This document shows positions 1 through 64,000 of a DNA stretch of 64,000 nucleotides, in pieces. The stretch's first letter is position 1. Each line of letters starts with the position of its first letter. Under the pieces are notes generated by a model. The model did not search any database. It was given only the letters and a program-made list of their open reading frames with translations, and was not told the DNA's origin. Origin of the DNA: an uncultured Anaerolineae bacterium (lineage in GTDB: Bacteria > Chloroflexota > Anaerolineae > Anaerolineales > Villigracilaceae); NCBI GenBank assembly GCA_903822545.1, contig CAIJPN010000024.1, forward strand, positions 62,001 through 126,000, read 5' to 3'. The translations under genes were made by a program, and so were the position numbers.

Positions 1-1421
1 ACATTCACCCACAGATCGGGCATGGCAAACGAATCCTGCGAAAACGCCATCAGTGCCAGCGCCGCCAGCGTAAAAATCGAGGCTGCGCCGAGCATTTTCA
101 GCCAGTCTTCCTCCCGTCGCAGCCTCGATAAAGCCTCTGCCAGCAGCCCCAGCCAAAAAGCAATGAACAGCGCAAAGCCAGCCAACCCGGTCTCTGCCAG
201 CAGGCGCACATACAGGTTCTTCGGGTTCGGGTATAGCGTCGAATTCGGCGCAAGCGCATCCGCAATCTCAGGCACACCCATGAGCACGCCATCGGGGATA
301 TTCTGGTAAATATGAAACCCGCTTGCGCCCAGACCCACGCCCGTCAGCGGGTTCAGGTCGAAAGCCGACATCGCCGCCGCAGCATAGGCCACACGCGGGC
401 CAAGCGAGGCATCGCTGACATAAGCCCAAAAATCGCTCATATCTGATTTCCACAGGCGCGAAATATAGCCTTTTTGCGCCAGGAACAGGCCTGCCCCGCT
501 CAAAACGCCAATCACCAGCAGGAATAAAACCACTCTCTGCCCTGCCGCCGTGATTCTTGCCCACAAACCAGAATCGCGCTCGAACTTGAATCCAGCCCGA
601 ACCCAGCCCCAGGCATTTGCCAACAACCCGCGCCCCGCCGCCACGAAAGTGACCCCCCCCGCGAAAACCGCCACCACCAACCCCGAGCGCGAATATGTGG
701 CCAGCAGCATAGCCAGTGAAGCCAGCAAAAGCACCCAGACAGCCCACGTTCCACTTTTTATTTTCCATTTTTGGTAGAACGTAGAAAGTGGAACGTGATA
801 TCCTGTCAGCGCCATCCCCACCAGCCAGGGCAAATACACCAGCGCGAGCTGCGCCGCCAGCCAGGATGGTTCGAAGGCAAACCCCGAGATGCGTTTATTC
901 TTTACCAGCCCGCGCACCGAGAATAATTCCTGAATCTGTTTAAGTTCACTGCGGTAGCCGTGATTCAAACCGTAAAATTGGATTGCGCCCCAAACCAGGT
1001 GTCCCAGTAGCCCTACCAGCAGCCACTTGACTGAGAATTTCAGATCATCTTCGCCCTGGTTCATCCACGCAGATGCGACAAAGAACATCAGCCCAATGAC
1101 CAGTGTCACCCAGGCACGGATGGCGCGTTCCCAATAATCGGCACCGCGCAGCTCGATTGGCGCAAAAGTTGCGCCCAATGTGGTAGCAGCAGCCGCCGCC
1201 AGCAGAAAAGCCACCAAAACGGTGAAACTGCCCGGCCACGGGTTGCGTATTTCACGCCGGTAGAGCCGATAGAGCAGCACCGGTATCAATGCGGCCAGCG
1301 GGTACAGCGCCAGCGGGCGCACATAGGTTCCGCTGCCCATGAATGGCATGAAGCGAAAACTCGTCACGGGCAGGGTGACGAGGATGAGCGCCCAAAGGAT
1401 GCGGGAAAGGCGGCTCATCAT
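1..1421 (-). CDS. O-antigen ligase/polymerase-like membrane protein (C-terminus outside window)
   Basis: The frame opens at paired ATG codons (1416-1421) and stays open to the left edge, so 473 codons are visible and the C-terminus is missing. It is polytopic, with many hydrophobic segments separated by short loops. Around residue 175 the stretch SGFAFEPSWLA resembles the G-F-x-EP signature of Wzy_C/O-antigen ligases, and TGVGLGASGFH lies in the large periplasmic-loop region. Such proteins join or polymerise lipid-linked glycans at the outer face of the membrane. The preceding Wzz-like gene ends 4 bp upstream, supporting an operon with a chain-length regulator. A 13-bp palindrome (745-797) lies inside the frame without breaking it. 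Whether it is ligase or polymerase cannot be decided here. Confidence 0.8.
   Translation of the reverse strand, partial: MMSRLSRILWALILVTLPVTSFRFMPFMGSGTYVRPLALYPLAALIPVLLYRLYRREIRNPWPGSFTVLVAFLLAAAAATTLGATFAPIELRGADYWERAIRAWVTLVIGLMFFVASAWMNQGEDDLKFSVKWLLVGLLGHLVWGAIQFYGLNHGYRSELKQIQELFSVRGLVKNKRISGFAFEPSWLAAQLALVYLPWLVGMALTGYHVPLSTFYQKWKIKSGTWAVWVLLLASLAMLLATYSRSGLVVAVFAGGVTFVAAGRGLLANAWGWVRAGFKFERDSGLWARITAAGQRVVLFLLVIGVLSGAGLFLAQKGYISRLWKSDMSDFWAYVSDASLGPRVAYAAAAMSAFDLNPLTGVGLGASGFHIYQNIPDGVLMGVPEIADALAPNSTLYPNPKNLYVRLLAETGLAGFALFIAFWLGLLAEALSRLRREEDWLKMLGAASIFTLAALALMAFSQDSFAMPDLWVN
745..797. repeat. In-frame palindrome inside the ligase gene
   Basis: CACGTTCCACTTT (745-757) is the exact reverse complement of AAAGTGGAACGTG (785-797), giving a 13-bp stem around a 27-base loop. 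It lies within the coding frame and adds a hydrophilic stretch between membrane segments. The word AAAGTGGAA recurs in the intergenic hairpin at 15326-15360, so the two appear to be related mobile or REP-like sequences. Confidence 0.6.
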
Positions 1422-1424
1422 GGG

Positions 1425-1470
1425 GTCAAACGTCTCCGACGTTTGACTTTCCAAAATCGGGAGATTTTGG
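1425..1470 (-). repeat. Double hairpin with Shine-Dalgarno in the loop, before the ligase start
   Basis: On the minus strand a stem CCAAAATC/GATTTTGG with loop TCCC (1470-1451) is followed by a perfect 10-bp stem GTCAAACGTC/GACGTTTGAC with loop GGA (1447-1425), then CCC and the ligase ATG at 1421. The GGAG ribosome-binding sequence is therefore at the hairpin loop, and the upstream loop is complementary to it. The same design occurs at 6299-6347. Confidence 0.65.
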
Positions 1471-2046
1471 GTTCCAATACAACGACAAAAATGCCAGCGT
1501 CACCATCCCCAGCGTGGCACCGGCCAGGGTGTAAGTCCCAAGTGGAACGGTGCGAGTGGTTTTCAGGTTTTCGATTTGTGTGGGGGTGATGGTGATGCCT
1601 TCGGGGTGGGCCTTGGCAGAAAACGCCAGGGCCCAATCTCTGGCCAGTTTGGCGGCGAGGCCAGAATCGGCGGAGTCGGCGTAAAAGTGCCAGCCGCCAT
1701 CGCCAGGTTGAGATAACGAGAGGGTGCCTGAGCGTAAATCCACAACACTTAAACGGTTTTTCCCAGAAACTTCCTGTAATACTGCATCTGACCAGGCGAT
1801 TTCTTGCAGCTGGCGGGTTTCGCGGTCGAGGTAGTAGAAGATTTCACGGTCGGGGCTGATCGGGAAGTTCTTTTCGACGTTGAGATCGACCATGACGATG
1901 GCGCGGGCGCGGTAGGCGGGTGGGAAAACGGCATACACTGCCATGCCCAATAGCCCGCCAAGCAGTGCGCCCACAAGCCACAACCGCCAGGCGCGCAGCA
2001 GGGTCAGGAAATCATCAAAGGTAGGGGGGGTGAGCAGGTTTTTCAT
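1426..2046 (-). CDS. Wzz-like polysaccharide chain-length/co-polymerase protein
   Basis: About 206 residues. An N-terminal membrane segment (LWLVGALLGGLLGMAVYAVF, about residues 21-40) is followed by an extracytoplasmic region beginning PPAYRARAIVMVDL, the layout of the Wzz/chain-length determinant N-domain, and a second membrane segment (TLAGATLGMVTLAFLSLYW) lies near the C-terminus. These proteins set glycan chain length together with the polymerase encoded next to it. I chose the ATG at 2046; an upstream ATG at 2145 would overlap the previous gene. The last 15 or so codons lie in the hairpin element at 1425-1470, so the C-terminal tail is probably derived from that repeat. Confidence 0.72.
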   Translation of the reverse strand: MKNLLTPPTFDDFLTLLRAWRLWLVGALLGGLLGMAVYAVFPPAYRARAIVMVDLNVEKNFPISPDREIFYYLDRETRQLQEIAWSDAVLQEVSGKNRLSVVDLRSGTLSLSQPGDGGWHFYADSADSGLAAKLARDWALAFSAKAHPEGITITPTQIENLKTTRTVPLGTYTLAGATLGMVTLAFLSLYWNPKSPDFGKSNVGDV

Positions 2047-2111
2047 CGTTTCGTTTTTTATCGAACAGCGAGGCGCACGGAGCGCGCCGTTTTTTATTCT
2101 TCGCGGTTGGC

Positions 2112-2930
2112 TTATTTCAGCTTGAATTTCCGACGCCGATTCCAATTTAACAGCGGGGCAACCAGCTTGCGGATGTAATATTTTGCCACGATCGGCGCGA
2201 AGAATGAGCCGCCATTGCGGTAGTGGACTTTGAGCATTTCCGGCCAGCAGCGGTCATCGGCGGTGATGGTTTTGCCCGCGCTATGCAGGCGGAAGTTGGC
2301 CCATACCGGGCCGGGAAGGTAGGTGAAGGGTGCGAGCGCGGCCAGGCGTGTCCATAGATCGTAATCCATGGCAAAGTAGAACGAGTGATCGAGCGGGCCG
2401 ATTTGTTTCCACAGGCTGGCGCGAAAGAAGGTGGCCTGCTGCGGGATGTGAACGTAGCCCCGGCGCAGGCGTGCCAGGTCGGTTTGGGCGGCGGGGAATT
2501 TCCCGATAATGCGTCCATTGTCGTCGATGAAATGTGTATCAGCGTAGACCATGCCGATTTCGGGATGTCCGGCCAGGTATTTAACCGCCGCCGAGACTGT
2601 GCCGGGGTTGTAGGTATCGTCAGAGTTGATCCAGGCCAGGATATCGCCTGTGGCGCGGGCGAAGCCTTTGTTGATGGCATCTGTCTGGCCCAAGTCTTTT
2701 TCGGAAACCCAGGCGCTGATAAAGCGGCCATTTCCTTCATTCCCGGCCTCTTTCCTGATGGGCGAGGGCGCGCTGTATTTTTCCAAAATCTCTACCGTTC
2801 CATCTTTGGAGCCGCCATCCATGACAAAATACTCGATGTCAAGATAATCTTGCTCCAGCACCGAGCGGATGGTGGACTCGATGTAGCGAGCCTGGTTGAA
2901 GGATGGGGTTACGATGGAAACACGGGTCAT
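2112..2930 (-). CDS. GT2 family glycosyltransferase
   Basis: 272 residues with a GT-A fold N-terminus: VSIVTPSFNQARYIESTIRS at about residues 4-23, then FVMDGGSKDGTVEIL, and an acidic metal/nucleotide-binding site at AWINSDDTYNPG (around residue 94). It most likely transfers a sugar from a nucleotide donor to a lipid-linked or surface glycan in the cytoplasm. Its ATG overlaps the stop of the upstream GT39-like gene by 4 bp, so the two are translationally coupled. It is clearly paralogous to the enzyme at 4501-5436, sharing the start region and the GWVSEKD-Q-DAINKGF block. Donor and acceptor cannot be told. Confidence 0.9.
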   Translation of the reverse strand: MTRVSIVTPSFNQARYIESTIRSVLEQDYLDIEYFVMDGGSKDGTVEILEKYSAPSPIRKEAGNEGNGRFISAWVSEKDLGQTDAINKGFARATGDILAWINSDDTYNPGTVSAAVKYLAGHPEIGMVYADTHFIDDNGRIIGKFPAAQTDLARLRRGYVHIPQQATFFRASLWKQIGPLDHSFYFAMDYDLWTRLAALAPFTYLPGPVWANFRLHSAGKTITADDRCWPEMLKVHYRNGGSFFAPIVAKYYIRKLVAPLLNWNRRRKFKLK

Positions 2931-4459
2931 TTGATTCCTTGCAAATCATAGATGACGTAGTTGTAGGTGTCACCCTTTGCAAAAACAGGCAGTTTGGTCA
3001 GTAATAGCTGGATCTCTGGCTGATCACCCAGTTTGTTGGCTTTGGTGACCACAAAATAGCGTTTGTCAGATGCCTGGGCCTTAAACCGGTCTAACAGGTT
3101 GATTTCTTGCCCGCCCATTTCGCGTATTTCCACATCGCCGATGCTGTACCAGGACTCGACATCCTGCCAGCCCCAGTAAGCCAGGCGGCCACCATAGTCA
3201 TGAGCCAGCGCGAGCACCGGCCCCTGGTTGTACCCAAGTTTTTCGCCCAGCATGGCCCAAAACTGGGCTTCGGGACGCCAATCTTCGCGAATCAGTTCGA
3301 CACGCACATTCCACATTTGGATGGATACAACCAGGATGGTTGCCAGCCCAAACAGAATCCGCGCTGGAATCAAGCTGCCCCGGATGTTTGAGATGGTTTC
3401 AACGAGCGTTTCAACCACTGGGGCCAGCGAGATTGCCACCAACGGAATTAGCATCAGGTGATAATAATCATGGGTGATGGTGTGATAGGCAAAAGTCATT
3501 CCATACACAAAATACCCAACCCACAGGCCCAGCATGAGCGCAAATCCACGCCGGCGGATGGTGAAAATACCCACAAGTGCCAGCGCAAACACCCCAAAAC
3601 CGGTAATACCATCGATCATCTCTTTCCAGCGCAAGTAAAAAGACAGCGTCTCCCACATCTGTGGGAAAAAGCGATTGATGAACTGCTGGCCCAAAAAGCC
3701 AGCCACAAACAAGCCATATCCGGTATACAGGGCTGTTGGTAACGCTGAAAGCCCCGCTACTACCCAGGTGGTTTTATCTTTAACTGATTCCTTGATGCCA
3801 TATTCCAGTACCAAGGCCAGGCAGGCGAAAGCCAGTGGAAAAACCGCCACATTTTTAACAAAAATTGCCAGCCCGTTGGTCAAGCCTGCCGCGATAGCCC
3901 ATTTCCATTTCCCGGTTTCACGCCAGCGGAAGCTGGCCCAGGCTCCGGCCAGGATCATTGTAACCATCAGCGGGTCTGGCTGGAAACTGCGGCTGAGTAA
4001 TACTCCGTAGGGCAGGAAGAGATAAAACAGCAGCGCCACTACCGCGCCGTTTGTGCCTCGTGAAGCGGGGAAACCATCTCGCTTTGCCAGGTCTTTTGCC
4101 AGCAAAAACAGGAAAATCCCGCCAGCCACCCAAAACAGCGAAGAATAGATCCGCGCAATCCACAAATGCTCGCCAAAAATGAGATATGTCCCGGCAACGA
4201 GCACCTCCATTATTGGCGGTTCAATTGTAGCCAGGTTTTGCCACTGCCTGATGGCTACTTCTGATTGCCATGCGGGCACCCCCGCCGGGTTGGTGGAGTA
4301 ATACATCCCACGCGCTTTGAGTGCCGAGAAAAGCTGGCGGGGGCCGTGAACATCCAGTGGCAGGTCGGTTAAATCGTAAAAACGGATGCCGATTGCCAGC
4401 AAAAAAACCACCACCAGGGTGGCGTAAAGCGATTTTCGGGAACCGAAGAACCAGTTCAT
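2927..4459 (-). CDS. GT39/ArnT-like polytopic glycosyltransferase
   Basis: 510 residues with about ten to twelve membrane segments, starting at LYATLVVVFLLAIGIRFYDL. The first large loop carries LPLDVHGPRQ and, further on, ATIEPPIMEVLVAG; an acidic residue followed by a proline-rich loop is typical of the dolichol/polyprenol-phosphate-sugar enzymes of GT39/GT83 (PMT, ArnT). The family moves a sugar from a polyprenyl-phosphate carrier outside the membrane. It is followed, with a 4-bp overlap, by a GT2 enzyme. The C-terminal 140 residues form a soluble tail. Acceptor unknown. Confidence 0.8.
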   Translation of the reverse strand: MNWFFGSRKSLYATLVVVFLLAIGIRFYDLTDLPLDVHGPRQLFSALKARGMYYSTNPAGVPAWQSEVAIRQWQNLATIEPPIMEVLVAGTYLIFGEHLWIARIYSSLFWVAGGIFLFLLAKDLAKRDGFPASRGTNGAVVALLFYLFLPYGVLLSRSFQPDPLMVTMILAGAWASFRWRETGKWKWAIAAGLTNGLAIFVKNVAVFPLAFACLALVLEYGIKESVKDKTTWVVAGLSALPTALYTGYGLFVAGFLGQQFINRFFPQMWETLSFYLRWKEMIDGITGFGVFALALVGIFTIRRRGFALMLGLWVGYFVYGMTFAYHTITHDYYHLMLIPLVAISLAPVVETLVETISNIRGSLIPARILFGLATILVVSIQMWNVRVELIREDWRPEAQFWAMLGEKLGYNQGPVLALAHDYGGRLAYWGWQDVESWYSIGDVEIREMGGQEINLLDRFKAQASDKRYFVVTKANKLGDQPEIQLLLTKLPVFAKGDTYNYVIYDLQGIK

Positions 4460-4467
4460 AATCGTGT

Positions 4468-4514
4468 TCAGTAATCAGTTGCCAACAGGTTGTTTGTTGT
4501 TCAAAGATTACTGA
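4468..4514. repeat. Intergenic hairpin ahead of the GT39-like gene
   Basis: TCAGTAATC (4468-4476) pairs exactly with GATTACTGA (4506-4514). The stem ends 8 bases before the GT39-like ATG and overlaps the stop codon of the upstream GT2 gene. The same word family (AGTAATCAGT) recurs in the cytochrome b/Rieske spacer at 39102-39136. Confidence 0.5.
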
Positions 4515-5436
4515 CCTTTCTCTTTCGTATTTTGACATACCATGCGCGCAGCCCGGCCAAACCGAGCGGGGCGAACAAGGCATAACCCACGCGATGAAGT
4601 TCGCGCAGTATAACAGGTGGATTGTACCAAAATGCTCTGGCATACGCCGAGAGCGATTGGGGATATCGTCCGCCATCCAGTTGGTAGAAAGCATCCAGGC
4701 GGTGGGCGCCGGCTAAAATGCGGTGGCGATTGTGCTCGAAAATGGGAGCAAGCTCCGGGGCGGAGCGCATCCAATCTACAATGCGGAATGCTTCAGCCCC
4801 AAAATCCGCAGTGCGGGCCAGGTTTTTGGCCTCGGCGTGGTAACGGGCGGCGGCCAGCGTCTCAGGCAGGTAAACTGCCGGGGCCAGGCGCAAAATCCGC
4901 AGCCAGAGATGGTGATCCAGCAGGAAGTGGAAAGTGGGGTCGAGAAGCCCGGCCTTTTCCAGGATACTGCGGCGCATGAAAACGGCCGGTTGGCTGATGA
5001 TGTTGAAGGCCATTAAGTCGTTTAAAGTAAAAGGTTTGAAGGTTTGCAGGTTGAATGGCTGGCTGTTTTCGTCGATGGAGAGCACATTGCCGTAGACCAG
5101 CCCGGCTTCGGGATGTTTTTCAAAGCTTTCTACCGCTTTTTGAATAGCTCCGGGCTGGTAGGCATCATCAGAGTTGAGCCAGGCGATGATTTCCCCGGTA
5201 GCACGGCGGAATCCCTTATTGATGGCATCGGCCTGACCCTGGTCTTTTTCCGAAACCCAACCCGTCAGTTGGTCGCCGTATCGACGGATAATCTCCACGC
5301 TGCCATCGTTCGAGCCGCCATCCATGACAAAATATTCCAGCGCCGGGTAATCCTGCTCCAGCACCGAGCGGATGGTTTCTTCCAGGTAGCGGGCCTGGTT
5401 ATAAGATGGGGTGATGATGGAGACAGTTGGGCGCAT
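4501..5436 (-). CDS. GT2 family glycosyltransferase
   Basis: 311 residues. The N-terminus PTVSIITPSYNQARYLEETI, the block FVMDGGSNDGSVEII and the DxD-like site IIAWLNSDDAYQPGAI mark a GT-A type inverting glycosyltransferase. The C-terminal 100 residues contain a region rich in aromatic and basic residues (FWYNPPVILRELHRVGYALFAP) that could lie against the membrane. It is a paralogue of the enzyme at 2112-2930, suggesting duplication within the cluster. No good Shine-Dalgarno is visible; the ATG lies directly after the hairpin element at 5438-5490. Confidence 0.9.
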   Translation of the reverse strand: MRPTVSIITPSYNQARYLEETIRSVLEQDYPALEYFVMDGGSNDGSVEIIRRYGDQLTGWVSEKDQGQADAINKGFRRATGEIIAWLNSDDAYQPGAIQKAVESFEKHPEAGLVYGNVLSIDENSQPFNLQTFKPFTLNDLMAFNIISQPAVFMRRSILEKAGLLDPTFHFLLDHHLWLRILRLAPAVYLPETLAAARYHAEAKNLARTADFGAEAFRIVDWMRSAPELAPIFEHNRHRILAGAHRLDAFYQLDGGRYPQSLSAYARAFWYNPPVILRELHRVGYALFAPLGLAGLRAWYVKIRKRKVSNL

Positions 5437-5437
5437 A

Positions 5438-5490
5438 AGTCAAAGGTCAAAGGTCAAAGGTCGGTGACTTTCGACTTTTGACCTTTGACT
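5438..5490. repeat. Hairpin of CAAAGGT repeats between two genes
   Basis: AGTCAAAGGTCAAA (5438-5451) pairs perfectly with TTTGACCTTTGACT (5477-5490). The 7-mer CAAAGGT is repeated three times in tandem on the left arm. The element fills the gap between the MptE-like stop and the GT2 start, ending two bases before the GT2 ATG on the minus strand, the same position as the hairpins at 1425 and 6299. Confidence 0.6.
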
Positions 5491-6296
5491 CAGAAGAGAG
5501 AGTTGAAATCTGCTTTTTCAAAGATTTGCAGTTTGCCGCCTACGGTGGCATCCACGATCCGGCGACTGGCGTTTTCGTAGGCTTTGCGCGCCATACGGTA
5601 GGCGATTTCGGATGTTTCCAGGTCTGGCAGCTGCCAGCGGAAACCTTTGCCAAAGTAAGTGGGATTGAAGTGGTTTGGGTCGTCGCCATCGGATGTGATG
5701 GTGGTGTTGGCGCGGCCTTTGGTTTCGTAGTTGTGATCAACGCCGATCAGGATTGCTTCGCTGATGCCCATGTGGAAGGCCAGCTGCATGGTCACGTAGG
5801 TGACGGTTGCGCCCTCCCAGATGCGCCCGCGCACGTCGGGAGAGAAGCGTGGGGAATCGTAGGTGGAATATAAAAAGGTTGGAAGGCTGGAAGATTGCGG
5901 GTTTAAGGTTGAAAAGAATTTGCGGGAGCGCCAGGTCAGGAATTTGGGGATGTCGAGGGCGGCCAGGTCGCTGGCAGTTTGTTCAATTACCAGGTCGTTG
6001 ACCACGCTCAGGTAAGTGGTTTTGAACCCCAGTTCGGGGAACATCAGGTAGATGCGATTCATCCCAAAGGTGATCTCGCCCTTGAGCCTGGACATATCCG
6101 TATTCTTCAAGCTCGGCCCGTTGCCGATGATGAACGCCCGTTTGCCTTTGTGCACATCCTTGAGCATCGCCAGCCGCCGAATCGCTTCGCGCCGCCAGGG
6201 ATGCAGGTACGCGGCTGGCAGCTGGGGCAGATCACGCAGGGCGATGTAGGTGTCGCGGATGATGGGGTAGAAAGGGGAAGCTTTAAGGGCCTGCAT
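5490..6296 (-). CDS. MptE-like/DUF115 domain protein of the glycan cluster
   Basis: 268 residues. Residues 34-60 (RAFIIGNGPSLKNTDMSRL) and the following EITFGMNRIYL match the DUF115/6-hydroxymethylpterin pyrophosphokinase MptE-like fold, which in bacteria is found in flagellin- and surface-glycan-modifying proteins such as Maf. A second conserved block is EAILIGVDHNYETKGRANTT. In this context a role in sugar or glycan transfer is more likely than pterin synthesis, but this is inference. The start ATG lies directly after a hairpin whose loop carries GGGA (6299-6322), and the gene is followed by a GT2 enzyme. Confidence 0.75.
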   Translation of the reverse strand: MQALKASPFYPIIRDTYIALRDLPQLPAAYLHPWRREAIRRLAMLKDVHKGKRAFIIGNGPSLKNTDMSRLKGEITFGMNRIYLMFPELGFKTTYLSVVNDLVIEQTASDLAALDIPKFLTWRSRKFFSTLNPQSSSLPTFLYSTYDSPRFSPDVRGRIWEGATVTYVTMQLAFHMGISEAILIGVDHNYETKGRANTTITSDGDDPNHFNPTYFGKGFRWQLPDLETSEIAYRMARKAYENASRRIVDATVGGKLQIFEKADFNSLF

Positions 6297-6298
6297 GG

Positions 6299-6347
6299 GT
6301 CAAAAATCTCCCGATTTTTGACTCCGAAACCGGGAGATTTCGGAGTC
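6299..6347 (-). repeat. Double hairpin with Shine-Dalgarno in the loop, before the MptE-like gene
   Basis: On the minus strand a 10-bp stem GACTCCGAAA/TTTCGGAGTC (6347-6320) precedes a perfect 10-bp stem GTCAAAAATC/GATTTTTGAC with loop GGGA (6322-6299), followed by CC and ATG at 6296. The first loop contains TCTCCC, complementary to the GGGAGA of the second; AAATCTCCCG (6304-6313) and CGGGAGATTT (6331-6340) could instead form one 10-bp helix, so two exclusive folds are possible. Same design as 1425-1470. Confidence 0.7.
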
Positions 6348-6352
6348 CGATA

Positions 6353-7132
6353 TTACTCAGTGCTGAGTCTGGCCGTTGCGCCACCATCCACGACCAGCGC
6401 CTGGCCGGTCATGAAGGATGACAGCTCATTATCTGCCAGGAAATAGATGGCGGATGCGATTTCGGATGGCTGGCCGACACGCCCGTTAACGGTTTTGCGG
6501 GCGAGATTATCCAGCCTGGACTGCATATCGCCCTGGCCGACGTGACCGCGACCAAGGCCGGCGCGCAGCATGGGGGTATCTACTGCGCCGGGCAGCATGG
6601 CATTGACGCGGATGTTGTCGGGGGCAAATTCAATTGCCATGGCGCGCGTCAGGGCCAAAAGTCCGCCTTTGGAGGCGGCGTACGCGGCGATGTTGGCTGA
6701 GGTCTGGATGGCGTGAACGGAAGAAACGTTGACAATCGCCCCGCCGCCCGCCGCTTTGAAGAGTGGGTGCGCCAGTTTGACAAAGAGAAAGACCGAGCGC
6801 AGATTAGATGCCATGACCGAGTCCCACTCTTCGACAGTGGTTTCGATGATCGGTTTGGCGACCTGCACGGCAGCATTGTTCACCAGCGCATCCAGCGTGG
6901 GCGAAAAGGCGCGGGCTTGCTCGAAGATTTGCTCTGCTGATTCGGGCTGCGAGATGTCGGCCTGGATGAATTTCCCGTTGGCAGGGAATTCCCCACTCCC
7001 TTCGACTGTGCTCAAAGGAAATCTATCTACCCCGATAACCTGCCAGCCCTTTTGGGTGAACAAATCGACGGTTGCGCGGCCAATCCCGCCACCGGCGCCG
7101 GTGATTAAGACAGTTTTTTTGTTGGAAGTCAT
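6353..7132 (-). CDS. SDR family NAD(P)-dependent oxidoreductase
   Basis: 259 residues. The nucleotide-binding motif TGAGGGIGRATVDLF (about residues 11-25), the NNA motif in LDALVNNAAVQVA, and the catalytic Ser/Tyr/Lys in VNVSSVHAIQ and YAASKGGLLALTRAMA define a classical short-chain dehydrogenase; the C-terminal QALVVDGGATA is typical. It probably reduces or epimerises a sugar or acyl intermediate for the surface glycan. I chose the ATG at 7132 behind GGAG; an in-frame upstream extension (to 7210) runs into the preceding gene. Substrate unknown. Confidence 0.9.
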   Translation of the reverse strand: MTSNKKTVLITGAGGGIGRATVDLFTQKGWQVIGVDRFPLSTVEGSGEFPANGKFIQADISQPESAEQIFEQARAFSPTLDALVNNAAVQVAKPIIETTVEEWDSVMASNLRSVFLFVKLAHPLFKAAGGGAIVNVSSVHAIQTSANIAAYAASKGGLLALTRAMAIEFAPDNIRVNAMLPGAVDTPMLRAGLGRGHVGQGDMQSRLDNLARKTVNGRVGQPSEIASAIYFLADNELSSFMTGQALVVDGGATARLSTE

Positions 7133-7157
7133 GGTTTCATTTCTCCAATTCGAGCAT

Positions 7158-8627
7158 TCATTCGTTTGGCGCACTGCCCGGGTTGTGCGGCTGGAAAATC
7201 CCTGACTCAAACAGGGCTATCCCCACCATTGCCAGGGTAAAAAGTATGGATAAATCAGACATGATATTGACCAGGAAAAGGTGTTTTACCAAATCGGCGA
7301 TCCCATCTCCGAAAATCGCAATCCACATATCCAGCCAGCACGCCAGGATTAAGATGAGATTCAGGGTTGAAAGATCTTGCACCAATCGGTGCGAGCTGCT
7401 CCATTTTAGGAAGAATGCAATCAGCACTTCGGCGAGAAGGAGCCAGTAAAAAGTCCAGCCTTGTGGGAAATAGGTTTGTTTCAGCAGCGCCCAGCCATTA
7501 TACAAGATTTCATTACGGGGAGCTTCGACGCCGGGTGCATATTTCCCCCGCCCATTATCTGTTTTTTGCATGGTGTTTGCGAGGCGTTCTGCATGGTGGA
7601 TAAGGATCTTGGGTTCATGCAGGATAAATGTCCCAATTGATTTTAAAGAAACCTTGTCTTGATATTTTTTGTAGCAGGCGGTTCCCCGGGCAGAAAAAAA
7701 ACCTGTCCGGCATTTGATAGCATCGGGGTCGGTAATGCCAATCTCTTTCAGTCGTTGTTCCGGGTGTTCGCTCGAAACCAGTACCCCGAAGAACAGGGAG
7801 TTGTAGCGATTGGCAGCGCCGCGATCTCCAACGAATTGGATTGTGAATATGACCGGCAGCAGGGTTAATACCAGGATGAGAACAGCCCATTTGGGGTTTT
7901 GCCATGCTTTTTTTAAATCAAACAGAAGCGGGATAAACAGAAAGGGGAAATAAAAATTGCTTGTTTTTGCGATGGTGAGCAGGAATAGCAACCCGTAGCC
8001 GATCGCAGTAAATTGTTTGTTCGTAAATTTTCCCCGCAGGAGGAACCATGTTACCAGCAAGAGAAAATAAACCAGCGAGCCGGATTCCTGGTAAAACGAG
8101 TTGAAATAGGCGGCATAGTCACCCGCGCTTAAGAGCAATACCAGTGGCAGGACGATGGCTGCCAGCAAAAAATAGGTATAGCGCCTGAAACCCGAGAAGT
8201 ACACGATCAGGAAAAAGATGCACAGCCCGACCAGCAGCCTCGGGAAAATTGACAAAACAACCATGTAAACGATGGTGCTGGAGATGAAGAAATAATTGAT
8301 TAACGCCCCTGGTATCCATAACAGGATCATTGAACTGAATGCGCTGTAAATGCTGGGTATCGATGGACGAAAATTCCATTCGGGGAGCCAGTAGTTGTAG
8401 TAGCGAATGGCGCGTTCTGGCGTTCCCGGCTCAGGAGTCTGCGCAGAAAAACCAACCGGGCTGTCGGTAAAAAGCTGGTTGACCCTTCGAAAGTCGCCAT
8501 TGTCTGCGTAGCCTGTGTTTCGTTGAAGGTACTGCCCCGCCAGGAATAAAAGGATCAAAAATAGGGCAATGATTTTGACAAGTTGGGGACTATGCTTAAA
8601 CGGTGTAAAAAAACCAGCGGAATTCAT
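7158..8627 (-). CDS. Polytopic membrane protein, possible WsfD-like hexosyltransferase
   Basis: About 489 residues with some ten to twelve membrane segments. Just after the first one comes the loop YLQRNTGYADNGDFRRVNQLF; an acidic G-x-D-N-G-D-F motif in the first outer loop is seen in WsfD-type glycan hexose transferases and similar polyprenyl-phosphate-sugar enzymes. A later loop (about residues 290-370) is hydrophilic and contains several Cys (KCRTGFFSARGTACYKKY). I start it at the ATG 8627, seven bases after the upstream stop; earlier in-frame ATGs exist. The enzymatic role is a suggestion from topology and context. Confidence 0.6.
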   Translation of the reverse strand: MNSAGFFTPFKHSPQLVKIIALFLILLFLAGQYLQRNTGYADNGDFRRVNQLFTDSPVGFSAQTPEPGTPERAIRYYNYWLPEWNFRPSIPSIYSAFSSMILLWIPGALINYFFISSTIVYMVVLSIFPRLLVGLCIFFLIVYFSGFRRYTYFLLAAIVLPLVLLLSAGDYAAYFNSFYQESGSLVYFLLLVTWFLLRGKFTNKQFTAIGYGLLFLLTIAKTSNFYFPFLFIPLLFDLKKAWQNPKWAVLILVLTLLPVIFTIQFVGDRGAANRYNSLFFGVLVSSEHPEQRLKEIGITDPDAIKCRTGFFSARGTACYKKYQDKVSLKSIGTFILHEPKILIHHAERLANTMQKTDNGRGKYAPGVEAPRNEILYNGWALLKQTYFPQGWTFYWLLLAEVLIAFFLKWSSSHRLVQDLSTLNLILILACWLDMWIAIFGDGIADLVKHLFLVNIMSDLSILFTLAMVGIALFESGIFQPHNPGSAPNE

Positions 8628-8634
8628 AAAGAAT

Positions 8635-9600
8635 TTACACTTGATGTTCATGGGGCTGGTATTCGAAACCCAACCCTTCAACCAGGTTTTTTATCGTGTT
8701 CCAGTGTACCCGCTCCCAGGCTGCCGGGCTGGAGTTGGCGTTGTGCGGGGCCAGCATGACGTTGTCCATTGTCATCAGCGGGCTGGCGTGTGGCAATGGT
8801 TCGTGTTCAAAGACATCCAGCGCCGCGCCGCCGAGTTGGCCGGATTGCAGCGCGGTGATCAGGGCGGGTTCGTCCACGATTGGGCCGCGGGCGGTGTTGA
8901 TGAGAACGGAACCGGTTTTTGCGTGGGCGAGAGAATCGGGGTTGATGAGATGCTGGGATGTGGGGTTTAAGTCGCAGTTTACGGAGATGAAATCGGAGCG
9001 GGAGAGTAAATCAGCCAGAGAAGTCATCTCGATGCCGGTTTCGGCGATGAAAACGTGGTCGATGTCGATGATGTCGGTGCCAAGCACTTTCATGCCGAAG
9101 GCGCGGGCGCGGCGTGCCACGGCTTTGCCGATTGCGCCAACGCCGATGATGCCCAACGTCTGCTCGTGCAGGGCCTTGCCGGGGATTTTGTCCCAGATGC
9201 CGCTTTTCATCTGGGCGTTCATCCAGGGTTGGCGGCGCGAAAAGGCCAGGATGTAGCCCATTACGGTATCGGCTACGGGCAGGGTGAAGGCGTTGGGGGT
9301 GCGCCCGAGTTTGATGCCGAGGCGGGCGCAGGCGGGCTGGTCAATTGAATCGACGCCGGTGCCCCATTTGGAGATGATTTTCAGGCGTGGGGCGCAGGCT
9401 TCGAGTACGCGCGGGGTGTAGCGGTCGTCACCGCAGATGGCGCCGTCGAATTGACCGGCGTATTTCAGCAGGTCGGCTTCTTCGAGGCGCTCGGCAAAAT
9501 GGTCAGGCAGGATCAACTCGATTCCGTAGTGGGCGAATACAGGGCGGAATCTCTCCACAAACGGGATCATGTAGGGGGCAGAAAAAAGCACAGTTGGCAT
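8635..9600 (-). CDS. D-2-hydroxyacid dehydrogenase (phosphoglycerate dehydrogenase-like)
   Basis: About 321 residues. The NAD-binding motif GIIGVGAIGKAVARRARAFG (about residues 147-166), the catalytic-Arg block LINTARGPIVDEPALITAL and the His-containing stretch NVMLAPHNANSS identify the D-isomer-specific 2-hydroxyacid dehydrogenase family. No ACT domain follows, so it is shorter than typical SerA. Within a cluster holding a CMP-sugar synthetase it may make a keto-acid or hydroxy-acid precursor of a modified sugar; serine synthesis is the alternative. The ATG at 9600 gives a start at the domain; a longer in-frame extension looks non-coding. Confidence 0.85.
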   Translation of the reverse strand: MPTVLFSAPYMIPFVERFRPVFAHYGIELILPDHFAERLEEADLLKYAGQFDGAICGDDRYTPRVLEACAPRLKIISKWGTGVDSIDQPACARLGIKLGRTPNAFTLPVADTVMGYILAFSRRQPWMNAQMKSGIWDKIPGKALHEQTLGIIGVGAIGKAVARRARAFGMKVLGTDIIDIDHVFIAETGIEMTSLADLLSRSDFISVNCDLNPTSQHLINPDSLAHAKTGSVLINTARGPIVDEPALITALQSGQLGGAALDVFEHEPLPHASPLMTMDNVMLAPHNANSSPAAWERVHWNTIKNLVEGLGFEYQPHEHQV

Positions 9601-9619
9601 GGTCAATCTTTCGTGTGGT

Positions 9620-10294
9620 TTAAATAATCCCAAGACGCTGGCGCATGAGCATGTCGGCGATGATGAAATCGGGTTCTTCATCGATGTCAACCGCTTCGAG
9701 ACGCGGGATTTCGTACATGAGCGGGCGTTCGCCGAGGCGGTTGCGCCGCGCCAGCAGGTTTTGGCGGGTGAACAGGTAGAAGCAGGAGTTTTCTTCGTAG
9801 ACCGGCGGCAGATCCTGGGTCTGGAGCAGGATGGCCGGGTTGTGGTTGATGGCGCGGGTGAGCGAATCCCACAGACGGGTTTGCAGCCGGGTGACGGAGA
9901 ACATCGAGTCGAAGGCCGGGTACTGGCTGGTGAATTTTCGGATCGCCCCGGAGATGGTTTCCGCTTTCAGGAGTGGGTTGGTGCTGTGGGTTTGCAGGTA
10001 GAAATCGGCTTCGAGTTGGGCCATGTCGTAGGCCAGGATTTCGTTCATGGGGATTTCGGGTGCGCGCAGGGCTTCGGGCCGCTGGATGATTTTCACCTGC
10101 GGGAAGTTTTCTCGCAGCCCGGTCATGACCGGCTCGGAATCTGTATCCACCATGATGCTGGTCACTTCGGGGACGGCGATCAGGGTTTCGATGATGTGCT
10201 GGTAGAGCGGTTTCCCGGCCAGCGGACGGTAGTTTTTGCCAGGCACGCGCTGGCTGTGGTGTCTCATGGGAACAAGGGCGGCGATTGTGGGCAT
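9620..10294 (-). CDS. Acylneuraminate/nonulosonate cytidylyltransferase
   Basis: 224 residues, the size of CMP-sialic acid synthetases. The N-terminal nucleotide-binding signature is ALVPMRHHSQRVPGKNYRPL (about residues 6-25), matching the A-R-x3-S-x-R-x-P-x-K-N pattern of NeuA/KdsB-type enzymes; later come PLYQHIIETLIAVPEV, DTDSEPV and LQTHSTNPLLKAETI. It activates a nonulosonic acid (sialic, legionaminic or pseudaminic type) or a related sugar with CTP. No NeuB-type synthase is in view, so the exact sugar is unknown. The start at 10294 begins the domain directly. Confidence 0.85.
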   Translation of the reverse strand: MPTIAALVPMRHHSQRVPGKNYRPLAGKPLYQHIIETLIAVPEVTSIMVDTDSEPVMTGLRENFPQVKIIQRPEALRAPEIPMNEILAYDMAQLEADFYLQTHSTNPLLKAETISGAIRKFTSQYPAFDSMFSVTRLQTRLWDSLTRAINHNPAILLQTQDLPPVYEENSCFYLFTRQNLLARRNRLGERPLMYEIPRLEAVDIDEEPDFIIADMLMRQRLGII

Positions 10295-10299
10295 ATTTT

Positions 10300-11010
10300 T
10301 CACTGAATGGCGTTCAAAATGATTTGTTTGAGCTGCCCGTTTTTGCGCAGGTGGCGCACCAGGTCGTGGCCGCCATCCGGGTGGTGGATCAGGCGGACGT
10401 TGGCGCAATCGCGCAGGTGATGGGCGTGGGCGCTGTCGAAAAAGCCGTTGTAGTGAACCTGCAAATCCTGGTGGGTGCGCGGGGTTCGCAGGAGTTCCTT
10501 TAAATTGAGATGTTGCGGATTATGATTATATTTCTGGGCCTGGCACATCTGCCTGAACCAGCGGAAATCGAGGTGGCGGAGGCGTTCGACTTGGTTGAGA
10601 AAAGTCTGTGGCGCGATGGCGATGCTGGTATCGGCCTCGAGCAGGTTGCCAAACAGCAGGGCGGCGTAGCCACCCATCGAGTTGCCGAGCAATGTCAGGT
10701 GCCTGACGTTTTGCGACCGCACTTCGGCTTTCAGGAATTTGGCCATGCTATCCACGTCACTGGCGATGCCGGGCAGCCCGGCCTGGTACCAGGCCTGCGA
10801 GAAATCGCGCACGAATATCTTTTTGACTTCGATTTCGCGGGTGATATTCCAAAACTCGTATGGCGGGATGGCCCTGAAGCCTTTTATGCCACCAAATGCG
10901 ATCAGCATCCGGTCTGATTTTGCTGCATAATCTTTAACTAGCGGGCTGGCGGTTTCTTCCAGTTCGCGCAGGTAGAATGGACAGACCGTGAGATTGTGAA
11001 AATTCGACAT
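10300..11010 (-). CDS. Alpha/beta hydrolase fold protein of the polysaccharide cluster
   Basis: 236 residues. The nucleophile elbow is LTLLGNSMGGYAALLFGNLL (about residues 106-125), with G-N-S-M-G-G fitting the G-x-S-x-G consensus; a likely catalytic His is in HHPDGGHDLVRHL near the C-terminus. No signal peptide is present. Proteins of this kind accompany capsule and teichoic-acid genes, possibly removing acyl groups or acting as non-catalytic partners. A GAGG ribosome-binding site precedes the ATG, and the upstream GT2 gene ends 18 bp away. Substrate unknown. Confidence 0.75.
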   Translation of the reverse strand: MSNFHNLTVCPFYLRELEETASPLVKDYAAKSDRMLIAFGGIKGFRAIPPYEFWNITREIEVKKIFVRDFSQAWYQAGLPGIASDVDSMAKFLKAEVRSQNVRHLTLLGNSMGGYAALLFGNLLEADTSIAIAPQTFLNQVERLRHLDFRWFRQMCQAQKYNHNPQHLNLKELLRTPRTHQDLQVHYNGFFDSAHAHHLRDCANVRLIHHPDGGHDLVRHLRKNGQLKQIILNAIQ

Positions 11011-11028
11011 TGAAGGCCTCGATGTGTT

Positions 11029-11964
11029 TTATTTGTAATTATACCGAATCGGCTCCACCTCGCGATTAGGGGTTTCCTCTATTGCCGTGCCGCGTGGGTA
11101 ATAGAAGGTCTGGCGCAAGTTCCACGTCCACTCGGCAGATTGGCGGTAGCCCTGGTAGGTTCCCCAAAACTGGTTGAATCGGAACCAGCAGATTTCGTCC
11201 CAAACCCGGTGCAGTACCCTTTCGCGGGCGGCATGGAAGGCATCGTTGGCGATGTTGCTGGTGGTCATACGAAAAAAATCGTAGATGTTGAAGTGCGCTT
11301 CGGGGTAAATACGCTTAAAAGCCATCGCTTCGCGCCGGTAGCGGTTGAAAACCCCCTTTGGCGTTTCATTGTGGATGTGGATGATCTCGGCCTCGGCGAT
11401 GTAGCTGATGCCGTAGCCCTGGCTTTGGGCCCACACTGCCCAGGATAAATCTTCCAGCCCTGTCAGCGTCTCGTCGTATGGATGTTTTTCCCAGGCTGAA
11501 CGTCGCACCGCGGCGTTGGCGTTGTTGCAAAACGGCTGGTTTTGTCGCGGCTGTGAGTTTTCCGGGAACCAGCGCGCAAAAACCTGGTGCTCGGAGTATT
11601 TGCTCGTATCTGTTCCGCGCTGTTTGCCGTAAGAAAGCCCCAGCGCGGGATCGGCAAAGGGTTCGATCAGCTTTTCCAGCCAGTCGGGGTAAACCGGGTA
11701 GACATGCGCCGATGCAATGGCGACCAACTGCCGGGTGGCGGCGCTCATCCCCAGGTTGAGTGAACGCCCAAAGGTGAAATCTGCCGGTTGGATGTGGATT
11801 ATTTTCGCCCCGTAGGATTCCGCTATTTTAACGGTGTTATCTGTTGAGCCGGAATCAACCAGGATCAGCTCTACATCTTTCACTGTTTGCTGGCAAACGC
11901 CTTCCAGCAGGCGTGGCAGGTGGCGGGCTTCATTGTAGGCGCGGATGACGAGTGAGCAGTTCAT
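11029..11964 (-). CDS. GT2 family glycosyltransferase
   Basis: 311 residues with CSLVIRAYNEARHLPRLLEG at the N-terminus, LVDSGSTDNTVKIAESYG and GRSLNLGMSAATRQLVAI, the usual GT-A donor-binding region, and GLEDLSWAVWAQSQGYGISY, which resembles the ED acceptor/catalytic motif of processive and rhamnosyl GT2 enzymes. The C-terminal 100 residues are rich in Arg and Trp. Its ATG overlaps the stop of the upstream DUF4380-like gene by one base (TGATG), indicating coupling. It belongs to a different GT2 subgroup from the two near 2-5 kb. Confidence 0.9.
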   Translation of the reverse strand: MNCSLVIRAYNEARHLPRLLEGVCQQTVKDVELILVDSGSTDNTVKIAESYGAKIIHIQPADFTFGRSLNLGMSAATRQLVAIASAHVYPVYPDWLEKLIEPFADPALGLSYGKQRGTDTSKYSEHQVFARWFPENSQPRQNQPFCNNANAAVRRSAWEKHPYDETLTGLEDLSWAVWAQSQGYGISYIAEAEIIHIHNETPKGVFNRYRREAMAFKRIYPEAHFNIYDFFRMTTSNIANDAFHAARERVLHRVWDEICWFRFNQFWGTYQGYRQSAEWTWNLRQTFYYPRGTAIEETPNREVEPIRYNYK

Positions 11965-12821
11965 CAGGCCAGCAGGTTGTGAATGTTTTCGGGGATGAAG
12001 GGCTGGGACAGGTTGTTATACAGTTCCCAGGTTTCGGTGTGGATGGTTTCTTCGTGGGGGGCCAGTTTGAGCAGCGGGCCGAGCGTTTCGAGTTCGATGA
12101 ACTGGTGGTTGCAGTAGGTTTCGGTGTTGCAGCTGCCGTCGGGATGCGGCAGGCCGGGGCGTGGCTCGAAGCGTTTGACGAAGAGCACGCCATCCAGCCA
12201 GTAAGCCATCCAGCCATGTGGGTTGAAGTAGCCCAGTTTAACGGGCGGTAGTGTGGGGCTGGCTCGCAGCAGGATGAAATCATCGCGCAGGGTGATGCGC
12301 GGGTCATCGATGTGGGTGTAGGGCCAGATGGAAAGCTGCCGGTTCGCCAGCAGGCCGGTGTTTTGAACCGGTTGTGGAAAGATGGCGATGCCGCCGGGCC
12401 GCAGCATGGTCAGGGCCCAGGGGGCCAATTCTACCGCCCAGGCGCCTTCGTTGCGCAGCGTGTGGATGATTTTGACCTGTGCGCTATCGCCGGGGATGAT
12501 TTCGAGGCTTTTGGCGATGTGCGTCCAGGGTTCGGCGGGCTGGCAGATGCGTACGCCGCTTGCGGTGTGTGTGATTTCTGCGCCCTCGTTGTCGGGGATA
12601 TAGGTGCGCGGCATGGCTTCGGGAGAATGCCACAGCCGGTGTCCACCGCGAAAGCGGAATTCACCGTAGGGAGTGGTGAGACTCGCCAGGCCAAGATCGG
12701 CCAGCAGGTTGGGGCCGCCTGCGGGGCCAAAGCGGACGATGCGCGTTGCTATTGTCAGATAATCAAGTGTGAAATGGGGAGTGTGCAGGGTTTCGGTAGG
12801 TTCGCCGTGAAAATCTGTCAT
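11964..12821 (-). CDS. DUF4380-like protein with mutarotase-type beta-sandwich
   Basis: 285 residues, no signal peptide or membrane segment. The pattern TIATRIVRFGPAGGPNLLADL near the start, then YGEFRFRGGHRLWHSPEA, VKIIHTLRNEG and LAPWALTMLRPGG, resembles DUF4380 and related galactose-mutarotase-fold proteins, which bind sugars on a large beta sandwich. A carbohydrate-handling role is plausible beside the glycosyltransferase it is coupled to. No catalytic residues can be named with confidence. The preceding Nudix gene ends 18 bp upstream. Confidence 0.6.
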   Translation of the reverse strand: MTDFHGEPTETLHTPHFTLDYLTIATRIVRFGPAGGPNLLADLGLASLTTPYGEFRFRGGHRLWHSPEAMPRTYIPDNEGAEITHTASGVRICQPAEPWTHIAKSLEIIPGDSAQVKIIHTLRNEGAWAVELAPWALTMLRPGGIAIFPQPVQNTGLLANRQLSIWPYTHIDDPRITLRDDFILLRASPTLPPVKLGYFNPHGWMAYWLDGVLFVKRFEPRPGLPHPDGSCNTETYCNHQFIELETLGPLLKLAPHEETIHTETWELYNNLSQPFIPENIHNLLA

Positions 12822-12838
12822 GGGGGTTCCATTCTGGG

Positions 12839-13282
12839 TCAGGGGCCATCATCGTGGAATTTTTGGACGGTTTCGGGCCAGCCGTGCTGCCGGCAGTGGT
12901 GAACAAGTTCGGCTATGGCTGGCGGTACCAGGTTGATCTGGAGTAAGCGAGAGATGGGCATCCAGATGGGGGTGTAGGTTCCGCGTTCTAGCGGGTATTT
13001 CCCCAGCATTTCGGGCCCCTGCCCGGTGCCAAAGCGACCGCCGATTTGATGTGCCAGGAAATAATATTGTGTGCGCCCGTGATAGGTGACTTCTGCTACC
13101 AGCCGGTCGATTTCCACTCTCAGGCCGAGTTCTTCGTGGCTCTCGCGGCGGGCGGTTTGTTCGGGGGTTTCGCCATATTCGGCTCCGCCGCCGGGAAAAA
13201 CGTAATAGAGCCGTCCATCGCGTTCGCGGCGGATGAGGGCGATGGTATCGCCTCGCAGGATAATGGCGCGTGAACGGTGCAT
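12839..13282 (-). CDS. Nudix hydrolase
   Basis: About 147 residues. The Nudix box reads GGAEYGETPEQTARRES plus HEELGL (about residues 33-55), with the glycine, both catalytic glutamates and the REx2EE core all present. Such enzymes split nucleoside-diphosphate-linked compounds, here perhaps an NDP-sugar or an oxidised nucleotide. I place the start at the ATG 13282 (MHRSRAIIL), which has GGTG upstream; TTG at 13291 and GTG at 13288 are in-frame alternatives. It is probably the first gene of the operon running down to the left edge, as 137 bp without a gene precede it. Confidence 0.9.
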   Translation of the reverse strand: MHRSRAIILRGDTIALIRRERDGRLYYVFPGGGAEYGETPEQTARRESHEELGLRVEIDRLVAEVTYHGRTQYYFLAHQIGGRFGTGQGPEMLGKYPLERGTYTPIWMPISRLLQINLVPPAIAELVHHCRQHGWPETVQKFHDDGP

Positions 13283-13419
13283 TATCACCAACTGCCCTGA
13301 ATCAAAGTCAGCGCAACTACTGGACGGAGGTGCTTGGGGATGGATTGGGTCACAGGCTGCCTCTTATTCAATAATGCGGAGTTTTGGATCTATGCCTGGT
13401 TGGGGTTGGGTGTTCGTGG

Positions 13420-14508
13420 TTAGGGTATGAGTGCTTTGAGCATGTCTGAACGCCATTGGTCTGTTTCGAGATCGTAGAGGCTGAAACCCGCGCCAAATTC
13501 CCAGTAGGCCCAGGCGAACCTGCGTGCTTCGGCTTCGCGGGCTACGAAAGACATCCAGCGCAGGCGCGAATCTTGCGGGGCTTTGGAGTATGCGCCAAAT
13601 TCGCCGAGCAGGATGGGCACATTGTGGCGTTCTGCCCAGGCTTGCGCCACATCGAAGTGGGCGCGGATGTTGGCCTGTTCGGCGGCGGAGCCTGCCCATT
13701 GACTGCCGAGGAAGTCGTCACTACCTTCGACCCATTCTGCGCCCTGGTGGGTGAATTCGAAGGGCAGGTAGTAGTGGAAGGTGGCGATGATGTGCGGGTC
13801 GTTTGGGGGCAGGTCGAGGGTGTTGAGCCACTCGTAGCTGTTCCACATGATCGGGCCGATGATCACATCACGGGTGGGGTTGCTGGTGCGTACCACGCTC
13901 AGGGCGCGGTTTTGGATGAAGTTCCACAGGGCAGCGTTCATCTGGTTGTTGGGTTCGTTCATTAGTTCAAAAACCAGTTCGGGCGGGTAGTTTTGGTAAT
14001 GTTCGGCGATCTGCATCCACAGGCCGATGAAGCGTTCTTCGTTGGCCCAGGGGTCGGAGGCCATTTCTTCGTAGTGGTGGATGTTGATGCTGATTTTCAG
14101 GCCGCGTTTGAGCGCCCAACCGACGATTTCATCGATGCGTGTGAAGAAGGTCGGGTCGATGGTGTAGGGCGCAGCCCACTCGGCGTGGGCGTTCCAGCGA
14201 ATGGGCAGGCGGATGTAGTCAAAACCGGCATTTTTGATGGCTTCGATGTGTTTTTCTTCGATTTTGAAGCCCCATTCGCCCTCGTTGGGGGCTTCGAGGG
14301 TGTTGCCAAAGTTGATTCCGCGCCCGAGGTGTTGGGCGGCTGGAGATGTGGAGGGTTTTGCAGGTTCCATAGGGGCAATGGTGGCTGGTTCAGGGGATGC
14401 CGAATCTGGTTTAACGGTGGCAGGCGGCAGGGCGGTGGCAGCCGGCAGCGCAACGCACGAGATAATGAAGAGGCTCAGGGTCAGGAGAAAAATCAGGCGT
14501 TTGCGCAT
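13420..14508 (-). CDS. Glycoside hydrolase family 5 endoglucanase-like lipoprotein
   Basis: 362 residues. The N-terminus RLIFLLTLSLFIISCVALPA is a signal peptide with a lipobox-like ISC, followed by a Pro/Thr/Ala-rich linker to about residue 60, so the enzyme is probably surface-anchored. GH5 features: GINFGNTLEAPNEGEWG, YIRLPIRWNAH, the acid/base glutamate in ELVFELMNEPNNQ, HYYLPFEFTHQG and the nucleophile glutamate in VPILLGEFGAYS. Known members cut beta-glucans or mannans. The end is complete. It follows an esterase with a 17-bp gap, so the two may act on one polysaccharide. Confidence 0.92.
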   Translation of the reverse strand: MRKRLIFLLTLSLFIISCVALPAATALPPATVKPDSASPEPATIAPMEPAKPSTSPAAQHLGRGINFGNTLEAPNEGEWGFKIEEKHIEAIKNAGFDYIRLPIRWNAHAEWAAPYTIDPTFFTRIDEIVGWALKRGLKISINIHHYEEMASDPWANEERFIGLWMQIAEHYQNYPPELVFELMNEPNNQMNAALWNFIQNRALSVVRTSNPTRDVIIGPIMWNSYEWLNTLDLPPNDPHIIATFHYYLPFEFTHQGAEWVEGSDDFLGSQWAGSAAEQANIRAHFDVAQAWAERHNVPILLGEFGAYSKAPQDSRLRWMSFVAREAEARRFAWAYWEFGAGFSLYDLETDQWRSDMLKALIP

Positions 14509-14525
14509 GTTCCCAATTTTCCTTA

Positions 14526-15302
14526 TTATGCCATCATCCAGGCCAGGACGTTCTGGATCATGGCGTCCCAGTAGATCCAGTTGTGCTCACCGGGGCCTTC
14601 TTCGTAGGTGAAGTCGAAGGGCAGGCTGGCGATGTGGTCGCGGAAGCGCAGGTTGTCGGCGTAGAGGAAGTCTTCGGTGCCGCAGCACTGGTAGAGACGC
14701 GGTTTGGCTTTGGCCCGGGCGGCTTTTTCGGCCAGCAGGAAGAGATCGTGCTGGCTGCCAGGCACTTTGGTGAGGTCGCCGAAGATGTCGCGCATTTCGG
14801 CCAGCCAGATTTTGTCTTCGGGGTGGCCGTGGGCTTTGACGGTTTCAGCGATGTCAAGTGCGCCGGAAAGGCTGGCCGCGGCCGAGAAGCGCTCGGGGTA
14901 GGTTAGGGCCAACTTGAACGCGCCGTAGCCACCCATTGACAGCCCGGCAACGAAATTATCTGCGCGGTTGGATGAAAGCGGGAAGATATCGCGGGCTATG
15001 GCGGGCACTTCTTCGCTGATGAACTGGCCATATTTGCCGCCGTGTACCATATCGGTGTAAAAACTGAGATGAACGGCAGGCATGACGACGGCCAGGTTGT
15101 ATTGTTCGGCGTAACGCTCGATGGATGTCCAGCGCTGCCAGGCGGTGTGGTCGTCGGAGTGACCGTGCAGCAGGTAGAGTGTGCGGTAGGCGGGCTTTTT
15201 GCCACTTTTGGCGTCTTTCAGGGTGCGCTGGGGCAGGAGCACGTTCATGGTGCAGAACATGCCCAGGGTTTCGGATTTGAATTTGATGTCGGTGAGGATC
15301 AT
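14526..15302 (-). CDS. Esterase D/PF00756-type esterase
   Basis: 258 residues with [35 protein letters not shown] near the N-terminus, the elbow [20 protein letters not shown] (Ser about residue 120), an Asp in [14 protein letters not shown] and a His in [12 protein letters not shown] close to the end: the complete triad of the esterase D/antigen 85 group (tributyrin esterase and feruloyl/acetyl esterases). No signal peptide is seen, so it probably works in the cytoplasm. It lies between an ammonia-lyase gene and the GH5 gene and may remove ester groups from sugars. An ATG at 15302 fits the family start. Confidence 0.9.
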
Positions 15303-15325
15303 GGCGAGTGGGAAGGGGTAAGTGG

Positions 15326-15360
15326 AAAGTGGAAAGTAGAGGCTGTCTACTTTCCACTTT
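15326..15360. repeat. Perfect 15-bp hairpin between hutH-like and esterase genes
   Basis: AAAGTGGAAAGTAGA (15326-15340) and TCTACTTTCCACTTT (15346-15360) pair exactly around a 5-base loop. No U-run follows on the minus strand, so it is not a canonical terminator. It shares the word AAAGTGGAA with the palindrome at 745-797. Confidence 0.6.
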
Positions 15361-15376
15361 CTATGTTCGGGAAATT

Positions 15377-16900
15377 TCAGGCGAGTGCGCCAATTACGGC
15401 TTCGACAGATTCTAGGATTTCTCCCGATTTCACCAGCGCCTTCATGGCGTTGTGGTCGGGATAGAGCGGGCGGTCAACGTGCAGGTGCGCCACATGCTTG
15501 CGGATGGTTTCGCGGGCTTTTAGCGAACCCTTGCCGGGCGTAAACTGGCGGAAATCGAGCGCCTGGGCGGCGGCCATAAATTCGATGCCGAGCACGCCGT
15601 AGGCGTTATCGAGAATCTGGGTGTTTTTCAGTGCCGTATTCATGCCCATCGAGACAAAATCTTCCTGGTCGGCGGCGGCGGGGATGGACAGGATGGAGGC
15701 CGGGGCCGAGAGAATGCGCTGTTCCACGATCAGGTGGTCGGCGGTGTACTGTGAAAGCATCAGGCCGGAGTAAAAGCCCGGTTCGTGGGCCAGGAAGTCG
15801 GGCAGGCCCTGCGAAAGCGCCGGGTTGGTCAGGCGGTTCAGGCGGCGCTCGGAGAGCACACACACCATCGTGATGGCTGCGCCCGCCATATCCATCGGCA
15901 GGGCCACCGGCGAGCCCTGGAAGTTGGCGCCGGTCAGGGTCAGGTTCATTTCAGGGACAAAAATCGGGTTGTCGGCCACGCCGTTCAGTTCAATTTCCAC
16001 CTGGCTGCGGGCATAAGCAATCGCGTCACGCGCCGCGCCAATCACCTGTGGGGTGGAGCGCATCGAGTAGGCGTCCTGCACCTTGGTTTTCATCTTGCCG
16101 GTGGTCAAATCGGAGCCTTCAAACAGGCGGCGGATGTTTTCAGCCGAAGTCACCGCGCCCTTGAAGCCGCGCAGTTCGTGTAATTTGGCATTGTAGGGCT
16201 TCATGTTGCCCAAAAGGGCCTCGATGCTCATGGCGGCGGCGATTTCAGCTTGTTTGATGAATCGTTCCATGTCGAACAGATTCAGGGCGGAAATGGCGGT
16301 CAGGAGATTCGACCCGTTGATGGCGGCCAACCCGTCGCGGGCTTGCAGGCCAGGGATCGGGATCCCCGCCTTTTCCATTGCTTCCCGCCCTGGCAGCCGC
16401 TCGCCGTTAAAGAAAGCTTCGCCTTCCCCCATCAGAAGCAGTGCCGCCTGGGCCATCGGCGCCAGGTCGCCGGATGCGCCGACCGAGCCTTTGGAGCAGA
16501 CCACCGGCGTGACGCCCTTATTGAGCATCTCCACCATCGTCAGCGTGATTTCGGGCCGACAGCCCGAATTGCCATGCGCGTGGACGTTGATGCGCCCCGC
16601 CAGCGCCGCGCGAACATGTTCAATCGGGGCCGGGTCACCGATGCCCGCCGCGTGGTTGTAAATGAGATACTTTTGGAACTCTTTGACCTGGTCATCATTG
16701 AGAATTTTCTCTGAAAATTCACCGATGCCGGTGTTGGTTCCGTACATGATCTCTTTTTTTGCAAGTTTATCTTCGAGCATGGCGCGGCAAACTTTGATGC
16801 GCTCCAGGGCTGCGGGCGCAAGTTCCACTTTTTCACCGTGGCGGGCGATATCTACGAGTTTTTCGATGGTCAGGGATGAACCGTCGAGAACAATGGGCAT
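15377..16900 (-). CDS. hutH: Histidine/aromatic amino acid ammonia-lyase
   Basis: 507 residues, normal length for HAL. The MIO-forming Ala-Ser-Gly lies in [20 protein letters not shown] (about residues 137-156). Other family blocks: [15 protein letters not shown] with the catalytic Tyr, [13 protein letters not shown] at the specificity position, [27 protein letters not shown] and [11 protein letters not shown]. The enzyme removes ammonia from histidine to give urocanate. The specificity pair reads N-H, near the S-H of classical HAL and unlike the F-L or H-L of PAL and TAL, so histidine is favoured. No hutU, hutI or hutG lies nearby, so a lone catabolic or biosynthetic role is open. Confidence 0.88.
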
Positions 16901-17113
16901 AGGATGCTCCTTTTGGGAAAAGAATATAACTCTATTCTACCCTCTCCCGTGGCGAGAAAGGCGAGGCGCTTGCATCATACCCGAAGCACGATCCAGAACA
17001 CCAGGTTTTTGTATATCAGAGCTTTTCGACGTGATTGTAAGCACCCAAAAAACAACCAGGTGTCTTGTTTTTAACCTGGATTCCTGGCGGTGAAAGAATT
17101 TTCGGATCGACTC

Positions 17114-18001
17114 TTAATCTTCATCAACAGATGCGGCCAGGGCCAGCGCGCCAAGTATGCCTGAGCGCGTGCCCAGGCCTGGCAAAACAATGTAACGATC
17201 GATTTCGTGGGTGATTTTGCTCGATTGAACGTAGCCATTCAATAGCGCTTGCACCTTTTGGTGTATCAGCGGAAGCATGTGCGCCTGTTGAGCCACCCCG
17301 CCGCCGATAATGATTTTTTGCGGCGACAGTGTGACAATGTAGCTCATTAGCGCCAGCGCGATATAGTGCGCTTCCAAATCCCAGGCGGGGTGGTCGGGTG
17401 GGAGCGTTTCCGCTTTTTGCCCCCATCTTTTTTCGATGGCCGGGCCAGCTGCCAGCCCCTCAAAACAATCAGCGTGGAAAGGGCACCAGCCAGGGAAGGG
17501 GTCTTTTATGGGATCGTGTGGCAGGGGCATGTGTCCCATTTCGGGGTGGATCAGGCCGTGGAGCAGTTTCCCGTTAACCATCGCCCCGCCACCGATTCCT
17601 GTTCCGATGGTCAGGTACAGTACCGGGTCACAGCCCTGGCCCGCGCCCCAGCGTGATTCGGCCAGGGCGGCGCCGTTCACATCGGTATCAAACCCTACCG
17701 GGATACCCAACGCTGACCGGAATGTGCCAACGATATTGGCGTTTGTCCAGCCTGGCTTGGGGGTGGGGAGTATGTGTCCGAATGATGGCGAAACAGGATC
17801 GGGGTCGAGGGGGCCGAAGCAGGCCACACCCAGGGCTGAGATCGGGTCATGTTCCTTGAAAAATGCAATGGCCTGGCCCAAAGTCTCATCTGGCGTGGTG
17901 GTTGGGATGCGGGTTTCGGCAAGGATGTTGTTGGGGCCACCACCAACCGCGCAGATAAATTTTGTGCCGCCGCCTTCGATAGCGCCATATCTAGGTTGCA
18001 T
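17114..18001 (-). CDS. ROK family fructokinase/sugar kinase
   Basis: 295 residues. ATP-binding motif [18 protein letters not shown] at the N-terminus; substrate and catalytic block [19 protein letters not shown]; phosphate motif [17 protein letters not shown]; zinc site in [12 protein letters not shown] and the following C-x-FH-x2-C. This HCHC-type site and the E-G-G-G-T-K start are typical of bacterial ROK fructokinases (YdhR/GmuE type). It phosphorylates fructose or a similar hexose in the cytoplasm. A 4-TM-type membrane gene ends only 18 bp upstream, so both may be cotranscribed. Confidence 0.88.
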
Positions 18002-18019
18002 AGGGTATCCTGTATCGGG

Positions 18020-19000
18020 TTAGAAGGGCAGGTTTATCTTTAAAATGCTTGAGATCATGCTGGTTGCCAGCGGGGCCAGGGTGATCAGGCCGGTTTTCAG
18101 GTTTTCTGTGATGCCGACATTGGTTTGCAGCAGGTCATCCAGGGTTTTGCGCTGTTCGATGTCTTGTTTGAGCGAAGATAGGGAATCGAGCGGGCACAGG
18201 TGATCGCGTAGTTTGCGGCTGGTTTCGATGAGTGCCAGGTGTGCCGGGATGTAGATGAGCAGCAAGATGAGTGTGAAGATCAGGCCGAATAAGATGGCAT
18301 TGGTGATCGGGAAGGTCTGTTCGTTTTTTATATCGAGTGCGATCAGGATGGCGCGCAGACCGGCGGTGTTGATGGGGATCATGCTGAGGATGATCCCCAG
18401 GATGGTCAGGTAGTTTTGCAGGCTGGAGCGCAGCGAGAGCAGTTCGTTGATGAGGGGGAAGAGCGCGGTTTCGGAATTTGTGGCCGAGTCGATTTTTTGC
18501 GATAGCTCCTGCGCCCGACCCTGGATCAGCACCATCCCCAGCAGGGCTGGCAGGGTGGTCAGGAAGGTGTAGATATACATGAAGTTCATTCGGGCGCTGT
18601 GTCCCTGGGGGGCATAAGCGAAAAGGTCAAACCCTGTTCTCATTGCTGAGATGAATTGGAGCAGGGAGAAGACAATCGCGGTTAGCAAAATGGCCTGTAA
18701 AAACAGCGAGATGGCGATTTTTCGTTTTTGCCCATTATCACTGCTTTCAAAGCGCTTCAGCGTCAGTTGGATGAGCATTCCCCATAGTGGAATAAACAAG
18801 ATGGTCAGCAGGCAGCACAAGATTCCGAAGAGGAAGACCCAAATGAAGAATGGCTGGGCCGCTACAAAAGCCTGGCCGACTTTGTCACCGGGCAGGGGGT
18901 AATTCCATGTGAATAAAGCCAGGGCCAGGAATACTCCCAGGGAACCGGTCAGGAGAACGTAGTATGGGCTAAAAATTGTGGTGATGGGGGGTGATTTCAT
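18020..19000 (-). CDS. Membrane protein of unknown function, six TM segments
   Basis: 326 residues. Hydrophobic segments are visible at about residues 9-29 (SPYYVLLTGSLGVFLALALF), 47-70, 92-115, 140-160, 205-228 and 238-262. A predicted cytoplasmic stretch between TM4 and TM5 carries LRSSLQNYLTILG, and the C-terminus ends with HLCPLDSLSSLKQDIEQRKT and a last hydrophobic patch. I do not recognise the family. It is followed after 18 bp by the ROK kinase gene on the same strand; no transport motif is evident. Confidence 0.75.
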   Translation of the reverse strand: MKSPPITTIFSPYYVLLTGSLGVFLALALFTWNYPLPGDKVGQAFVAAQPFFIWVFLFGILCCLLTILFIPLWGMLIQLTLKRFESSDNGQKRKIAISLFLQAILLTAIVFSLLQFISAMRTGFDLFAYAPQGHSARMNFMYIYTFLTTLPALLGMVLIQGRAQELSQKIDSATNSETALFPLINELLSLRSSLQNYLTILGIILSMIPINTAGLRAILIALDIKNEQTFPITNAILFGLIFTLILLLIYIPAHLALIETSRKLRDHLCPLDSLSSLKQDIEQRKTLDDLLQTNVGITENLKTGLITLAPLATSMISSILKINLPF

Positions 19001-19180
19001 CGCAGCCTCTATCTGAAAATTGAAAAACTTCTTGCCGGGGTTTGTGGTTTACCACGCTGCCCGGTGATGCTGCTACGGGGCAACATACGATACCCCGTAA
19101 ATGGGGCCGGCAAACCCAATCTGTTGTGTCCAGGCAGTGAGATGGAAAAGCGATGAATTTATTGTACAGCGGATTGGCCG

Positions 19181-19615
19181 TTAAAAAGGCATGTTGAAAT
19201 AGCGCCCAATGGCCCAAAACAGGATGCCTGCAATTAACGCCGCAATTGCCAGCTCAACTTCACGGATGGAAACCGTCCACTCATCCTTCACGTAGGCGCG
19301 GCCCGGCAGTTCGATATCGTAAATTACATCTATGCTCTGGCCGGGCTGGTAGCGTTGTTGGGGCAGGATGCTGCTGGTGACAACTTCCAGCACCATTTCG
19401 GTTCCGCGGGGTGAAATGTAGCTGACCAGCGGGCGATCCTGGTTGCCAAAACTGGCTGCCCACAGCCAGCCCATTGCGCTTCTGGATGATTTGACTGTGC
19501 CGGTTGTCCGGGCGCAGTTTTTATTGATGTTGCGCATGCGCCACAGGCCACGCAGGGCCGGGATGCCGGTTACAAGGCTGACCGTGAAGGCCAGCAGGGA
19601 GAAACCATAAATCAT
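19181..19615 (-). CDS. DUF3592-like membrane protein
   Basis: About 144 residues with one membrane segment at each end (IYGFSLLAFTVSLVTGIPAL and ELAIAALIAGILFWAIGRYF) and a beta-rich middle: ARTTGTVKSSRS, RPLVSYISPRGTEMVLEV, YQPGQSIDVIYDIELPGRAYV. This G-x-V ... P-x-V-x-Y ... G-x3-V-x-Y-D pattern matches DUF3592, a small domain exposed between two membrane helices, function unknown. The ATG at 19615 is chosen because AAGGAG sits at good distance; an ATG 21 bases upstream lacks one. Confidence 0.75.
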   Translation of the reverse strand: MIYGFSLLAFTVSLVTGIPALRGLWRMRNINKNCARTTGTVKSSRSAMGWLWAASFGNQDRPLVSYISPRGTEMVLEVVTSSILPQQRYQPGQSIDVIYDIELPGRAYVKDEWTVSIREVELAIAALIAGILFWAIGRYFNMPF

Positions 19616-19683
19616 GGGCAATGCTCCTTCGGGCAAACAGATGTTATAGATCTGTCGTACTCAATCTTATAGTAAAAAATGCG

Positions 19684-19831
19684 GCTCCACCGTTTCTGGT
19701 GTGAAAACCGTAAGGGCGACCCGTCAAGCGTGAGAGATCACCCATTTATGCCGGGATTTCTAGCAAAAAGACGCTTATTTACGCCCTGGCGGGTCGCTCC
19801 TACCCCACCATCCCGTTAAAAACGGGAGAGC
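19684..19831. repeat. MITE-like inverted-repeat element, copy A
   Basis: A 148-bp element bounded by GCTCCACCGTTT (left) and the complement of GCTCTCCCGTTTTT (right). Inside, GTAAGGGCGACCCG and CGGGTCGCTCCTAC form an inner pair of inverted repeats. Its reverse complement is nearly identical to copy C (23854-24002) over the full length, including the GGGATGG and TTTTTGC blocks. No flanking direct repeat is seen. Confidence 0.85.
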
Positions 19832-20300
19832 CCTCTCGCTTCGCCTGATCACGCGTTTGGATGCCACAATCTTACCTGACTATGACAGGTTTCTCAAAGA
19901 TAAAAGATACCGTTGGCGCACTACCCGTCCATTACTTCTTTCGGCGGGAAGCTGGGGCGGATGAACTCTCTGACGTTTTCTTTTCGGAAAGCGCCAGGGC
20001 TTTTTTCTGGTTAAACGGAATGATCCAACCTGGCTGGCGTTGCGCATCCTTTAGCAAATTAACGCTAACCCAGGTTGCTGCCTTTTAGAATCTGGGCTGT
20101 CCTGCGATCCAAAATACCAAAACCGCCAAAGGGGTAAGATTCGCTGGCTTTCTAAAAGTCGCTAAACAAACTAACAACTTTGCTGCGGTGTAGCGGTTTT
20201 TGCTGCCGTATCAATCTCCCAAGGGTCAGTTTTACCCATCTACCGGGAGATTGATTCGGCAAAGAGACCTCCCTCAGATCTTGAGAAAGCCGTATTTGGC
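19832..20300. other. Gene-free stretch upstream of the valS promoter
   Basis: About 470 bp between copy A and the valS promoter. Open frames here are short and without Shine-Dalgarno or family resemblance. The only clear structure is a hairpin at 20204-20261: TGCCG plus ATCAATCTCCC pairs with GGGAGATTGAT plus CGGCA (16 pairs with one T-T mismatch), enclosing a second GGGT/ACCC pair. It ends 40 bp before the -35 box and has no U-run. Confidence 0.5.
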
Positions 20301-20330
20301 TTGACGCATTTTTGTCGATTTCGGTATAAT
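20301..20330 (+). promoter_or_regulatory. Sigma-70-type promoter of the T-box/valS unit
   Basis: TTGACG at 20301-20306 and a perfect TATAAT at 20325-20330 are 18 bp apart. Transcription would begin near 20337, just before the conserved T-box stem I, which strongly supports the assignment. Confidence 0.85.
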
Positions 20331-20337
20331 GAATGTA

Positions 20338-20619
20338 TCTCCGGGAGGAGTAAGCGAGTGTAACGCTGACATACCCTGACGGGTATTACAGAGAAGGCGG
20401 TCAACGGCTGGAAGCCGCCACAGCAAACTCGCGCTGAATGTCGCCCGGAACGATTGCCGAAGAAAGTCTCAGACAAGTAGACCGGCACGGGTGCGCCCGT
20501 TAGCGCGCAGGCTGGTGATTGCCAGCCCCAAGTGCGCACCCTGAGCATGGTCGAAGGGCGCGAATCGAGGTGGTACCGCGGAGTTTCGGCTTCGTCCTCT
20601 GGATGGGCGAAGTTTTTTT
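20338..20619 (+). promoter_or_regulatory. T-box riboswitch (tRNA-Val, GUC specifier)
   Basis: The T-box sequence AGGTGGTACCGCGG lies at 20568-20581 and is followed by a transcription terminator (20590-20619). Stem I can be traced: CCGGG (20342-20346) pairs with CCCGG (20444-20448), GCGAGT (about 20354-20359) with ACTCGC (20427-20432), and the loop between them holds AGGAGTAA on one side and GCTGAAT then GTC on the other. GUC at 20440-20442 is in the specifier position and is a valine codon. The AGAGA bulge region (20390-20395) and a GGCGG/CCGCC distal stem are also present. Uncharged tRNA-Val would favour the antiterminator and let transcription continue. Confidence 0.93.
20590..20619 (+). 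terminator. T-box intrinsic terminator
   Basis: CTTCGTCC (20590-20597) pairs with GGGCGAAG (20605-20612) and is followed by seven T (20613-20619). Its 5' neighbour is the T-box sequence, as expected for a transcriptional T-box. Confidence 0.85.
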
Positions 20620-20637
20620 ATTTCTACGGAGCGAGTA

Positions 20638-20904
20638 ATGGATACAAAGACGGTTATCCAATCGCAATACCTGGCGGCGCTGGAGATGCTGAAACAGGTC
20701 ATTGTTTTGTGCCCGGAGGCGTTATAAAACGCTCCGGGTGACAAGGATAAATCCTGGAACAAGGCCTATCACGCGCCGTTTTTCGTGCACCTGTATTTAC
20801 AGGAAGCGAGGCGCATTTCCAGCCCTGGGAGAAGCACTACGACCCAGATTCAGGCGTGCCTTTCAGCCGCGAGGAAGTGCTGTTGGGGCCTGCCACAACT
20901 CATA
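20638..20904 (+). pseudogene. Broken DinB-like gene between T-box and valS
   Basis: Reading from ATG 20638 (behind GGAG) gives MDTKTVIQSQYLAALEMLKQ and then CPEAL, followed by an in-frame TAA at 20725-20727; the frame continues as DKSWNKAYHAPFFVHLYLQ, a degraded form of the W-x-AYH-x-LF-x-HLYL region of DinB-like proteins. A -1 shift near 20802 is needed to reach AHFQPWEKHYDPDSGVPFSR and EEVL. The C-terminal half is absent: repeat copy B begins a few bases later. The fragment sits right behind the T-box terminator. Family assignment is from recollection of conserved residues. Confidence 0.65.
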
Positions 20905-20911
20905 AATTACG

Positions 20912-21057
20912 GCTCCACCGTTTTTTGTGTGAAACCGTAAGGGCGACCCTTTAGGGCACAAATCGGTTCAATTTTGCAGAGAAATCCGGCATAATGCTGC
21001 GATTTTTCACGCCGGGCGAGTCGCCCCTATCGATCATCACAATAAAAACGGAATAGC
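20912..21057. repeat. MITE-like inverted-repeat element, copy B
   Basis: Same orientation as copy A: begins GCTCCACCGTTTTTTG, then GTGTGAAACCGTAAGGGCGACCC, and ends GAGTCGCCCCTAT ... AAAAACGGAATAGC. The right terminus is more diverged. It lies between the broken DinB-like gene and valS, ending about 20 bp before the valS start, so it is within the T-box-controlled transcript. Confidence 0.8.
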
Positions 21058-21079
21058 CTAAAACCTTTACGGAGAATGA

Positions 21080-23797
21080 ATGAGCACTTACGAACTGCCC
21101 AAAGCCTATGATTTCAAATCCACAGAAGAGCGGATTTACGCCATGTGGGAGAATGGCGGCTACTTCCAGCCGCACAACGACCCGAACAAACCGGATTTCG
21201 ACCCGAATGTGAAACCGTTTGTCATCTCGATCCCCCCGCCGAACGTGACCGGCGAACTGCACCTGGGTCACGCCATGTTCGTCAGCATGGAAGACCTGAT
21301 GATCCGCTACCACCGCATGAAGGGTTATTCCACGCTGTGGGTGCCGGGCACCGACCATGCCGGCATCGCCACGCAGTTGATGGTGGAACGCCAGCTCATC
21401 AAGGAAGGCACCAGCCGCGAAACGGTGGGCCGCGATGAATTCCTGCGCCGCACCTGGGCCTGGAAGGAAGAAAAAGGCGGCATGATCACCCGCCAGATTC
21501 GCCGCCTGGGAGCCTCCTGCGACTGGACGCGCGAACGCTTCACCATGGACGCCGGTCTCTCGAAGGCCGTGCGCGAGGCCTTTGTGCGCCTGTACGAAAA
21601 GGGACTGATCTATCGCGGCCCGCGCCTGATCAACTGGAGCCCCGGCCTGAAAACCGCCGTCTCTGACCTGGAAGTGGAATATTCCGAGGAACCCGGCACG
21701 CTGTATTACTTCAAATACATGCTGGCTGATGACTCTGTCGGGACGGGGTCACCCCACCCCGACGGTGGAGAATACATCCCCGTCGCCACCACCCGCCCTG
21801 AGACAATTCTCGGCGATACGGCGGTGGCTGTCCACCCGGAAGATGAGCGCTACCAGAAGTTTATCGGTAAAATGGTGGTAGTGCCCATGCTGGGGCGCGA
21901 AATCCCCGTGATTGCCGATGAATATGTGGCCCGCGATTTCGGCACCGGGGCGCTGAAAATCACCCCTGGGCACGACCCCAACGACTACGAGATCGGCCAC
22001 CGCCACGGGTTGGCGATTATCTCCATGCTGGATAAAAGCGCCCGGGTGAATGAAAACGGCGGCCCCTATGCGGGCATGGATCGCTTTGAAGCGCGCAAAA
22101 AACTGTGGGCCGACATGAAATCCGCCGGGCTGGTTATCAAAGAAGAGCCGTATACGCTCAATGTGCCGCGCTCCCAGCGTGGCGGCGAGATCGTTGAGCC
22201 AATGATTTCGGAGCAGTGGTTCGTGCGCATCGAAGAGCAGGCCCAAAAAGGCCTGGCGGCGGTCAAAAACGGCGACATCAAGATCGTGCCGGAGCATTTC
22301 GAGAAGGTTTATTACAACTGGCTGGAAAACATCCAGGATTGGTGCATCAGCCGCCAGCTTTGGTGGGGGCACCGCATCCCGGTCTGGTACTGCGCCGATT
22401 GTGGCAAGCAAACCTGCGCCCGCGAAGACCCCGCCGCCTGCGCTCACTGCGGCTCGACGAAGATCGAACAGGACCCGGACGTGCTCGACACCTGGTTCTC
22501 CAGCGGCCTGTGGCCCTTCTCCACGCTCGGCTGGCCCGACCAGACCCCCGACCTGGGCTACTTCTACCCCACCAGCTACATGGAAACCGGCTACGACATC
22601 CTGTTCTTCTGGGTGGCGCGCATGATCATGAGCGGCCTGGAGTTCACCGAGGAAGCCCCCTTCCACACCGTTTACCTGCACGGCCTGATCCGCGACGAGC
22701 ACGGCCAGAAAATGTCCAAAACCAAGGGCAACGTCATCGACCCGCTGATCGTGATGAACGAACTGGGCACCGATGCGCTGCGTTTCACCCTTCTGGTGGG
22801 TTCCACCCCCGGCAAAGACTCCAACCTGAGCGTCAAAAAGGTGGAAGCCAACCGCAATTTTGCCAACAAATTGTGGAATACCGGCCGGTTTGCCATCAAT
22901 GCCATCTCAGCCCAAGAAGCAGCGCCCGCCGAACAGGCCGATTGGACGCTGGCCGACTCGTGGATTTGGGCGCGCGCGCAGGAACTCGTCCGCAGCGTGG
23001 AGCGCCTGTTCGAAACCTTCCAGTACGGCCAGGCTGGACAGATGATCTACGACTTCCTGTGGAGCGATTTCGCCGACTGGTATCTCGAAATTGCCAAACA
23101 GCAGCTCAATGCGGGTGGCGCGCGCGCCTATCGCACCGCCGAAACCCTGGCGCGCGTGCTGGATATTGCCCTGCGCCTGCTGCACCCCTTCACGCCCTTC
23201 GTCACCGAAGAAATCTGGGGGCACCTGCGCAGCGCCGTCAAGCAATCTACGCTGGCGCAACTGGCCGGGGACTGGCCCGAAGTGCTGATGGTGGCATCCT
23301 TCCCCGAAGCGCGCCAGAGCGAAGGCTGGGAAAAGCAAAAAGAAGCAGATTTCATCCTGGTGCAGGAAGTCATCCGCTCCATCCGCAACGTGCGCGCCGA
23401 AAAGACAGTCAAGCCAAGCCTGAAACTGGCCGCCACCATGGTGGATGCCAGCGGCCTGGTGCAGCAGGAAGCCAAAGTGATCGCAGCCCTGGCGAATCTG
23501 GATGAAACGCGGCTGACGATTTTGCCCGCGCTGGAAACGAAACCGGAAGGCTACATCGCCCTGGTGGTGGCTTCTGTTGAAATTTACCTGCCACTGGCTG
23601 AGTTGGCCGACCCCGCCGAGGAGCGTGCCCGCCTTTCAAAGGAATTGGCTGAGGCTGAAGCGCAAATCGCCCGGCTGGAGAAGCTGCTTGGCTCCGATTT
23701 CGCCAACAAAGCCCCGGCGGCGGTGGTTGCCAAAGAGCGCGAGAAACTGGCAACTTATAAAGAGACTGCCGAAAAGATTAAATCCCAGTTGGGCTAA
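21080..23797 (+). CDS. valS: Valine--tRNA ligase
   Basis: 905 residues, typical for class I ValRS. HIGH-type motif HLGH in PPPNVTGELHLGHAMFVS (about residues 47-64), the TLWVPGTDHAGIATQ block, the editing domain with VATTRPETILGDTAVAVHP, a zinc-like cluster C-x2-C and C-x2-C in WYCADCGKQ and ACAHCGS, the KMSKS-type loop KMSKTKGNVIDP, the anticodon-binding domain and a C-terminal coiled coil (EERARLSKELAEAEAQIARL). It charges tRNA-Val. Start ATG 21080 follows GGAG at 21071-21074. Control by the T-box leader 460 bp upstream is expected. Confidence 0.98.
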   Translation: MSTYELPKAYDFKSTEERIYAMWENGGYFQPHNDPNKPDFDPNVKPFVISIPPPNVTGELHLGHAMFVSMEDLMIRYHRMKGYSTLWVPGTDHAGIATQLMVERQLIKEGTSRETVGRDEFLRRTWAWKEEKGGMITRQIRRLGASCDWTRERFTMDAGLSKAVREAFVRLYEKGLIYRGPRLINWSPGLKTAVSDLEVEYSEEPGTLYYFKYMLADDSVGTGSPHPDGGEYIPVATTRPETILGDTAVAVHPEDERYQKFIGKMVVVPMLGREIPVIADEYVARDFGTGALKITPGHDPNDYEIGHRHGLAIISMLDKSARVNENGGPYAGMDRFEARKKLWADMKSAGLVIKEEPYTLNVPRSQRGGEIVEPMISEQWFVRIEEQAQKGLAAVKNGDIKIVPEHFEKVYYNWLENIQDWCISRQLWWGHRIPVWYCADCGKQTCAREDPAACAHCGSTKIEQDPDVLDTWFSSGLWPFSTLGWPDQTPDLGYFYPTSYMETGYDILFFWVARMIMSGLEFTEEAPFHTVYLHGLIRDEHGQKMSKTKGNVIDPLIVMNELGTDALRFTLLVGSTPGKDSNLSVKKVEANRNFANKLWNTGRFAINAISAQEAAPAEQADWTLADSWIWARAQELVRSVERLFETFQYGQAGQMIYDFLWSDFADWYLEIAKQQLNAGGARAYRTAETLARVLDIALRLLHPFTPFVTEEIWGHLRSAVKQSTLAQLAGDWPEVLMVASFPEARQSEGWEKQKEADFILVQEVIRSIRNVRAEKTVKPSLKLAATMVDASGLVQQEAKVIAALANLDETRLTILPALETKPEGYIALVVASVEIYLPLAELADPAEERARLSKELAEAEAQIARLEKLLGSDFANKAPAAVVAKEREKLATYKETAEKIKSQLG

Positions 23798-23807
23798 AAA
23801 CCTGGTT

Positions 23808-23849
23808 AAAAACAATGACAGTCACTTTTGAGTGACTGTCATTGTTTTT
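23808..23849. terminator. Strong terminator after valS
   Basis: A 19-bp perfect stem (23808-23826 with 23831-23849) has loop TTTG and runs into T5 on the plus strand and T5 on the minus strand, so it can stop transcription from both sides. Confidence 0.92.
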
Positions 23850-23853
23850 AAAG

Positions 23854-24002
23854 GCTCTCCCGTTTTTAACGGGATGGCATGGTAGGGGCGACCCGCCAGG
23901 GCATAACTGAGCGCCTTTTTGCAAGAAATCCTGGCATAAATAGGTGATTTTTCACGCTTGACGGGTCGCCCTTACGGGTTTTCACACCAAAAACGGTAGA
24001 GC
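23854..24002. repeat. MITE-like inverted-repeat element, copy C, with target-site duplication
   Basis: 149 bp, opposite orientation to A. Ends are GCTCTCCCGTTTTT and the complement of GCTCTACCGTTTTT (one mismatch). Flanks are GTTTTTAAAG (23844-23853) and ATTTTTAAAG (24003-24012), a 9-of-10 direct repeat directly abutting both ends, as left by transposition. The right flank overlaps the stop codon of the next gene. Confidence 0.88.
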
Positions 24003-24006
24003 ATTT

Positions 24007-25386
24007 TTAAAGCACCGCAATCGTATAACTCAGCAAAATCCAGCGGTTATAACTGATCTCTCCCCAGCCGCTGGCCTCACGCTGGATTTCGACGATATCA
24101 CCCTTCTTCAGCACGCCCACCGCCGAATAACTCAGCCCCGGTCCCGAACGGACATTCAGCGAACTGAAATTAATCTTCACCTTCCGTGTTGCCTGGAACC
24201 CTACCCCAGCCAGCGGAATGATCGCCGCTCGCTCAGGGTTGGGGAAGGTCGTGTCCATGCCCACATCCTTCCAGGCTTTCCAAAAGACCTCGATCGGGTA
24301 AGCGCGCGCTTCCCCAACGGTCGGGTCGGTATATAACGGGTCGTGGATATAAATATTCTTGATATCCAGCCCCACCACCACCGCAAAATGCGGCCCCTGG
24401 AAGGTTTTCTCCGTCAAACCGGCATCGACAAGGGTTCGATACTTAATCAGCACGATCATCGGCTTGCCTGCCGCCAGGTACCCATATAAATCATTAATCA
24501 ACAGGCTGGCCTTAAGCTCGGTTTGCAAGCCCAGGCTAGACATGGCATTCATGATCTGCGGGATACTCAAATAAGGATCGCCCGAAATCCCGAAATGGGT
24601 ATAAAAATCATTGGGCGTCATCCCCGACTTCTGGTAAGTCCGCAAAAGCATCACCGCGCAGGCCGCGCCGCAATCGTTATTTTTCGCATCCGCATCCTCC
24701 CCCAGCTGGGAGACATACGGAACCGGCAACAGCGAAACCGGGCGCAGGGCATTGCCAAATTCATACTCCTTCACATAACTGGTACCCACTTCCTCCACTT
24801 TAAAACGCCGTTTCGGCGATTCCTGCACCTCGCCCACCCCATCCAACGGCGTAGTCCCGCCGCCAGCAGAACCGCCACCTGTATCACCGGGCATAGCTGG
24901 ACGCTTCCCAACCTTCACCTCCTCAATCGGGACGCTCGACGCTTCCACATGCAGCGGGTCCCAACCCACATAAACAGGCGTTTTCCAGCTTTTAATTGCG
25001 ATCGTGTCATCAATCAACTTCGCCCGTGCATCCGACAAACCCCAACGGATGCCCGTTGTCAACCCGTTGTGCTCCGCCGCAGCAGCCAGTCGCAGCATAA
25101 AATCAGTCTTCGTCTGCGCCAGGCGGTCATCATCCCACACATCCGCCGCCAGCGACTCTTTCTCGCCGTTTGGCCCGGTGACATTATGGAAACCATACTT
25201 CACCTTGCTATACCCATTTCTAAAAGCCGCCAACTGTTCCGCCTCCGAGCGCCAGGCCTGCTGGATGCGAGGCCTGAACCCGGCGTCTTCCAGCTCCTTC
25301 ACCACCGCCGCCAACCTCACCTGAAAAGAAGGATAACACTCCTCAAGCATTTTCTTATTGCGAGCAATGCGCTCCGACTCAATCAT
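24007..25386 (-). CDS. M15-like / C39-like / SH3 three-domain protein
   Basis: 459 residues. Residues 1-150 resemble M15 D-Ala-D-Ala carboxypeptidase/endolysin domains, with likely zinc ligands in YGFHNV, SLAADVWDD and DPLHVEA. Residues about 215-385 look like a C39-type papain-like domain: VPYVSQLG, Cys in NNDCGAACAVMLLRTY, His in GPHFAVVVGLD and Asp in IYIHDPLY. Residues 395-455 form a bacterial SH3 domain (SLNVRSGPGLSYSAVGVLKKGD). No signal peptide is visible, so export would need another route or host lysis. The combination suggests peptidoglycan cleavage. It may be phage-related or a contact-type toxin, but no immunity gene is seen. Confidence 0.8.
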   Translation of the reverse strand: MIESERIARNKKMLEECYPSFQVRLAAVVKELEDAGFRPRIQQAWRSEAEQLAAFRNGYSKVKYGFHNVTGPNGEKESLAADVWDDDRLAQTKTDFMLRLAAAAEHNGLTTGIRWGLSDARAKLIDDTIAIKSWKTPVYVGWDPLHVEASSVPIEEVKVGKRPAMPGDTGGGSAGGGTTPLDGVGEVQESPKRRFKVEEVGTSYVKEYEFGNALRPVSLLPVPYVSQLGEDADAKNNDCGAACAVMLLRTYQKSGMTPNDFYTHFGISGDPYLSIPQIMNAMSSLGLQTELKASLLINDLYGYLAAGKPMIVLIKYRTLVDAGLTEKTFQGPHFAVVVGLDIKNIYIHDPLYTDPTVGEARAYPIEVFWKAWKDVGMDTTFPNPERAAIIPLAGVGFQATRKVKINFSSLNVRSGPGLSYSAVGVLKKGDIVEIQREASGWGEISYNRWILLSYTIAVL

Positions 25387-25525
25387 ATTTCATGCCTCCA
25401 CAATCTCGGAATATGGCAAAATAGCTCATGGATATATCTCTCAAACGACACGGAACGCGCCGTGTCATCCAGCCCAAAAACACTCACAAACTACCTCCAA
25501 AATTATATACGAAGCCAAGGAAAAC

Positions 25526-26179
25526 ATGTTAAAAGCCCTGATTTTTGATTTTGACGGACTCATCCTCGACACCGAAACCCCCGAATTCAACGCCTGGCAG
25601 GCCCTTTACCGCCAACATGGGCAAGAACTGGGCATAGAAACCTGGGGAAAAATCGTAGGCGGACTCGGCGCCTCGAACTTTCAACCGCTGCCCCATCTTG
25701 AAACCCTGCTCGGGCAGGCACTCGACAGCACCGCCCTGGAAGCGCGCATCCGCGCCGAAGTGCAGGATACCATCTGGAAGACCCTCCCGCGCGAAGGCGT
25801 GCACCAGACCATTGAGCAGGCTCAGCGCCTCGGGCTAGGGTTGGCAATCGCATCCAGTTCCCCGCACACCTGGGTTGATGAGCATCTCACCCGCCTGGGG
25901 CTTTTCCACCACTTCCACGCCATCATCTGCTGCGACGATGTGCCGCCAGGCCGCACCAAACCCCACCCCGACCTGTTCCTGCTGGCCGCCCAAACCCTTT
26001 CTGCCGCCCCGGCAGAAGCGCTTGTCTTTGAAGATTCACCCAACGGTGTACTGGCTGCGCGTCGCGCCGGTATCCCCGTCATCGCCATTCCAAACCCCGT
26101 TACCAGTCAGCTCCATTTCGAAGGCGAAACCCAGCGGCTGGCATCCCTATCCGAGTTTGATTTTTCCCATTATCTGTAA
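25526..26179 (+). CDS. HAD family phosphatase (beta-phosphoglucomutase-like)
   Basis: 217 residues. Motif I ALIFDFDGLILDTETPEF (Asp nucleophile about residue 8), a helical cap (residues 15-90), motif II at LAIASSSPH, motif III Lys in CDDVPPGRTKPHPDLFL and motif IV in ALVFEDSPNGVLAA. The cap type matches the phosphoglucomutase/phosphatase group. It would dephosphorylate a sugar phosphate or similar metabolite. The ATG at 25526 follows AAGG; earlier in-frame codons are not preceded by a binding site. Substrate unknown. Confidence 0.9.
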   Translation: MLKALIFDFDGLILDTETPEFNAWQALYRQHGQELGIETWGKIVGGLGASNFQPLPHLETLLGQALDSTALEARIRAEVQDTIWKTLPREGVHQTIEQAQRLGLGLAIASSSPHTWVDEHLTRLGLFHHFHAIICCDDVPPGRTKPHPDLFLLAAQTLSAAPAEALVFEDSPNGVLAARRAGIPVIAIPNPVTSQLHFEGETQRLASLSEFDFSHYL

Positions 26180-26494
26180 AACAACCATTCGGTGAGTTCA
26201 CCGCAAAAAACATAAAACGTTGAAAACACAAAATGCCCAGCCCACCCTGACCCAAACAATACCAGGAATGAACACCAAGCTCCAAGGTTTGCTTGAAGTT
26301 ACCCAGCCACCCTGCACAATTTGCAAAGAAATTAACGCAAAACCACAGAGTCACACGAGGAAAAGCATCAAACCTGGGCGTCTTGGCAGCTTCGCGTTAA
26401 GCAACTTGTGCTAAATTGGCCCAACATATTGGGTCTTCCCACCCAACAGGCATTAATTTTACCCATCAAAACATCTTTGCAATGCAAAAAACAA
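26180..26494. other. Gene-free spacer
   Basis: About 315 bp between the HAD gene and the hairpin at 26495. AT-rich relative to neighbours, with no open frame that has a binding site or recognisable product and no clear repeat. It ends in an A-rich run that serves the minus-strand terminator. Confidence 0.4.
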
Positions 26495-26536
26495 TCGCAG
26501 GGTCAACAAGGGCATCGACCCTTATTGACCCTGCGA
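26495..26536 (-). terminator. Terminator of the nucleotidyltransferase unit
   Basis: TCGCAGGGTCAACAAGGG (26495-26512) pairs with CCCTTATTGACCCTGCGA (26519-26536) with a single mismatch, loop of six bases. On the minus strand it is followed by TTGTTTTTTG, so it terminates the gene at 26555-26848; it may also block read-through from the HAD gene. Confidence 0.75.
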
Positions 26537-26554
26537 TCTCAAACAACACAAGCC

Positions 26555-26848
26555 TTAAATAACTCGGACGGCTTCCTGCAATACCAACTGCCTTAGTTCA
26601 GGGCGCAAGGAATGCGGCCTGCCCAACTCAACCTGGCAGCGCAGCAGTTTTTCAAGATAAGTCTTCAAGTCAAGAAAGTTGAAAAAATCAGTCGGTCGCT
26701 TAAACTTCACCAGGATACCAACCTTGTGTGCAACATAGCTTTCATCATGGGCAACAGATCCAAACAGCGACAAATAGACAATCTGGTAACGCTCCATCAA
26801 CTCTTGCTGCCGTTCGTGCAGAATCCGTACAATCTCTTCACGCTTCAT
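26555..26848 (-). CDS. MNT-like nucleotidyltransferase with lost catalytic aspartates
   Basis: 97 residues, the size of minimal nucleotidyltransferases (MntA type). The conserved GS motif is present in YLSLFGSVAHDES (about residues 26-38), but where the family has D-x-D ten residues later the protein reads K-V-G (AHKVGILVKF). Both metal-binding aspartates are therefore missing, so AMPylation activity is unlikely. The HEPN partner (HepT) usually next to MntA is absent. It could be a decaying antitoxin or a protein that kept only a binding role. Good GGAAGGAA upstream of the ATG. Confidence 0.75.
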   Translation of the reverse strand: MKREEIVRILHERQQELMERYQIVYLSLFGSVAHDESYVAHKVGILVKFKRPTDFFNFLDLKTYLEKLLRCQVELGRPHSLRPELRQLVLQEAVRVI

Positions 26849-26967
26849 TGGGTTCCTTCCTTTTCTACTTTGTCAATGGGCATGTATTTTGGGGAATTTT
26901 CCTTCGAGTTTGTAATTGCCAGCACAACTGTTCCACCTGGGATGTGGCAAACTACCTGAACAGACAC
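26845..26967 (-). CDS. Small ORF coupled to the MNT-like gene (tentative)
   Basis: A 40-codon frame from GTG 26967 reads MSVQVVCHIPGGTVVLAITN and then a hydrophilic tail ending EKEGTQ; its TGA overlaps the ATG of the MNT-like gene (ATGA). AGGA lies very close to the GTG. Coupling suggests it is translated, but its sequence matches nothing I recognise and it may be the tail of a longer decayed gene. Confidence 0.3.
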   Translation of the reverse strand: MSVQVVCHIPGGTVVLAITNSKENSPKYMPIDKVEKEGTQ

Positions 26968-27168
26968 ATTCCTACAAATATTATAGGGTTTCCTGTGTTA
27001 GTTTATCGTTAGCGCCACTTAAGAGTTCCGTAAGCAAAGCTGCCAATCGACGATACTACACAACCGCCAGGTCTCCACAAAAAAATAACACTTGTTCACA
27101 ACTTCTTGACAGGTTCTTCAAATTTACTTGTTACGATTGTCACAAATAAGTGATTCGTGGAGATTGGC

Positions 27169-27786
27169 ATGACATTTTTAAAACGCTTTTCCCTGCTGAT
27201 GGTGATGCTGCTCATCTCAGGGCTCTACTTCCCTCTCAACAAAATCTTGACCAATGGCTACAACTTGAAAACCGCCCTGGATGCTTATATCCCGTTGGTA
27301 CCAGCTTTTGCGGTCCCATACCTGCTATTCTTGCCATTTTGGGTGCTGGCATTTCTCGTTGCCGCCTGGAAGATGAACGACCGGCTATTTCGCGCCTTTA
27401 TGATCGGTTCCATCAGCGCCGCAGTCATCGCCACGCTGACCTATGCCCTCTTCCCAACCTATACCGCCCGCCCCGAAATTAACTCAAACGGATGGGCCGC
27501 TGCCCTGCTGAACACCATCTACAGCAAAGACAACGTTTTCAACGCCTTCCCAAGTGAACACGTGCTTTATACCACCCTGATCGCACTCTACGGCGCTACC
27601 TGGCGACCCACCTGGAGCATCCCCCTGAATGGGAGCATTATCCTGGTCATCCTGGCGACCCTGCTGACCGGCCAGCATCACCTGGTTGATCCAATCGGCG
27701 GGCTGGCATTGGGTTGGGGCAGTTATCGCTTTGGGTTGTGGGCTGAGTATGGGCTGCGGCTTCAAAATCCAGTGCAATTGCCCTGA
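27169..27786 (+). CDS. PAP2 superfamily membrane phosphatase
   Basis: 205 residues with five or six membrane segments. The PAP2 catalytic motifs are visible: NAFPSEHVLYTTLIAL carries the C2 Ser and His (PSxH), and LLTGQHHLVDPIGGLALG carries the C3 His and Asp (H-x3-D). This spacing is that of the IPC synthase/PAP2 branch that acts on lipid phosphates such as phosphatidate, undecaprenyl diphosphate or phosphoinositol lipids. GGAG (27159-27162) precedes the ATG at 27169; a GTG four codons earlier would place that site inside the gene. Confidence 0.88.
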   Translation: MTFLKRFSLLMVMLLISGLYFPLNKILTNGYNLKTALDAYIPLVPAFAVPYLLFLPFWVLAFLVAAWKMNDRLFRAFMIGSISAAVIATLTYALFPTYTARPEINSNGWAAALLNTIYSKDNVFNAFPSEHVLYTTLIALYGATWRPTWSIPLNGSIILVILATLLTGQHHLVDPIGGLALGWGSYRFGLWAEYGLRLQNPVQLP

Positions 27787-27816
27787 AAAACAGCCCGCCA
27801 GGAAACTGTGTTGGCG

Positions 27817-28026
27817 TTATTTCGGGCGCTTGCGGCTGTGGGCAATGTAGAACCGCTCTGGGTCGGCGCGAAAAGCATCCAGGCAGAATTCGGTGCAAAA
27901 GTAGATGATGCGGCCCTGGTATTCGGCGTGGTAGTAATTTTCAGGCGCGGTGGTCATCGTGCGGTGGCAAACCGTTTCCAGGGCGGGTTCTGGCTCGGGG
28001 GCAGGTTTGGCATCATCTGGCAGCAT
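27817..28026 (-). CDS. YHS domain protein
   Basis: 69 residues. ETVCHRTMTTAPENYYHAEY and QGRIIYFCTEFCLDAFRADP follow the YHS pattern (Cys near the start, Y-x-G-x-x-Y-F-C ... C-x2-F ... DPE-x-F), a small metal-binding domain found in copper and other metal-handling proteins. An N-terminal proline/glutamate-rich stretch precedes it. Its ATG overlaps the stop of the GH13 gene by one base (TAATG), so they are coupled, although their functions are not obviously related. Confidence 0.85.
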   Translation of the reverse strand: MLPDDAKPAPEPEPALETVCHRTMTTAPENYYHAEYQGRIIYFCTEFCLDAFRADPERFYIAHSRKRPK

Positions 28027-29771
28027 TACTTCAATTCCGCAATATGCACTTCAAACGCGCCCAGGTGGATCTCGGCGGGGTTTTCCAGGGTTCGGCTGCG
28101 CCCGGCAGATGAGAAGATGATGTGCAAAGCTGCAGCGCCAATCGATTTAGACAGATCCAACTTCAGGCGTTTATCTGAAAAATTCAGGATGACCAGCACG
28201 GTTTGGGATTCGACCCGGCGCGTAAAGGCCAGGTAATCTTTGGCCTGGATCTCGAGCGGGGTGTACTTGCCAGCCACCAGCGCGGGTGTGGATTTTCGTA
28301 AGTGCAGCAGGCGCTTGTAATAGTTGAACAGCGACATCGGGTCGTTGCGCTGGTCTTTGACGTTTACCCCGGCAGCGTAATTGGGGTTGACCGGCAGCCA
28401 GGGTTCCACGTTTTTGGCGCAGAACCCGCCATTGGCAACATTGCTCCACTGCATGGGCGTGCGGTTTTTATCGCGGGTCATCTCACCGGCACGCTGGGCG
28501 GCTTCGGCGGCATCCACTTTCAGGTCGTTGATGAGACTCTGGTGGTACCAGGTCGCCATCGTGTCGCGCAGTTTGCTTGGGTCAGTGATGATCAGGTCGG
28601 TCATGCCGATTTCTTCGCCGTTGTAGAGGAACGGCGTGCCAGGCAGCGTCAGCACGGTAGCCAGCGTCAGGCGAGCGCGCTCGGCAGCGTGAGTTTTATC
28701 GCCAAAACGGGTGTAAGCGCGGCTGGAATCGTGGTTGCCAAAGGTGTTGCAGGCCCAGCCGCCTTTGGGCAGCTTTTTCAGGCGTGCCAGGCGTTCCTTC
28801 TGGTTCTTGCGAATGTGTGCCGGGGTCAGCGTGGCGGGCGTGTGCATCAGCGGAAAGTTGAAAACCAGGTTGAGTTCATCTTCACCATTGCCCATGTAGG
28901 CAATATCATCATCTTCGCCCACCAGCATCCGGTCGCCGGGGTACTCATCCAGGATGGCGCGCAGTTCTTTCATCAACTCGTGCAGGCCGGGCTGGCCCCA
29001 CTGGTTGTGGAACATATCATGCCAGTATTTTTCTCTTAGTTTGATCTCTTTGGGGGTTTGGGCGGTTTCGCTAAAATGCCGCAGTTGGGCCAGATTCATG
29101 GGTACGGCATGCGGCGTCAGGGCGGGGTCTTCGTAGATGGTGCCAATTGCATCGAGACGGAACCCATCCACCCCCAGTTCCAGCCAGAAACGGGCTGCAT
29201 CCCACATGGCTTTTTTGACTTCGGGGTTGCGCCAATTCAAATCGGGCTGCTGCTTCATGAAATAGTGGTAATAATACTGGTCACGCTCGGGCACATACGT
29301 CCAGGCGTCACCATCAAAGCAGGATTGCCAGTTGTTGGGCGGCGCCATCACCCCGCCAGCTCCCGCAGGGCGAGGGGAATCCAGCCACACATACCAATCG
29401 GCTTTGGGATTGTCGCGGCTGGATTTGGACTCGATAAACCAGGGATGCTCATCTGATGTGTGATTCAGCACCAGGTCAAGGATGACCCGTATCTGCCTTG
29501 TGTGCGCTTCGCGCAGGAAGGTTTTGAAATCATCCAGGCTGCCGTATTCGGGCGCGACGCCGCAGTAATCGCTGATGTCGTAGCCGCAATCCCAGTTGGG
29601 CGAGGGGAAGTGCGGTGAGAGCCAGATGGCGTCGATGCCCAACTCGAGCAGGTAGTCGAGTTTTTCGGTGATTCCTTTGAAATCGCCGATGCCATCGTTG
29701 TTGCCATCAGCAAAGGAGCGGGGATAAACCTGGTAAAAAACAGCGCTTTGCCACCATTTGAGGGGTTTCAT
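28026..29771 (-). CDS. GH13 alpha-glucosidase / oligo-1,6-glucosidase
   Basis: 581 residues, usual for the family. WWQSAVFYQVYPRSFADGNN and DGIGDFKGITEKLDYL at the N-terminus, region I DLVLNHTSDEHPWF, region II with nucleophile Asp in GVDGFRLDAIGTIYED, region III acid Glu in MLVGEDDDIAYM and region IV FGNHDSSRAYTRFG. The barrel is followed by a C-terminal beta domain (TRRVESQTVLVILNFSD). It hydrolyses alpha-1,4 or alpha-1,6 links of short glucans or sucrose-like sugars in the cytoplasm (no signal peptide). Confidence 0.95.
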   Translation of the reverse strand: MKPLKWWQSAVFYQVYPRSFADGNNDGIGDFKGITEKLDYLLELGIDAIWLSPHFPSPNWDCGYDISDYCGVAPEYGSLDDFKTFLREAHTRQIRVILDLVLNHTSDEHPWFIESKSSRDNPKADWYVWLDSPRPAGAGGVMAPPNNWQSCFDGDAWTYVPERDQYYYHYFMKQQPDLNWRNPEVKKAMWDAARFWLELGVDGFRLDAIGTIYEDPALTPHAVPMNLAQLRHFSETAQTPKEIKLREKYWHDMFHNQWGQPGLHELMKELRAILDEYPGDRMLVGEDDDIAYMGNGEDELNLVFNFPLMHTPATLTPAHIRKNQKERLARLKKLPKGGWACNTFGNHDSSRAYTRFGDKTHAAERARLTLATVLTLPGTPFLYNGEEIGMTDLIITDPSKLRDTMATWYHQSLINDLKVDAAEAAQRAGEMTRDKNRTPMQWSNVANGGFCAKNVEPWLPVNPNYAAGVNVKDQRNDPMSLFNYYKRLLHLRKSTPALVAGKYTPLEIQAKDYLAFTRRVESQTVLVILNFSDKRLKLDLSKSIGAAALHIIFSSAGRSRTLENPAEIHLGAFEVHIAELK

Positions 29772-29804
29772 AAGTTCTCCAATGAGAATAAAATCAACCT
29801 TACT

Positions 29805-29990
29805 ATGAGAAAAATTCTATCATTGATTGGCGCTTTAGTGCTGTTTGCACTGGCCTGGGCCGCCGGGCATGATATTACCAGCGGTGAGCCAGATGTTTGG
29901 ATGGAACAGGCGATGCTGGTAATTGCCGCGTTGGTCGCTCTGATTGCGCTGGCGCGTATTTTTTGGAAGAAAACGAGGAAAAACCGGTGA
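29805..29990 (+). CDS. Small membrane protein with two TM segments
   Basis: 61 residues. Two hydrophobic segments (ILSLIGALVLFALAWAAG and AMLVIAALVALIALARIFW) flank a short acidic loop (ITSGEPDVW), ending in a basic tail KKTRKNR that places both ends in the cytoplasm. No family recognised. It overlaps the next gene by 4 bp (GTGA), so both are likely expressed together; the start is the first ATG and has a weak binding site. Confidence 0.6.
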   Translation: MRKILSLIGALVLFALAWAAGHDITSGEPDVWMEQAMLVIAALVALIALARIFWKKTRKNR

Positions 29991-30496
29991 GAAAAATCTT
30001 ACCCATCTTTTTTTTGATCGCTGGACTGCTGCTGGTTGTGGGCGCTGGCGCTTATTTATGGCACCTTGCACTGCCTATCCCCAAGGCAGATACATCCACG
30101 CCGCCCGAACAGGTGGCAGGGGTCAAGCGGATGCAGCTGCTGACCGGCCCGGAAGCCATTGCCAGCATCAACCAGCTGCACGGCAAAGATTTCCCGCTGA
30201 CGGGTGGGCAGGTGGCTGTGTATGGCGAAAATAGCCTTACGCTGTGGGTTTCAGAAACAGCGGATGAAGCCGCTGCCAAAGCGCTGACCAACCAGATGGC
30301 GGCGACCATCGCCCAGGGTAACTCTCCCTTTACCGATGAAGGTGAACTGGCTGTGGGCGGATTCTCCATCCACGCTTTGAGCGGGCTGGGGCAGGTGCAT
30401 TATTACTGGCAGTCGCGCAACCTGGTGGTGTGGGTCGCTGCCGATGAAGCGCTCGCCAGCCAGTCTTTGCACGAGTTGATGACGTTTTACAAATAA
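29987..30496 (+). CDS. Membrane-anchored extracytoplasmic protein, unknown family
   Basis: 169 residues starting at GTG 29987 behind GAGG. A single N-terminal membrane anchor (LPIFFLIAGLLLVVGAGAYLW) is followed by a soluble domain with AGVKRMQLLTGPEAIASINQ and HGKDFPLTGGQVAVYGENSLTLWVSETA, then HYYWQSRNLVVWVAADEALA. The alternation of beta strands suggests a small ferredoxin-like or DUF-type fold, but I do not recognise it. It overlaps the upstream two-TM gene and is followed directly by repeat copy D. Confidence 0.65.
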   Translation: MRKILPIFFLIAGLLLVVGAGAYLWHLALPIPKADTSTPPEQVAGVKRMQLLTGPEAIASINQLHGKDFPLTGGQVAVYGENSLTLWVSETADEAAAKALTNQMAATIAQGNSPFTDEGELAVGGFSIHALSGLGQVHYYWQSRNLVVWVAADEALASQSLHELMTFYK

Positions 30497-30497
30497 G

Positions 30498-30642
30498 GCT
30501 CTTTCGTTTCGGGTGTGAAAATTCGTAGGGGCAACCCGCCATGTGCGAAAAGTCAATCGGTTTCGCTTGATTTTCCTGCAAAGAATTATCCCGTTATAGC
30601 TGGGCGGGTCGCCCCTACGATGTTATACATAAAAACGGGAGC
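30498..30642. repeat. MITE-like inverted-repeat element, copy D
   Basis: 145 bp starting one base after the stop codon of the preceding gene. Left end GCTCTTTCGTTTCGGGTGTGA, inner GTAGGGGCAACCCGCC and GGCGGGTCGCCCCTAC, right end AAAAACGGGAGC. Same orientation as A and B. It lies between convergent genes and the hairpin could act as a terminator. No flanking direct repeat detected. Confidence 0.82.
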
Positions 30643-30649
30643 GTTGTTT

Positions 30650-31303
30650 TTAAAATAGCGCCTGGGCCAGGCCGATGCCGAGCAGCGCAATCCCGGCCAT
30701 CTGAATGAAATGGAATGCCCCGTTATAGTCAAACTGCCAGATGGCTGTGAAGCGGATATTTTTGCGGGTTTGGATTGCGGCGGCAATCATCATCACCAGC
30801 ACGCCGGCCGCCATCCACCAGGCCCCAGGGAGAGTCCTGCCCAGCGCCAGCGCGGTATACACAATCAGGGCGAAGAGCATTGCCAGGGCTTCGTAAACGA
30901 TAAAGACCAGGAAAGTGCCGGGGATGAAAACCGTTACCAGGAAGAAGATACCTCCCGCTAGCAGGAAATAAGGCAGCAATCCGCGCGCTGCGCTTTCACC
31001 CCACAAATCCAGGCTGGCGCCTGCTGCGAACAGGGCAATTGTCAGGCCGAGGAGCAGGTTGATGGGCTGCCAGATACCCCGGTTGACTTTTGGGGACATT
31101 TTGAATCCATGCGCCACCGCTCCCAGCGCGGAGCTGGCCGTCACCAACCCCAAAATTGCCAGCCACAGGCCCGCTTTATAGGGCCGGGTGCCCGCCAGGG
31201 CTGGGGAAAGATAAAAGGCCAGGCCAGCCGCCAGCAGGGCCATCAAAACATCGGTGGCGGAAGTGGTTTGCTCAATGGGATCATCGTGGAATTCGATTTT
31301 CAT
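30650..31303 (-). CDS. DUF6962-like polytopic membrane protein
   Basis: 217 residues with about seven membrane segments. Polar residues within helices recur: ATDVLMALLAAGLAFYL near the N-terminus, GAVAHGFKMSP after TM2, and FDYNGAFHFIQMAGIALLG before the last segment. The H-x9 ... D-x4-H pattern is reminiscent of the CREST (ceramidase/alkaline ceramidase, PAQR) superfamily, and of bacterial DUF6962 proteins; metal-dependent hydrolase activity is a guess. Its ATG overlaps the stop of the cytochrome b5-like gene by 4 bp. Confidence 0.6.
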   Translation of the reverse strand: MKIEFHDDPIEQTTSATDVLMALLAAGLAFYLSPALAGTRPYKAGLWLAILGLVTASSALGAVAHGFKMSPKVNRGIWQPINLLLGLTIALFAAGASLDLWGESAARGLLPYFLLAGGIFFLVTVFIPGTFLVFIVYEALAMLFALIVYTALALGRTLPGAWWMAAGVLVMMIAAAIQTRKNIRFTAIWQFDYNGAFHFIQMAGIALLGIGLAQALF

Positions 31304-31560
31304 GCTTTTAATCTTCCAAGGACAGTCACGCATGGGTTTTTGAATACGCTGGCGGTGTGCGGGGCGTCTTCTTCCAGTTCATGGGTCAGTTCCTGGCCGG
31401 GGAAGTGCTGTTGTTCGTGCAGGCCTTTTTTCCAGCGCGGGCAGTCGGTGACATCGTAAACGATTCCGTTGTGCGCAACCCACATGCGTGAGCCACGATC
31501 GCCATTGTTGCGGCGCAGTTCAAGGATGGAAATTTCTCGGTTGGGAAGGTTGTCTGTCAT
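31300..31560 (-). CDS. Cytochrome b5-like heme-binding protein
   Basis: 86 residues. VYDVTDCPRWKKGLHEQQHF and PGQELTHELEEDAPHTASVF match the cytochrome b5/steroid-binding fold; His in HEQQHFPG and His in EDAPHTASVF are the probable heme ligands (in b5, H-P-G-G and a second His). It would carry electrons to a membrane partner. Coupled by a 4-bp overlap to the DUF6962-like gene, suggesting that protein as partner (inference). Start ATG 31560 is the third in-frame possibility; longer forms lack a domain. Confidence 0.85.
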   Translation of the reverse strand: MTDNLPNREISILELRRNNGDRGSRMWVAHNGIVYDVTDCPRWKKGLHEQQHFPGQELTHELEEDAPHTASVFKNPCVTVLGRLKA

Positions 31561-31588
31561 GGGGCTATTATCCCACGGTTCACGAATG

Positions 31589-31619
31589 AAAAATCTCCTG
31601 CGCAAGGCAGGAGATTTTT
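31589..31619. terminator. Bidirectional terminator after the RRM gene
   Basis: AAAAATCTCCTGC (31589-31601) pairs exactly with GCAGGAGATTTTT (31607-31619); a T-run follows on the minus strand, so it ends the RNA-binding protein transcript. Confidence 0.88.
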
Positions 31620-31643
31620 GAAATTGCTATTCTGGTTTGCGGA

Positions 31644-32069
31644 TTACCACTCGCGTCCGCCGCCGCCACGGTTCTGGCCGTAGCCGCCGCCACCACCACG
31701 GCGGTCATTTCCGCCACCGCGATTGTAGCCGCCACCACCACGGCGATCATCACCGCCGCGACCGTAGCCGCCGCCGCCACCACCACGATTGAAACCGCCA
31801 CCGCCGCCACCACCACGTTCTTCACGCGGGCGGGCGATGCTCAGGTTCAGGGGGCGACCCTTGAAGTCCTTGCCATTCAGCAGGCTGATGGCCTTCTGGG
31901 CTTCTTCGGCGGTGGACATCTCGACGAAAGCGAAGCCTTTGGAGCGGCCCGTTTCGCGGTCTTTGATCACAGCAACCGAGGTCACAGTGCCGGCCGCAGC
32001 GAACAGGGCTTGCAAGTCAGCATCGGTGATGGCATAAGGCAGGTTGCCAACGTACAGTTTGTTTTCCAT
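31644..32069 (-). CDS. RRM-domain RNA-binding protein with glycine-rich tail
   Basis: 141 residues. One RRM at residues 2-80: RNP2 [13 protein letters not shown]1 SKGFAFVEM; then [20 protein letters not shown]. The C-terminal 60 residues are RGG/GGN-rich (repeats of Gly with Arg, Asn, Tyr), the layout of cyanobacterial and Chloroflexota Rbp proteins, which bind single-stranded RNA and are often cold-inducible. Start ATG 32069 follows GGAGAG. A hairpin at 32087-32112 lies just before the ribosome-binding site. Confidence 0.92.
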
Positions 32070-32452
32070 ATCTCTCCTGGATGTATGCAATGCCGCGTCT
32101 GACGCGCATTGCCGGGTAAAAGGCTGGCCCCTCATGGGCCATTGGACAAAATTGCATGACGAATTCGGCTCGCAGACATCCAGTTATCGGGTTCCATTGC
32201 CCACACTCTGTTTGTTCTAATGCCAGTCTTCGTACATGTTCTTTTTAATTTTATCACTTTATTGGGGATATTTAAAAAATTCGTATGTCTCTCTAACAAT
32301 TAGCCTGGGATGCGCCATGTCAAAACAATATTTTGTGTTGCTTTTATGAAAAATAGGGCAGGCAACCCGTCAAGAGTTTTATAAACTGGCCGCTTATAAT
32401 CAGGGGGCCCGGCAGGCCTTGCCGGAGACAAATAGAATTCCCGAGGCTGCCC
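32070..32452 (-). promoter_or_regulatory. Long 5' leader of the RRM gene
   Basis: About 380 bp with no gene. Reading on the minus strand, GCAATGCCGCGTC and GACGCGCATTGC (32087-32112, with a single bulge) form a stable hairpin 18 bases before the start, and GGCCC/GGGCC lies further upstream. A TAAAAT-type -10 candidate is near 32250 but without a convincing -35. Layout resembles the long structured leaders of cold-shock RNA-binding proteins (inference). Confidence 0.45.
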
Positions 32453-33643
32453 ATGCACTTCATCAATCGTATCCAAAAATCATCCCGCGAACTGCTGATT
32501 TTCGCCAGCGCCGCACTGGCACTTGGCATGGCATTCAGCATCATCGATTCAACCTTCAACAACTTCCTTAACACCGAATTCGCATTAGATGGCTTCCAGC
32601 GTTCATTCCTTGAGTTCCCGCGCGAGCTGCCAGGGTTCCTGGTGGTATTCGTCTCGGCAGCCCTGTGGTTCCTGTGTTCACGGCGATTAAGCGTAGTTGC
32701 CATGCTCTTAGGCGCAGTTGGCGCGCTGCTGATCGGCTTTGCATCAGCCAGCTACAACCTGATGCTGGTCTGGCTATTCATCTACAGCATGGGCAACCAC
32801 CTGTTCATGCCGCTGGCAGCCACCATCGGCATGGAACTGGCGCGCGAAGGCCAGGACGGGCGCCGATTGGGACAACTGAATGCCATCCGCAACTTCGCCA
32901 CCATCCTGGGCAGCTTCCTGGTTTTCCTGGGCTTCAAATATCTTGGATTTACCTTCCAGCACACCTTTGCGATTTCTGCCACCCTGTTGGGGGTTGCCGC
33001 CCTGCTGCTTTTTTCGATGAAACCCGAACCTGTCACCGAAAAACGAAAATTTTTACAACTCCACAAAGAATACCGACTCTACTACGTGCTCAACATCCTA
33101 TCAGGCGCGCGCAAACAGCTTTTCATCACCTTTGCACCCTGGGTGCTGGTCAGCGTCTTACAGCAGCCGACCCAGATCATGGCAACCCTCTACACCCTGG
33201 GCGGAGTCATTGGCATCCTATTCCAACCGCTCCTGGGCTGGGCCATAGATAAATTTGGTGAACGCATTGTCCTGGCATCCGAAGCAGTCATCCTGGTGTT
33301 TGTGTGCTTTGGCTACGGGTTCGCCAAATTCATCTTCCCTGCGAATATCGCTTTCCTGGTTGTGTGCGCCTGCTTCCTGCTCGACCAGATGATTTTCTCT
33401 GTCAGCATGGCGCGCGCCACCTACATGAAAAAGATCGCCATCCAGCCAGACCACATACAACCCGCGCTGACCGCTGCCGTAACCATTGACCACATTTTTT
33501 CCATCCTGGCAGCGCTGGTGGGTGGCATCATCTGGAATACCTTCGGTTTCCAATATGTGTTCATCTTTGGGGTTGTACTGGCAATCATCAACTTTTTCAC
33601 CGCGCTGCGGGTGCGCATCCCCACCCTGGCGCGCGGCGACTAA
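32453..33643 (+). CDS. MFS transporter
   Basis: 396 residues, 12 membrane segments. The loop between TM2 and TM3 region FVSAALWFLCSRRLSVVAMLLGAVGAL and the paired GQLNAIRNFATILGSFLVFLG fit the major facilitator fold; FPRELPGFLVV resembles the start of TM2. The central cytoplasmic loop (KPEPVTEKRKFLQLHKEYRL) joins the halves. Charge pattern suggests a small organic solute or drug exporter, but no substrate can be named. GAGG lies 8 bases before the ATG. Confidence 0.88.
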   Translation: MHFINRIQKSSRELLIFASAALALGMAFSIIDSTFNNFLNTEFALDGFQRSFLEFPRELPGFLVVFVSAALWFLCSRRLSVVAMLLGAVGALLIGFASASYNLMLVWLFIYSMGNHLFMPLAATIGMELAREGQDGRRLGQLNAIRNFATILGSFLVFLGFKYLGFTFQHTFAISATLLGVAALLLFSMKPEPVTEKRKFLQLHKEYRLYYVLNILSGARKQLFITFAPWVLVSVLQQPTQIMATLYTLGGVIGILFQPLLGWAIDKFGERIVLASEAVILVFVCFGYGFAKFIFPANIAFLVVCACFLLDQMIFSVSMARATYMKKIAIQPDHIQPALTAAVTIDHIFSILAALVGGIIWNTFGFQYVFIFGVVLAIINFFTALRVRIPTLARGD

Positions 33644-33650
33644 AAACGAA

Positions 33651-33686
33651 CGGGTGTTTCCTGGTTCGCCAACCGGGAAACACCCG
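33651..33686. terminator. Terminator between convergent MFS and LLM genes
   Basis: CGGGTGTTTCC (33651-33661) pairs with GGAAACACCCG (33676-33686); inside, GGTT pairs with AACC. A TTTTT run follows on the minus strand, so it serves mainly the LLM gene, and it may also end the MFS transcript. Confidence 0.8.
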
Positions 33687-33709
33687 CCCCAAAAATCCTG
33701 TAAAACCGA

Positions 33710-34735
33710 TCAACTATTAAATGCCTTAACCAACTCACGCCAAAAATCATCCTGTTCACCCGGCACAAACGGGATATAAAGCGTGATGCGATCTGCCAGG
33801 TTTGCAAAACGCTCCTTCAATGCCGCCGCCAGTTCTGAGGGGGTATCAGCCATCGTACAGAACGCAGAAAGCATATCATCACTCACCAGGCCAGGCATCT
33901 CGCCCCACTCGCCACGCGCCGCATGGAACGAAAGCCGTTCAGCGATCTCACCCCAACCATGCAGCTCAAAAACCGGCCTGTAAGAGGGTGTCGAAGCGTA
34001 AAACGAAACCTGCTGGCGGCAGAATTCGCGTTGTTCACGCGTAATGGCCGCAAAAGGCGAGGCCGCAATCGTCACATCGGCGCGTGTCCGCCCGGTTTTG
34101 GCTGCACCCTGCTCAATGGCAGGCAAGATCACCTCGCGCAGGTAGCGTTCACTGCTCAATGGGTGCGGCAAAAAACCCTCACACAACTCCCCGGCCAGCT
34201 TTGCCAGCCCGGTATTCACCCCCGCAATGTAGATGGGAACCGGCTTTTTCTTTTCAATAACGGATTCAGGCAGCGGCCCCGGGTTAAAAAAGGGCGACAT
34301 CAACGTCAGCTTATAGTGTTCACCACGATAATTTAGTTTTGTGCCGTTTTGCCAGCAATCCCAAAAAGCGCGAATGGATTCCACCTGCTCCCGCAGTTTT
34401 CCCGTTACCGAATCTGGCCACGGCATTCCAAAGCGCCGTTCGATATGCGCCTTCACCTGAGTCCCCAGCCCGAGCATGAATCGCCCCTGTGAGAGCGCTG
34501 CCAGATCCCAGGATGTGTAAGCCAGCGTAGCCGGGGAACGCCCAAACGACACCGCAATCCCGGTGCCCAATTCCAACCTGGAAGTGTGTTCCGCCGCCAG
34601 CGCCAACGGCAGGAACGGGTCATGCTGAGTTTCGGTAGACCACAGCCCGGCAAAATCGATCGCTTCAGCTGCCCTGGCAATCGCAGGCGCATCTGCCACG
34701 CGCGCCCAAGGGGGCAGAGATGCATCCAGTTTCAT
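33710..34735 (-). CDS. LLM class (F420-dependent-type) oxidoreductase
   Basis: 341 residues. TIM-barrel LLM features: AIDFAGLWSTETQHDPFLPLALAAEHTSRLELGTGIAV, YTSWDLAALSQGRFMLGLGTQVKAHIERRFG, and a FAAITREQREFCRQQV C-region. This fits the F420-dependent luciferase-like subgroup (often annotated as TIGR03617). It would transfer hydride from F420H2 to an alcohol, sugar or other substrate; F420 is common in Chloroflexota. Start ATG 34735 gives the barrel directly. Terminator at 33651-33686. Confidence 0.85.
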   Translation of the reverse strand: MKLDASLPPWARVADAPAIARAAEAIDFAGLWSTETQHDPFLPLALAAEHTSRLELGTGIAVSFGRSPATLAYTSWDLAALSQGRFMLGLGTQVKAHIERRFGMPWPDSVTGKLREQVESIRAFWDCWQNGTKLNYRGEHYKLTLMSPFFNPGPLPESVIEKKKPVPIYIAGVNTGLAKLAGELCEGFLPHPLSSERYLREVILPAIEQGAAKTGRTRADVTIAASPFAAITREQREFCRQQVSFYASTPSYRPVFELHGWGEIAERLSFHAARGEWGEMPGLVSDDMLSAFCTMADTPSELAAALKERFANLADRITLYIPFVPGEQDDFWRELVKAFNS

Positions 34736-34962
34736 TTTGACCTCCGTTTTGGGGAATGGGAAAAGTAAAGATAAGAAAACTTTACCACGAATTGACGAGG
34801 GAGGGCGTAAATCTACCGCGATTTTTTGGGTTTGCTAAAATATTACCCAATGGATGTTTGGCATTTCCTGCTCACACCCCGCACCTGGAAATAACCTGAG
34901 CCGCTGCGAACTCTTGGGTTAGTTGACCCCCCAATCGGGAACCCTTAGAGCAACATCTTCAG

Positions 34963-35000
34963 AAAAAAACCTGCGCCGGATTTCCGGCGCAGGTTTTTTT
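34963..35000. terminator. Strong terminator between LLM promoter and secreted protein
   Basis: AAAAAAACCTGCGCCGGA (34963-34980) pairs exactly with TCCGGCGCAGGTTTTTTT (34983-35000), with only a 2-base loop drawn. T-runs on both sides make it bidirectional; it ends the gene at 35016-35510. Confidence 0.9.
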
Positions 35001-35015
35001 TTCTAAAAACATCTT

Positions 35016-35510
35016 TTAGTAATTTCCACCGCCCTTGCCATTTCCACCAGCCCACATTGGGCGGCCAGTAGTGGCATCGCGGAAGGTATAAACCTGGCCA
35101 TTATCCATCGTAATGCTCATAGCGCTCAACAGGCCAGCCTGGTCGCCGGGGAAGGCTGTCACAGTCATTGCATCGCCAACCTGCGGGGCAAAACCGATGC
35201 TGGTGGCGTAATTGCTGTTCCCAACCTGCACTGCGATACTCTGTCCATCATCTGCCAGTACAGTCAATGTACCGTAGCTATATTCACTCACTGTACCGTG
35301 GAAAGTGCTTGCGCTGGCAAGGTTAGCCTGCGCCTGGGGGACACCCGATCCATCGGCCTGGCCGTTACCGCGGCCCTGACCGCCGCCAAAACCCTGCGAA
35401 ACGGAATTTGTTCCACCAGCTGCCTGTGCTCCAATCACATTGTAAGCCGCAGTTCCGATAGCAACCACCAGTACGGCAGTCAAAATCCCGATAAGAATAT
35501 TCTTGTACAT
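35016..35510 (-). CDS. Secreted small protein with glycine-rich linker
   Basis: 164 residues. Signal peptide-like N-terminus (ILIGILTAVLVVAIGTAAYN) with possible cleavage after AQA, then a low-complexity stretch SQGFGGGQGRGNGQADGSG, followed by a beta domain: TFHGTVSEYSYGTLTVLADD, GQSIAVQVGNSNYATSIGFA, VGDAMTVTAFPGD and GQVYTFRDATTGRPMWAGGN. The repeated GT-V ... V-x-V-G pattern suggests an OB-like extracytoplasmic fold. GGAG precedes the ATG at 35510. Divergent from the NapH-like gene, 367 bp away. Function unknown. Confidence 0.75.
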   Translation of the reverse strand: MYKNILIGILTAVLVVAIGTAAYNVIGAQAAGGTNSVSQGFGGGQGRGNGQADGSGVPQAQANLASASTFHGTVSEYSYGTLTVLADDGQSIAVQVGNSNYATSIGFAPQVGDAMTVTAFPGDQAGLLSAMSITMDNGQVYTFRDATTGRPMWAGGNGKGGGNY

Positions 35511-35877
35511 GATTTTCTCCTTTCCCGGACTTGCACCGGGATTGTTTTGAATGTTTGATTTTGGGTATAAGCTGCTTGTTTGCAGCTTTGAACCAATCTT
35601 ATCCACCCAATGTAAAGGGAATTTAAATTTTCGAACAAGAGTGCGCGAAATTTGTGACAGATTCGTCCTAAAAAATACATACTTATCCTACTTACTTTAG
35701 AACATAGATTTCCCCTACAATAATTTATTCTCACCAGTTTAAGGGAATCCAATTCATAGATCAATTTTGACACCCAGGTCAACCTTTACATTAGCTTTAT
35801 ATAAACTTTCAAAAGAGTGTACAAATAAAAATTACAATCCGAGCATATTCAACAAATCTATTTCATGGAGAGCCCGC
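35511..35877. promoter_or_regulatory. Divergent intergenic region with a TTGAC/GTCAA dyad
   Basis: About 370 bp between divergent genes. TTGAC (35767-35771) and GTCAA (35778-35782) form an exact dyad with a 6-base gap, about 95 bp before the NapH-like start. The spacing (N8 between TTGA and TCAA) differs from FNR sites, so an FNR call is not supported. A second partial dyad is in GGGAATTTAAATTTTC near 35618. Possible -35 TTGACA (35767-35772) but no good -10 at 17 bp. Confidence 0.35.
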
Positions 35878-36732
35878 ATGATCAAACTGTTTGGCAAACA
35901 AATTCGTATTTTCCGCCCCAGGAGCATCTGGATCCGCAAGGTTGTCCAGTGGTTCTTCTTCGCCTTTATCGCCCTGATCTCCATCAACCATACCCTGGTT
36001 GAAAGCGGGAGCGGTATCCCCTTCCTGGCGAGCGCCTCGCTGCATGCCTTGTGTCCATTTGGCGGCGTGGAGACGTTGTACACCTTCCTCGCCAGCGGTG
36101 TGCTGGTCAAAAAAGTCCATGATGCCTCGCTGGTATTGATGGGCATTGGCATTTTCCTGGCGGTGCTCTTTGGCCCCGCCTTCTGTGGTTGGATTTGCCC
36201 GCTGGGTACCATCCAGGAATTTGTCTCTGGTTTTGGCAAGAAGTATTTACGCCGCCGCTTCAACCATTTTGTGCCTTTCAAGCTTGATCAGGTTCTACGC
36301 TATGCCCGCTACGCTGTGCTGGTCTGGGTGATCTATGTGACTGCCACCAGCAGTACGCTCATTTTTGAAGCCTACGACCCCTATTTTGCCCTGTTCAATT
36401 TCTGGAGCGCAGAAGTTGCACCCACCGCACTCGCCATTCTCGGTATTACGCTGGTGCTATCGTTCTTTGTTGAACGACCCTGGTGCAAATATGCCTGCCC
36501 TTATGGTGCCTTCCTGGGCGTCTTCAACCTGTTCCGCATCTTCAGCATTAAACGCGCCGAATCCACCTGCAAAGCCGATGGTGCCTGCTCCATCATGTGC
36601 CCGATGAACATCCAGGTTGATACCAAAACGGTGATACGCGATCACCAGTGCATCTCCTGCCTGGAATGTACATCTGAAGCGATCTGCCCCGTTGCCAAAA
36701 CTGTTATCTTCACCAGTGGAAGTGTGAAATGA
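35878..36732 (+). CDS. NapH-like 4Fe-4S membrane protein
   Basis: 284 residues. Four to five membrane segments (e.g. VVQWFFFAFIALISINHTLV), the cytoplasmic loop FCGWICPLGTIQEFV and CKYACPYGAFLGVFNL, each a C-x3-CP motif, and a C-terminal ferredoxin-like tail with CKADGACSIMCPMNIQVD and CISCLECTSEAICPV. This is the NapH/MauN/CcoG-related family that passes electrons across the membrane, often from quinol or to a periplasmic oxidoreductase. Start chosen at ATG 35878 behind GGAGA; the upstream in-frame ATG has no site. Next gene overlaps by 4 bp. Confidence 0.85.
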   Translation: MIKLFGKQIRIFRPRSIWIRKVVQWFFFAFIALISINHTLVESGSGIPFLASASLHALCPFGGVETLYTFLASGVLVKKVHDASLVLMGIGIFLAVLFGPAFCGWICPLGTIQEFVSGFGKKYLRRRFNHFVPFKLDQVLRYARYAVLVWVIYVTATSSTLIFEAYDPYFALFNFWSAEVAPTALAILGITLVLSFFVERPWCKYACPYGAFLGVFNLFRIFSIKRAESTCKADGACSIMCPMNIQVDTKTVIRDHQCISCLECTSEAICPVAKTVIFTSGSVK

Positions 36733-37502
36733 CCATCAACTCCAAAACCCTTGCTGCCCTGCTGGTAATCATCCTGTTCGGCGGGATCATGGCCTCATCC
36801 ACCCTGGGCTGGTGGACAACCGAATCGACCAAAGAACCGGTCAAATTCAGCGAAGGTGAGTATGCCGGGCAGGCCAACCCCGCTGACATCCGTGGCTCCT
36901 ACACTTTTGGCGATGTTGCCAACGCCTTCGATGTAACCCCTGCTGTCCTGGCGCAAGCCTTTGGCATCACAGAAGGCGACCCGGCGGCATTCTCCCTCAA
37001 AGAATTGGAAACCATCTACGCCGACAGCCCGCTCGAAATTGGAACCGGCTCTGTGCGCCTCTTTGTGGCCTTCTACACCGGGCTACCCTATGACCTGGCC
37101 ACCGCCGAAGAAACCTACCTGCCCCAGGCCGCCACGGATATCCTGCTCGAAAAAGGCAACCTCGACGCTGAACGTCTCGCCTTTGTAGAAACACATACCA
37201 TCACCCCCGGCATGGAAGCCTCCACACCTGAAGCACCATCCACCCCCGAGGCTGCCACCACCCCCGCAGCCGAATCCACCGAACACACCACCGCTACAGT
37301 AGAACCATACGTCATCAAGGGCAAAACCACTTTCGCCGACCTGCTCAGTTGGGGCGTGCCACAAGCTGAAATTGAAAAGCTGATTGGCGCAGCCCTCCCT
37401 GATCCAACCATGCTGATTAAAGACTATGCAACCGCAAAAAGCCTCGATTTCGAAGTGCTCAAACCGGCTTTGCAAGCCGAAGTAGACAAAGTCAAAAAAT
37501 AA
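36729..37502 (+). CDS. Membrane-anchored protein with duplicated helical module
   Basis: 257 residues. One N-terminal anchor (LAALLVIILFGGIMASSTLG), then two similar modules: DIRGSYTFGDVANAFDVTP (residues 54-72) followed by LAQAFGI, and VIKGKTTFADLLSWGVPQAE (residues 195-214) followed by EKLIGA. Both read I-x-G-x-T-F-x-D-x4-x-V-P, an internal repeat seen in proteins that accompany NapH-like ferredoxin proteins in Chloroflexota. A Pro/Thr/Ala linker lies between. It probably works outside the membrane with the NapH-like partner. Function unknown. Confidence 0.7.
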   Translation: MTINSKTLAALLVIILFGGIMASSTLGWWTTESTKEPVKFSEGEYAGQANPADIRGSYTFGDVANAFDVTPAVLAQAFGITEGDPAAFSLKELETIYADSPLEIGTGSVRLFVAFYTGLPYDLATAEETYLPQAATDILLEKGNLDAERLAFVETHTITPGMEASTPEAPSTPEAATTPAAESTEHTTATVEPYVIKGKTTFADLLSWGVPQAEIEKLIGAALPDPTMLIKDYATAKSLDFEVLKPALQAEVDKVKK

Positions 37503-37522
37503 ACACTAAAAATTCACCATAG

Positions 37523-37573
37523 TTGCCTGTAAATCAAAACGTGCCCATCTGGCGCGTTTTGATTTACAGGCAA
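37523..37573 (+). terminator. Hairpin between NapH-like pair and cytochrome b
   Basis: TTGCCTGTAAATCAAAACG (37523-37541) pairs exactly with CGTTTTGATTTACAGGCAA (37555-37573). A 19-bp stem with a 13-base loop; AAAACA follows on the plus strand, not a U-run, so it may be a processing site or repeat as much as a terminator. Confidence 0.6.
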
Positions 37574-37694
37574 AACATCCCCGGTGATTTACCAAAACTT
37601 CACATTTTCTTCGTCTTGTGTACAAATTAAGTTGATAAAACATCCTCATTCAACACATCACCACTTACGATTTACCCATCACCGCAAGGAACCT

Positions 37695-39101
37695 ATGACC
37701 GACGAACTTCCCCCCACTCCCGAACCATCCATCTTTGAACGGATGCGCACCCGCCTGACCCCCGATGGCGTCCCCAGTGATGATCGGGGCCGCATGCGCA
37801 TGGTGGTTGACAGTCTGATCTTACACCTGCACCCCACCAAAATCCCTGACCGCACCCTGCGCTGGACCTACACCTGGGGACTGGGCGGGCTGGCCGCCGT
37901 ACTGATGATGGTGCTGGCCCTGACCGGCGTTGTCCTGCTCAACAACTACACCCCCGCCGCCCCGCAGGCCTACCTCGACATTCTCGAACTCAACAGCAAC
38001 GTCTGGTTTGGCGAACTGATGCGCAACCTGCATCACTGGAGCGCTAACCTGCTAATCATCGTCGCAGTTCTGCACCTGATCCGCGTTTTCATCACCGGCG
38101 CATACCGCCCGCCCCGCGAACTGAACTGGCTGCTGGGAATGTTGATGCTCATCCTGGTGCTGGCATCCAACTTCACCGGCTACCTGCTCCCCTGGGATCA
38201 ACTGGCCTACTGGGCCATCACTGTCGGTACCAGCATCATCAGCTACCTACCCATCATCGGCAACTGGCTCACCCGCCTTATCCTCGGCGGCCCAGAAGTC
38301 GGCCCCAACACCCTGCTCAACTTCTACTCGATGCACATCGCGCTCATCCCGCTCGCCATCTTCGGGATCATGTCCTACCACTTCTGGCGCGTGCGCAAAG
38401 ATGGCGGCCTGAGCATCCCCAAAAGCCTGGATGAATCCGAATCCGGGGCAGAAATCAAGCTGGAACGGTTAACCACCATCCCGAACCTGGTTCAAAAAGA
38501 ACTCATCTACGCCATCGCCTGGGTCGCTGCGCTATTGATCTTTGCCATGCTGGTGCCAGCCCCGCTCGAAAGCATCGCCAACCCCGATCTTTCTCCCAAT
38601 CCAGCCAAAGCACCCTGGTACTTCATGGGCCTGCAGGAGATGCTGCTACACTTTCACCCGCTCGTAGGAGCCATCCTCATTCCCGGCCTGGTGATATTGG
38701 GAATTTTCCTGCTCCCATTCTTTGACCTGAACCCCAGAAATGTCGGCGTCTACTTCCGCTCCCGCCGTGGGCGCGCCCTGACGCTGCTTGCCGCTGGGAT
38801 TGCATTGATCGCCACCCCGGCCTGGGTGCTGCTCGATGAATACCTGCTCGACTGGACCGGCTGGCTGCCATCCTGGCCGAGCCTCATCTCAAACGGCTTG
38901 ATCCCGCTCCTGGTCATCACCATCCCGCTCATCCTGCTCGACGATTGGGTTAGAAAATCCTTCCAGGCAGACACTGAAGAGCGCGTGTTGTTCATCGCCA
39001 CATTCATCTTCACCGCCTTCATCATCCTGACCATCACCGGCATCTTCTTCCGCGGCCCCGGCATGGCACTGTACTTGCCGTGGAATATGCCCACACATTA
39101 G
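37695..39101 (+). CDS. Cytochrome b (fused b6/subunit IV type), complex I of two
   Basis: 468 residues, both the b6-like N-domain and subunit IV-like C-domain in one chain. Heme ligands: HHWSANLLIIVAVLHLIRVF (H-H spacing 14) and SMHIALIPLAIFGIMSYHFW (H-H spacing 15, a b6f feature). The Q-site loop is KAPWYFMGLQEM (PWYF in place of PEWY). The C-terminus FRGPGMALYLPWNMP matches the C-terminus of the paralogous subunit IV at 57365. Start is ATG 37695 with GGAACC upstream; the alternative upstream start is less likely. Next: Rieske and triheme c. Confidence 0.92.
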   Translation: MTDELPPTPEPSIFERMRTRLTPDGVPSDDRGRMRMVVDSLILHLHPTKIPDRTLRWTYTWGLGGLAAVLMMVLALTGVVLLNNYTPAAPQAYLDILELNSNVWFGELMRNLHHWSANLLIIVAVLHLIRVFITGAYRPPRELNWLLGMLMLILVLASNFTGYLLPWDQLAYWAITVGTSIISYLPIIGNWLTRLILGGPEVGPNTLLNFYSMHIALIPLAIFGIMSYHFWRVRKDGGLSIPKSLDESESGAEIKLERLTTIPNLVQKELIYAIAWVAALLIFAMLVPAPLESIANPDLSPNPAKAPWYFMGLQEMLLHFHPLVGAILIPGLVILGIFLLPFFDLNPRNVGVYFRSRRGRALTLLAAGIALIATPAWVLLDEYLLDWTGWLPSWPSLISNGLIPLLVITIPLILLDDWVRKSFQADTEERVLFIATFIFTAFIILTITGIFFRGPGMALYLPWNMPTH

Positions 39102-39149
39102 TGATCAGTTTCCATCCCATAACACTGATTACTGAAAACGGAGTTCCCC

Positions 39150-39635
39150 ATGCCTGACCCCACCCCATCCACCTCCCGCCGCGACTTTCTCAAGCTGACC
39201 TGGGCCTTCTTCGGCGCTGCCGCCGCAGTGGAAACCGCAGGCATCTTCATCACCTATCTCCAGCCCCGCCTGGCCGAAGGCGAATTCGGCTCGATCATCA
39301 ACGCCGGGCTGGTCGATGACTTCCCGCCCAACTCAGTCACCCACCTCACCAACGGACGTTTCTACATCGTCCGGTTGGCCGACGGCGGCTTCCTGTCAAT
39401 CTATCACCGCTGCACCCACCTCGGCTGCACCGTGCCCTGGGACGAAACCCAGCAAAAGTTCATCTGCCCCTGTCACAGTTCCGAGTTCGACCGCCAGGGC
39501 CTGGTCACCAACCCACCTGCCCCGCGCCCACTTGACTTGTTCAAAGTCTCCATCGTTGATGGCAGTGTAATGGTCGACACCGCCGTGCCCATCCAGCGCC
39601 AATCCTACGAAACCGCGCAGGTGATTTACCCGTAA
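39150..39635 (+). CDS. Rieske iron-sulfur protein (module I)
   Basis: 161 residues. A TAT-like N-terminus (SRRDFLKLTWAFFGAAAAVE) with one membrane span, then the [2Fe-2S] binding box YHRCTHLGCTVPWDE and FICPCHSSEFDRQGLV (C-T-H-x-G-C and C-P-C-H), followed by PRPLDLFKV. It moves electrons from quinol at cytochrome b to the c-type heme partner. The operon order cyt b-Rieske-triheme c is repeated at 56601-59812. Confidence 0.95.
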   Translation: MPDPTPSTSRRDFLKLTWAFFGAAAAVETAGIFITYLQPRLAEGEFGSIINAGLVDDFPPNSVTHLTNGRFYIVRLADGGFLSIYHRCTHLGCTVPWDETQQKFICPCHSSEFDRQGLVTNPPAPRPLDLFKVSIVDGSVMVDTAVPIQRQSYETAQVIYP

Positions 39636-39670
39636 GACTGGCTTAAGCCTGTCCCCACACCGAGGCATTT

Positions 39671-40885
39671 ATGACCGAAACTCGTTCCCACCGTCTTGAA
39701 ATCCTGATCGGCACCATCGCCACCGGCCTCATCGTCCTGGCCCTGGGGCTGTACATCCTGTTTGAGCCTGCCCGCGTCCAATCCGCCGGGCAAGATATCC
39801 TCCACGTTCAACTGGACGATGCCATGAGCCTGTATGCCGAAAACTGCGCCGTCTGTCACGGCCTGCAAGGCGAAGGCATCGGCTCCATCCCGCCGCTCGA
39901 CAACCCCGCCCTGCGCACCATGACCGCCGACGATCTGTTCAAAACCATCTCGCGCGGGCGTTTCAACACCGCCATGCCCGCCTGGAGCCAGTCAGATGGC
40001 GGTCCGCTCAGCGACTACCAGGTCAATGAAATGGTGCAACTGGTGCAGTTCGGCGACTGGAACGCCACCAAAGACCGCGTCGTCAACCTGGGGCTGGCCC
40101 CGCTCGTGCCATTCACCACCGAACCAGACCCAGCCCTGTTCGAACAGATCGGATCACTCCCCGATGGCGCGATCCTGCAAACCGCCATCAAAATATTCGC
40201 GGCAGAGTGTGTTTCCTGTCACGGCGCAGATGGCCTCGGCACCAAAATCGCCCCGGCACTCAACGACCCCCTCATCCGAGAGAAAACTGCCGAGGAGTTA
40301 AACCGCACCGTGACTCTTGGCCGCGCCGGAACCCTGATGGCTGGCTGGAACAACGTTCTCGCCCCCGAGGAGATTTCCGCCATGGTGACTCTCATCCAAC
40401 GCTGGAACGAAATCCCGCTCGGAACCATCCCCGCCCCCAACGTGCCGATCGCCACCACTACCGAATCCATCGCCAAAGGCAGTGACCTGTTCATCGCCAA
40501 CTGCTCGCGTTGTCACGGCCCCACCGGGCAGGGTACCCCTCGCGCGCCTGCGCTCAACGTCAAATCCGTCCTGACCACCACCAGCGACCAGGCCCTGCTC
40601 CAAATCATCACCAACGGCGTACCGGGAACAGCCATGCCCGCCTGGGGCAACCGCATGGCCGATGCTGATCTCCAGGCCATTGTCGGATTCATCCGCCAGT
40701 GGGAAGCCACCGCTCCCGAAGTGGCCCAACCGACTGTCGGCGTAGGCGGCCCGCCCTGGCGCCAGGCTGCCACCCAAACGGTGAAAGCCGCCCTCGATTG
40801 GCGCGTCCTGCTTGGGTTGACCATCCTGCTGGCAACTTCTTTCAGCCTGGTATCCATCGGATATACCGAACTTGTGAAAAAGTGA
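39671..40885 (+). CDS. Triheme c-type cytochrome (module I)
   Basis: 404 residues. Three heme-c motifs: CAVCHG (about residue 58), CVSCHG (179) and CSRCHG (277), each in a typical class I fold with G-x-G after the motif and distal Met-like positions such as TAMPAWSQ, TLMAGWNN and TAMPAWGN. An N-terminal membrane segment (IGTIATGLIVLALGLYIL) and a C-terminal one (LLGLTILLATSFSLVSIGY) anchor it. It accepts electrons from the Rieske centre and passes them towards an oxidase. Paralogous to the gene at 58661. Confidence 0.93.
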   Translation: MTETRSHRLEILIGTIATGLIVLALGLYILFEPARVQSAGQDILHVQLDDAMSLYAENCAVCHGLQGEGIGSIPPLDNPALRTMTADDLFKTISRGRFNTAMPAWSQSDGGPLSDYQVNEMVQLVQFGDWNATKDRVVNLGLAPLVPFTTEPDPALFEQIGSLPDGAILQTAIKIFAAECVSCHGADGLGTKIAPALNDPLIREKTAEELNRTVTLGRAGTLMAGWNNVLAPEEISAMVTLIQRWNEIPLGTIPAPNVPIATTTESIAKGSDLFIANCSRCHGPTGQGTPRAPALNVKSVLTTTSDQALLQIITNGVPGTAMPAWGNRMADADLQAIVGFIRQWEATAPEVAQPTVGVGGPPWRQAATQTVKAALDWRVLLGLTILLATSFSLVSIGYTELVKK

Positions 40886-40902
40886 TAATTCGCTCCAAAA
40901 AC

Positions 40903-40935
40903 AAAAACAGGGACTCACTGGTAGTCCCTGTTTTT
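40903..40935. terminator. Bidirectional terminator of module I
   Basis: AAAAACAGGGACT (40903-40915) pairs with AGTCCCTGTTTTT (40923-40935); T-runs on both strands. It separates the triheme gene from the convergent thioredoxin gene. Confidence 0.9.
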
Positions 40936-40950
40936 ATTGAGAGAAATTAT

Positions 40951-41199
40951 TTACACAGCCAGCGCACTGGTCAGGAAGGTTGTGATCTCCGCCTCGCTGG
41001 GGATGCGCCCGGATGAGACAACCTTCTCATCCACCACCAGCCCCGGCGTGGACATGATTTTATATTTCATAATATCGGGGTATTCGGTTACCTTGATCAC
41101 TTCCGCTTCGATGCCAAGTTTTGCAATTGCCTGGCGTGTAACCGATTCAAGCTTTTTGCAGTTCGCACAGCCGGAGCCGAGCACTTTGATGGTTAACAT
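40951..41199 (-). CDS. Redox-active disulfide (thioredoxin-like) protein
   Basis: 82 residues: MLTIKVLGSGCANCKKLESV then TPGLVVDEKVVSSGRIPS. The CxxC sits in GCANCKKLE, and the cis-proline is in STPGLVV. This is the small glutaredoxin/thioredoxin-like family (TIGR00412) that nearly always sits beside ArsP/UPF0718 permeases. It follows the permease gene by 11 bp with AAAGGAGA before the ATG at 41199. It may deliver or reduce metalloids for the permease. Confidence 0.9.
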   Translation of the reverse strand: MLTIKVLGSGCANCKKLESVTRQAIAKLGIEAEVIKVTEYPDIMKYKIMSTPGLVVDEKVVSSGRIPSEAEITTFLTSALAV

Positions 41200-41210
41200 G
41201 GTTTCTCCTT

Positions 41211-42263
41211 TTACATCACAAAATTGAACAAATATCCAGTCACGATGATGGCGAGCGCCACCACCCCGACAAAAACTGCGATCAGGCGCGGCTTCAAAAC
41301 TCGCCGCAAGATAATCACCTCGGGCAGGCTCAATCCAACCACCGCCATCATGAAAGCCAATACTGTGCCCAGCGATGCGCCTTTTTCCATCAGCGCGCTC
41401 ACAATCGGGATAACCCCGGCGGCGTTCGAGTAGAGTGGCACGCCCATCAGCACCGCCACCGGCACCGACCACCAGGCATTCTTGCCCATGATGCTCACCA
41501 GCGCGTCTTCTGGCATGTAGCCGTGAATGCCCGCGCCAACTGCGATGCCAATCACCACGTACAGCCAGACTTTGCCAACGATTTCTTTGACGGATTCCCA
41601 GGCCCGGGCAAAACGTTGTTCCCAGGTCAGGGATTCAAATATTTCGCTGCCCGAGGACTGGATCTGCCAGACGAAATCTTCCACATCCCGCTCCATTTTC
41701 ATCCGCCCGATGATGATTCCTGCCATGGTGGCAATTACCAGCCCCGAAGCGATGTACAACCCGGCCACCTTCCAGCCAAACAGGCCAAATAACATGACAA
41801 TCGCCACTTCATTGATGGTGGGCGCGGCAATCAGGAAGGAAAATGTCACCCCTAGTGGGATGCCGCTTTCTACGAACCCGATAAAGAGCGGAACGGCGGA
41901 GCAGGAGCAAAACGGCGTGACAATGCCTAGCGCCGCCGCCATGAAGTTGCCCAGCCCCTCGCGTTTGCCGCCCAACAGGGCGCGCGTCCGCTCTGGGCTG
42001 AAGAAGGTGCGGATGACCGAGATAACAAAAATCATGCCTGAGAGCAGCAACAGGATTTTGGGTACATCGTACAGGAAAAAGGCAACGGATGAACCGAGTT
42101 GGGAGGCGGGGTCAAGCCCCAGGGCGGAATAAGCCAGCCAATCGGCCAGGGGTTGGATCAGGTTGTAGAGCAGCAGCCAGGCCACAGCGGCAAGCCCAAT
42201 CCATCCAAATGAGCGCAAAGGATGACCCGTTGTTGGGAAAAGTTTGAGCGATGAGAGTTTCAT
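41211..42263 (-). CDS. arsP: ArsP-like permease (UPF0718)
   Basis: 350 residues with eight to ten membrane segments. The family signature PFCSCSAVPLFIGFVESGIP with its CxC motif is present, as are LIAAPTINEVAIVMLFGLF and the C-terminal GVPLYSNAAGVIPIVSALM. In characterised relatives ArsP exports trivalent organoarsenicals; related permeases have other soft-metal roles. Its partner thioredoxin is 11 bp downstream. Start ATG 42263. The promoter upstream (42326-42354) is covered by two operator-like dyads. Confidence 0.85.
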   Translation of the reverse strand: MKLSSLKLFPTTGHPLRSFGWIGLAAVAWLLLYNLIQPLADWLAYSALGLDPASQLGSSVAFFLYDVPKILLLLSGMIFVISVIRTFFSPERTRALLGGKREGLGNFMAAALGIVTPFCSCSAVPLFIGFVESGIPLGVTFSFLIAAPTINEVAIVMLFGLFGWKVAGLYIASGLVIATMAGIIIGRMKMERDVEDFVWQIQSSGSEIFESLTWEQRFARAWESVKEIVGKVWLYVVIGIAVGAGIHGYMPEDALVSIMGKNAWWSVPVAVLMGVPLYSNAAGVIPIVSALMEKGASLGTVLAFMMAVVGLSLPEVIILRRVLKPRLIAVFVGVVALAIIVTGYLFNFVM

Positions 42264-42307
42264 TTCAGCCTTCTTTCCGACAGGTGTGCAGGTTGGGGTG
42301 TTTCCAT

Positions 42308-42355
42308 ATTCGTAATCATGAATATATTATAAGGAATACATTCGTAAAGTTGAAT
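42308..42355 (-). promoter_or_regulatory. Promoter with two ArsR-like operator dyads ahead of arsP-like gene
   Basis: Two dyads of the form ATTC-N8-GAAT are seen at 42308-42323 (ATTCGTAATCATGAAT) and 42340-42355 (ATTCGTAAAGTTGAAT); their first half ATTCGTAA is identical, and their centres are 32 bp apart (about three helical turns). On the minus strand TTCAAC (42349-42354) and a perfect TATAAT (42326-42331) are 17 bp apart, forming a promoter. One dyad covers the -35, the other lies at the start of the transcript. No ArsR/SmtB gene is in the window. Confidence 0.75.
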
Positions 42356-42434
42356 ATGATAAATGTCATAGGGATGTAACTTTAACGTAGCCCTATCAGT
42401 TTATGAAAATAGAGCAATTCGCCACCCTGGCGTG

Positions 42435-42493
42435 CTAAAAAGGCTTTTAGCTGGCAGGCGTAGCGCGGATTGCTAATCTGCGCTACGCCTGCC
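42435..42493. repeat. REP-like palindrome and small hairpin after pepF
   Basis: GGCAGGCGTAGCGC (42453-42466) pairs exactly with GCGCTACGCCTGCC (42480-42493), extended by a G-T wobble and four further pairs around loop GCT. Immediately before it, CTAAAA (42435-42440) pairs with TTTTAG (42445-42450). GC-rich and without U-run on the minus strand; may terminate pepF or be a REP element. Confidence 0.65.
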
Positions 42494-42533
42494 GGATATT
42501 GATTATCAAAGTGTCAGAATGTTTGTTTTTGGG

Positions 42534-44345
42534 TTAGTCAATCAGCGTTTCCAGCCGATTTACCAGCCCGGCCAGCACACCGAATGCGGATTCGACGGGG
42601 GCTGGGGTGGTCAGGTCGACCCCGGCTTTTTGCAGCGCGGCCAGGGGGTAGCGCGACCCGCCAGAGCTGAGAAAGTCGAGATAACGGGAGACCGCATCTG
42701 GGTCGGAGCCGGATGTAACAGCATGTGAGAGGGCGTGAGCGCCTGAAATCCCTGTTGCGTACTGGTAAACGTAAAAGTTCATGTACATGTGCAGGAATTG
42801 TGCCCAGGTGATGCCGATGCGGTCACGGTCGAATTCAACTTCGTCGCCGTAGCCTTCCTTGAAAAAGTCGGCCAGGATGCCGATCAGGATGTCGGCGCTG
42901 AGCGGTGCGCCTTTTTCGGCGCGGGTGTGCATTTCCAACTCGAAGCGCGCCAGGGTGGGCATGATGAAGAAGTAGCGATGGTAGTTTGACATGGCTTCTT
43001 CGATCAGCGCAATTTGGAAGTCGGGCGCGCTCTGGGTGCGCATCAGGTAATCGCGCACGGTGGCCTGGTTGAAGTTGGAGGCCACTTCGGCGACGAACAG
43101 CCCGTAGCGGCTGTAGAGAAAACGCTGGTTGGCGCGGGAGTAGTAGGAGTGCATCGAGTGGCCGAGTTCGTGGGCCAGGGTGGAAAGGCTGAAAACATCA
43201 TCCGCGTAAGACATCATGATGAAGGGCCGCGTGCCGAACGAGCCGCTGGAGAAGGCGCCTTCGCGCTTGCCGCGATTGCGGGCGCGGTCAACCCAGCGCT
43301 CTTCCAGGCAGCCCCGGCGCAGGATGTTGACGTATTCCTCGCCGAGCGGGGCCATGCCTTCGCAAATCCATTCGACGGCCTGGGCATATGGCACCACCGG
43401 TTTGGATTCGGTCAGCGGGGCTTTGATGTCGTAGACGCCGAATGTCTCCAGCTTGAGCGCCTTCCTGCGCAGCCGCCAGTATTTGTGCCAGGTGGGCAGG
43501 TTTTGCTTGAAAACTTCGATCAGGTTGTGGAAAACTTCCACTGGAACGTTGTTTGGCTCTAGCGAAGCGTGCAGCGAGCTCGCGTAGCCGCGCACACGGG
43601 CGTTGAAGACATCCTGTTTGATGGCAGTGGTCAGGATGGCGGCGGATGTATTTTTGAAGGCCAGGTAGCCATCGGCGTAGTTTTGCCAGGCTGAGCGGCG
43701 CACCTGCCGGTCGGGGTGGGTGACCAGCGCGCCGATGCTGGACTGGCCGATTTCGAGCTGGGAACCATCCGCAGCGGTGGCGGGGGCAAATTTCAGGTCA
43801 CCGTTGTTGAGCATGTTGAAGATGCTGTATGCGCCCGAAAACGGGTCGCCAGCCAGGGCCAGCACCTGTTCCACTTCCCCAGAGCGGACGTGTGGGCTGC
43901 GTTTTTCGAGTTTTTCCACATAAAAGGCGAAAAAGGTCAGTTCGGGAGTGGCCTGGGTCCACGCTTTGAGCTTGTCGAAGCCGATGGACATCAACTCCGG
44001 GTCGAAAAAGGCCAGCGCCGCCCCGGTTTTGGCTCCCACGCTACGGGCCTGACCGGCCCTGGCGGTGGCGGCCTGGTCGAAAGTATCCACCGAACTGGCG
44101 TTGTTGGCGTACGTCATAATTTTGCCCATCAGCGTGCCGACTTCCTCCAGCTTTTGGATGGCTTCGAGCAGCACCTGCGGGCTTTCGCCCAGGCGTCCCT
44201 GGTAGGCAGAGAGCGAGGGCAGCAGCACTTCGAGCGCTTTGCAGGCGGAATCCCAATCGGCGGGGGTTGGGAAGATGGATTCGAGCGCCCAGGTTTCCTC
44301 GAGCGGGATGGCACTGCGGACGGGCAGAGATGTGGTTTCGGTCAT
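42534..44345 (-). CDS. pepF: M3 family oligoendopeptidase F
   Basis: 603 residues, full length. Zinc-binding HELGH in STLAHELGHSMHSYYSRAN with a further Glu (FVAEVASNFNQA) completes the HExxH + E gluzincin site. N-terminal helical region IPLEETWALESIFPTPADW is typical. It cleaves short peptides in the cytoplasm (no signal). Start ATG 44345 behind CAGGAGA. The gene runs towards the ArsP-like promoter, 270 bp downstream. Confidence 0.95.
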   Translation of the reverse strand: MTETTSLPVRSAIPLEETWALESIFPTPADWDSACKALEVLLPSLSAYQGRLGESPQVLLEAIQKLEEVGTLMGKIMTYANNASSVDTFDQAATARAGQARSVGAKTGAALAFFDPELMSIGFDKLKAWTQATPELTFFAFYVEKLEKRSPHVRSGEVEQVLALAGDPFSGAYSIFNMLNNGDLKFAPATAADGSQLEIGQSSIGALVTHPDRQVRRSAWQNYADGYLAFKNTSAAILTTAIKQDVFNARVRGYASSLHASLEPNNVPVEVFHNLIEVFKQNLPTWHKYWRLRRKALKLETFGVYDIKAPLTESKPVVPYAQAVEWICEGMAPLGEEYVNILRRGCLEERWVDRARNRGKREGAFSSGSFGTRPFIMMSYADDVFSLSTLAHELGHSMHSYYSRANQRFLYSRYGLFVAEVASNFNQATVRDYLMRTQSAPDFQIALIEEAMSNYHRYFFIMPTLARFELEMHTRAEKGAPLSADILIGILADFFKEGYGDEVEFDRDRIGITWAQFLHMYMNFYVYQYATGISGAHALSHAVTSGSDPDAVSRYLDFLSSGGSRYPLAALQKAGVDLTTPAPVESAFGVLAGLVNRLETLID

Positions 44346-44579
44346 GGTTTTCTCCTGATATGGTGAACTATGCGGGTGATTATAGCCCGCAAAACCACGT
44401 TTGCACCGTGGCTGCTTTTTGAATCGAAACGCCTTGCGCCACAATCGGCAGGGGCAGGGCTGGGGGGAAATGCGCCAAAGTTGTTGGTTCGGGGTTAATA
44501 AGGTTGTTACGTTTGCAATTAAATATCATGACAATTTACACGTTACACGGAAAATTAACTCTTTATAATGATTAATTGG
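44346..44579. other. Gene-free stretch before repeat copy E
   Basis: AT-rich 230 bp. GTTACA (44542-44547) and TATAAT (44564-44569) 16 bp apart form a possible plus-strand promoter that would start transcription at copy E and reach the lipoprotein gene at 44997. Otherwise nothing is seen. Confidence 0.35.
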
Positions 44580-44727
44580 GTTCTTCCGTTTTTAATGTGA
44601 GTGCGGGTAGGAGCGACCTGCCAGGGCACAACCAGATGTTTTTTTGCAAGGAATCCTGGCACAAAAGAACGATTTCTCACGCATAACGGGTTGCCCCTAT
44701 GGGTTTTCATATCAAAAACCGTAGAGC
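44580..44727. repeat. MITE-like inverted-repeat element, copy E, with 10-bp target-site duplication
   Basis: 148 bp, same orientation as C. Left end GTTCTTCCGTTTTTAATG, right end complement of GCTCTACGGTTTTTGA. The direct flanks are identical: GATTAATTGG at 44570-44579 and at 44728-44737. This perfect 10-bp repeat shows that the element moved into place by transposition and defines the ends. Confidence 0.92.
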
Positions 44728-44815
44728 GATTAATTGGTTATCCAACGGTCTTTTTTTAGGTTTTGCCTGCATGTTTGATGTGACTTGTTCTCTGCTCAAA
44801 AGCATATAAAAACGG

Positions 44816-44858
44816 AACAAAATACCACCCAGTGAGATTCTTTGGGTGGCATTTTGTT
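44816..44858 (+). terminator. Hairpin with T-run upstream of the lipoprotein gene
   Basis: AACAAAATACCACCCA (44816-44831) pairs with TGGGTGGCATTTTGTT (44843-44858) with one A-C mismatch. The 3' arm runs into TTTTG. No gene ends just upstream, so it may terminate a short leader transcript or act as an attenuator for the gene at 44997. Confidence 0.5.
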
Positions 44859-44996
44859 TTGCGCAGGGATGTGTTTTTGCTCACAACTTAAACCATCAAC
44901 CGCTGACGTTACGGATTGCGCGGAAATGCTCTTGGCGGCAGCCCGGGTTGATTTGCGGAAGTGGTTCAGTTGATTTCTTTGATCCATGGAGACAAC

Positions 44997-45896
44997 TTGA
45001 AAAGCAAAACTTTTTTCATCGCACTGGTTTTCTTGATGGTTTTTATACTATCTGCCTGTGATTTTGCTTCATCCGGCCAGCCTTATGCCGAGGGGATGCC
45101 GCCCATGGCAGTGTATTCTGGGGCGGCAGTCACACCGTTATATGATCTTTCGCAGACTTCCTGCGAAGGCAAACCGCTCTATATGTGGCGTGGTTCTGGG
45201 ACTTTTACCTGGAAATTCTCTTATACCGGTTTCGAGATGCTTTCCACGATTACGGGCGGCGAACCCCAATACACCCTGCCAGATGACAGCAACTGCGGCT
45301 GGCTGTCGGTTGGGCTGGGTGATATTATCAAGGATGTTCCAGCGGAAGGTCTTAAATCCAAATGGTCTGGCAGCTGCCAGACCAGCACGATTAATGATAC
45401 CAAAACCATCGCGCAGGAGATCACCAGCATGGTGGCGGGATGGGAAGATAAAACCACCAAACTCGGCACTTTCCGCGCACTGAGAGTGACATCCATGAAT
45501 CAGTATGCCAATGGACGCAGTGTGGGCGTGCAGGATATTAACGATTGGTATGTTTGCGGGTATGGGCGTATCTATTCAACTTCGGATGATACTGGACGGG
45601 ATGTTCATTATGTCGATGAACTGCTCTCGTATACGCCCCAGACCACCGATGAAGGTCATGTGCGCTACATCATTGCAGATATCCAACTGGTTAACACCCC
45701 GGCCACTTACCAGGCCAATGCCACAGACGAGGAAACCGCCGAGGCGCTCCGCCGCTGGAATGCAGGCGTGCGGGTTGTCAATCTCAACCAGTTTGTACGG
45801 AAAGAGCTGAATGGTCAGTGGCAAATTGTTTATAACGGGAACGATCAATCCATCAACCCGCTGGACATTCAGCTTTCCACCGATGAGACGCCCTGA
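44997..45896 (+). CDS. Secreted lipoprotein, unknown family
   Basis: 299 residues. TTG start at 44997 behind GGAG; the N-terminus LKSKTFFIALVFLMVFILSACDF has a lipobox LSAC, so it is lipid-anchored outside the cell. Beta-rich middle with GKPLYMWRGSGTFTWKFSY, DDSNCGWLSVGLGDIIKDV, TKLGTFRALRVTSMNQYANG and DINDWYVCGYGRIYSTSD. No family recognised. It precedes the two-component system by 90 bp and may be a stress or envelope sensor (inference from location only). Confidence 0.75.
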   Translation: MKSKTFFIALVFLMVFILSACDFASSGQPYAEGMPPMAVYSGAAVTPLYDLSQTSCEGKPLYMWRGSGTFTWKFSYTGFEMLSTITGGEPQYTLPDDSNCGWLSVGLGDIIKDVPAEGLKSKWSGSCQTSTINDTKTIAQEITSMVAGWEDKTTKLGTFRALRVTSMNQYANGRSVGVQDINDWYVCGYGRIYSTSDDTGRDVHYVDELLSYTPQTTDEGHVRYIIADIQLVNTPATYQANATDEETAEALRRWNAGVRVVNLNQFVRKELNGQWQIVYNGNDQSINPLDIQLSTDETP

Positions 45897-45985
45897 GCCA
45901 GGTTGGCTCGCTTACCCGCCTTGCGGGCCAAGAATACCAGCTGTGTGGCTATAACGTACTTAAAACCTGTGACCAGCCGAACCCA

Positions 45986-47911
45986 ATGAATCATCTTCAC
46001 GGGATTTTTTCACAAATTCAAACTTCCCCCTTGCATATCCGGATTCGCTGGCTGCGCTGGTTAACCCCTCTGGGGGTGTTGGCCCTGGCTGCATTACACC
46101 AGGCCGGGCTGCATTACCTTATTAGTACCCTGCCCGAAAGCTGGCATATCGAAACCGAACTGATCATTTACGGTTTGACCGGCAGCCTGGTAGCCTGGGC
46201 TGGCCTGACCCGTTTGGCAGAGCTGATTGAATCCCGGGCTGAAGCTGATGCCCGGTTGCGTTTGGCCTATTCCACGCTCGAAGCACGCCACCAGAAATTA
46301 CTCACCCTGCAAGATTATGGCCGCAAACTGGCTTCTGCCGGAAGCGAGCAGGCAGTTTTTGAACTCGCCGCCCAGGCACCGCTCCAGTTGAGCGAGGCCA
46401 AAGGTTCCACCGTCATCACGTTCAACCCGGAAAAGGAACAACTCAAGCTGGATATGGCCTGGGGCCTGAGCGATAGTTACCTGCGGGCTTTGCGCACTCG
46501 CATAGAGAGCGGCATCCCTGCTGCGCGTTGCCGGGAATGCACGGTTTTGAAAACTGAATCCACCAGCGATTGCCCGCTTTTCGATGGCCTGCACCAGGCC
46601 GCGCGCGCCGAAGGCATTGGCGGCCTGCTCTGCCTGCCGATGATGCTTGAACAGGAACGGGTGGGGATACTCTCGGTCTACTACCCCTCGCCAGCTGGCC
46701 CGCCCGAAGATCAACTGCGATTGCTAAATATCTTGAGTGGAACGATTGGAGCCATGCTGGAGAGCCTGCGCTTGCGAACAATCCAGGCACAAACCAACCT
46801 TCCTGTTCAACAGTTGGATTCATCCAGCGCCGCCATTGATTCGGCTTTCGGTGACTTTGCCCGGCAGGTTTTGAAGATTATGTTGGATGGATGGGCTGCC
46901 ACCACCGGCGGGTTGTTCCTGTTCGACGAAGCCACCAGCACCTGGAACTGCCCTGCCAGTCACGAACTGGGAACTGATTTAACCGACCCGCGCTTTGACC
47001 TGGCCCTGGAAATGGCGCGCCAGGCCCAGGCCTCCGGGCGGCTGGTGATTTTGCCAGAACTCCCTCCGGGCGGGCCGGAGACGGTACTATCAGCCGCAGC
47101 GGCTCCGCTGGTAACGGATGGCCACTTCCTGGGCGCAATTTTCCTGGGGGCTGATCGCCGCCGGGCCTTCAGCAACCGCCATTCCGAATTCCTGAAAACC
47201 ATGTCGCACCAGATCGCCCTGGCAGTCTGGAATACGCAGCTTTATGAACAGATTGACCAGTCGGCGGTAATTAAAGAACGCTACCGCCTTTCGCGTGAAA
47301 TCCATGATGGCCTGGCACAAACCCTGGCATACCTGGGGCTGCAAACCGAAACGCTCGAAAAGCTGGTAGCGGCCGGGCAAAGTGAGGAGGCCCTGCGGGA
47401 GATTGTCGCCATGCGGCAATCCATCCGCTCAGCTTACACTGAATCGCGCGAGGCAATTGAAGGCCTGCGACTGGAAATTGAGAATCCGGATGATCTGCCG
47501 TTGCGCCTGCGCGAATTTGTGGCCCAGTTCAATCGCCGTACCGGGATTCAATCACAGGTGACGGTAGATCTTGAAGATTTGCTGGTTGAACCGGCTGCCG
47601 GGCTGCAACTACTGCGTATTACACAGGAAGCCCTGTCGAACGTCCGCAAACATGCCCAGGCCACCCGTGTGGAAATTAGCCTGCGGGTACTGGGGCATGA
47701 GTTGGAAATGTCGATCAGCGACGATGGGCGCGGTTTCCCGGTTTCTTCGCAGATTGACCAGGCTATCCTCCATTTTGGGCTGACCACCATGCGTGAACGT
47801 GCCCACAGCCTGGGCGGCGCGCTGACGGTGGCTACCGGCCCCATGCAGGGCACCCGCATCACAGTTACCGTGCCTTTGGCTGAGTTCAAAAGAACGTTGG
47901 TACAACCCTGA
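45986..47911 (+). CDS. NarL-type sensor histidine kinase with two GAF domains
   Basis: 641 residues. Two N-terminal membrane segments (about residues 17-37 and 48-70), a GAF domain (about residues 110-250) with C-x2-C-x10-C (ARCRECTVLK ... SDCPLF, Cys near 181, 184 and 195), a second GAF (about 290-425), then a HisKA_3 helix with the phosphorylated His in RLSREIHDGLAQTLAYLGLQ (about residue 438), and an HATPase with ITQEALSNVRKHAQATRVEI and SDDGRGFPVS. It would pass phosphate to the next gene's protein, whose ATG overlaps its stop (TGATG). Probably controls the oxidase operon; ligand unknown. Confidence 0.9.
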   Translation: MNHLHGIFSQIQTSPLHIRIRWLRWLTPLGVLALAALHQAGLHYLISTLPESWHIETELIIYGLTGSLVAWAGLTRLAELIESRAEADARLRLAYSTLEARHQKLLTLQDYGRKLASAGSEQAVFELAAQAPLQLSEAKGSTVITFNPEKEQLKLDMAWGLSDSYLRALRTRIESGIPAARCRECTVLKTESTSDCPLFDGLHQAARAEGIGGLLCLPMMLEQERVGILSVYYPSPAGPPEDQLRLLNILSGTIGAMLESLRLRTIQAQTNLPVQQLDSSSAAIDSAFGDFARQVLKIMLDGWAATTGGLFLFDEATSTWNCPASHELGTDLTDPRFDLALEMARQAQASGRLVILPELPPGGPETVLSAAAAPLVTDGHFLGAIFLGADRRRAFSNRHSEFLKTMSHQIALAVWNTQLYEQIDQSAVIKERYRLSREIHDGLAQTLAYLGLQTETLEKLVAAGQSEEALREIVAMRQSIRSAYTESREAIEGLRLEIENPDDLPLRLREFVAQFNRRTGIQSQVTVDLEDLLVEPAAGLQLLRITQEALSNVRKHAQATRVEISLRVLGHELEMSISDDGRGFPVSSQIDQAILHFGLTTMRERAHSLGGALTVATGPMQGTRITVTVPLAEFKRTLVQP

Positions 47912-48582
47912 TGATCCGTATCTTGATTGCTGACGACCATCCGCTGTTCCGCGAAGGCCTGACGCGCGTTTTGAATGATGCGCCGGGGCTTTCTGTCGTT
48001 GCCAGTGTGTCTAATGGCTTGGAAGCCATCTCCAGGGCGGCAGAATTCAACCCGGACGTGGTTTTGATGGATGTGAATATGCCAAAAATGGGGGGAGTGG
48101 AGGCGACCCGTCAACTTCGCAAGATCAATTCCCATATTGCCGTCCTGATGCTGACCATTTCTGAAGAAGAACAGGATCTGTATGCGGCCATCCGGGCTGG
48201 CGCGCGTGGTTACCTGCTTAAAAACGCCACCAGCAGCGAGCTGATCGATGCTATCCAGCGTGTATATGCCAAGGAAGCGATCCTCACTCCCAGCCTGGCT
48301 GCCAAACTGTTTGATGAGTTTGTGTCACTCTCTCCGCAGATCGCCGGACAAAAAGTCGTATCTGAACAAGGGGAAGATGAGATGGGTCTGCTCACCGAGC
48401 GCGAACTGGATGTTCTCCAGTGGGTTGTGCGTGGTATGACCAACAAGGAAATTGGAGAAAAACTCTCCCTTTCGCCCCATACGGTCAAAGCTCACATCCG
48501 CACAATTCTCGATAAGCTGCATCTTCACAGCCGTGCCGAGGCTGCGGTATGGGCCAGCAGGCATGAAAACACCAAAAAATGA
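47911..48582 (+). CDS. NarL/LuxR family response regulator
   Basis: 223 residues. Receiver domain with acidic DDH (residues 8-10), phosphorylated Asp in PDVVLMDVNMPKMGGVEA (about residue 54), Thr/Ser in LMLTISEEEQD and Lys in GYLLKNATSSEL; then a LuxR HTH: LTERELDVLQWVVRGMTNKE, then IGEKLSLSPHTVKAHIRTIL. It is coupled to the histidine kinase upstream. The genes after it (SCO, oxidase) are the likely targets, but no binding site was identified. Confidence 0.95.
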   Translation: MIRILIADDHPLFREGLTRVLNDAPGLSVVASVSNGLEAISRAAEFNPDVVLMDVNMPKMGGVEATRQLRKINSHIAVLMLTISEEEQDLYAAIRAGARGYLLKNATSSELIDAIQRVYAKEAILTPSLAAKLFDEFVSLSPQIAGQKVVSEQGEDEMGLLTERELDVLQWVVRGMTNKEIGEKLSLSPHTVKAHIRTILDKLHLHSRAEAAVWASRHENTKK

Positions 48583-48669
48583 CAAATGGGTTAATCCATT
48601 CAGGTTTTAACTCCTCCAGGTGGCTAATCCGCCCCCTTTTTTTAGGGTTCAATTACATCCAATCGGCGC

Positions 48670-48698
48670 TTGTCATTGTTTTTGGGGTTTGTTAAACT
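48670..48698 (+). promoter_or_regulatory. Possible promoter of the SCO/oxidase operon
   Basis: TTGTCA at 48670-48675 and TAAACT at 48693-48698 are 17 bp apart. Transcription would start near 48705, 60 bp before the first SCO gene. The boxes are imperfect, so control by the upstream response regulator is possible. Confidence 0.4.
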
Positions 48699-48764
48699 AA
48701 GCTTAATTTCTTGTGAATAATAGTACAAGGCTGCAAGAATTTAACCTGGTACCTGCTGGCCCTT

Positions 48765-49490
48765 ATGACTGCTGAAATCACCTCCAACCCCCCTGAAACA
48801 GCCTCCACACCCCGCAGAACAAACTGGGTGTTGGTGGGTATCTATACTTTTTGCGCCGCCTGGGTGGTGATCGTACTGGCCTTTAGCATCTTCAAGCCTA
48901 TTAAAGTTTTGCCGCGTGTCAACCTGGCCCCAGGATTTGCCTTTACGAACCAGGAAGGCGTTCGCAAAACCAGCGAAGATTATCGCGGCAAGTTGACTAT
49001 TTACAGCTTCACTTATGCTGACTGCTTGGATGGCTGCGCCCAAACCACGCCTCAGATGCAGTCGCTGCGCAATGCCCTTGATCTGGCCCTTGCTCCAGAC
49101 ATTAGCTACGCCCTGGCCACCATAACAGTCAACCCGGAGAAGGATACGCCTGAAGCCTGGAGCCAGTTCGCCACCCCATATCTCGCCAATTCAAAATCCA
49201 GAATTCCCTGGGATTTCCTGACCGGTGATCCCACACTCACCCGTTTTATTGTTGGGGGCGGGTTTAGTGTTTTCTACCAAAAAAACCCTGCTGATGCCTC
49301 CATCAAACTTGATCCGCGCTTTGCCCTGGTCGATGGCTGGGGTATTATCCGTGCTGAGTATCGGGGCGAAACCCTGGATATTCCGCTGGTGATGCGTGAT
49401 ATTGCATATCTTGAAGATGAAATTCGTAACAGCCAGGGTGTCGCCCGCTACGCATATGAAGCGGCTCATTTATTCAGGTGCTATCCATGA
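48765..49490 (+). CDS. SCO-like protein lacking the metal-binding histidine
   Basis: 241 residues. One N-terminal membrane span (WVLVGIYTFCAAWVVIVLAF), then a thioredoxin fold: FTYADCLDGCAQTTPQMQSL has the CxxxC pair of SCO, and VNPEKDTPEAW fits the family. The conserved His before the final strand is missing: the region reads LDPRFALVDGWGIIRAEYRG, where SCO has DHT/DHS. It may bind copper differently or act as a thiol reductase. Coupled by 4-bp overlap to a canonical SCO protein. Confidence 0.82.
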   Translation: MTAEITSNPPETASTPRRTNWVLVGIYTFCAAWVVIVLAFSIFKPIKVLPRVNLAPGFAFTNQEGVRKTSEDYRGKLTIYSFTYADCLDGCAQTTPQMQSLRNALDLALAPDISYALATITVNPEKDTPEAWSQFATPYLANSKSRIPWDFLTGDPTLTRFIVGGGFSVFYQKNPADASIKLDPRFALVDGWGIIRAEYRGETLDIPLVMRDIAYLEDEIRNSQGVARYAYEAAHLFRCYP

Positions 49491-50125
49491 ATGTAGAAGA
49501 ATCTACCCGGGCCCCCAAACGCCCAACTTGGTTTTTTATCCTTTGGGCAGTTTTTAGCTTGTTTTTGCTGGCTGGCATTGTGTACCTGGCCTGGAGTCTG
49601 TTGAATCCATACTCGTTTCACGGGGTGGTGATGCAGTCGCCTCAAAAAGCCAGGGATTTTACCCTGACAGGGCATAACGGCCAGCCGGTCTCCCTGAAAG
49701 ATTACAGTGGAAAGATTATCTTGATCTATTTTGGCTATACTACCTGCCCGGATGTATGCCCCACCACCCTTGCTGATTTGCACACAGCGCGCGAATCACT
49801 GGGGCAACTGGGCGACCAGGTGCAGGTCTTTATGGTCACTGTTGATCCTGAGCGTGATACCCAGGCAGTGTTGGCCGATTACATGTCCCATTTTGACTCC
49901 AGTTTCATCGGTTTGACTGGTTCCCCCGAGCAGATCGCAGAAGTAGCTACTTATTATGGCATTTATTATGAAAGAGCCGAAGGCAACTCCACACTTGGCT
50001 ATTTGATGGATCACACTGCCACTGTTATGGCAATAGATCAAGATGGTTATTTGCGGCTTGTCTTTCCTTTTGGAACGGCAGCCCAGGATATCGCAGACGA
50101 TTTGAATTATTTATTAGAACGATAA
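49487..50125 (+). CDS. SCO1/SenC family copper chaperone
   Basis: 212 residues. One N-terminal span (FILWAVFSLFLLAGIVYLAW), then LTGHNGQPVSLKDYSGKIIL, the CxxxC in GYTTCPDVCPTTLADLH (Cys about residues 86 and 90) and the copper-binding His in LMDHTATVMAIDQDG (about residue 175). This is the classical set for loading copper into the CuA centre of subunit II. ATG overlaps the TGA of the preceding gene; it is followed by the PCuAC chaperone. Confidence 0.93.
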   Translation: MNVEESTRAPKRPTWFFILWAVFSLFLLAGIVYLAWSLLNPYSFHGVVMQSPQKARDFTLTGHNGQPVSLKDYSGKIILIYFGYTTCPDVCPTTLADLHTARESLGQLGDQVQVFMVTVDPERDTQAVLADYMSHFDSSFIGLTGSPEQIAEVATYYGIYYERAEGNSTLGYLMDHTATVMAIDQDGYLRLVFPFGTAAQDIADDLNYLLER

Positions 50126-50154
50126 TTCAAAAACATTATCAAAAGGAGAATTTT

Positions 50155-50604
50155 ATGTCTACACTTCGTTCCAGAACCCTAATTGCTTTCCTGCTTCTTG
50201 CCACAATCGTTTTGACTTCGTGCCAGCAGGCCAGTGGCTCTAAAATCAGCGCCAGCGATGCCTGGGGGCGTTCTTCACCTATGATGGCTCAAACTGGTGC
50301 AATGTATGTGGTCATCGAAAACCAGGGCAATGAATCAGATCGTTTGATTGGCGCTGCCAGTGATGCTGCCAAAACGGTCGAAGTCCATGAATCTTACATG
50401 GAAGGCGACATGATGAAGATGCGGCCAGTAGAAGGCGGATTGGAAATCCCCGCTGGTGGAACAGTAGAGTTGAAACCAGGCGGGTACCACATCATGTTGA
50501 TCGACCTGGTAAGTCCCCTGGAAGTCGGTACAAAAATCAAAGTCACGCTTAAGTTTGAAAAAGCCGGTGATGTTCCCCTGGAAGTTGAAATCCGGGAGCA
50601 GTAA
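50155..50604 (+). CDS. PCuAC copper chaperone lipoprotein
   Basis: 149 residues. Lipoprotein signal (LIAFLLLATIVLTSCQQA, lipobox LTSC). Met/His copper site: VEVHESYMEGDMMKMRPVE and GGYHIMLID, matching the H-(M)-x10-M-x21-H-x-M motif of PCuAC/DUF461. It hands Cu(I) to the CuA site, often with SCO. Good RBS (AAAAGGAG) before the ATG. Confidence 0.95.
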   Translation: MSTLRSRTLIAFLLLATIVLTSCQQASGSKISASDAWGRSSPMMAQTGAMYVVIENQGNESDRLIGAASDAAKTVEVHESYMEGDMMKMRPVEGGLEIPAGGTVELKPGGYHIMLIDLVSPLEVGTKIKVTLKFEKAGDVPLEVEIREQ

Positions 50605-50721
50605 CCGGTAAAGAATTTATCCGTAAACCAGCAAGGAGCATGCCCAAGAACAATCAGAAGCGTCAGCCCAACCCATCCCAAAAATGTTCAGTAAGTCAGT
50701 TATAAACCCCGGAGGATGTAA

Positions 50722-50877
50722 ATGAGCAAAATCAAGAAAGCTGAAGTAAAAAGCGGTGACCCTGAGGCCGAACAGCCGAAGGGAACCCTGGCCCTCACCT
50801 TAATATATATGGTGACGATCATTATTTTGTGGAGCTGGGTATACCAGACTTTAATTGAAAGAGGAGTGACCCAATGA
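50722..50877 (+). CDS. Cytochrome c oxidase subunit IIa-like (ba3 type)
   Basis: 51 residues, too short for most gene calls. A hydrophilic start (MSKIKKAEVKSGDPEAEQPK) leads into one membrane helix LALTLIYMVTIIILWSWVYQ. Size, topology and place directly before subunit II match the small subunit IIa of ba3-type oxidases. GGAGG lies 7 bases upstream of the ATG, and its TGA overlaps the next ATG (ATGA). Confidence 0.85.
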   Translation: MSKIKKAEVKSGDPEAEQPKGTLALTLIYMVTIIILWSWVYQTLIERGVTQ

Positions 50878-51356
50878 TCCACATCCATAAGTACGAAAAG
50901 TGGTGGATTGGTTTGACAATCCTGATGCTGGTGGCGTTTGCTACCCTCGTCGGCGTGGCTGCGTTTTCCAAGGGCTTCCAGGTTCCTGAGCCCTGGATGC
51001 GTGTTGACCCAAATACGGTGAAAGACTCTGGCGCATTTTCAGATGCCAACCTTGGCCTGCATGAATTGGCCCCCGGCAAGTACGAGGCGTATCTGTTAGC
51101 CCAGTCCAGCCCCTGGCGTTTCTACCCCAGTGAACTGTCCATCCCGGTTGGTTCTACCGTGACGTTCTATGTCACATCTGTCGATGTCCAGCATGGCTTC
51201 CGCATTCAGGACACTAACATTAACCTACAGATTCTGCCCGGGCAGGTATCGAAAGCCACCTACACCTTCGAAAAGGCCGGTGAATTTCCCTATGTTTGCG
51301 GCGAGTACTGTGGTGTTGGTCACCAGGGCATGTTCGGGAAGATTGTTGTCAAGTAG
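50874..51356 (+). CDS. Cytochrome c oxidase subunit II (ba3 type, CuA)
   Basis: 160 residues. Single N-terminal helix (IGLTILMLVAFATLVGVAAF), then a cupredoxin domain. CuA ligands: His in VTSVDVQHGFRIQDT (about residue 106) and CGEYCGVGHQGMF (two Cys, His and Met, about residues 142-153). Length and single-helix form are those of ba3-type subunit II (CbaB). It accepts electrons from cytochrome c. Coupled to subunit IIa. Confidence 0.96.
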   Translation: MIHIHKYEKWWIGLTILMLVAFATLVGVAAFSKGFQVPEPWMRVDPNTVKDSGAFSDANLGLHELAPGKYEAYLLAQSSPWRFYPSELSIPVGSTVTFYVTSVDVQHGFRIQDTNINLQILPGQVSKATYTFEKAGEFPYVCGEYCGVGHQGMFGKIVVK

Positions 51357-51386
51357 CCATTCAAACGGGCAAAGAGGAACCTTGAG

Positions 51387-52310
51387 ATGGATGCGAAGAT
51401 GAGAGCCTCCGGCGGGATCGCCTATAAATTTGATAGGGCAAGAATCCTGTCTGGTGAATTCCTGGGCCGGGTGGTGGTGCTGTTCAAGCTGCGTGTGGTG
51501 GTGCTGCTGGTGCTGGCCTCCCTGGGGGGCTATCTGTTTGCATCAGGCGGCAGCCTGTCGATTGGGCAGCTTTCCATCCTGCTGATTACTGGAACGCTTT
51601 CATCTGCGGGCGCTTCTGCTATCAACCAGTACATTGAACGCGAACGGGATGGGCGCATGTCGCGCACCCGCCAGCGTCCACTGGCAGATCGGGTTTTTAC
51701 TCGCCCCGAAACCACTCTGGAAGTTAGCGTTGTGATGCTGATCCTGGCCCTGATGTTGGCGCTGCCCTTTAGCCTATCGCTGGCGTTTTTCCTGGCTGTG
51801 GGCGCTGCCATCTACATCTGGGTGTACACACTCTGGCTTAAACCACGCACATGGTGGAATATCATCATCGGTGGGGCTGCTGGCAGTTGCGCAGTCCTGA
51901 GCGGTGGCGCTGCGGCAGGAAACTGGGCAGAGCCTGGTGTTTTGATGCTGGCCTTGCTGGTCTATGTCTGGACTCCTACACACTTTTGGAGCCTGGCACA
52001 GGCTTATCGCGAAGATTATGCCAGGGCGGCCGTTCCCATGCTTCCGGTACTTGTCAGCCCGGCTGTTTCGGCGCGCTGGATAGCGTTGCACACCTTCGCT
52101 GCGGCGCTGATCACCCTGCTGATGGGTTTCCATCCATCCCTCGATTGGAAATACTCTTTGATCACCCTTCCAGCTACCCTGTGGCTGGGATGGTATTCCG
52201 TGCAATTGGTCAAAAAACCCGATCACAAACACGCCCTTAAACTGTTCAAGGTATCGAACATGTACCTTGGGCTGGTTTTGGCGGCGATCTACCTGGTTAT
52301 ATTATTCTAA
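51387..52310 (+). CDS. ctaB: Heme o synthase (protoheme farnesyltransferase)
   Basis: 307 residues, nine membrane segments. First prenyl-diphosphate loop SAINQYIERERDGRMSRTRQ followed by RP, and the second loop YREDYARAAVPMLPV with its D-Y-x-R-A motif, mark the UbiA/CtaB family. It converts heme b to heme o, the first step to heme a of the oxidase. Starts at ATG 51387 with GAGG-like sites upstream; 30 bp behind subunit II. Confidence 0.94.
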   Translation: MDAKMRASGGIAYKFDRARILSGEFLGRVVVLFKLRVVVLLVLASLGGYLFASGGSLSIGQLSILLITGTLSSAGASAINQYIERERDGRMSRTRQRPLADRVFTRPETTLEVSVVMLILALMLALPFSLSLAFFLAVGAAIYIWVYTLWLKPRTWWNIIIGGAAGSCAVLSGGAAAGNWAEPGVLMLALLVYVWTPTHFWSLAQAYREDYARAAVPMLPVLVSPAVSARWIALHTFAAALITLLMGFHPSLDWKYSLITLPATLWLGWYSVQLVKKPDHKHALKLFKVSNMYLGLVLAAIYLVILF

Positions 52311-52352
52311 TCCCTTGCCTCAAATTGGCAGGATAAGAAAGGGAAAGTAAAG

Positions 52353-53984
52353 ATGTTCGCTGTTGAAAAGAAAATCCTTAGCTGGCATTTGGTTCTTGCC
52401 TGTGTAGCGTTATCTATTGGCACACTGTTTGGCCCGCTCCAGGCGCTTGAACACATGGGCGTCAATCTCTACCCGGCCTTGCAGGTCATTGGTATCCAAT
52501 CTTATTACCAGGGTCTAACGTTGCATGGCGTTTTGAACGCCCTGGTCTGGACCACCTTCTTCATCACCGGTTTCTTGATGTATGTGATGGTCAAAACCCT
52601 GAATACCCCGCTCTCCAAGCCTGGCCTGAGCTGGGCTGGTTTCTACGTCATGGTGGTTGGTCTGGTGATGGCAGCCATTCCGCTGCTGCTCAACCAGGCG
52701 AGCATCCTCTATACCATGTATCCCCCGCTCCAGGCACCCTGGTACTACTACCTGGGATTGACCCTCTTTGTGGTTGGCAGCTGGGTATCCGGTTGGAGCA
52801 TGTTGGCCACCTTCCTGGGCTGGCGCAAGCAGAACCCGGGCAAGACGGTGCCATTCATGGCTATGGCTGGCATGATCACCATGGTGCTCTGGCAGATCTG
52901 CACCCTGGGCATTGCCTCCGAAATCCTCGGATTAATCCTGCCCTGGACGTTTGGACTCTACGGGATGGATAGCCAACTGGCCCGTACCTTATTCTGGTTC
53001 ACCGGCCACCCGCTAGTTTACTTCTGGCTGCTGCCAGCTTACGTTTCCTGGTACGGAATGATGCCCAAGCAATCTGGTGGCAAGCTCTTCAGTGAGCCGC
53101 TCGCCCGCTTCGCCTTCTGGCTCTTCCTGATCCTTTCCACCCCGCTTGGTTTCCACCACCAGTATCTCGATCCTGGCGTCCCGGCTGTCTGGAAATTCCT
53201 CCACGCGGCTCTCACCTATGCTGTTTTCTTCCCCAGCATGTTAACCGCCTTTAATGTTATCGCATCCATGGAAAATGGTGGGCGCGCTCGCGGCGGCAAA
53301 GGCTTGTTTGGCTGGCTACTGACCCTGCCCTGGACCGATCCATCCTGGACGACCCAGGCCCTGGCGATGATCATCTTCTCGCTGGGTGGCGTTGGCGGTT
53401 TGATCAATGCCTCCTACAACGTCAACCTGGTTGTGCATAACACTGCCTGGGTTCCCGGACACCTGCACCTCACCGTTGGATCTGGCGTGACCTTGACCTT
53501 CATGGGTATCCTCTACTGGCTGATTCCGCACCTGACCGGCAAAGCCCTGTGGAGCAAGAAACTGGCCCTGTGGCAGGCCTGGTCGTGGTTCGTGGGAATG
53601 TTAATCTTCTCGCGTGGTATGCACTGGATCGGTCTGCTCGGCGCTCCCCGTCGCACCATGCTTGGTGTTGCGCTCGGCAACTACGGTTCCGCTGATTGGC
53701 GCGTTCCTACCCTCATGACCGGTATCGGCGGCTTGATTCTGTTCGTTTCCGCCACCCTGTTCTTCATCGAGGTGATTATGTCGGCTTACTTCTCCAAAGA
53801 AAAAGCCGAAGTTGAAATGCCCGTTGCCGAGCCGCTTCATGCTGAAGTGATTCCGGCCTGGTTGAACAACTGGCAGCCCTGGCTCGTTGGCACAGTTGTG
53901 CTGATTGTGGTGGCCTACGCTCCCATGCTGATCCAACTCATCAGCCAGGCGCAGTTCACATCGCCCGGCTTCAAAGTCTGGTAG
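52353..53984 (+). CDS. Cytochrome c oxidase subunit I (ba3 type)
   Basis: 543 residues with 13-14 membrane segments. Heme a ligand His in GLTLHGVLNALVWTTFFITG; CuB ligand and Tyr-His pair region WFTGHPLVYFWLLPAYVSWY (H-P-x-VYFW-LLPAY); two CuB His in TPLGFHHQYLDPG; heme a3/a His in NLVVHNTAWVPGHLHLTVGS. This spacing is that of B-family (ba3) oxidases, which pump fewer protons and have high oxygen affinity. The last part of the operon lacks a ctaA. Confidence 0.97.
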   Translation: MFAVEKKILSWHLVLACVALSIGTLFGPLQALEHMGVNLYPALQVIGIQSYYQGLTLHGVLNALVWTTFFITGFLMYVMVKTLNTPLSKPGLSWAGFYVMVVGLVMAAIPLLLNQASILYTMYPPLQAPWYYYLGLTLFVVGSWVSGWSMLATFLGWRKQNPGKTVPFMAMAGMITMVLWQICTLGIASEILGLILPWTFGLYGMDSQLARTLFWFTGHPLVYFWLLPAYVSWYGMMPKQSGGKLFSEPLARFAFWLFLILSTPLGFHHQYLDPGVPAVWKFLHAALTYAVFFPSMLTAFNVIASMENGGRARGGKGLFGWLLTLPWTDPSWTTQALAMIIFSLGGVGGLINASYNVNLVVHNTAWVPGHLHLTVGSGVTLTFMGILYWLIPHLTGKALWSKKLALWQAWSWFVGMLIFSRGMHWIGLLGAPRRTMLGVALGNYGSADWRVPTLMTGIGGLILFVSATLFFIEVIMSAYFSKEKAEVEMPVAEPLHAEVIPAWLNNWQPWLVGTVVLIVVAYAPMLIQLISQAQFTSPGFKVW

Positions 53985-54116
53985 CCTGGCCCGGCCGCCA
54001 CATCCGAAAAACAATCATTGTCCCGCAGTCCTGGCAGGTGCAGCACCCCTGCCAGGCAGCGGGATGCCATTGTGCCGGGATAACCCGGTAAACTCACAAA
54101 ATTCAGGAGAATAAAA

Positions 54117-54533
54117 ATGAAAAAGTCACTTTTGATGATCGTTTCCCTCATTGTGGTTCTGTCTTTCCTGCTGGCTGCCTGTGGCGGCGGCAAGTCTGAT
54201 GGCCCCGTGGTGGGCAATGCCGAAAATGGCAAGAAACTTTACGATGCTGCTACTCTTGGTACCAATTCAGCTGCTGGCTGCGCATCCTGCCACAATTTCG
54301 ATGCCGCTGCTGGCAAGGATGACAAAGCCCCTTACACCCAGGGTACTGCCACGCGGGCTGAAACCCGTGTTCCCGGCATGAGCGCTGAAGAATATATCAA
54401 AGAATCGATCCTCAACCCCAATGCTTATGTTGTCGAGAACTATAAAGAAGGCGATATGTACCAGACTTGGAACAAGGAATTAAGCGAACAGCAGATCGCC
54501 GACCTGGTTGCCTACCTGCTCACCGAAAAATAA
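54117..54533 (+). CDS. Monoheme c-type cytochrome lipoprotein
   Basis: 138 residues. Lipobox LAAC (about residue 20), one heme motif CASCH in SAAGCASCHNFDAAAGKDD (about residue 55) and a later Met-rich stretch YKEGDMYQTW that can supply the sixth ligand. This is a small membrane-attached carrier, probably linking a bc module to the ba3 oxidase just upstream. 132 bp separate it from subunit I, and it may start the second bc operon. Confidence 0.9.
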   Translation: MKKSLLMIVSLIVVLSFLLAACGGGKSDGPVVGNAENGKKLYDAATLGTNSAAGCASCHNFDAAAGKDDKAPYTQGTATRAETRVPGMSAEEYIKESILNPNAYVVENYKEGDMYQTWNKELSEQQIADLVAYLLTEK

Positions 54534-54566
54534 CCCTGGGGAATTCCCCCAGAACAGGACAAAATT

Positions 54567-56588
54567 ATGACAGACGGCCGCTATCATGTTGTAATTCCCG
54601 ATACGGACTACTATCGCAAGATGGTGAAATGCCAGTCCGCGTGCCCGGTTCAAACCGACGCTCGCGCATATGTGACAGCAGTGGCGCGGAACGAATTGGA
54701 ACGCGGCTACGAGATTGCGCACGATCCTAACCCGCTTTCAACGATCTGTGGACGTATCTGCGGCGCGCCGTGTGAAATCGCTTGTCGGAGAGGGGCGGTT
54801 GGCCCGGATTTTGAATCTGTCGCCATCCGCCCTCTCAAGCGGGTACTGACTGAACGCTTTGGCCCCGAAACCGCCGGGCGTTTACCCGGTGTTGCGGGTT
54901 CAGAGAGCGATTCTACGCCCTTGAAAACCATCCGCCCTGCGGTTCCATACGCAGCCGCGAGACAAGAATCAACCTTCCCTGGCCAGGGAGCCAATGTGGA
55001 TTATTCTTCCGCGCGCTGGTCGCGGGAAAACCTGAAGTCACTGGCTGGCGAAAAGGGACACAAGGCTGGCAAAATCGCCATTATTGGCGCAGGCCCCTCA
55101 GGCCTGACGGTTGCCAACGACCTGGCCCTGCTTGGGCACCAGGTTGTAATCTATGAAGCCGGGCCGAAAACCGGCGGTATGATGCGTTACGGCGTTCCAG
55201 TCTATCGTATCGACCAGCAAGCCATGGATCTGGAAATCCAACGCATTCTCGATCTGGGTGTGACCATCCATTTTGATATGCGTGTGGGCAAAGATGTTAC
55301 CCTGGCAGATTTACGCCGCGACTACGACGCTGTCTACCTCGGCATGGGGTTAATGACCGGGCGCATGCTCAACATTGAAGGCGTCAAACTTGATGGGGTT
55401 GTCACCGCGGTGGATTTGCTCCTGAACTACAACCTTGGCTATAAAATGACGCTTGGCAAACGTGTCGTTGTGGTTGGTGGCGGCGATGTCGCCATGGATG
55501 CCGCACGCACAGCTTTGCGCCTTGGACAGGCAACCGCCGAGCAAAAAACTGCTCTCGGCCAGACCGAACAACGCAGTGACGAAGCCTCCGATGCAGTCCA
55601 TGAGGCGCTGGATGTGGCTCGCACTGCCTTGCGCCTGGGCGTGGCCGATGTAAAGATGATCTCGCTTGAATCCTGGGATGAACTGCCGGCATCCAAATTT
55701 GAGATCGAGGAAGCGCTCGAGGAGGGCATCACCATCCAGCCTCGCACCGGCCCCAATCGCATTCTTGGGAAAAACGGCAAAGTTACTGGCATCGAAGTCA
55801 TCGATGTCGAATCCGTCTTCGATGAGAATCGCCGCTTCAACCCCAAATTCAAACCTAACACCGAAAAAGTGCTGGAATGTGACACCATCATCCTCGCCAT
55901 TGGACAGGCGGCTGACCTGAACGCCCTGGGTGGCGCTCCCGATATTCGTGTGACACCGCGCGGCCTGGTGGAAATCAACCAGGAAACCGGACAGACCAGC
56001 GCTGCTGACGTTTTTGCCGGCGGCGACGTAGCCTACGGCCCGCGCCTCATCATCAATGCCGTGCGCGATGGGCACCTGGCCGCCCTGGGCATTGACCAGA
56101 AAATCCAGGGACGCACACTCAAACATTCTGTCACCACCCAGTGGACAGACCTGCCAACCCATGCCATGCCCGAAGATTGGATCAAACTCGAGCGCGAGAA
56201 GATCCCCGGCCTTCCGGTAGAACGGCGCACCGGCCTTTCGGTGGTCGAGTTGGGCTATACCTTGCCGCAGGCATCTGACCAGGGATTGCGCTGCCTTGAA
56301 TGCAGCGTTAATACAGTTTTTGATGGGGTCAGGTGCATCCTGTGCAATGGCTGCGTTGATGTTTGCCCGTGGAACTGCTTGAAAATCGTTTCGATTGATC
56401 AGGTAACCGGCGACGAAACCGTCAACAAGCTCATCCAGTCGGCGCGTGAGAGCGGCGCGATTGCGGCCATGCTCAAGGATGACACATCCTGCACCCGTTG
56501 CGCCTTATGCGCCGAACGCTGCCCTACCGATGCAATCACGATGGAAGCATTCCGTTTCCAGGAAATGCTCACTTATAACGAAAAGTAA
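54567..56588 (+). CDS. GltD-like NAD(P)H/FAD protein with N- and C-terminal Fe-S domains
   Basis: 673 residues. N-terminus has the GltD-type [4Fe-4S] cluster Cys: KCQSACPVQTD and CGRICGAPCEIACRRG. FAD motif IAIIGAGPSGLTVANDLALL; NAD(P)H motif VVVVGGGDVAMDAARTALRL; the second FAD site IRVTPRGLVEINQETG. Between residues 312 and 358 ARTALRLG occurs twice. The C-terminus has a two-cluster ferredoxin: CILCNGCVDVCPWNCL and CTRCALCAERCPTDAI, then a further region that GltD lacks. Placed between a c-type cytochrome and cytochrome b, it is likely the soluble arm of the bc module. Confidence 0.9.
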   Translation: MTDGRYHVVIPDTDYYRKMVKCQSACPVQTDARAYVTAVARNELERGYEIAHDPNPLSTICGRICGAPCEIACRRGAVGPDFESVAIRPLKRVLTERFGPETAGRLPGVAGSESDSTPLKTIRPAVPYAAARQESTFPGQGANVDYSSARWSRENLKSLAGEKGHKAGKIAIIGAGPSGLTVANDLALLGHQVVIYEAGPKTGGMMRYGVPVYRIDQQAMDLEIQRILDLGVTIHFDMRVGKDVTLADLRRDYDAVYLGMGLMTGRMLNIEGVKLDGVVTAVDLLLNYNLGYKMTLGKRVVVVGGGDVAMDAARTALRLGQATAEQKTALGQTEQRSDEASDAVHEALDVARTALRLGVADVKMISLESWDELPASKFEIEEALEEGITIQPRTGPNRILGKNGKVTGIEVIDVESVFDENRRFNPKFKPNTEKVLECDTIILAIGQAADLNALGGAPDIRVTPRGLVEINQETGQTSAADVFAGGDVAYGPRLIINAVRDGHLAALGIDQKIQGRTLKHSVTTQWTDLPTHAMPEDWIKLEREKIPGLPVERRTGLSVVELGYTLPQASDQGLRCLECSVNTVFDGVRCILCNGCVDVCPWNCLKIVSIDQVTGDETVNKLIQSARESGAIAAMLKDDTSCTRCALCAERCPTDAITMEAFRFQEMLTYNEK

Positions 56589-56600
56589 CCAGGAGTCCTC

Positions 56601-57350
56601 ATGTCCATACTCAACTCCATTACCAAATCCCGCGTCTGGCGCTCATTCTTCCGCCACGGCTGGCCGGATAACCCGTTGGATCGTTCGTTGATTATGACCA
56701 CCAACGTATTTTTCCACCTGCACCCGGTCAAAGTCAACCTGAAAAGCATCAAAGCTACCTATTCGCTCGGCCTGGGCATCCTGACGGTCGCCTCGTTCAT
56801 CTCCCTGGCGCTGACCGGCATCATGCTAATGTTTTACTACGTTCCGTCAGTTGAGCGCGCATTCCCTGATATCGTTGCCCTGCAAAACTCTGTCCCGTTT
56901 GGGCAGTTGTTCCGCAATATGCACCGCTGGGGCGCTCACTTGATGGTACTGACATGCGTCTTGCACATGGCGCGTGTTTTCTACACTGGCGCGTACAAAC
57001 CCCCCAGGGAGTTCAACTGGGTTATCGGCGTTGTCTTGCTCATTTTGACACTGGGAGCCAGCTTCACTGGCTACCTGCTTCCATGGGATCAACTGGCCTA
57101 TTGGGCCATCACGGTTGGCACCAGTATCGCTTCTTACGAACCGGTGATGGGCGCATTGATCAAGAAAATCCTGCTGGGCGGCCCGGAAGTAGGCCAGGCA
57201 TCCTTGACCCGCTTCTATGGCCTGCACATCATGGTCATCCCTGCGCTGTTATTCCTGCTCATCAGCCTGCACATGTGGCGCGTCCGCAAAGACGGCGGCC
57301 TGGCGGCAAATGATCTCGATGTTGCCCCGGCAGAAGACGCCCAGAAATAG
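56601..57350 (+). CDS. Cytochrome b6-like subunit (module II)
   Basis: 249 residues, b6-type half of cytochrome b. Heme ligands HRWGAHLMVLTCVLHMARVF (spacing 14) and GLHIMVIPALLFLLISLHMW (spacing 15, b6f type). SFTGYLLPWDQLAYWAITVG is the conserved stretch. The chain ends after TM4 with RKDGGLAANDLDV, unlike the fused gene in module I. Separated by 14 bp from the subunit IV gene. Quinol oxidation site and heme b. Confidence 0.94.
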   Translation: MSILNSITKSRVWRSFFRHGWPDNPLDRSLIMTTNVFFHLHPVKVNLKSIKATYSLGLGILTVASFISLALTGIMLMFYYVPSVERAFPDIVALQNSVPFGQLFRNMHRWGAHLMVLTCVLHMARVFYTGAYKPPREFNWVIGVVLLILTLGASFTGYLLPWDQLAYWAITVGTSIASYEPVMGALIKKILLGGPEVGQASLTRFYGLHIMVIPALLFLLISLHMWRVRKDGGLAANDLDVAPAEDAQK

Positions 57351-57364
57351 AAGGAAGTAAAAAT

Positions 57365-58132
57365 ATGGCAGACCAATCTCCGCAAAAAGAAGCCTTCCCA
57401 AAAGGCAGCGTCAAAACTTATAACCTGGTGGAAGTTGTCCGTGGCCGTACCAACATGATCGAAAAAGGGCCAGATAACACCATTTTTGCTTTCCCCATCG
57501 TTGCCATCCTCGAACTGCTGATTGCTCTCGGAACGGGCGCCTTCCTGGTACTTTTCTCGCTGGTGAAGAATGCCCCGCTCGAAGACCTGGCCAACCCCCT
57601 CGTCACCACTGACCCGGCCAAAGCTCCCTGGTACTTTATGGGCCTGCAAGAAATGCTAGAGCACGCCCACCCGCTCATTTCAGGGATTATCCTGCCCGGC
57701 GTGATGGTACTGTTTGTGATGGCAATCCCTTACCTGGATAACTCTCGTGTAGGTTCCGGGCGTTGGTTTACATCTGCGCGTGGTAAGAAGATTACCCTGT
57801 GGACCACCATCTACACAACGATCATCATGCCCACCTACATTGTCATCGACAACCTCTTCCCGCCCCGCGAACTGCTGCGCGGTATCTTGCCTGATTTCGT
57901 GGCCCAGTCACTCATCCCGGTCATCATCCTGGCGATCATTGTGCTCCTGCCGGTGGCGGTGTTGATGCGCTCCAAACCCAATGCGCGTGAGGTAATGCTC
58001 GTTTTATTTACCGTGCTGTTCATTTCTGCCGTGATCTTCACTCTTTCAGGCTTCCTCTTCCGTGGCCCTGGCTTCAAACTCTATTGGCCTTGGGATATGC
58101 CAAACGGCTATAACCCGTTAAATAACCTGTAA
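57365..58132 (+). CDS. Cytochrome b subunit IV-like protein (module II)
   Basis: 255 residues. Q-site loop KAPWYFMGLQEMLEHAHPLI (PWYF), then GRWFTSARGKKITLWTTIY and the C-terminal FRGPGFKLYWPWDMPNGYNP. Five to six membrane segments, more than the three of plant subunit IV. The C-terminus matches that of module I cytochrome b, showing a fission or fusion between the two modules. A hydrophilic 50-residue head precedes the first span. Confidence 0.92.
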   Translation: MADQSPQKEAFPKGSVKTYNLVEVVRGRTNMIEKGPDNTIFAFPIVAILELLIALGTGAFLVLFSLVKNAPLEDLANPLVTTDPAKAPWYFMGLQEMLEHAHPLISGIILPGVMVLFVMAIPYLDNSRVGSGRWFTSARGKKITLWTTIYTTIIMPTYIVIDNLFPPRELLRGILPDFVAQSLIPVIILAIIVLLPVAVLMRSKPNAREVMLVLFTVLFISAVIFTLSGFLFRGPGFKLYWPWDMPNGYNPLNNL

Positions 58133-58162
58133 AGTGTAAACGGCCAAAAAGGAATCCATAAA

Positions 58163-58657
58163 ATGAGCGCAGATAACTCAAAACCAACCAAAAACGTTTC
58201 CCGGCGTGATTTCCTGGGAATTTCCTGGGCGGCCCTGGTAGGCATTCTGGGTGCCGAAACAGCCGGGGTGCTCTTCCGTTACATCCAGCCGATTAATACG
58301 GGCGGGTTTGGCGGCATTGTCAACGCTGGCAAAGTCGATGATTTCAAACGCGGCAGCATCACCCCCAACCAGGCCGGGCGATTTTTCCTTGTCCGACTGG
58401 AAGATGGCAGCTTCCTCGCTCTCTGGCAAAAATGCACACATCTTGGTTGTAGCGTTCCGTGGGTTGAGGCAGAAAACCAGTTTCACTGCCCTTGCCACGG
58501 CTCACTTTTTAACCAGGTGGGCGAAGTGCAGGGCGGCCCGGCTCCGCGCCCGCTCGATTTCTTCCCTGTCACCATTGAAAACGGCGAAGTGTTTGTCGAC
58601 ACTGGCAACCCCACTACCCGTACGAAGTTTGATCCCGGGCAAACGACAAAGGCCTAA
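58163..58657 (+). CDS. Rieske iron-sulfur protein (module II)
   Basis: 164 residues. TAT-like N-terminus (NVSRRDFLGISWAALVGILG), one span, then cluster box WQKCTHLGCSVPWVE and FHCPCHGSLFNQVGEVQGGP. Rieske reduction potential cannot be read, but the Ser/Tyr positions near the second box look like common high-potential forms. Sits between subunit IV and triheme c. Confidence 0.95.
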   Translation: MSADNSKPTKNVSRRDFLGISWAALVGILGAETAGVLFRYIQPINTGGFGGIVNAGKVDDFKRGSITPNQAGRFFLVRLEDGSFLALWQKCTHLGCSVPWVEAENQFHCPCHGSLFNQVGEVQGGPAPRPLDFFPVTIENGEVFVDTGNPTTRTKFDPGQTTKA

Positions 58658-58660
58658 GCC

Positions 58661-59812
58661 ATGCAAAACGAAAATTACACCAAACATAAGATCATCGGCA
58701 TTGTCCTGTCTGTAGTCCTGATTGCAGCCGTGACATTTGCCTTTGTTACCGAAACCGCGCGAACCGAAAGCGTTTCTGCGCTGGCCCACAAAACCAGCCT
58801 TCAGCGTGGACGCCAGCTGTATGTCGATAACTGCGTCAGCTGTCATGGCTCGCGTGGTGAGGGTGGCGTTGGTTCTGTTTTGAACAACAGCGGTTTACTG
58901 AAAAAAGCATCAGACGCAGTTTTGTTCGCGACCATTGCATCGGGCCGTCCGAGCACAGTCATGCCTGCCTGGGGACAGGCCTACGGTGGCGCCTTCACCG
59001 ACCAGGAGATCCGCGAAATCGTAGCTTTCATTCGCGCCTGGGAGCCTAACGCCCCGGTTGTTGTTGCAGCTGTATTCGTTCCAGATGCGGCTCGTGGGGC
59101 CTCTATTTACGAGACGGCCTGCATGGTTTGTCACGGCGAAAATGGCAAGGGTGGCACCGACCTTTATGGCAACCCCCTGGTTGCTCTCAACGACCGCACC
59201 CAGCTCGGTAAACACGATGATGCCTGGTATCAGCAGACTATCGTCAATGGCCGCCCTGCCAAAGGGATGCCTGGTTCCAGCAATGTTCTTTCTGCCAATC
59301 AAGTTTCAGATCTGATTGCTTTGATGGCTGCCTGGCGTAACGGCGAAACAGTAGTTTCCAAAACCACTGTCGCGCAGCTGATCAACTCGGCACTCTTCTC
59401 CCTCCAGCAAAATGATGGCGAAGATGCCCTCTTCTACCTCAAACGCGCCAAAACCATCGCCTTTGGCCCAGCCATTAACCGTTTTGACCCGATCATCAGC
59501 AACATCGCCACCAATCAAACCGCTGCGCTCAACGATCTCACCAGCTTATCCAAAGACTGGCCGGTTGGTGATCCCGTGAATGGCGAGACCATCTACGTTG
59601 ACGCCTGCAAAAGCTGTCACGGAGATGCAGGACAGGGCGGCGTAGGGCGAAAACTCAAACCCAACCAGTATGTCCAGGATAATACCAATGCCGATTTGTT
59701 CCAGTTCATGCTTGTCGGGCGTGATGGAACCGCCATGCGCGGTTGGCAAGACCGCCTCTCTGAAAGCCAGCTCGCCGACGTGATCGCTTTCCTGAGAACC
59801 TGGCAGCCATGA
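58661..59812 (+). CDS. Triheme c-type cytochrome (module II)
   Basis: 383 residues, three heme motifs CVSCHG, CMVCHG and CKSCHG (about residues 58, 153 and 315). The third heme domain is longer than in module I. N-terminal span (IIGIVLSVVLIAAVTFAFVT) but no C-terminal one. The gene ends with the TGA overlapping the ATG of the cytochrome b fusion (ATGA), so they are coupled. Confidence 0.93.
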   Translation: MQNENYTKHKIIGIVLSVVLIAAVTFAFVTETARTESVSALAHKTSLQRGRQLYVDNCVSCHGSRGEGGVGSVLNNSGLLKKASDAVLFATIASGRPSTVMPAWGQAYGGAFTDQEIREIVAFIRAWEPNAPVVVAAVFVPDAARGASIYETACMVCHGENGKGGTDLYGNPLVALNDRTQLGKHDDAWYQQTIVNGRPAKGMPGSSNVLSANQVSDLIALMAAWRNGETVVSKTTVAQLINSALFSLQQNDGEDALFYLKRAKTIAFGPAINRFDPIISNIATNQTAALNDLTSLSKDWPVGDPVNGETIYVDACKSCHGDAGQGGVGRKLKPNQYVQDNTNADLFQFMLVGRDGTAMRGWQDRLSESQLADVIAFLRTWQP

Positions 59813-61854
59813 GTTCCCCAATCGGCCCTTCGTCAACCACCCAGCCCGAACAAAAATCGGTGCAGCAGGTTGATGAACTGGTCTACTTCAAAAGAAGCGC
59901 CTTGCTGCGTTTGCTGGAAAAGCTGGCGCTTTTCATCGAGCGGCCTTTCAACCGGATCGGAACAACCTCGCTCAACCTTTTCTACCATACCGATACGCTG
60001 GCAGTGTTTCTCTGGTTGGTTGTTGGCCTGTCAGGGGTCTACCTGACCCTGTTTTACCAGTTCGATTTCGACGCAGCCTACCGTTCGGTTGCCAAGATGG
60101 AAAGCCAGGTTCTTGCACGTATCATCCGGGCCATCCATCGCTACGCCACCGATTCGGCCATCCTCGTCACAGTATTGCATGGCATCCGCCTGTTCTTCAT
60201 GGCACGTTTTCGTGGAGCGCGCTGGCTTGCCTGGGTTTCCGGTATCGTCATGGCCATCCTCCTCCTGGTGGATGGCCTTACCGGTTACTGGCTCATCTGG
60301 GACACCCGCGCCCAACTTATCACCAACAGCTTCACCGCATTCCTCAACAAATTCACCCCGTTTGGCCCGGCCTTCATCAGTGGGATCTTGACAACCCGCA
60401 ACACATCCCAGGGCTGGATCTTCATCACCATCCTGCTGCTCCTGCACATCCTGCTCTTTGGCGTGGGTGCCTTGTTTTTCTGGTGGCACATCATGCGGCT
60501 CAATCGCCCGCGCTTCCTCCCGGCCCGTTACTGGCTCATCGGCGTGGGATCGGTGCTCGTGGTCATCTCGGCTGCCTTTCCGCTTGGCATGTTGCCCAAA
60601 GCTGATTTCAGCCAGCTCCCCCCGCCGCTTTCGCTAGACCCGTTCTACCTGGCCTTTGTCCCCTTTGGGATGAGCCCCTATGCTGGCTGGTTCCTGGCTG
60701 GGTTTGGGATCCTGTCCATCGTGCTTGCCCTGGTACCCTGGCTTTCTTTTTCCAAACCTGCGCCCCCCATCCGCATCGACGAGCAAAAATGCACCGGATG
60801 CACACTCTGCTCCCGCGACTGCCCTTACAAAGCCATAGAGATGCACGAACTCCCTGCCGGGTCGCGCCACAAATTCCTGGCGCAGGTGGACCCAAAAATG
60901 TGCGTAGCTTGTGGTGTTTGCCTTGGTTCCTGTGAATTTGATGCAATCTCCCTTACAGAAATTTCCGCCCCGGCCATCTGGCAACGCGTTGAAGCTGGAA
61001 TGGCCCGCCACCCCGGCCAACCCGTCACCGTCTGCTTCACCTGCGAGCGCCACGCCGCCCAGGGAGCCCGCCCTTACCTGGCCCAGCAACCCGGCAGCCA
61101 CGCCTCGCTGGAAGTGATTCCACTGCCCTGCGTGGCCGTCATCCCCCCAAAAGTGGTAGCCCGTACCCTTTCCAGTGGCGCCGCTGAAGTGCGGGTGGTT
61201 GGTTGCCCGCCCGATGACTGCTCTCGCCGCGAAGGCAACCTGTGGACAAATGCCCGTCTTAGCCGGGAACGTCTGCCGCGCCTCAAAAAAGCCTTCGAGA
61301 ACGCCCCGGTCTACACCTTCTGGCTGCCTCCCAATGCCTTTTCCCAGGCCCTTTTCGCCATCCCTGCTGGCAGCCCCCAGGGTGAATCCAATCGTCCTGG
61401 CAGTGCCTACAACCCACAACTTACCTGGCGTCATTTTGCCCTGGCGTTTGGCATCCTGGCCATCCTGATGTTTATCCAGGTGCGCGTCAGCCAGGCCTGG
61501 TCACCCCAGATTTACACCAACCCACCGGCTTATGTGCAGCTGGTCATTCCCAACACCACTCGCCTGGTCTATCAAGCAGACCGGTTTTCGCAGCAATACA
61601 ACCTCCAGCCAACCCATCTCAGGCTACAGGATGGGGAAAAAACCCTTTACCAGCAGCCCTACCCGTTCAGCGGAAAGGGCACAGACACCCCGCTCGTGTT
61701 GGAATTCCCGCTTGAGCCTGGCAGCCATCAACTGCAACTCAGCCTGTTAGATGATGCCGCCCAGCCAGAATCCCTGCTCTTCTACAATGCCCATGTCACC
61801 CTGGCATCGGGCCAGGTTTGGATCATCATGCCCGGCAAATCGCCCCGCCCGTAA
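59809..61854 (+). CDS. Cytochrome b / ferredoxin / MvhD-like fusion protein
   Basis: 681 residues. Residues 60-260: cytochrome b N-domain with heme ligands HRYATDSAILVTVLHGIR (spacing 14) and LLHILLFGVGALFFWWHI (spacing 14, bc1-like). Residues 325-395: two ferredoxin clusters, KCTGCTLCSRDCPYKA and MCVACGVCLGSCEFDA. Residues 405-510: MvhD/FrhD-like domain, VCFTCERHAA, PLPCVAVIPP and VVGCPPDDCSRREGN. One more membrane span (FALAFGILAILMFIQV) follows, then a 120-residue beta domain outside. The mix suggests electron transfer between ferredoxin or NAD(P)H and the quinone pool. Not a known standard architecture to me. Confidence 0.9.
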   Translation: MSSPIGPSSTTQPEQKSVQQVDELVYFKRSALLRLLEKLALFIERPFNRIGTTSLNLFYHTDTLAVFLWLVVGLSGVYLTLFYQFDFDAAYRSVAKMESQVLARIIRAIHRYATDSAILVTVLHGIRLFFMARFRGARWLAWVSGIVMAILLLVDGLTGYWLIWDTRAQLITNSFTAFLNKFTPFGPAFISGILTTRNTSQGWIFITILLLLHILLFGVGALFFWWHIMRLNRPRFLPARYWLIGVGSVLVVISAAFPLGMLPKADFSQLPPPLSLDPFYLAFVPFGMSPYAGWFLAGFGILSIVLALVPWLSFSKPAPPIRIDEQKCTGCTLCSRDCPYKAIEMHELPAGSRHKFLAQVDPKMCVACGVCLGSCEFDAISLTEISAPAIWQRVEAGMARHPGQPVTVCFTCERHAAQGARPYLAQQPGSHASLEVIPLPCVAVIPPKVVARTLSSGAAEVRVVGCPPDDCSRREGNLWTNARLSRERLPRLKKAFENAPVYTFWLPPNAFSQALFAIPAGSPQGESNRPGSAYNPQLTWRHFALAFGILAILMFIQVRVSQAWSPQIYTNPPAYVQLVIPNTTRLVYQADRFSQQYNLQPTHLRLQDGEKTLYQQPYPFSGKGTDTPLVLEFPLEPGSHQLQLSLLDDAAQPESLLFYNAHVTLASGQVWIIMPGKSPRP

Positions 61855-61878
61855 ATTTTCCGGCTGGATAAATAAAAA

Positions 61879-61922
61879 TGACCGGGAGACTTCGCTGCCC
61901 ATGGCGCGAAATCTCCCGGTCA
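61879..61922 (+). terminator. Terminator of the module II operon
   Basis: TGACCGGGAGACTTCGC (61879-61895) pairs with GCGAAATCTCCCGGTCA (61906-61922) with one mismatch and is followed by CCTTTTTG on the plus strand. It includes the recurring GGGAGAT word found in the hairpins at 1425, 6299 and 20204. Confidence 0.85.
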
Positions 61923-61963
61923 CCTTTTTGCAGGTCAGGGTTGGATATTCCTGGCAAAAACTG

Positions 61964-62380
61964 CTAATTGCCATCCGATTCAAAGACCAGCATACCATCA
62001 TCAGTCCAAAGTGTCAGGAATCGTCCCTCGATCTTGAATTCTGGTGTATTGTTTAAAACCAGCAGTGTGAATTCTTCCTGTTTCATGATAATTTCAGGCA
62101 CACAGGCCAGCTGCGTTGAAACTTCTGGCTCAAAGCTGATCTTGCTTTCGTCAATGCTATAACTGCCCACAAAACTATTGCAGCCCACATTGCCATTGAT
62201 CTTGCCTTCGGCATCGATAATCAGGCTGCGATTCAAGTCCGGCAGAACGGGAGACTGCTCTGAAGCTGGGCCATAAGAAACCAGCAACCAGGTGCCGATT
62301 ATAGGGTTTGCCGATTGTTCACTGGCACAGGCTGCCAACAAAAAGGCACATAAAATCATTACAACAAAGTTTTTTTTCAA
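61964..62380 (-). CDS. META domain (HslJ-like) lipoprotein
   Basis: 138 residues. TTG start at 62380 behind GGAG; signal LKKNFVVMILCAFLLAACAS with lipobox LAAC. META domain: IIGTWLLVSYGPASEQSPVL then GKINGNVGCNSFVGSYSIDE. It is probably an outer-surface protein linked to stress or heat shock in other species. It is convergent with the module II operon; the terminator at 61879 lies between. Confidence 0.82.
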   Translation of the reverse strand: MKKNFVVMILCAFLLAACASEQSANPIIGTWLLVSYGPASEQSPVLPDLNRSLIIDAEGKINGNVGCNSFVGSYSIDESKISFEPEVSTQLACVPEIIMKQEEFTLLVLNNTPEFKIEGRFLTLWTDDGMLVFESDGN

Positions 62381-62457
62381 GGTTGTCTCCGTCGATTTCT
62401 TAAAACCGTTTCGTGGTAATTGGGGGTGGATAACACTCATCCCTATTAAAACAAAAG

Positions 62458-62529
62458 TGCCCCAGGCAGGAATTGAACCCACATCAGAGCCTTAGGAGTG
62501 CCCTGTTCTGTCCGTTGAACTACTGGGGC
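62458..62529 (-). tRNA. tRNA-Arg (CCU anticodon)
   Basis: 72 nt. Acceptor stem GCCCCAG/CTGGGGC perfect, D stem GTTC/GAAC, anticodon loop CTCCTAA with anticodon CCU (reads AGG), T arm GTGGG-TTCAATT-CCTGC with two G-U wobbles. A31-G39 is a mismatch and G28-T42 a wobble in the anticodon stem. CCA is not encoded. Likely functional. Confidence 0.9.
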
Positions 62530-62757
62530 GAACGCAAAAATTATAGCATTATTTTCACATACAAGAGCCCAAATGTCAGAGACTCTTGCATGCCTCTATC
62601 CAAATTCAGGCTGGCCCCAAATTGCCCCTTTTTCCAGCACCCCTGCCCTTCTCCCGAGGGAGAAGGGTTCGAAACCGAATGATTTTAACAGTCGTATCCC
62701 CCAGCGGGGGAGGCTGAATGTTTACCGAGAAAATCCCATCCGTGTTGGCCAGCGTTT

Positions 62758-62982
62758 CTAAAAGATGCCGCGCAAGAACAGCAGGAAACCAATTAACGCC
62801 AGCGGGATGCCGATGATGGCCCCCACGATGGTCAGGCTGACCAGAACGCCAACCAGGATCAGCACCAGCCCCAGGATCATCGCCACCAACCGCCCAACCA
62901 TCTCCACAATGGTCGCCAGCAGCATCCAAATCGCATAAAACGGCCACAACAGCCAATGCACATGTCGTTTTTCAGCAGTCAT
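62758..62982 (-). CDS. Small membrane protein with two TM segments
   Basis: 74 residues. A His/Trp start (MTAEKRHVHWLLWPFYAIWM) runs into two hydrophobic segments (LLATIVEMVGRLVAMILGLV and SLTIVGAIIGIPLALIGFLL). No family recognised. GGAGG lies 9 bases before the ATG at 62982. Confidence 0.65.
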   Translation of the reverse strand: MTAEKRHVHWLLWPFYAIWMLLATIVEMVGRLVAMILGLVLILVGVLVSLTIVGAIIGIPLALIGFLLFLRGIF

Positions 62983-63060
62983 TTTTGCCTCCATAAGATT
63001 GAATTATCTTGTATACGCGCCTGTGAGCCTTTGGTTTCAAAAAGGATCAAGGGGAGTATA

Positions 63061-63822
63061 ATGCCCCGCATGAAAACCACAGAAAAAACCGAAACTTCTA
63101 CAGAAGCAACCTCCCCTGTCCAATTGCGCCGCGAACGAATGATGCAGGCGCGCAAACAAAGCCGTGAAACCATCCTGACGATCCTCCTGCCGGTCATGTT
63201 CTTGTTCGGATTGGGTATCGGCTGGGTCATGTGGGGTCAAGACGCCCTGGCCTACCAGCGAGCCAACGCCCCGGCCGAGGTTGTGCGACGTGACGTTGCC
63301 ATCGAACAAGATGATCCCATCCTCGGCCCGGCAGATGCGCCCGTCACCATTGTTGAATTCAGCGATTACCAGTGCCCGTTCTGTGAACGCTGGTATTCCC
63401 AGGTTTACACGCGCCTGGTCAAAGAATACGAAGGCAAAATTCGCTTTATTTACCGCGATTTCCCGCTCAAAAGCATCCACCCCGAGGCTGAAGGAGCTGC
63501 CGTGGCTGCCAACTGCGCCGGGGAGCAAAACGCCTACTGGCAGTTCCACGACGCGCTGTTCAGTGGCGCCTATGGGCTGGGACAGGCCGCCTACACCCAA
63601 TATGCCACCGAACTGGGGCTTGACCTGGCAACCTTCAACACCTGCATCAGCGATGGCCGTTACCTCACTGAAATTGAAAACGATATTCAGTACGGATTCT
63701 CCATTGGGGTATCATCCACCCCCAGCTTCTACGTCAACGGCATCGCTGTGGTCGGTGCGCAGCCTTACGAAGTCTTCAAACAACTGATCGATTCAGAACT
63801 GGCCGCCAAAGCTCAGGATTAA
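63061..63822 (+). CDS. DsbA-like thioredoxin-fold protein with membrane anchor
   Basis: 253 residues. One N-terminal span ([20 protein letters not shown]), then a DsbA-like domain (PF13462 type): [20 protein letters not shown] with CPFC active site, [18 protein letters not shown] and cis-Pro in [14 protein letters not shown]. It faces outward and makes or shuffles disulfides, or is reduced by a DsbD-like partner. GGGGAG precedes the ATG 63061. Confidence 0.9.
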
Positions 63823-63824
63823 CC

Positions 63825-64000
63825 ATGAAGAAATTCATCGCAGTAGCCGGGAACATCGGCGTTGGCAAATCTACACTGGTGGACTTGCTCTGCCGCCGCC
63901 TGAGATGGGAACCGTTTTACGAGCCGGTGGCCGAAAACCCCTACATCTCCGACTTTTACCAGGATATGGCCGCCTGGGCCTTTCACTCCCAGGTATTTTT
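63825..64000 (+). CDS. Deoxynucleoside kinase (N-terminal fragment, cut by window edge)
   Basis: First 58 codons visible. P-loop [20 protein letters not shown] and the following [20 protein letters not shown] match deoxyadenosine/deoxyguanosine kinases of the dNK family. Phosphorylates deoxynucleosides for salvage. Three bases after the DsbA-like stop, likely cotranscribed. Confidence 0.9.

Follow-up and report, generated by a model that had tools for sequence, protein, structure and literature searches.

A predicted ArsR regulon divided between two loci, with tandem operators upstream of arsP, in an uncultured Anaerolineae bacterium

Results

The arsP-arsE locus

The window, by which we mean the whole 64-kb stretch of DNA analyzed, encodes on its minus strand an ArsP permease and, downstream of it, an ArsE-type thioredoxin-like protein (Table 1). 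The permease carries TPFCSCSAV in a transmembrane segment, in agreement with the C(S/T)C motif defined for ArsP permeases (PMC4435449), and scores below the curated NCBIfam cut-offs of the SaoE and SO_0444 models (126.8 vs 325 and 98.3 vs 300 bits, respectively). Its gene is the sole PF03773 gene in the genome. Neither ArsB nor Acr3 was found in the genome (G000), where an Acr3 protein query gave no match, and we therefore consider ArsP its only recognizable arsenic permease. One PF01758 match was considered as a missed Acr3 or ArsB and rejected, as it is an auxin-efflux-type carrier (PF03547).

The 270-bp intergenic region that separates arsP from an oligopeptidase F gene ending at 42534 contains, in minus-strand order, a TGACA-N2-TATCA box, the distal operator, TATAAT and the proximal operator, followed by a leader ORF, arsP and arsE. 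Both operators are 20-bp palindromes of the form ATATTC-N8-GAATAT; the proximal one lies directly after the -10 box and over the expected +1, and the distal one overlies the -35 position. The initial annotation had described the pair as two shorter repeats, ATTCGTAATCATGAAT at 42308-42323 and ATTCGTAAAGTTGAAT at 42340-42355, one across the -35 and the other after the -10, with centers 32 bp apart. The repeats, their placement and their spacing are all present as described, but the unit was drawn too short, the true one being the 20-bp palindrome. A TAnnAT-type hexamer is found directly 5' of the proximal operator in nearly all aligned relatives. The assignment of the -35 is uncertain because a consensus scan gives another pair, TTTACG-16-TATATT. 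A terminator-type hairpin of 20 pairs (42451-42495) lies in the same intergenic region.

Table 1. Features of the arsP promoter region and the candidate regulator gene
Feature	Coordinates	Strand	Details
Proximal operator	42306..42325	-	ATATTCATGATTACGAATAT on minus, ATATTCGTAATCATGAATAT on forward; palindrome arms perfect
Distal operator	42338..42357	-	ATATTCAACTTTACGAATGT on minus, ACATTCGTAAAGTTGAATAT on forward; 1 arm mismatch
-10 box	42326..42331	-	TATAAT, from sequence
Presumed -35	42349..42354	-	TTCAAC; 3/6 to consensus (poor); 17-nt spacer; within distal operator
Box resembling TGACA-N2-TGTYA	42357..42368	-	TGACATTTATCA, a copy of the motif; abuts distal operator
Leader ORF	42260..42319	-	19 codons, MITNMETPQPAHLSERRLK; start within proximal operator
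arsP	41211..42263	-	permease, 350 aa; PF03773, E 1.3e-76, 258 bits (cut-off 32.3)
arsE	40951..41196	-	MTH895/ArsE-type thioredoxin-like, 81-82 aa; TIGR00412, 102 bits (cut-off 62)
arsR, CVC-type	G000:C222:6849-7253		other contig of the same genome

Specificity and conservation of the operator pair

When every 20-mer of the window was scored with a matrix built from relatives only, the proximal operator came out best (31.2 bits) and the distal operator second best (25.6 bits), while the next best sequence reached 11.8 bits. A tandem pair did not arise in any of 20,000 Markov simulations with the dinucleotide make-up of the intergenic region, and a scan of 101 genomes with the tandem pattern matched 20 of them, compared with none for a reversed control pattern. 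Additionally, the sites are conserved at the promoters of orthologous permeases. These observations contradict the reading of the repeats as chance, or as sequence serving another purpose such as promoter AT-richness or the binding of another regulator, and leave that reading with a negligible probability, even though single sites with at most two arm mismatches are frequent (239 in the genome). Since those 239 sites are mostly due to chance, a lone weak site is no proof; the attempt to delineate a genome-wide regulon from single sites was dropped, and regulon assessment was restricted to tandem or high-scoring sites.

Orthologues of the permease in relatives share 62-78% identity, arsE adjoins arsP in nearly all of them, and arsR lies within a few kb in 18 of the 19 relatives carrying orthologous arsP. 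The exception (G066, locus L191 on G066:C146) has arsE-arsP with single operators on a 6.5-kb contig that lacks arsR. The operator is located 5' of arsR in all 29 orthologous Anaerolineae loci. In a named genome set it is found at 48 of 49 arsR loci, 38 of which are tandem, and slightly farther upstream at the 49th; the two sets overlap, with at least six contigs, judged by their lengths, common to both. This near-universal occurrence at orthologous arsR loci bears out the proposal that the sites over the arsP promoter are of ArsR type. Across the phylum the tandem pattern matched 13 of 400 genomes; only three matches fell outside the family, and these were rejected as they resemble unrelated repeats.

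Relatives yield the consensus AYATTCR-N6-YGAATRT, strong in the outer arms and weak in the center. The half-site ATTCGTAA named in the initial annotation is not supported as the recognition half-site and is incidental: it accounts for five of 94 half-sites in relatives, where conservation resides in the outer ATATTC/GAATAT. Within the 5.53-Mb genome, ATTCGTAA-N4-GAAT occurs without mismatch at the window pair alone. The centers of tandem operators in relatives are 30-33 bp apart (30-32 bp in nearly all), and several relatives have a single operator only. A spacing of 30-32 bp fits three helical turns, and the two predicted operators may bind cooperatively; the same spacing follows equally from the placement of the sites on the -35 and +1, and the argument from helical phasing to cooperativity is not supported in the form given in the initial annotation.

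A box of the form TGACA-N2-TGTYA is found 41-43 bases 5' of the proximal operator in 20 of the 27 promoters examined, and occupies the same position in the arsR promoters of relatives. Lying near -43, it might provide ArsR with an additional contact or serve an activator.

The candidate regulator

The window was said to hold no ArsR/SmtB gene, and indeed PF01022 has no match on its contig (C24). Twelve PF01022 matches occur in the genome, and only one of these genes, arsR on contig C222, has ATTC-N8-GAAT at its promoter; a site at the 5' end of this gene is matched by the originally proposed pattern with one mismatch. The C222 promoter repeats the layout of the window, with a TGACA box, a degenerate distal site (two arm mismatches), TACAAT and the proximal site ATATTCATGAATACGAATAT, which is identical to the window proximal site at 19 of 20 bases and contains the arsR start codon. 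A matrix derived from other genomes placed the C222 proximal site and both window operators in the first three positions among the sites of the genome that were scored. The window sites are thus inverted repeats over promoter elements, common to the predicted regulator's own promoter.

The C222 protein scores above the family cut-offs (NF033788, 69 bits with a cut-off of 55; PF01022, 30.3 bits with a cut-off of 22), and its relatives of solved structure, by sequence, are SmtB, CadC and other family members. Its cysteine box, EACVCHLE, agrees with the ELCV(C/G)D box in the DNA-binding region. Five cysteines are invariant among 12 aligned orthologues: two in the DNA-binding region, within C39-V-C41, and three C-terminal ones, within C115-x-C117-P-x-C120. 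The gene heads an operon of arsR, two SPASM radical-SAM genes, arsD, a methyltransferase gene, arsA and a thioredoxin-like gene, with no permease among them. The radical-SAM pair (L081 7257-9813, G000:C222) is also found in arsR operons of several relatives (L121, L122, L124), and the closest model for both proteins is a tungsten-cofactor oxidoreductase maturase, with scores under its cut-off.

We consider it very probable that the window sites are operators of this CVC-type ArsR, encoded in trans and controlling arsP-arsE and the arsR operon together. The initial proposal that the regulator lies elsewhere in the genome is supported: the arsR gene on C222 has the same operator at its own promoter, and its orthologues usually adjoin arsP. 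Judged from gene order, the linked cluster arsR-arsP-arsE(-arsD-arsA) usual in relatives is here split over two places; the single run arsR-arsP-arsE-arsD-arsA of one relative (L135) is the unsplit counterpart of the genes on the two contigs. C222 and C24 are not joined in the draft assembly, whose estimated contamination is 3.15%, and their co-residence rests on binning.

Another ArsR/SmtB protein of the same genome, or cross-talk among several, might occupy the operators instead. One example is on C166, where a similar palindrome, ATATTCACAAATGTAAATAT (C166:14264), lies by an ArsR gene and has a matrix score of 18.4, close to the lowest scores of true operators. However, that site has no tandem partner, the protein lacks the CVC motif and its gene adjoins multihaem-cytochrome-like genes, and the regulator that accompanies arsP in relatives is the CVC-type ArsR rather than the C166 type, all of which makes binding by such a protein improbable.

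Alternatively, the sites could be relics left by the loss of arsR from an arsR-arsP-arsE operon, with arsP now constitutive. Other genomes do retain arsR next to arsP, and the leader ORF begins at the position of the arsR start in relatives; its stop codon and the arsP start codon overlap in the sequence ATGA. The similarity of the leader peptide to ArsR N-termini is not significant, however, as 319 of 2000 shuffles fit as well (about p=0.05 for the DNA). For this reason the leader ORF was set aside as an arsR remnant except as a possibility, and it is possibly either such a remnant or a chance ORF. Moreover, relics would be expected to decay, yet neither palindrome has lost its integrity, and the genome has an ArsR with a matching operator; a relic origin is therefore also a poor candidate, and control by the C222 ArsR is preferred.

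Other sites were observed in the genome. A possible third regulon site (L195 1205-1224; G000:C144:37704-37723) scores 19.6 bits, at the low end of true operators, and lies about 170 bp 5' of a TtrA/ArrB-like operon encoding an FeS protein, NrfD and a 1113-aa molybdopterin oxidoreductase. At L174 tandem operators separate the same FeS-NrfD genes from a divergently oriented arsR. A further ArsR-family gene (L083 near 4440; G000:C146:54473) has a perfect promoter palindrome, ATATCGTAAAATTACGATAT, of a different operator type.

Discussion

Proposed regulation

We infer binding, repression, arsenic induction and co-regulation of both loci. Without inducer, one ArsR dimer would occupy each palindrome, over the -35 and over the +1, and block RNA polymerase at the arsP-arsE promoter, and the same protein would shut the promoter driving its own operon on C222, from arsR to the thioredoxin-like gene. 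Trivalent arsenic, antimony or a trivalent organoarsenical would then bind the ArsR cysteines and release both promoters, so that the permease and ArsD/ArsA would be made together. Both the block by dimers and the release by arsenic are predicted by analogy with other members of the family. The CVC and C-terminal cysteines, together with the neighboring ArsD, ArsA and ArsP, suggest a trivalent arsenical as the inducer.

A more speculative proposal is that ArsP serves as the membrane partner of an ArsD/ArsA pump, with ArsA-driven export of trivalent arsenic, possibly as an organoarsenical produced by the radical-SAM and methyltransferase enzymes of the same regulon. Given that ArsB and Acr3 are both missing, the shared tandem operators would then couple arsD-arsA on one contig to arsP-arsE on the other. 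We regard this as rather unlikely on present evidence.

Taken together, we interpret the system as an ArsR regulon of the ordinary kind, newly delineated and dispersed. For Anaerolineae (Chloroflexota), a little-studied group, it provides a concrete operator motif for arsenic control, a predicted regulator and a list of its targets, and also an example of a metalloregulon split between two loci with its operator grammar kept. We found no description of such a regulon in Chloroflexota among open-licence papers.

Comparison with known systems

The ArsR proteins of R773 and E. coli resemble the C222 ArsR in being winged-helix ArsR/SmtB proteins with CVC in the DNA-binding region, a promoter palindrome and ars targets; in both, the box that binds arsenite includes CVC (PMC6555750). 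The R773 box is CVCDLC, whereas the C222 protein has E in place of the third cysteine and, compared with R773, three extra invariant C-terminal cysteines (C115xC117PxC120), which may replace the missing one. The operator ATATTC-N8-GAATAT, whose 8-bp center is weak, departs from the published ArsR/SmtB 12-2-12 core, TAxAxTCAAATA-xx-TATTTGAxTxTA (PMC6555750). Since operators vary within the ArsR/SmtB family, this mismatch marks a variant. Paired inverted repeats at one promoter are known from smt, where each is thought to take one dimer (PMC6555750), but the arms differ from those of the window pair, whose palindromes are placed on the -35 and +1 at 30-32 bp.

Control of scattered genes by one protein has a precedent in TtSmtB of Thermus thermophilus HB27, a single ArsR/SmtB protein for arsenic genes dispersed over the chromosome (PMC5658604). 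TtSmtB targets a metal ATPase and arsC, whereas the targets predicted here are arsP-arsE and arsD-arsA, and the binding site and cysteine layout differ as well.

The window ArsP is similar to the cluster 2 ArsP permeases (PMC4435449), sharing PF03773 and a C(S/T)C motif that follows tPF. Operons of arsA and arsP have been described, and a link between ArsA and ArsP was tentatively proposed in 2010 from gene neighborhoods (PMC2963123). In contrast to those operons, the predicted permease of the window is paired with the ArsE thioredoxin, and its gene stands apart from arsD-arsA; the genome lacks both ArsB and Acr3. As this genome seemingly has no other arsenic permease for ArsA, the ArsA-ArsP proposal is directly testable here.
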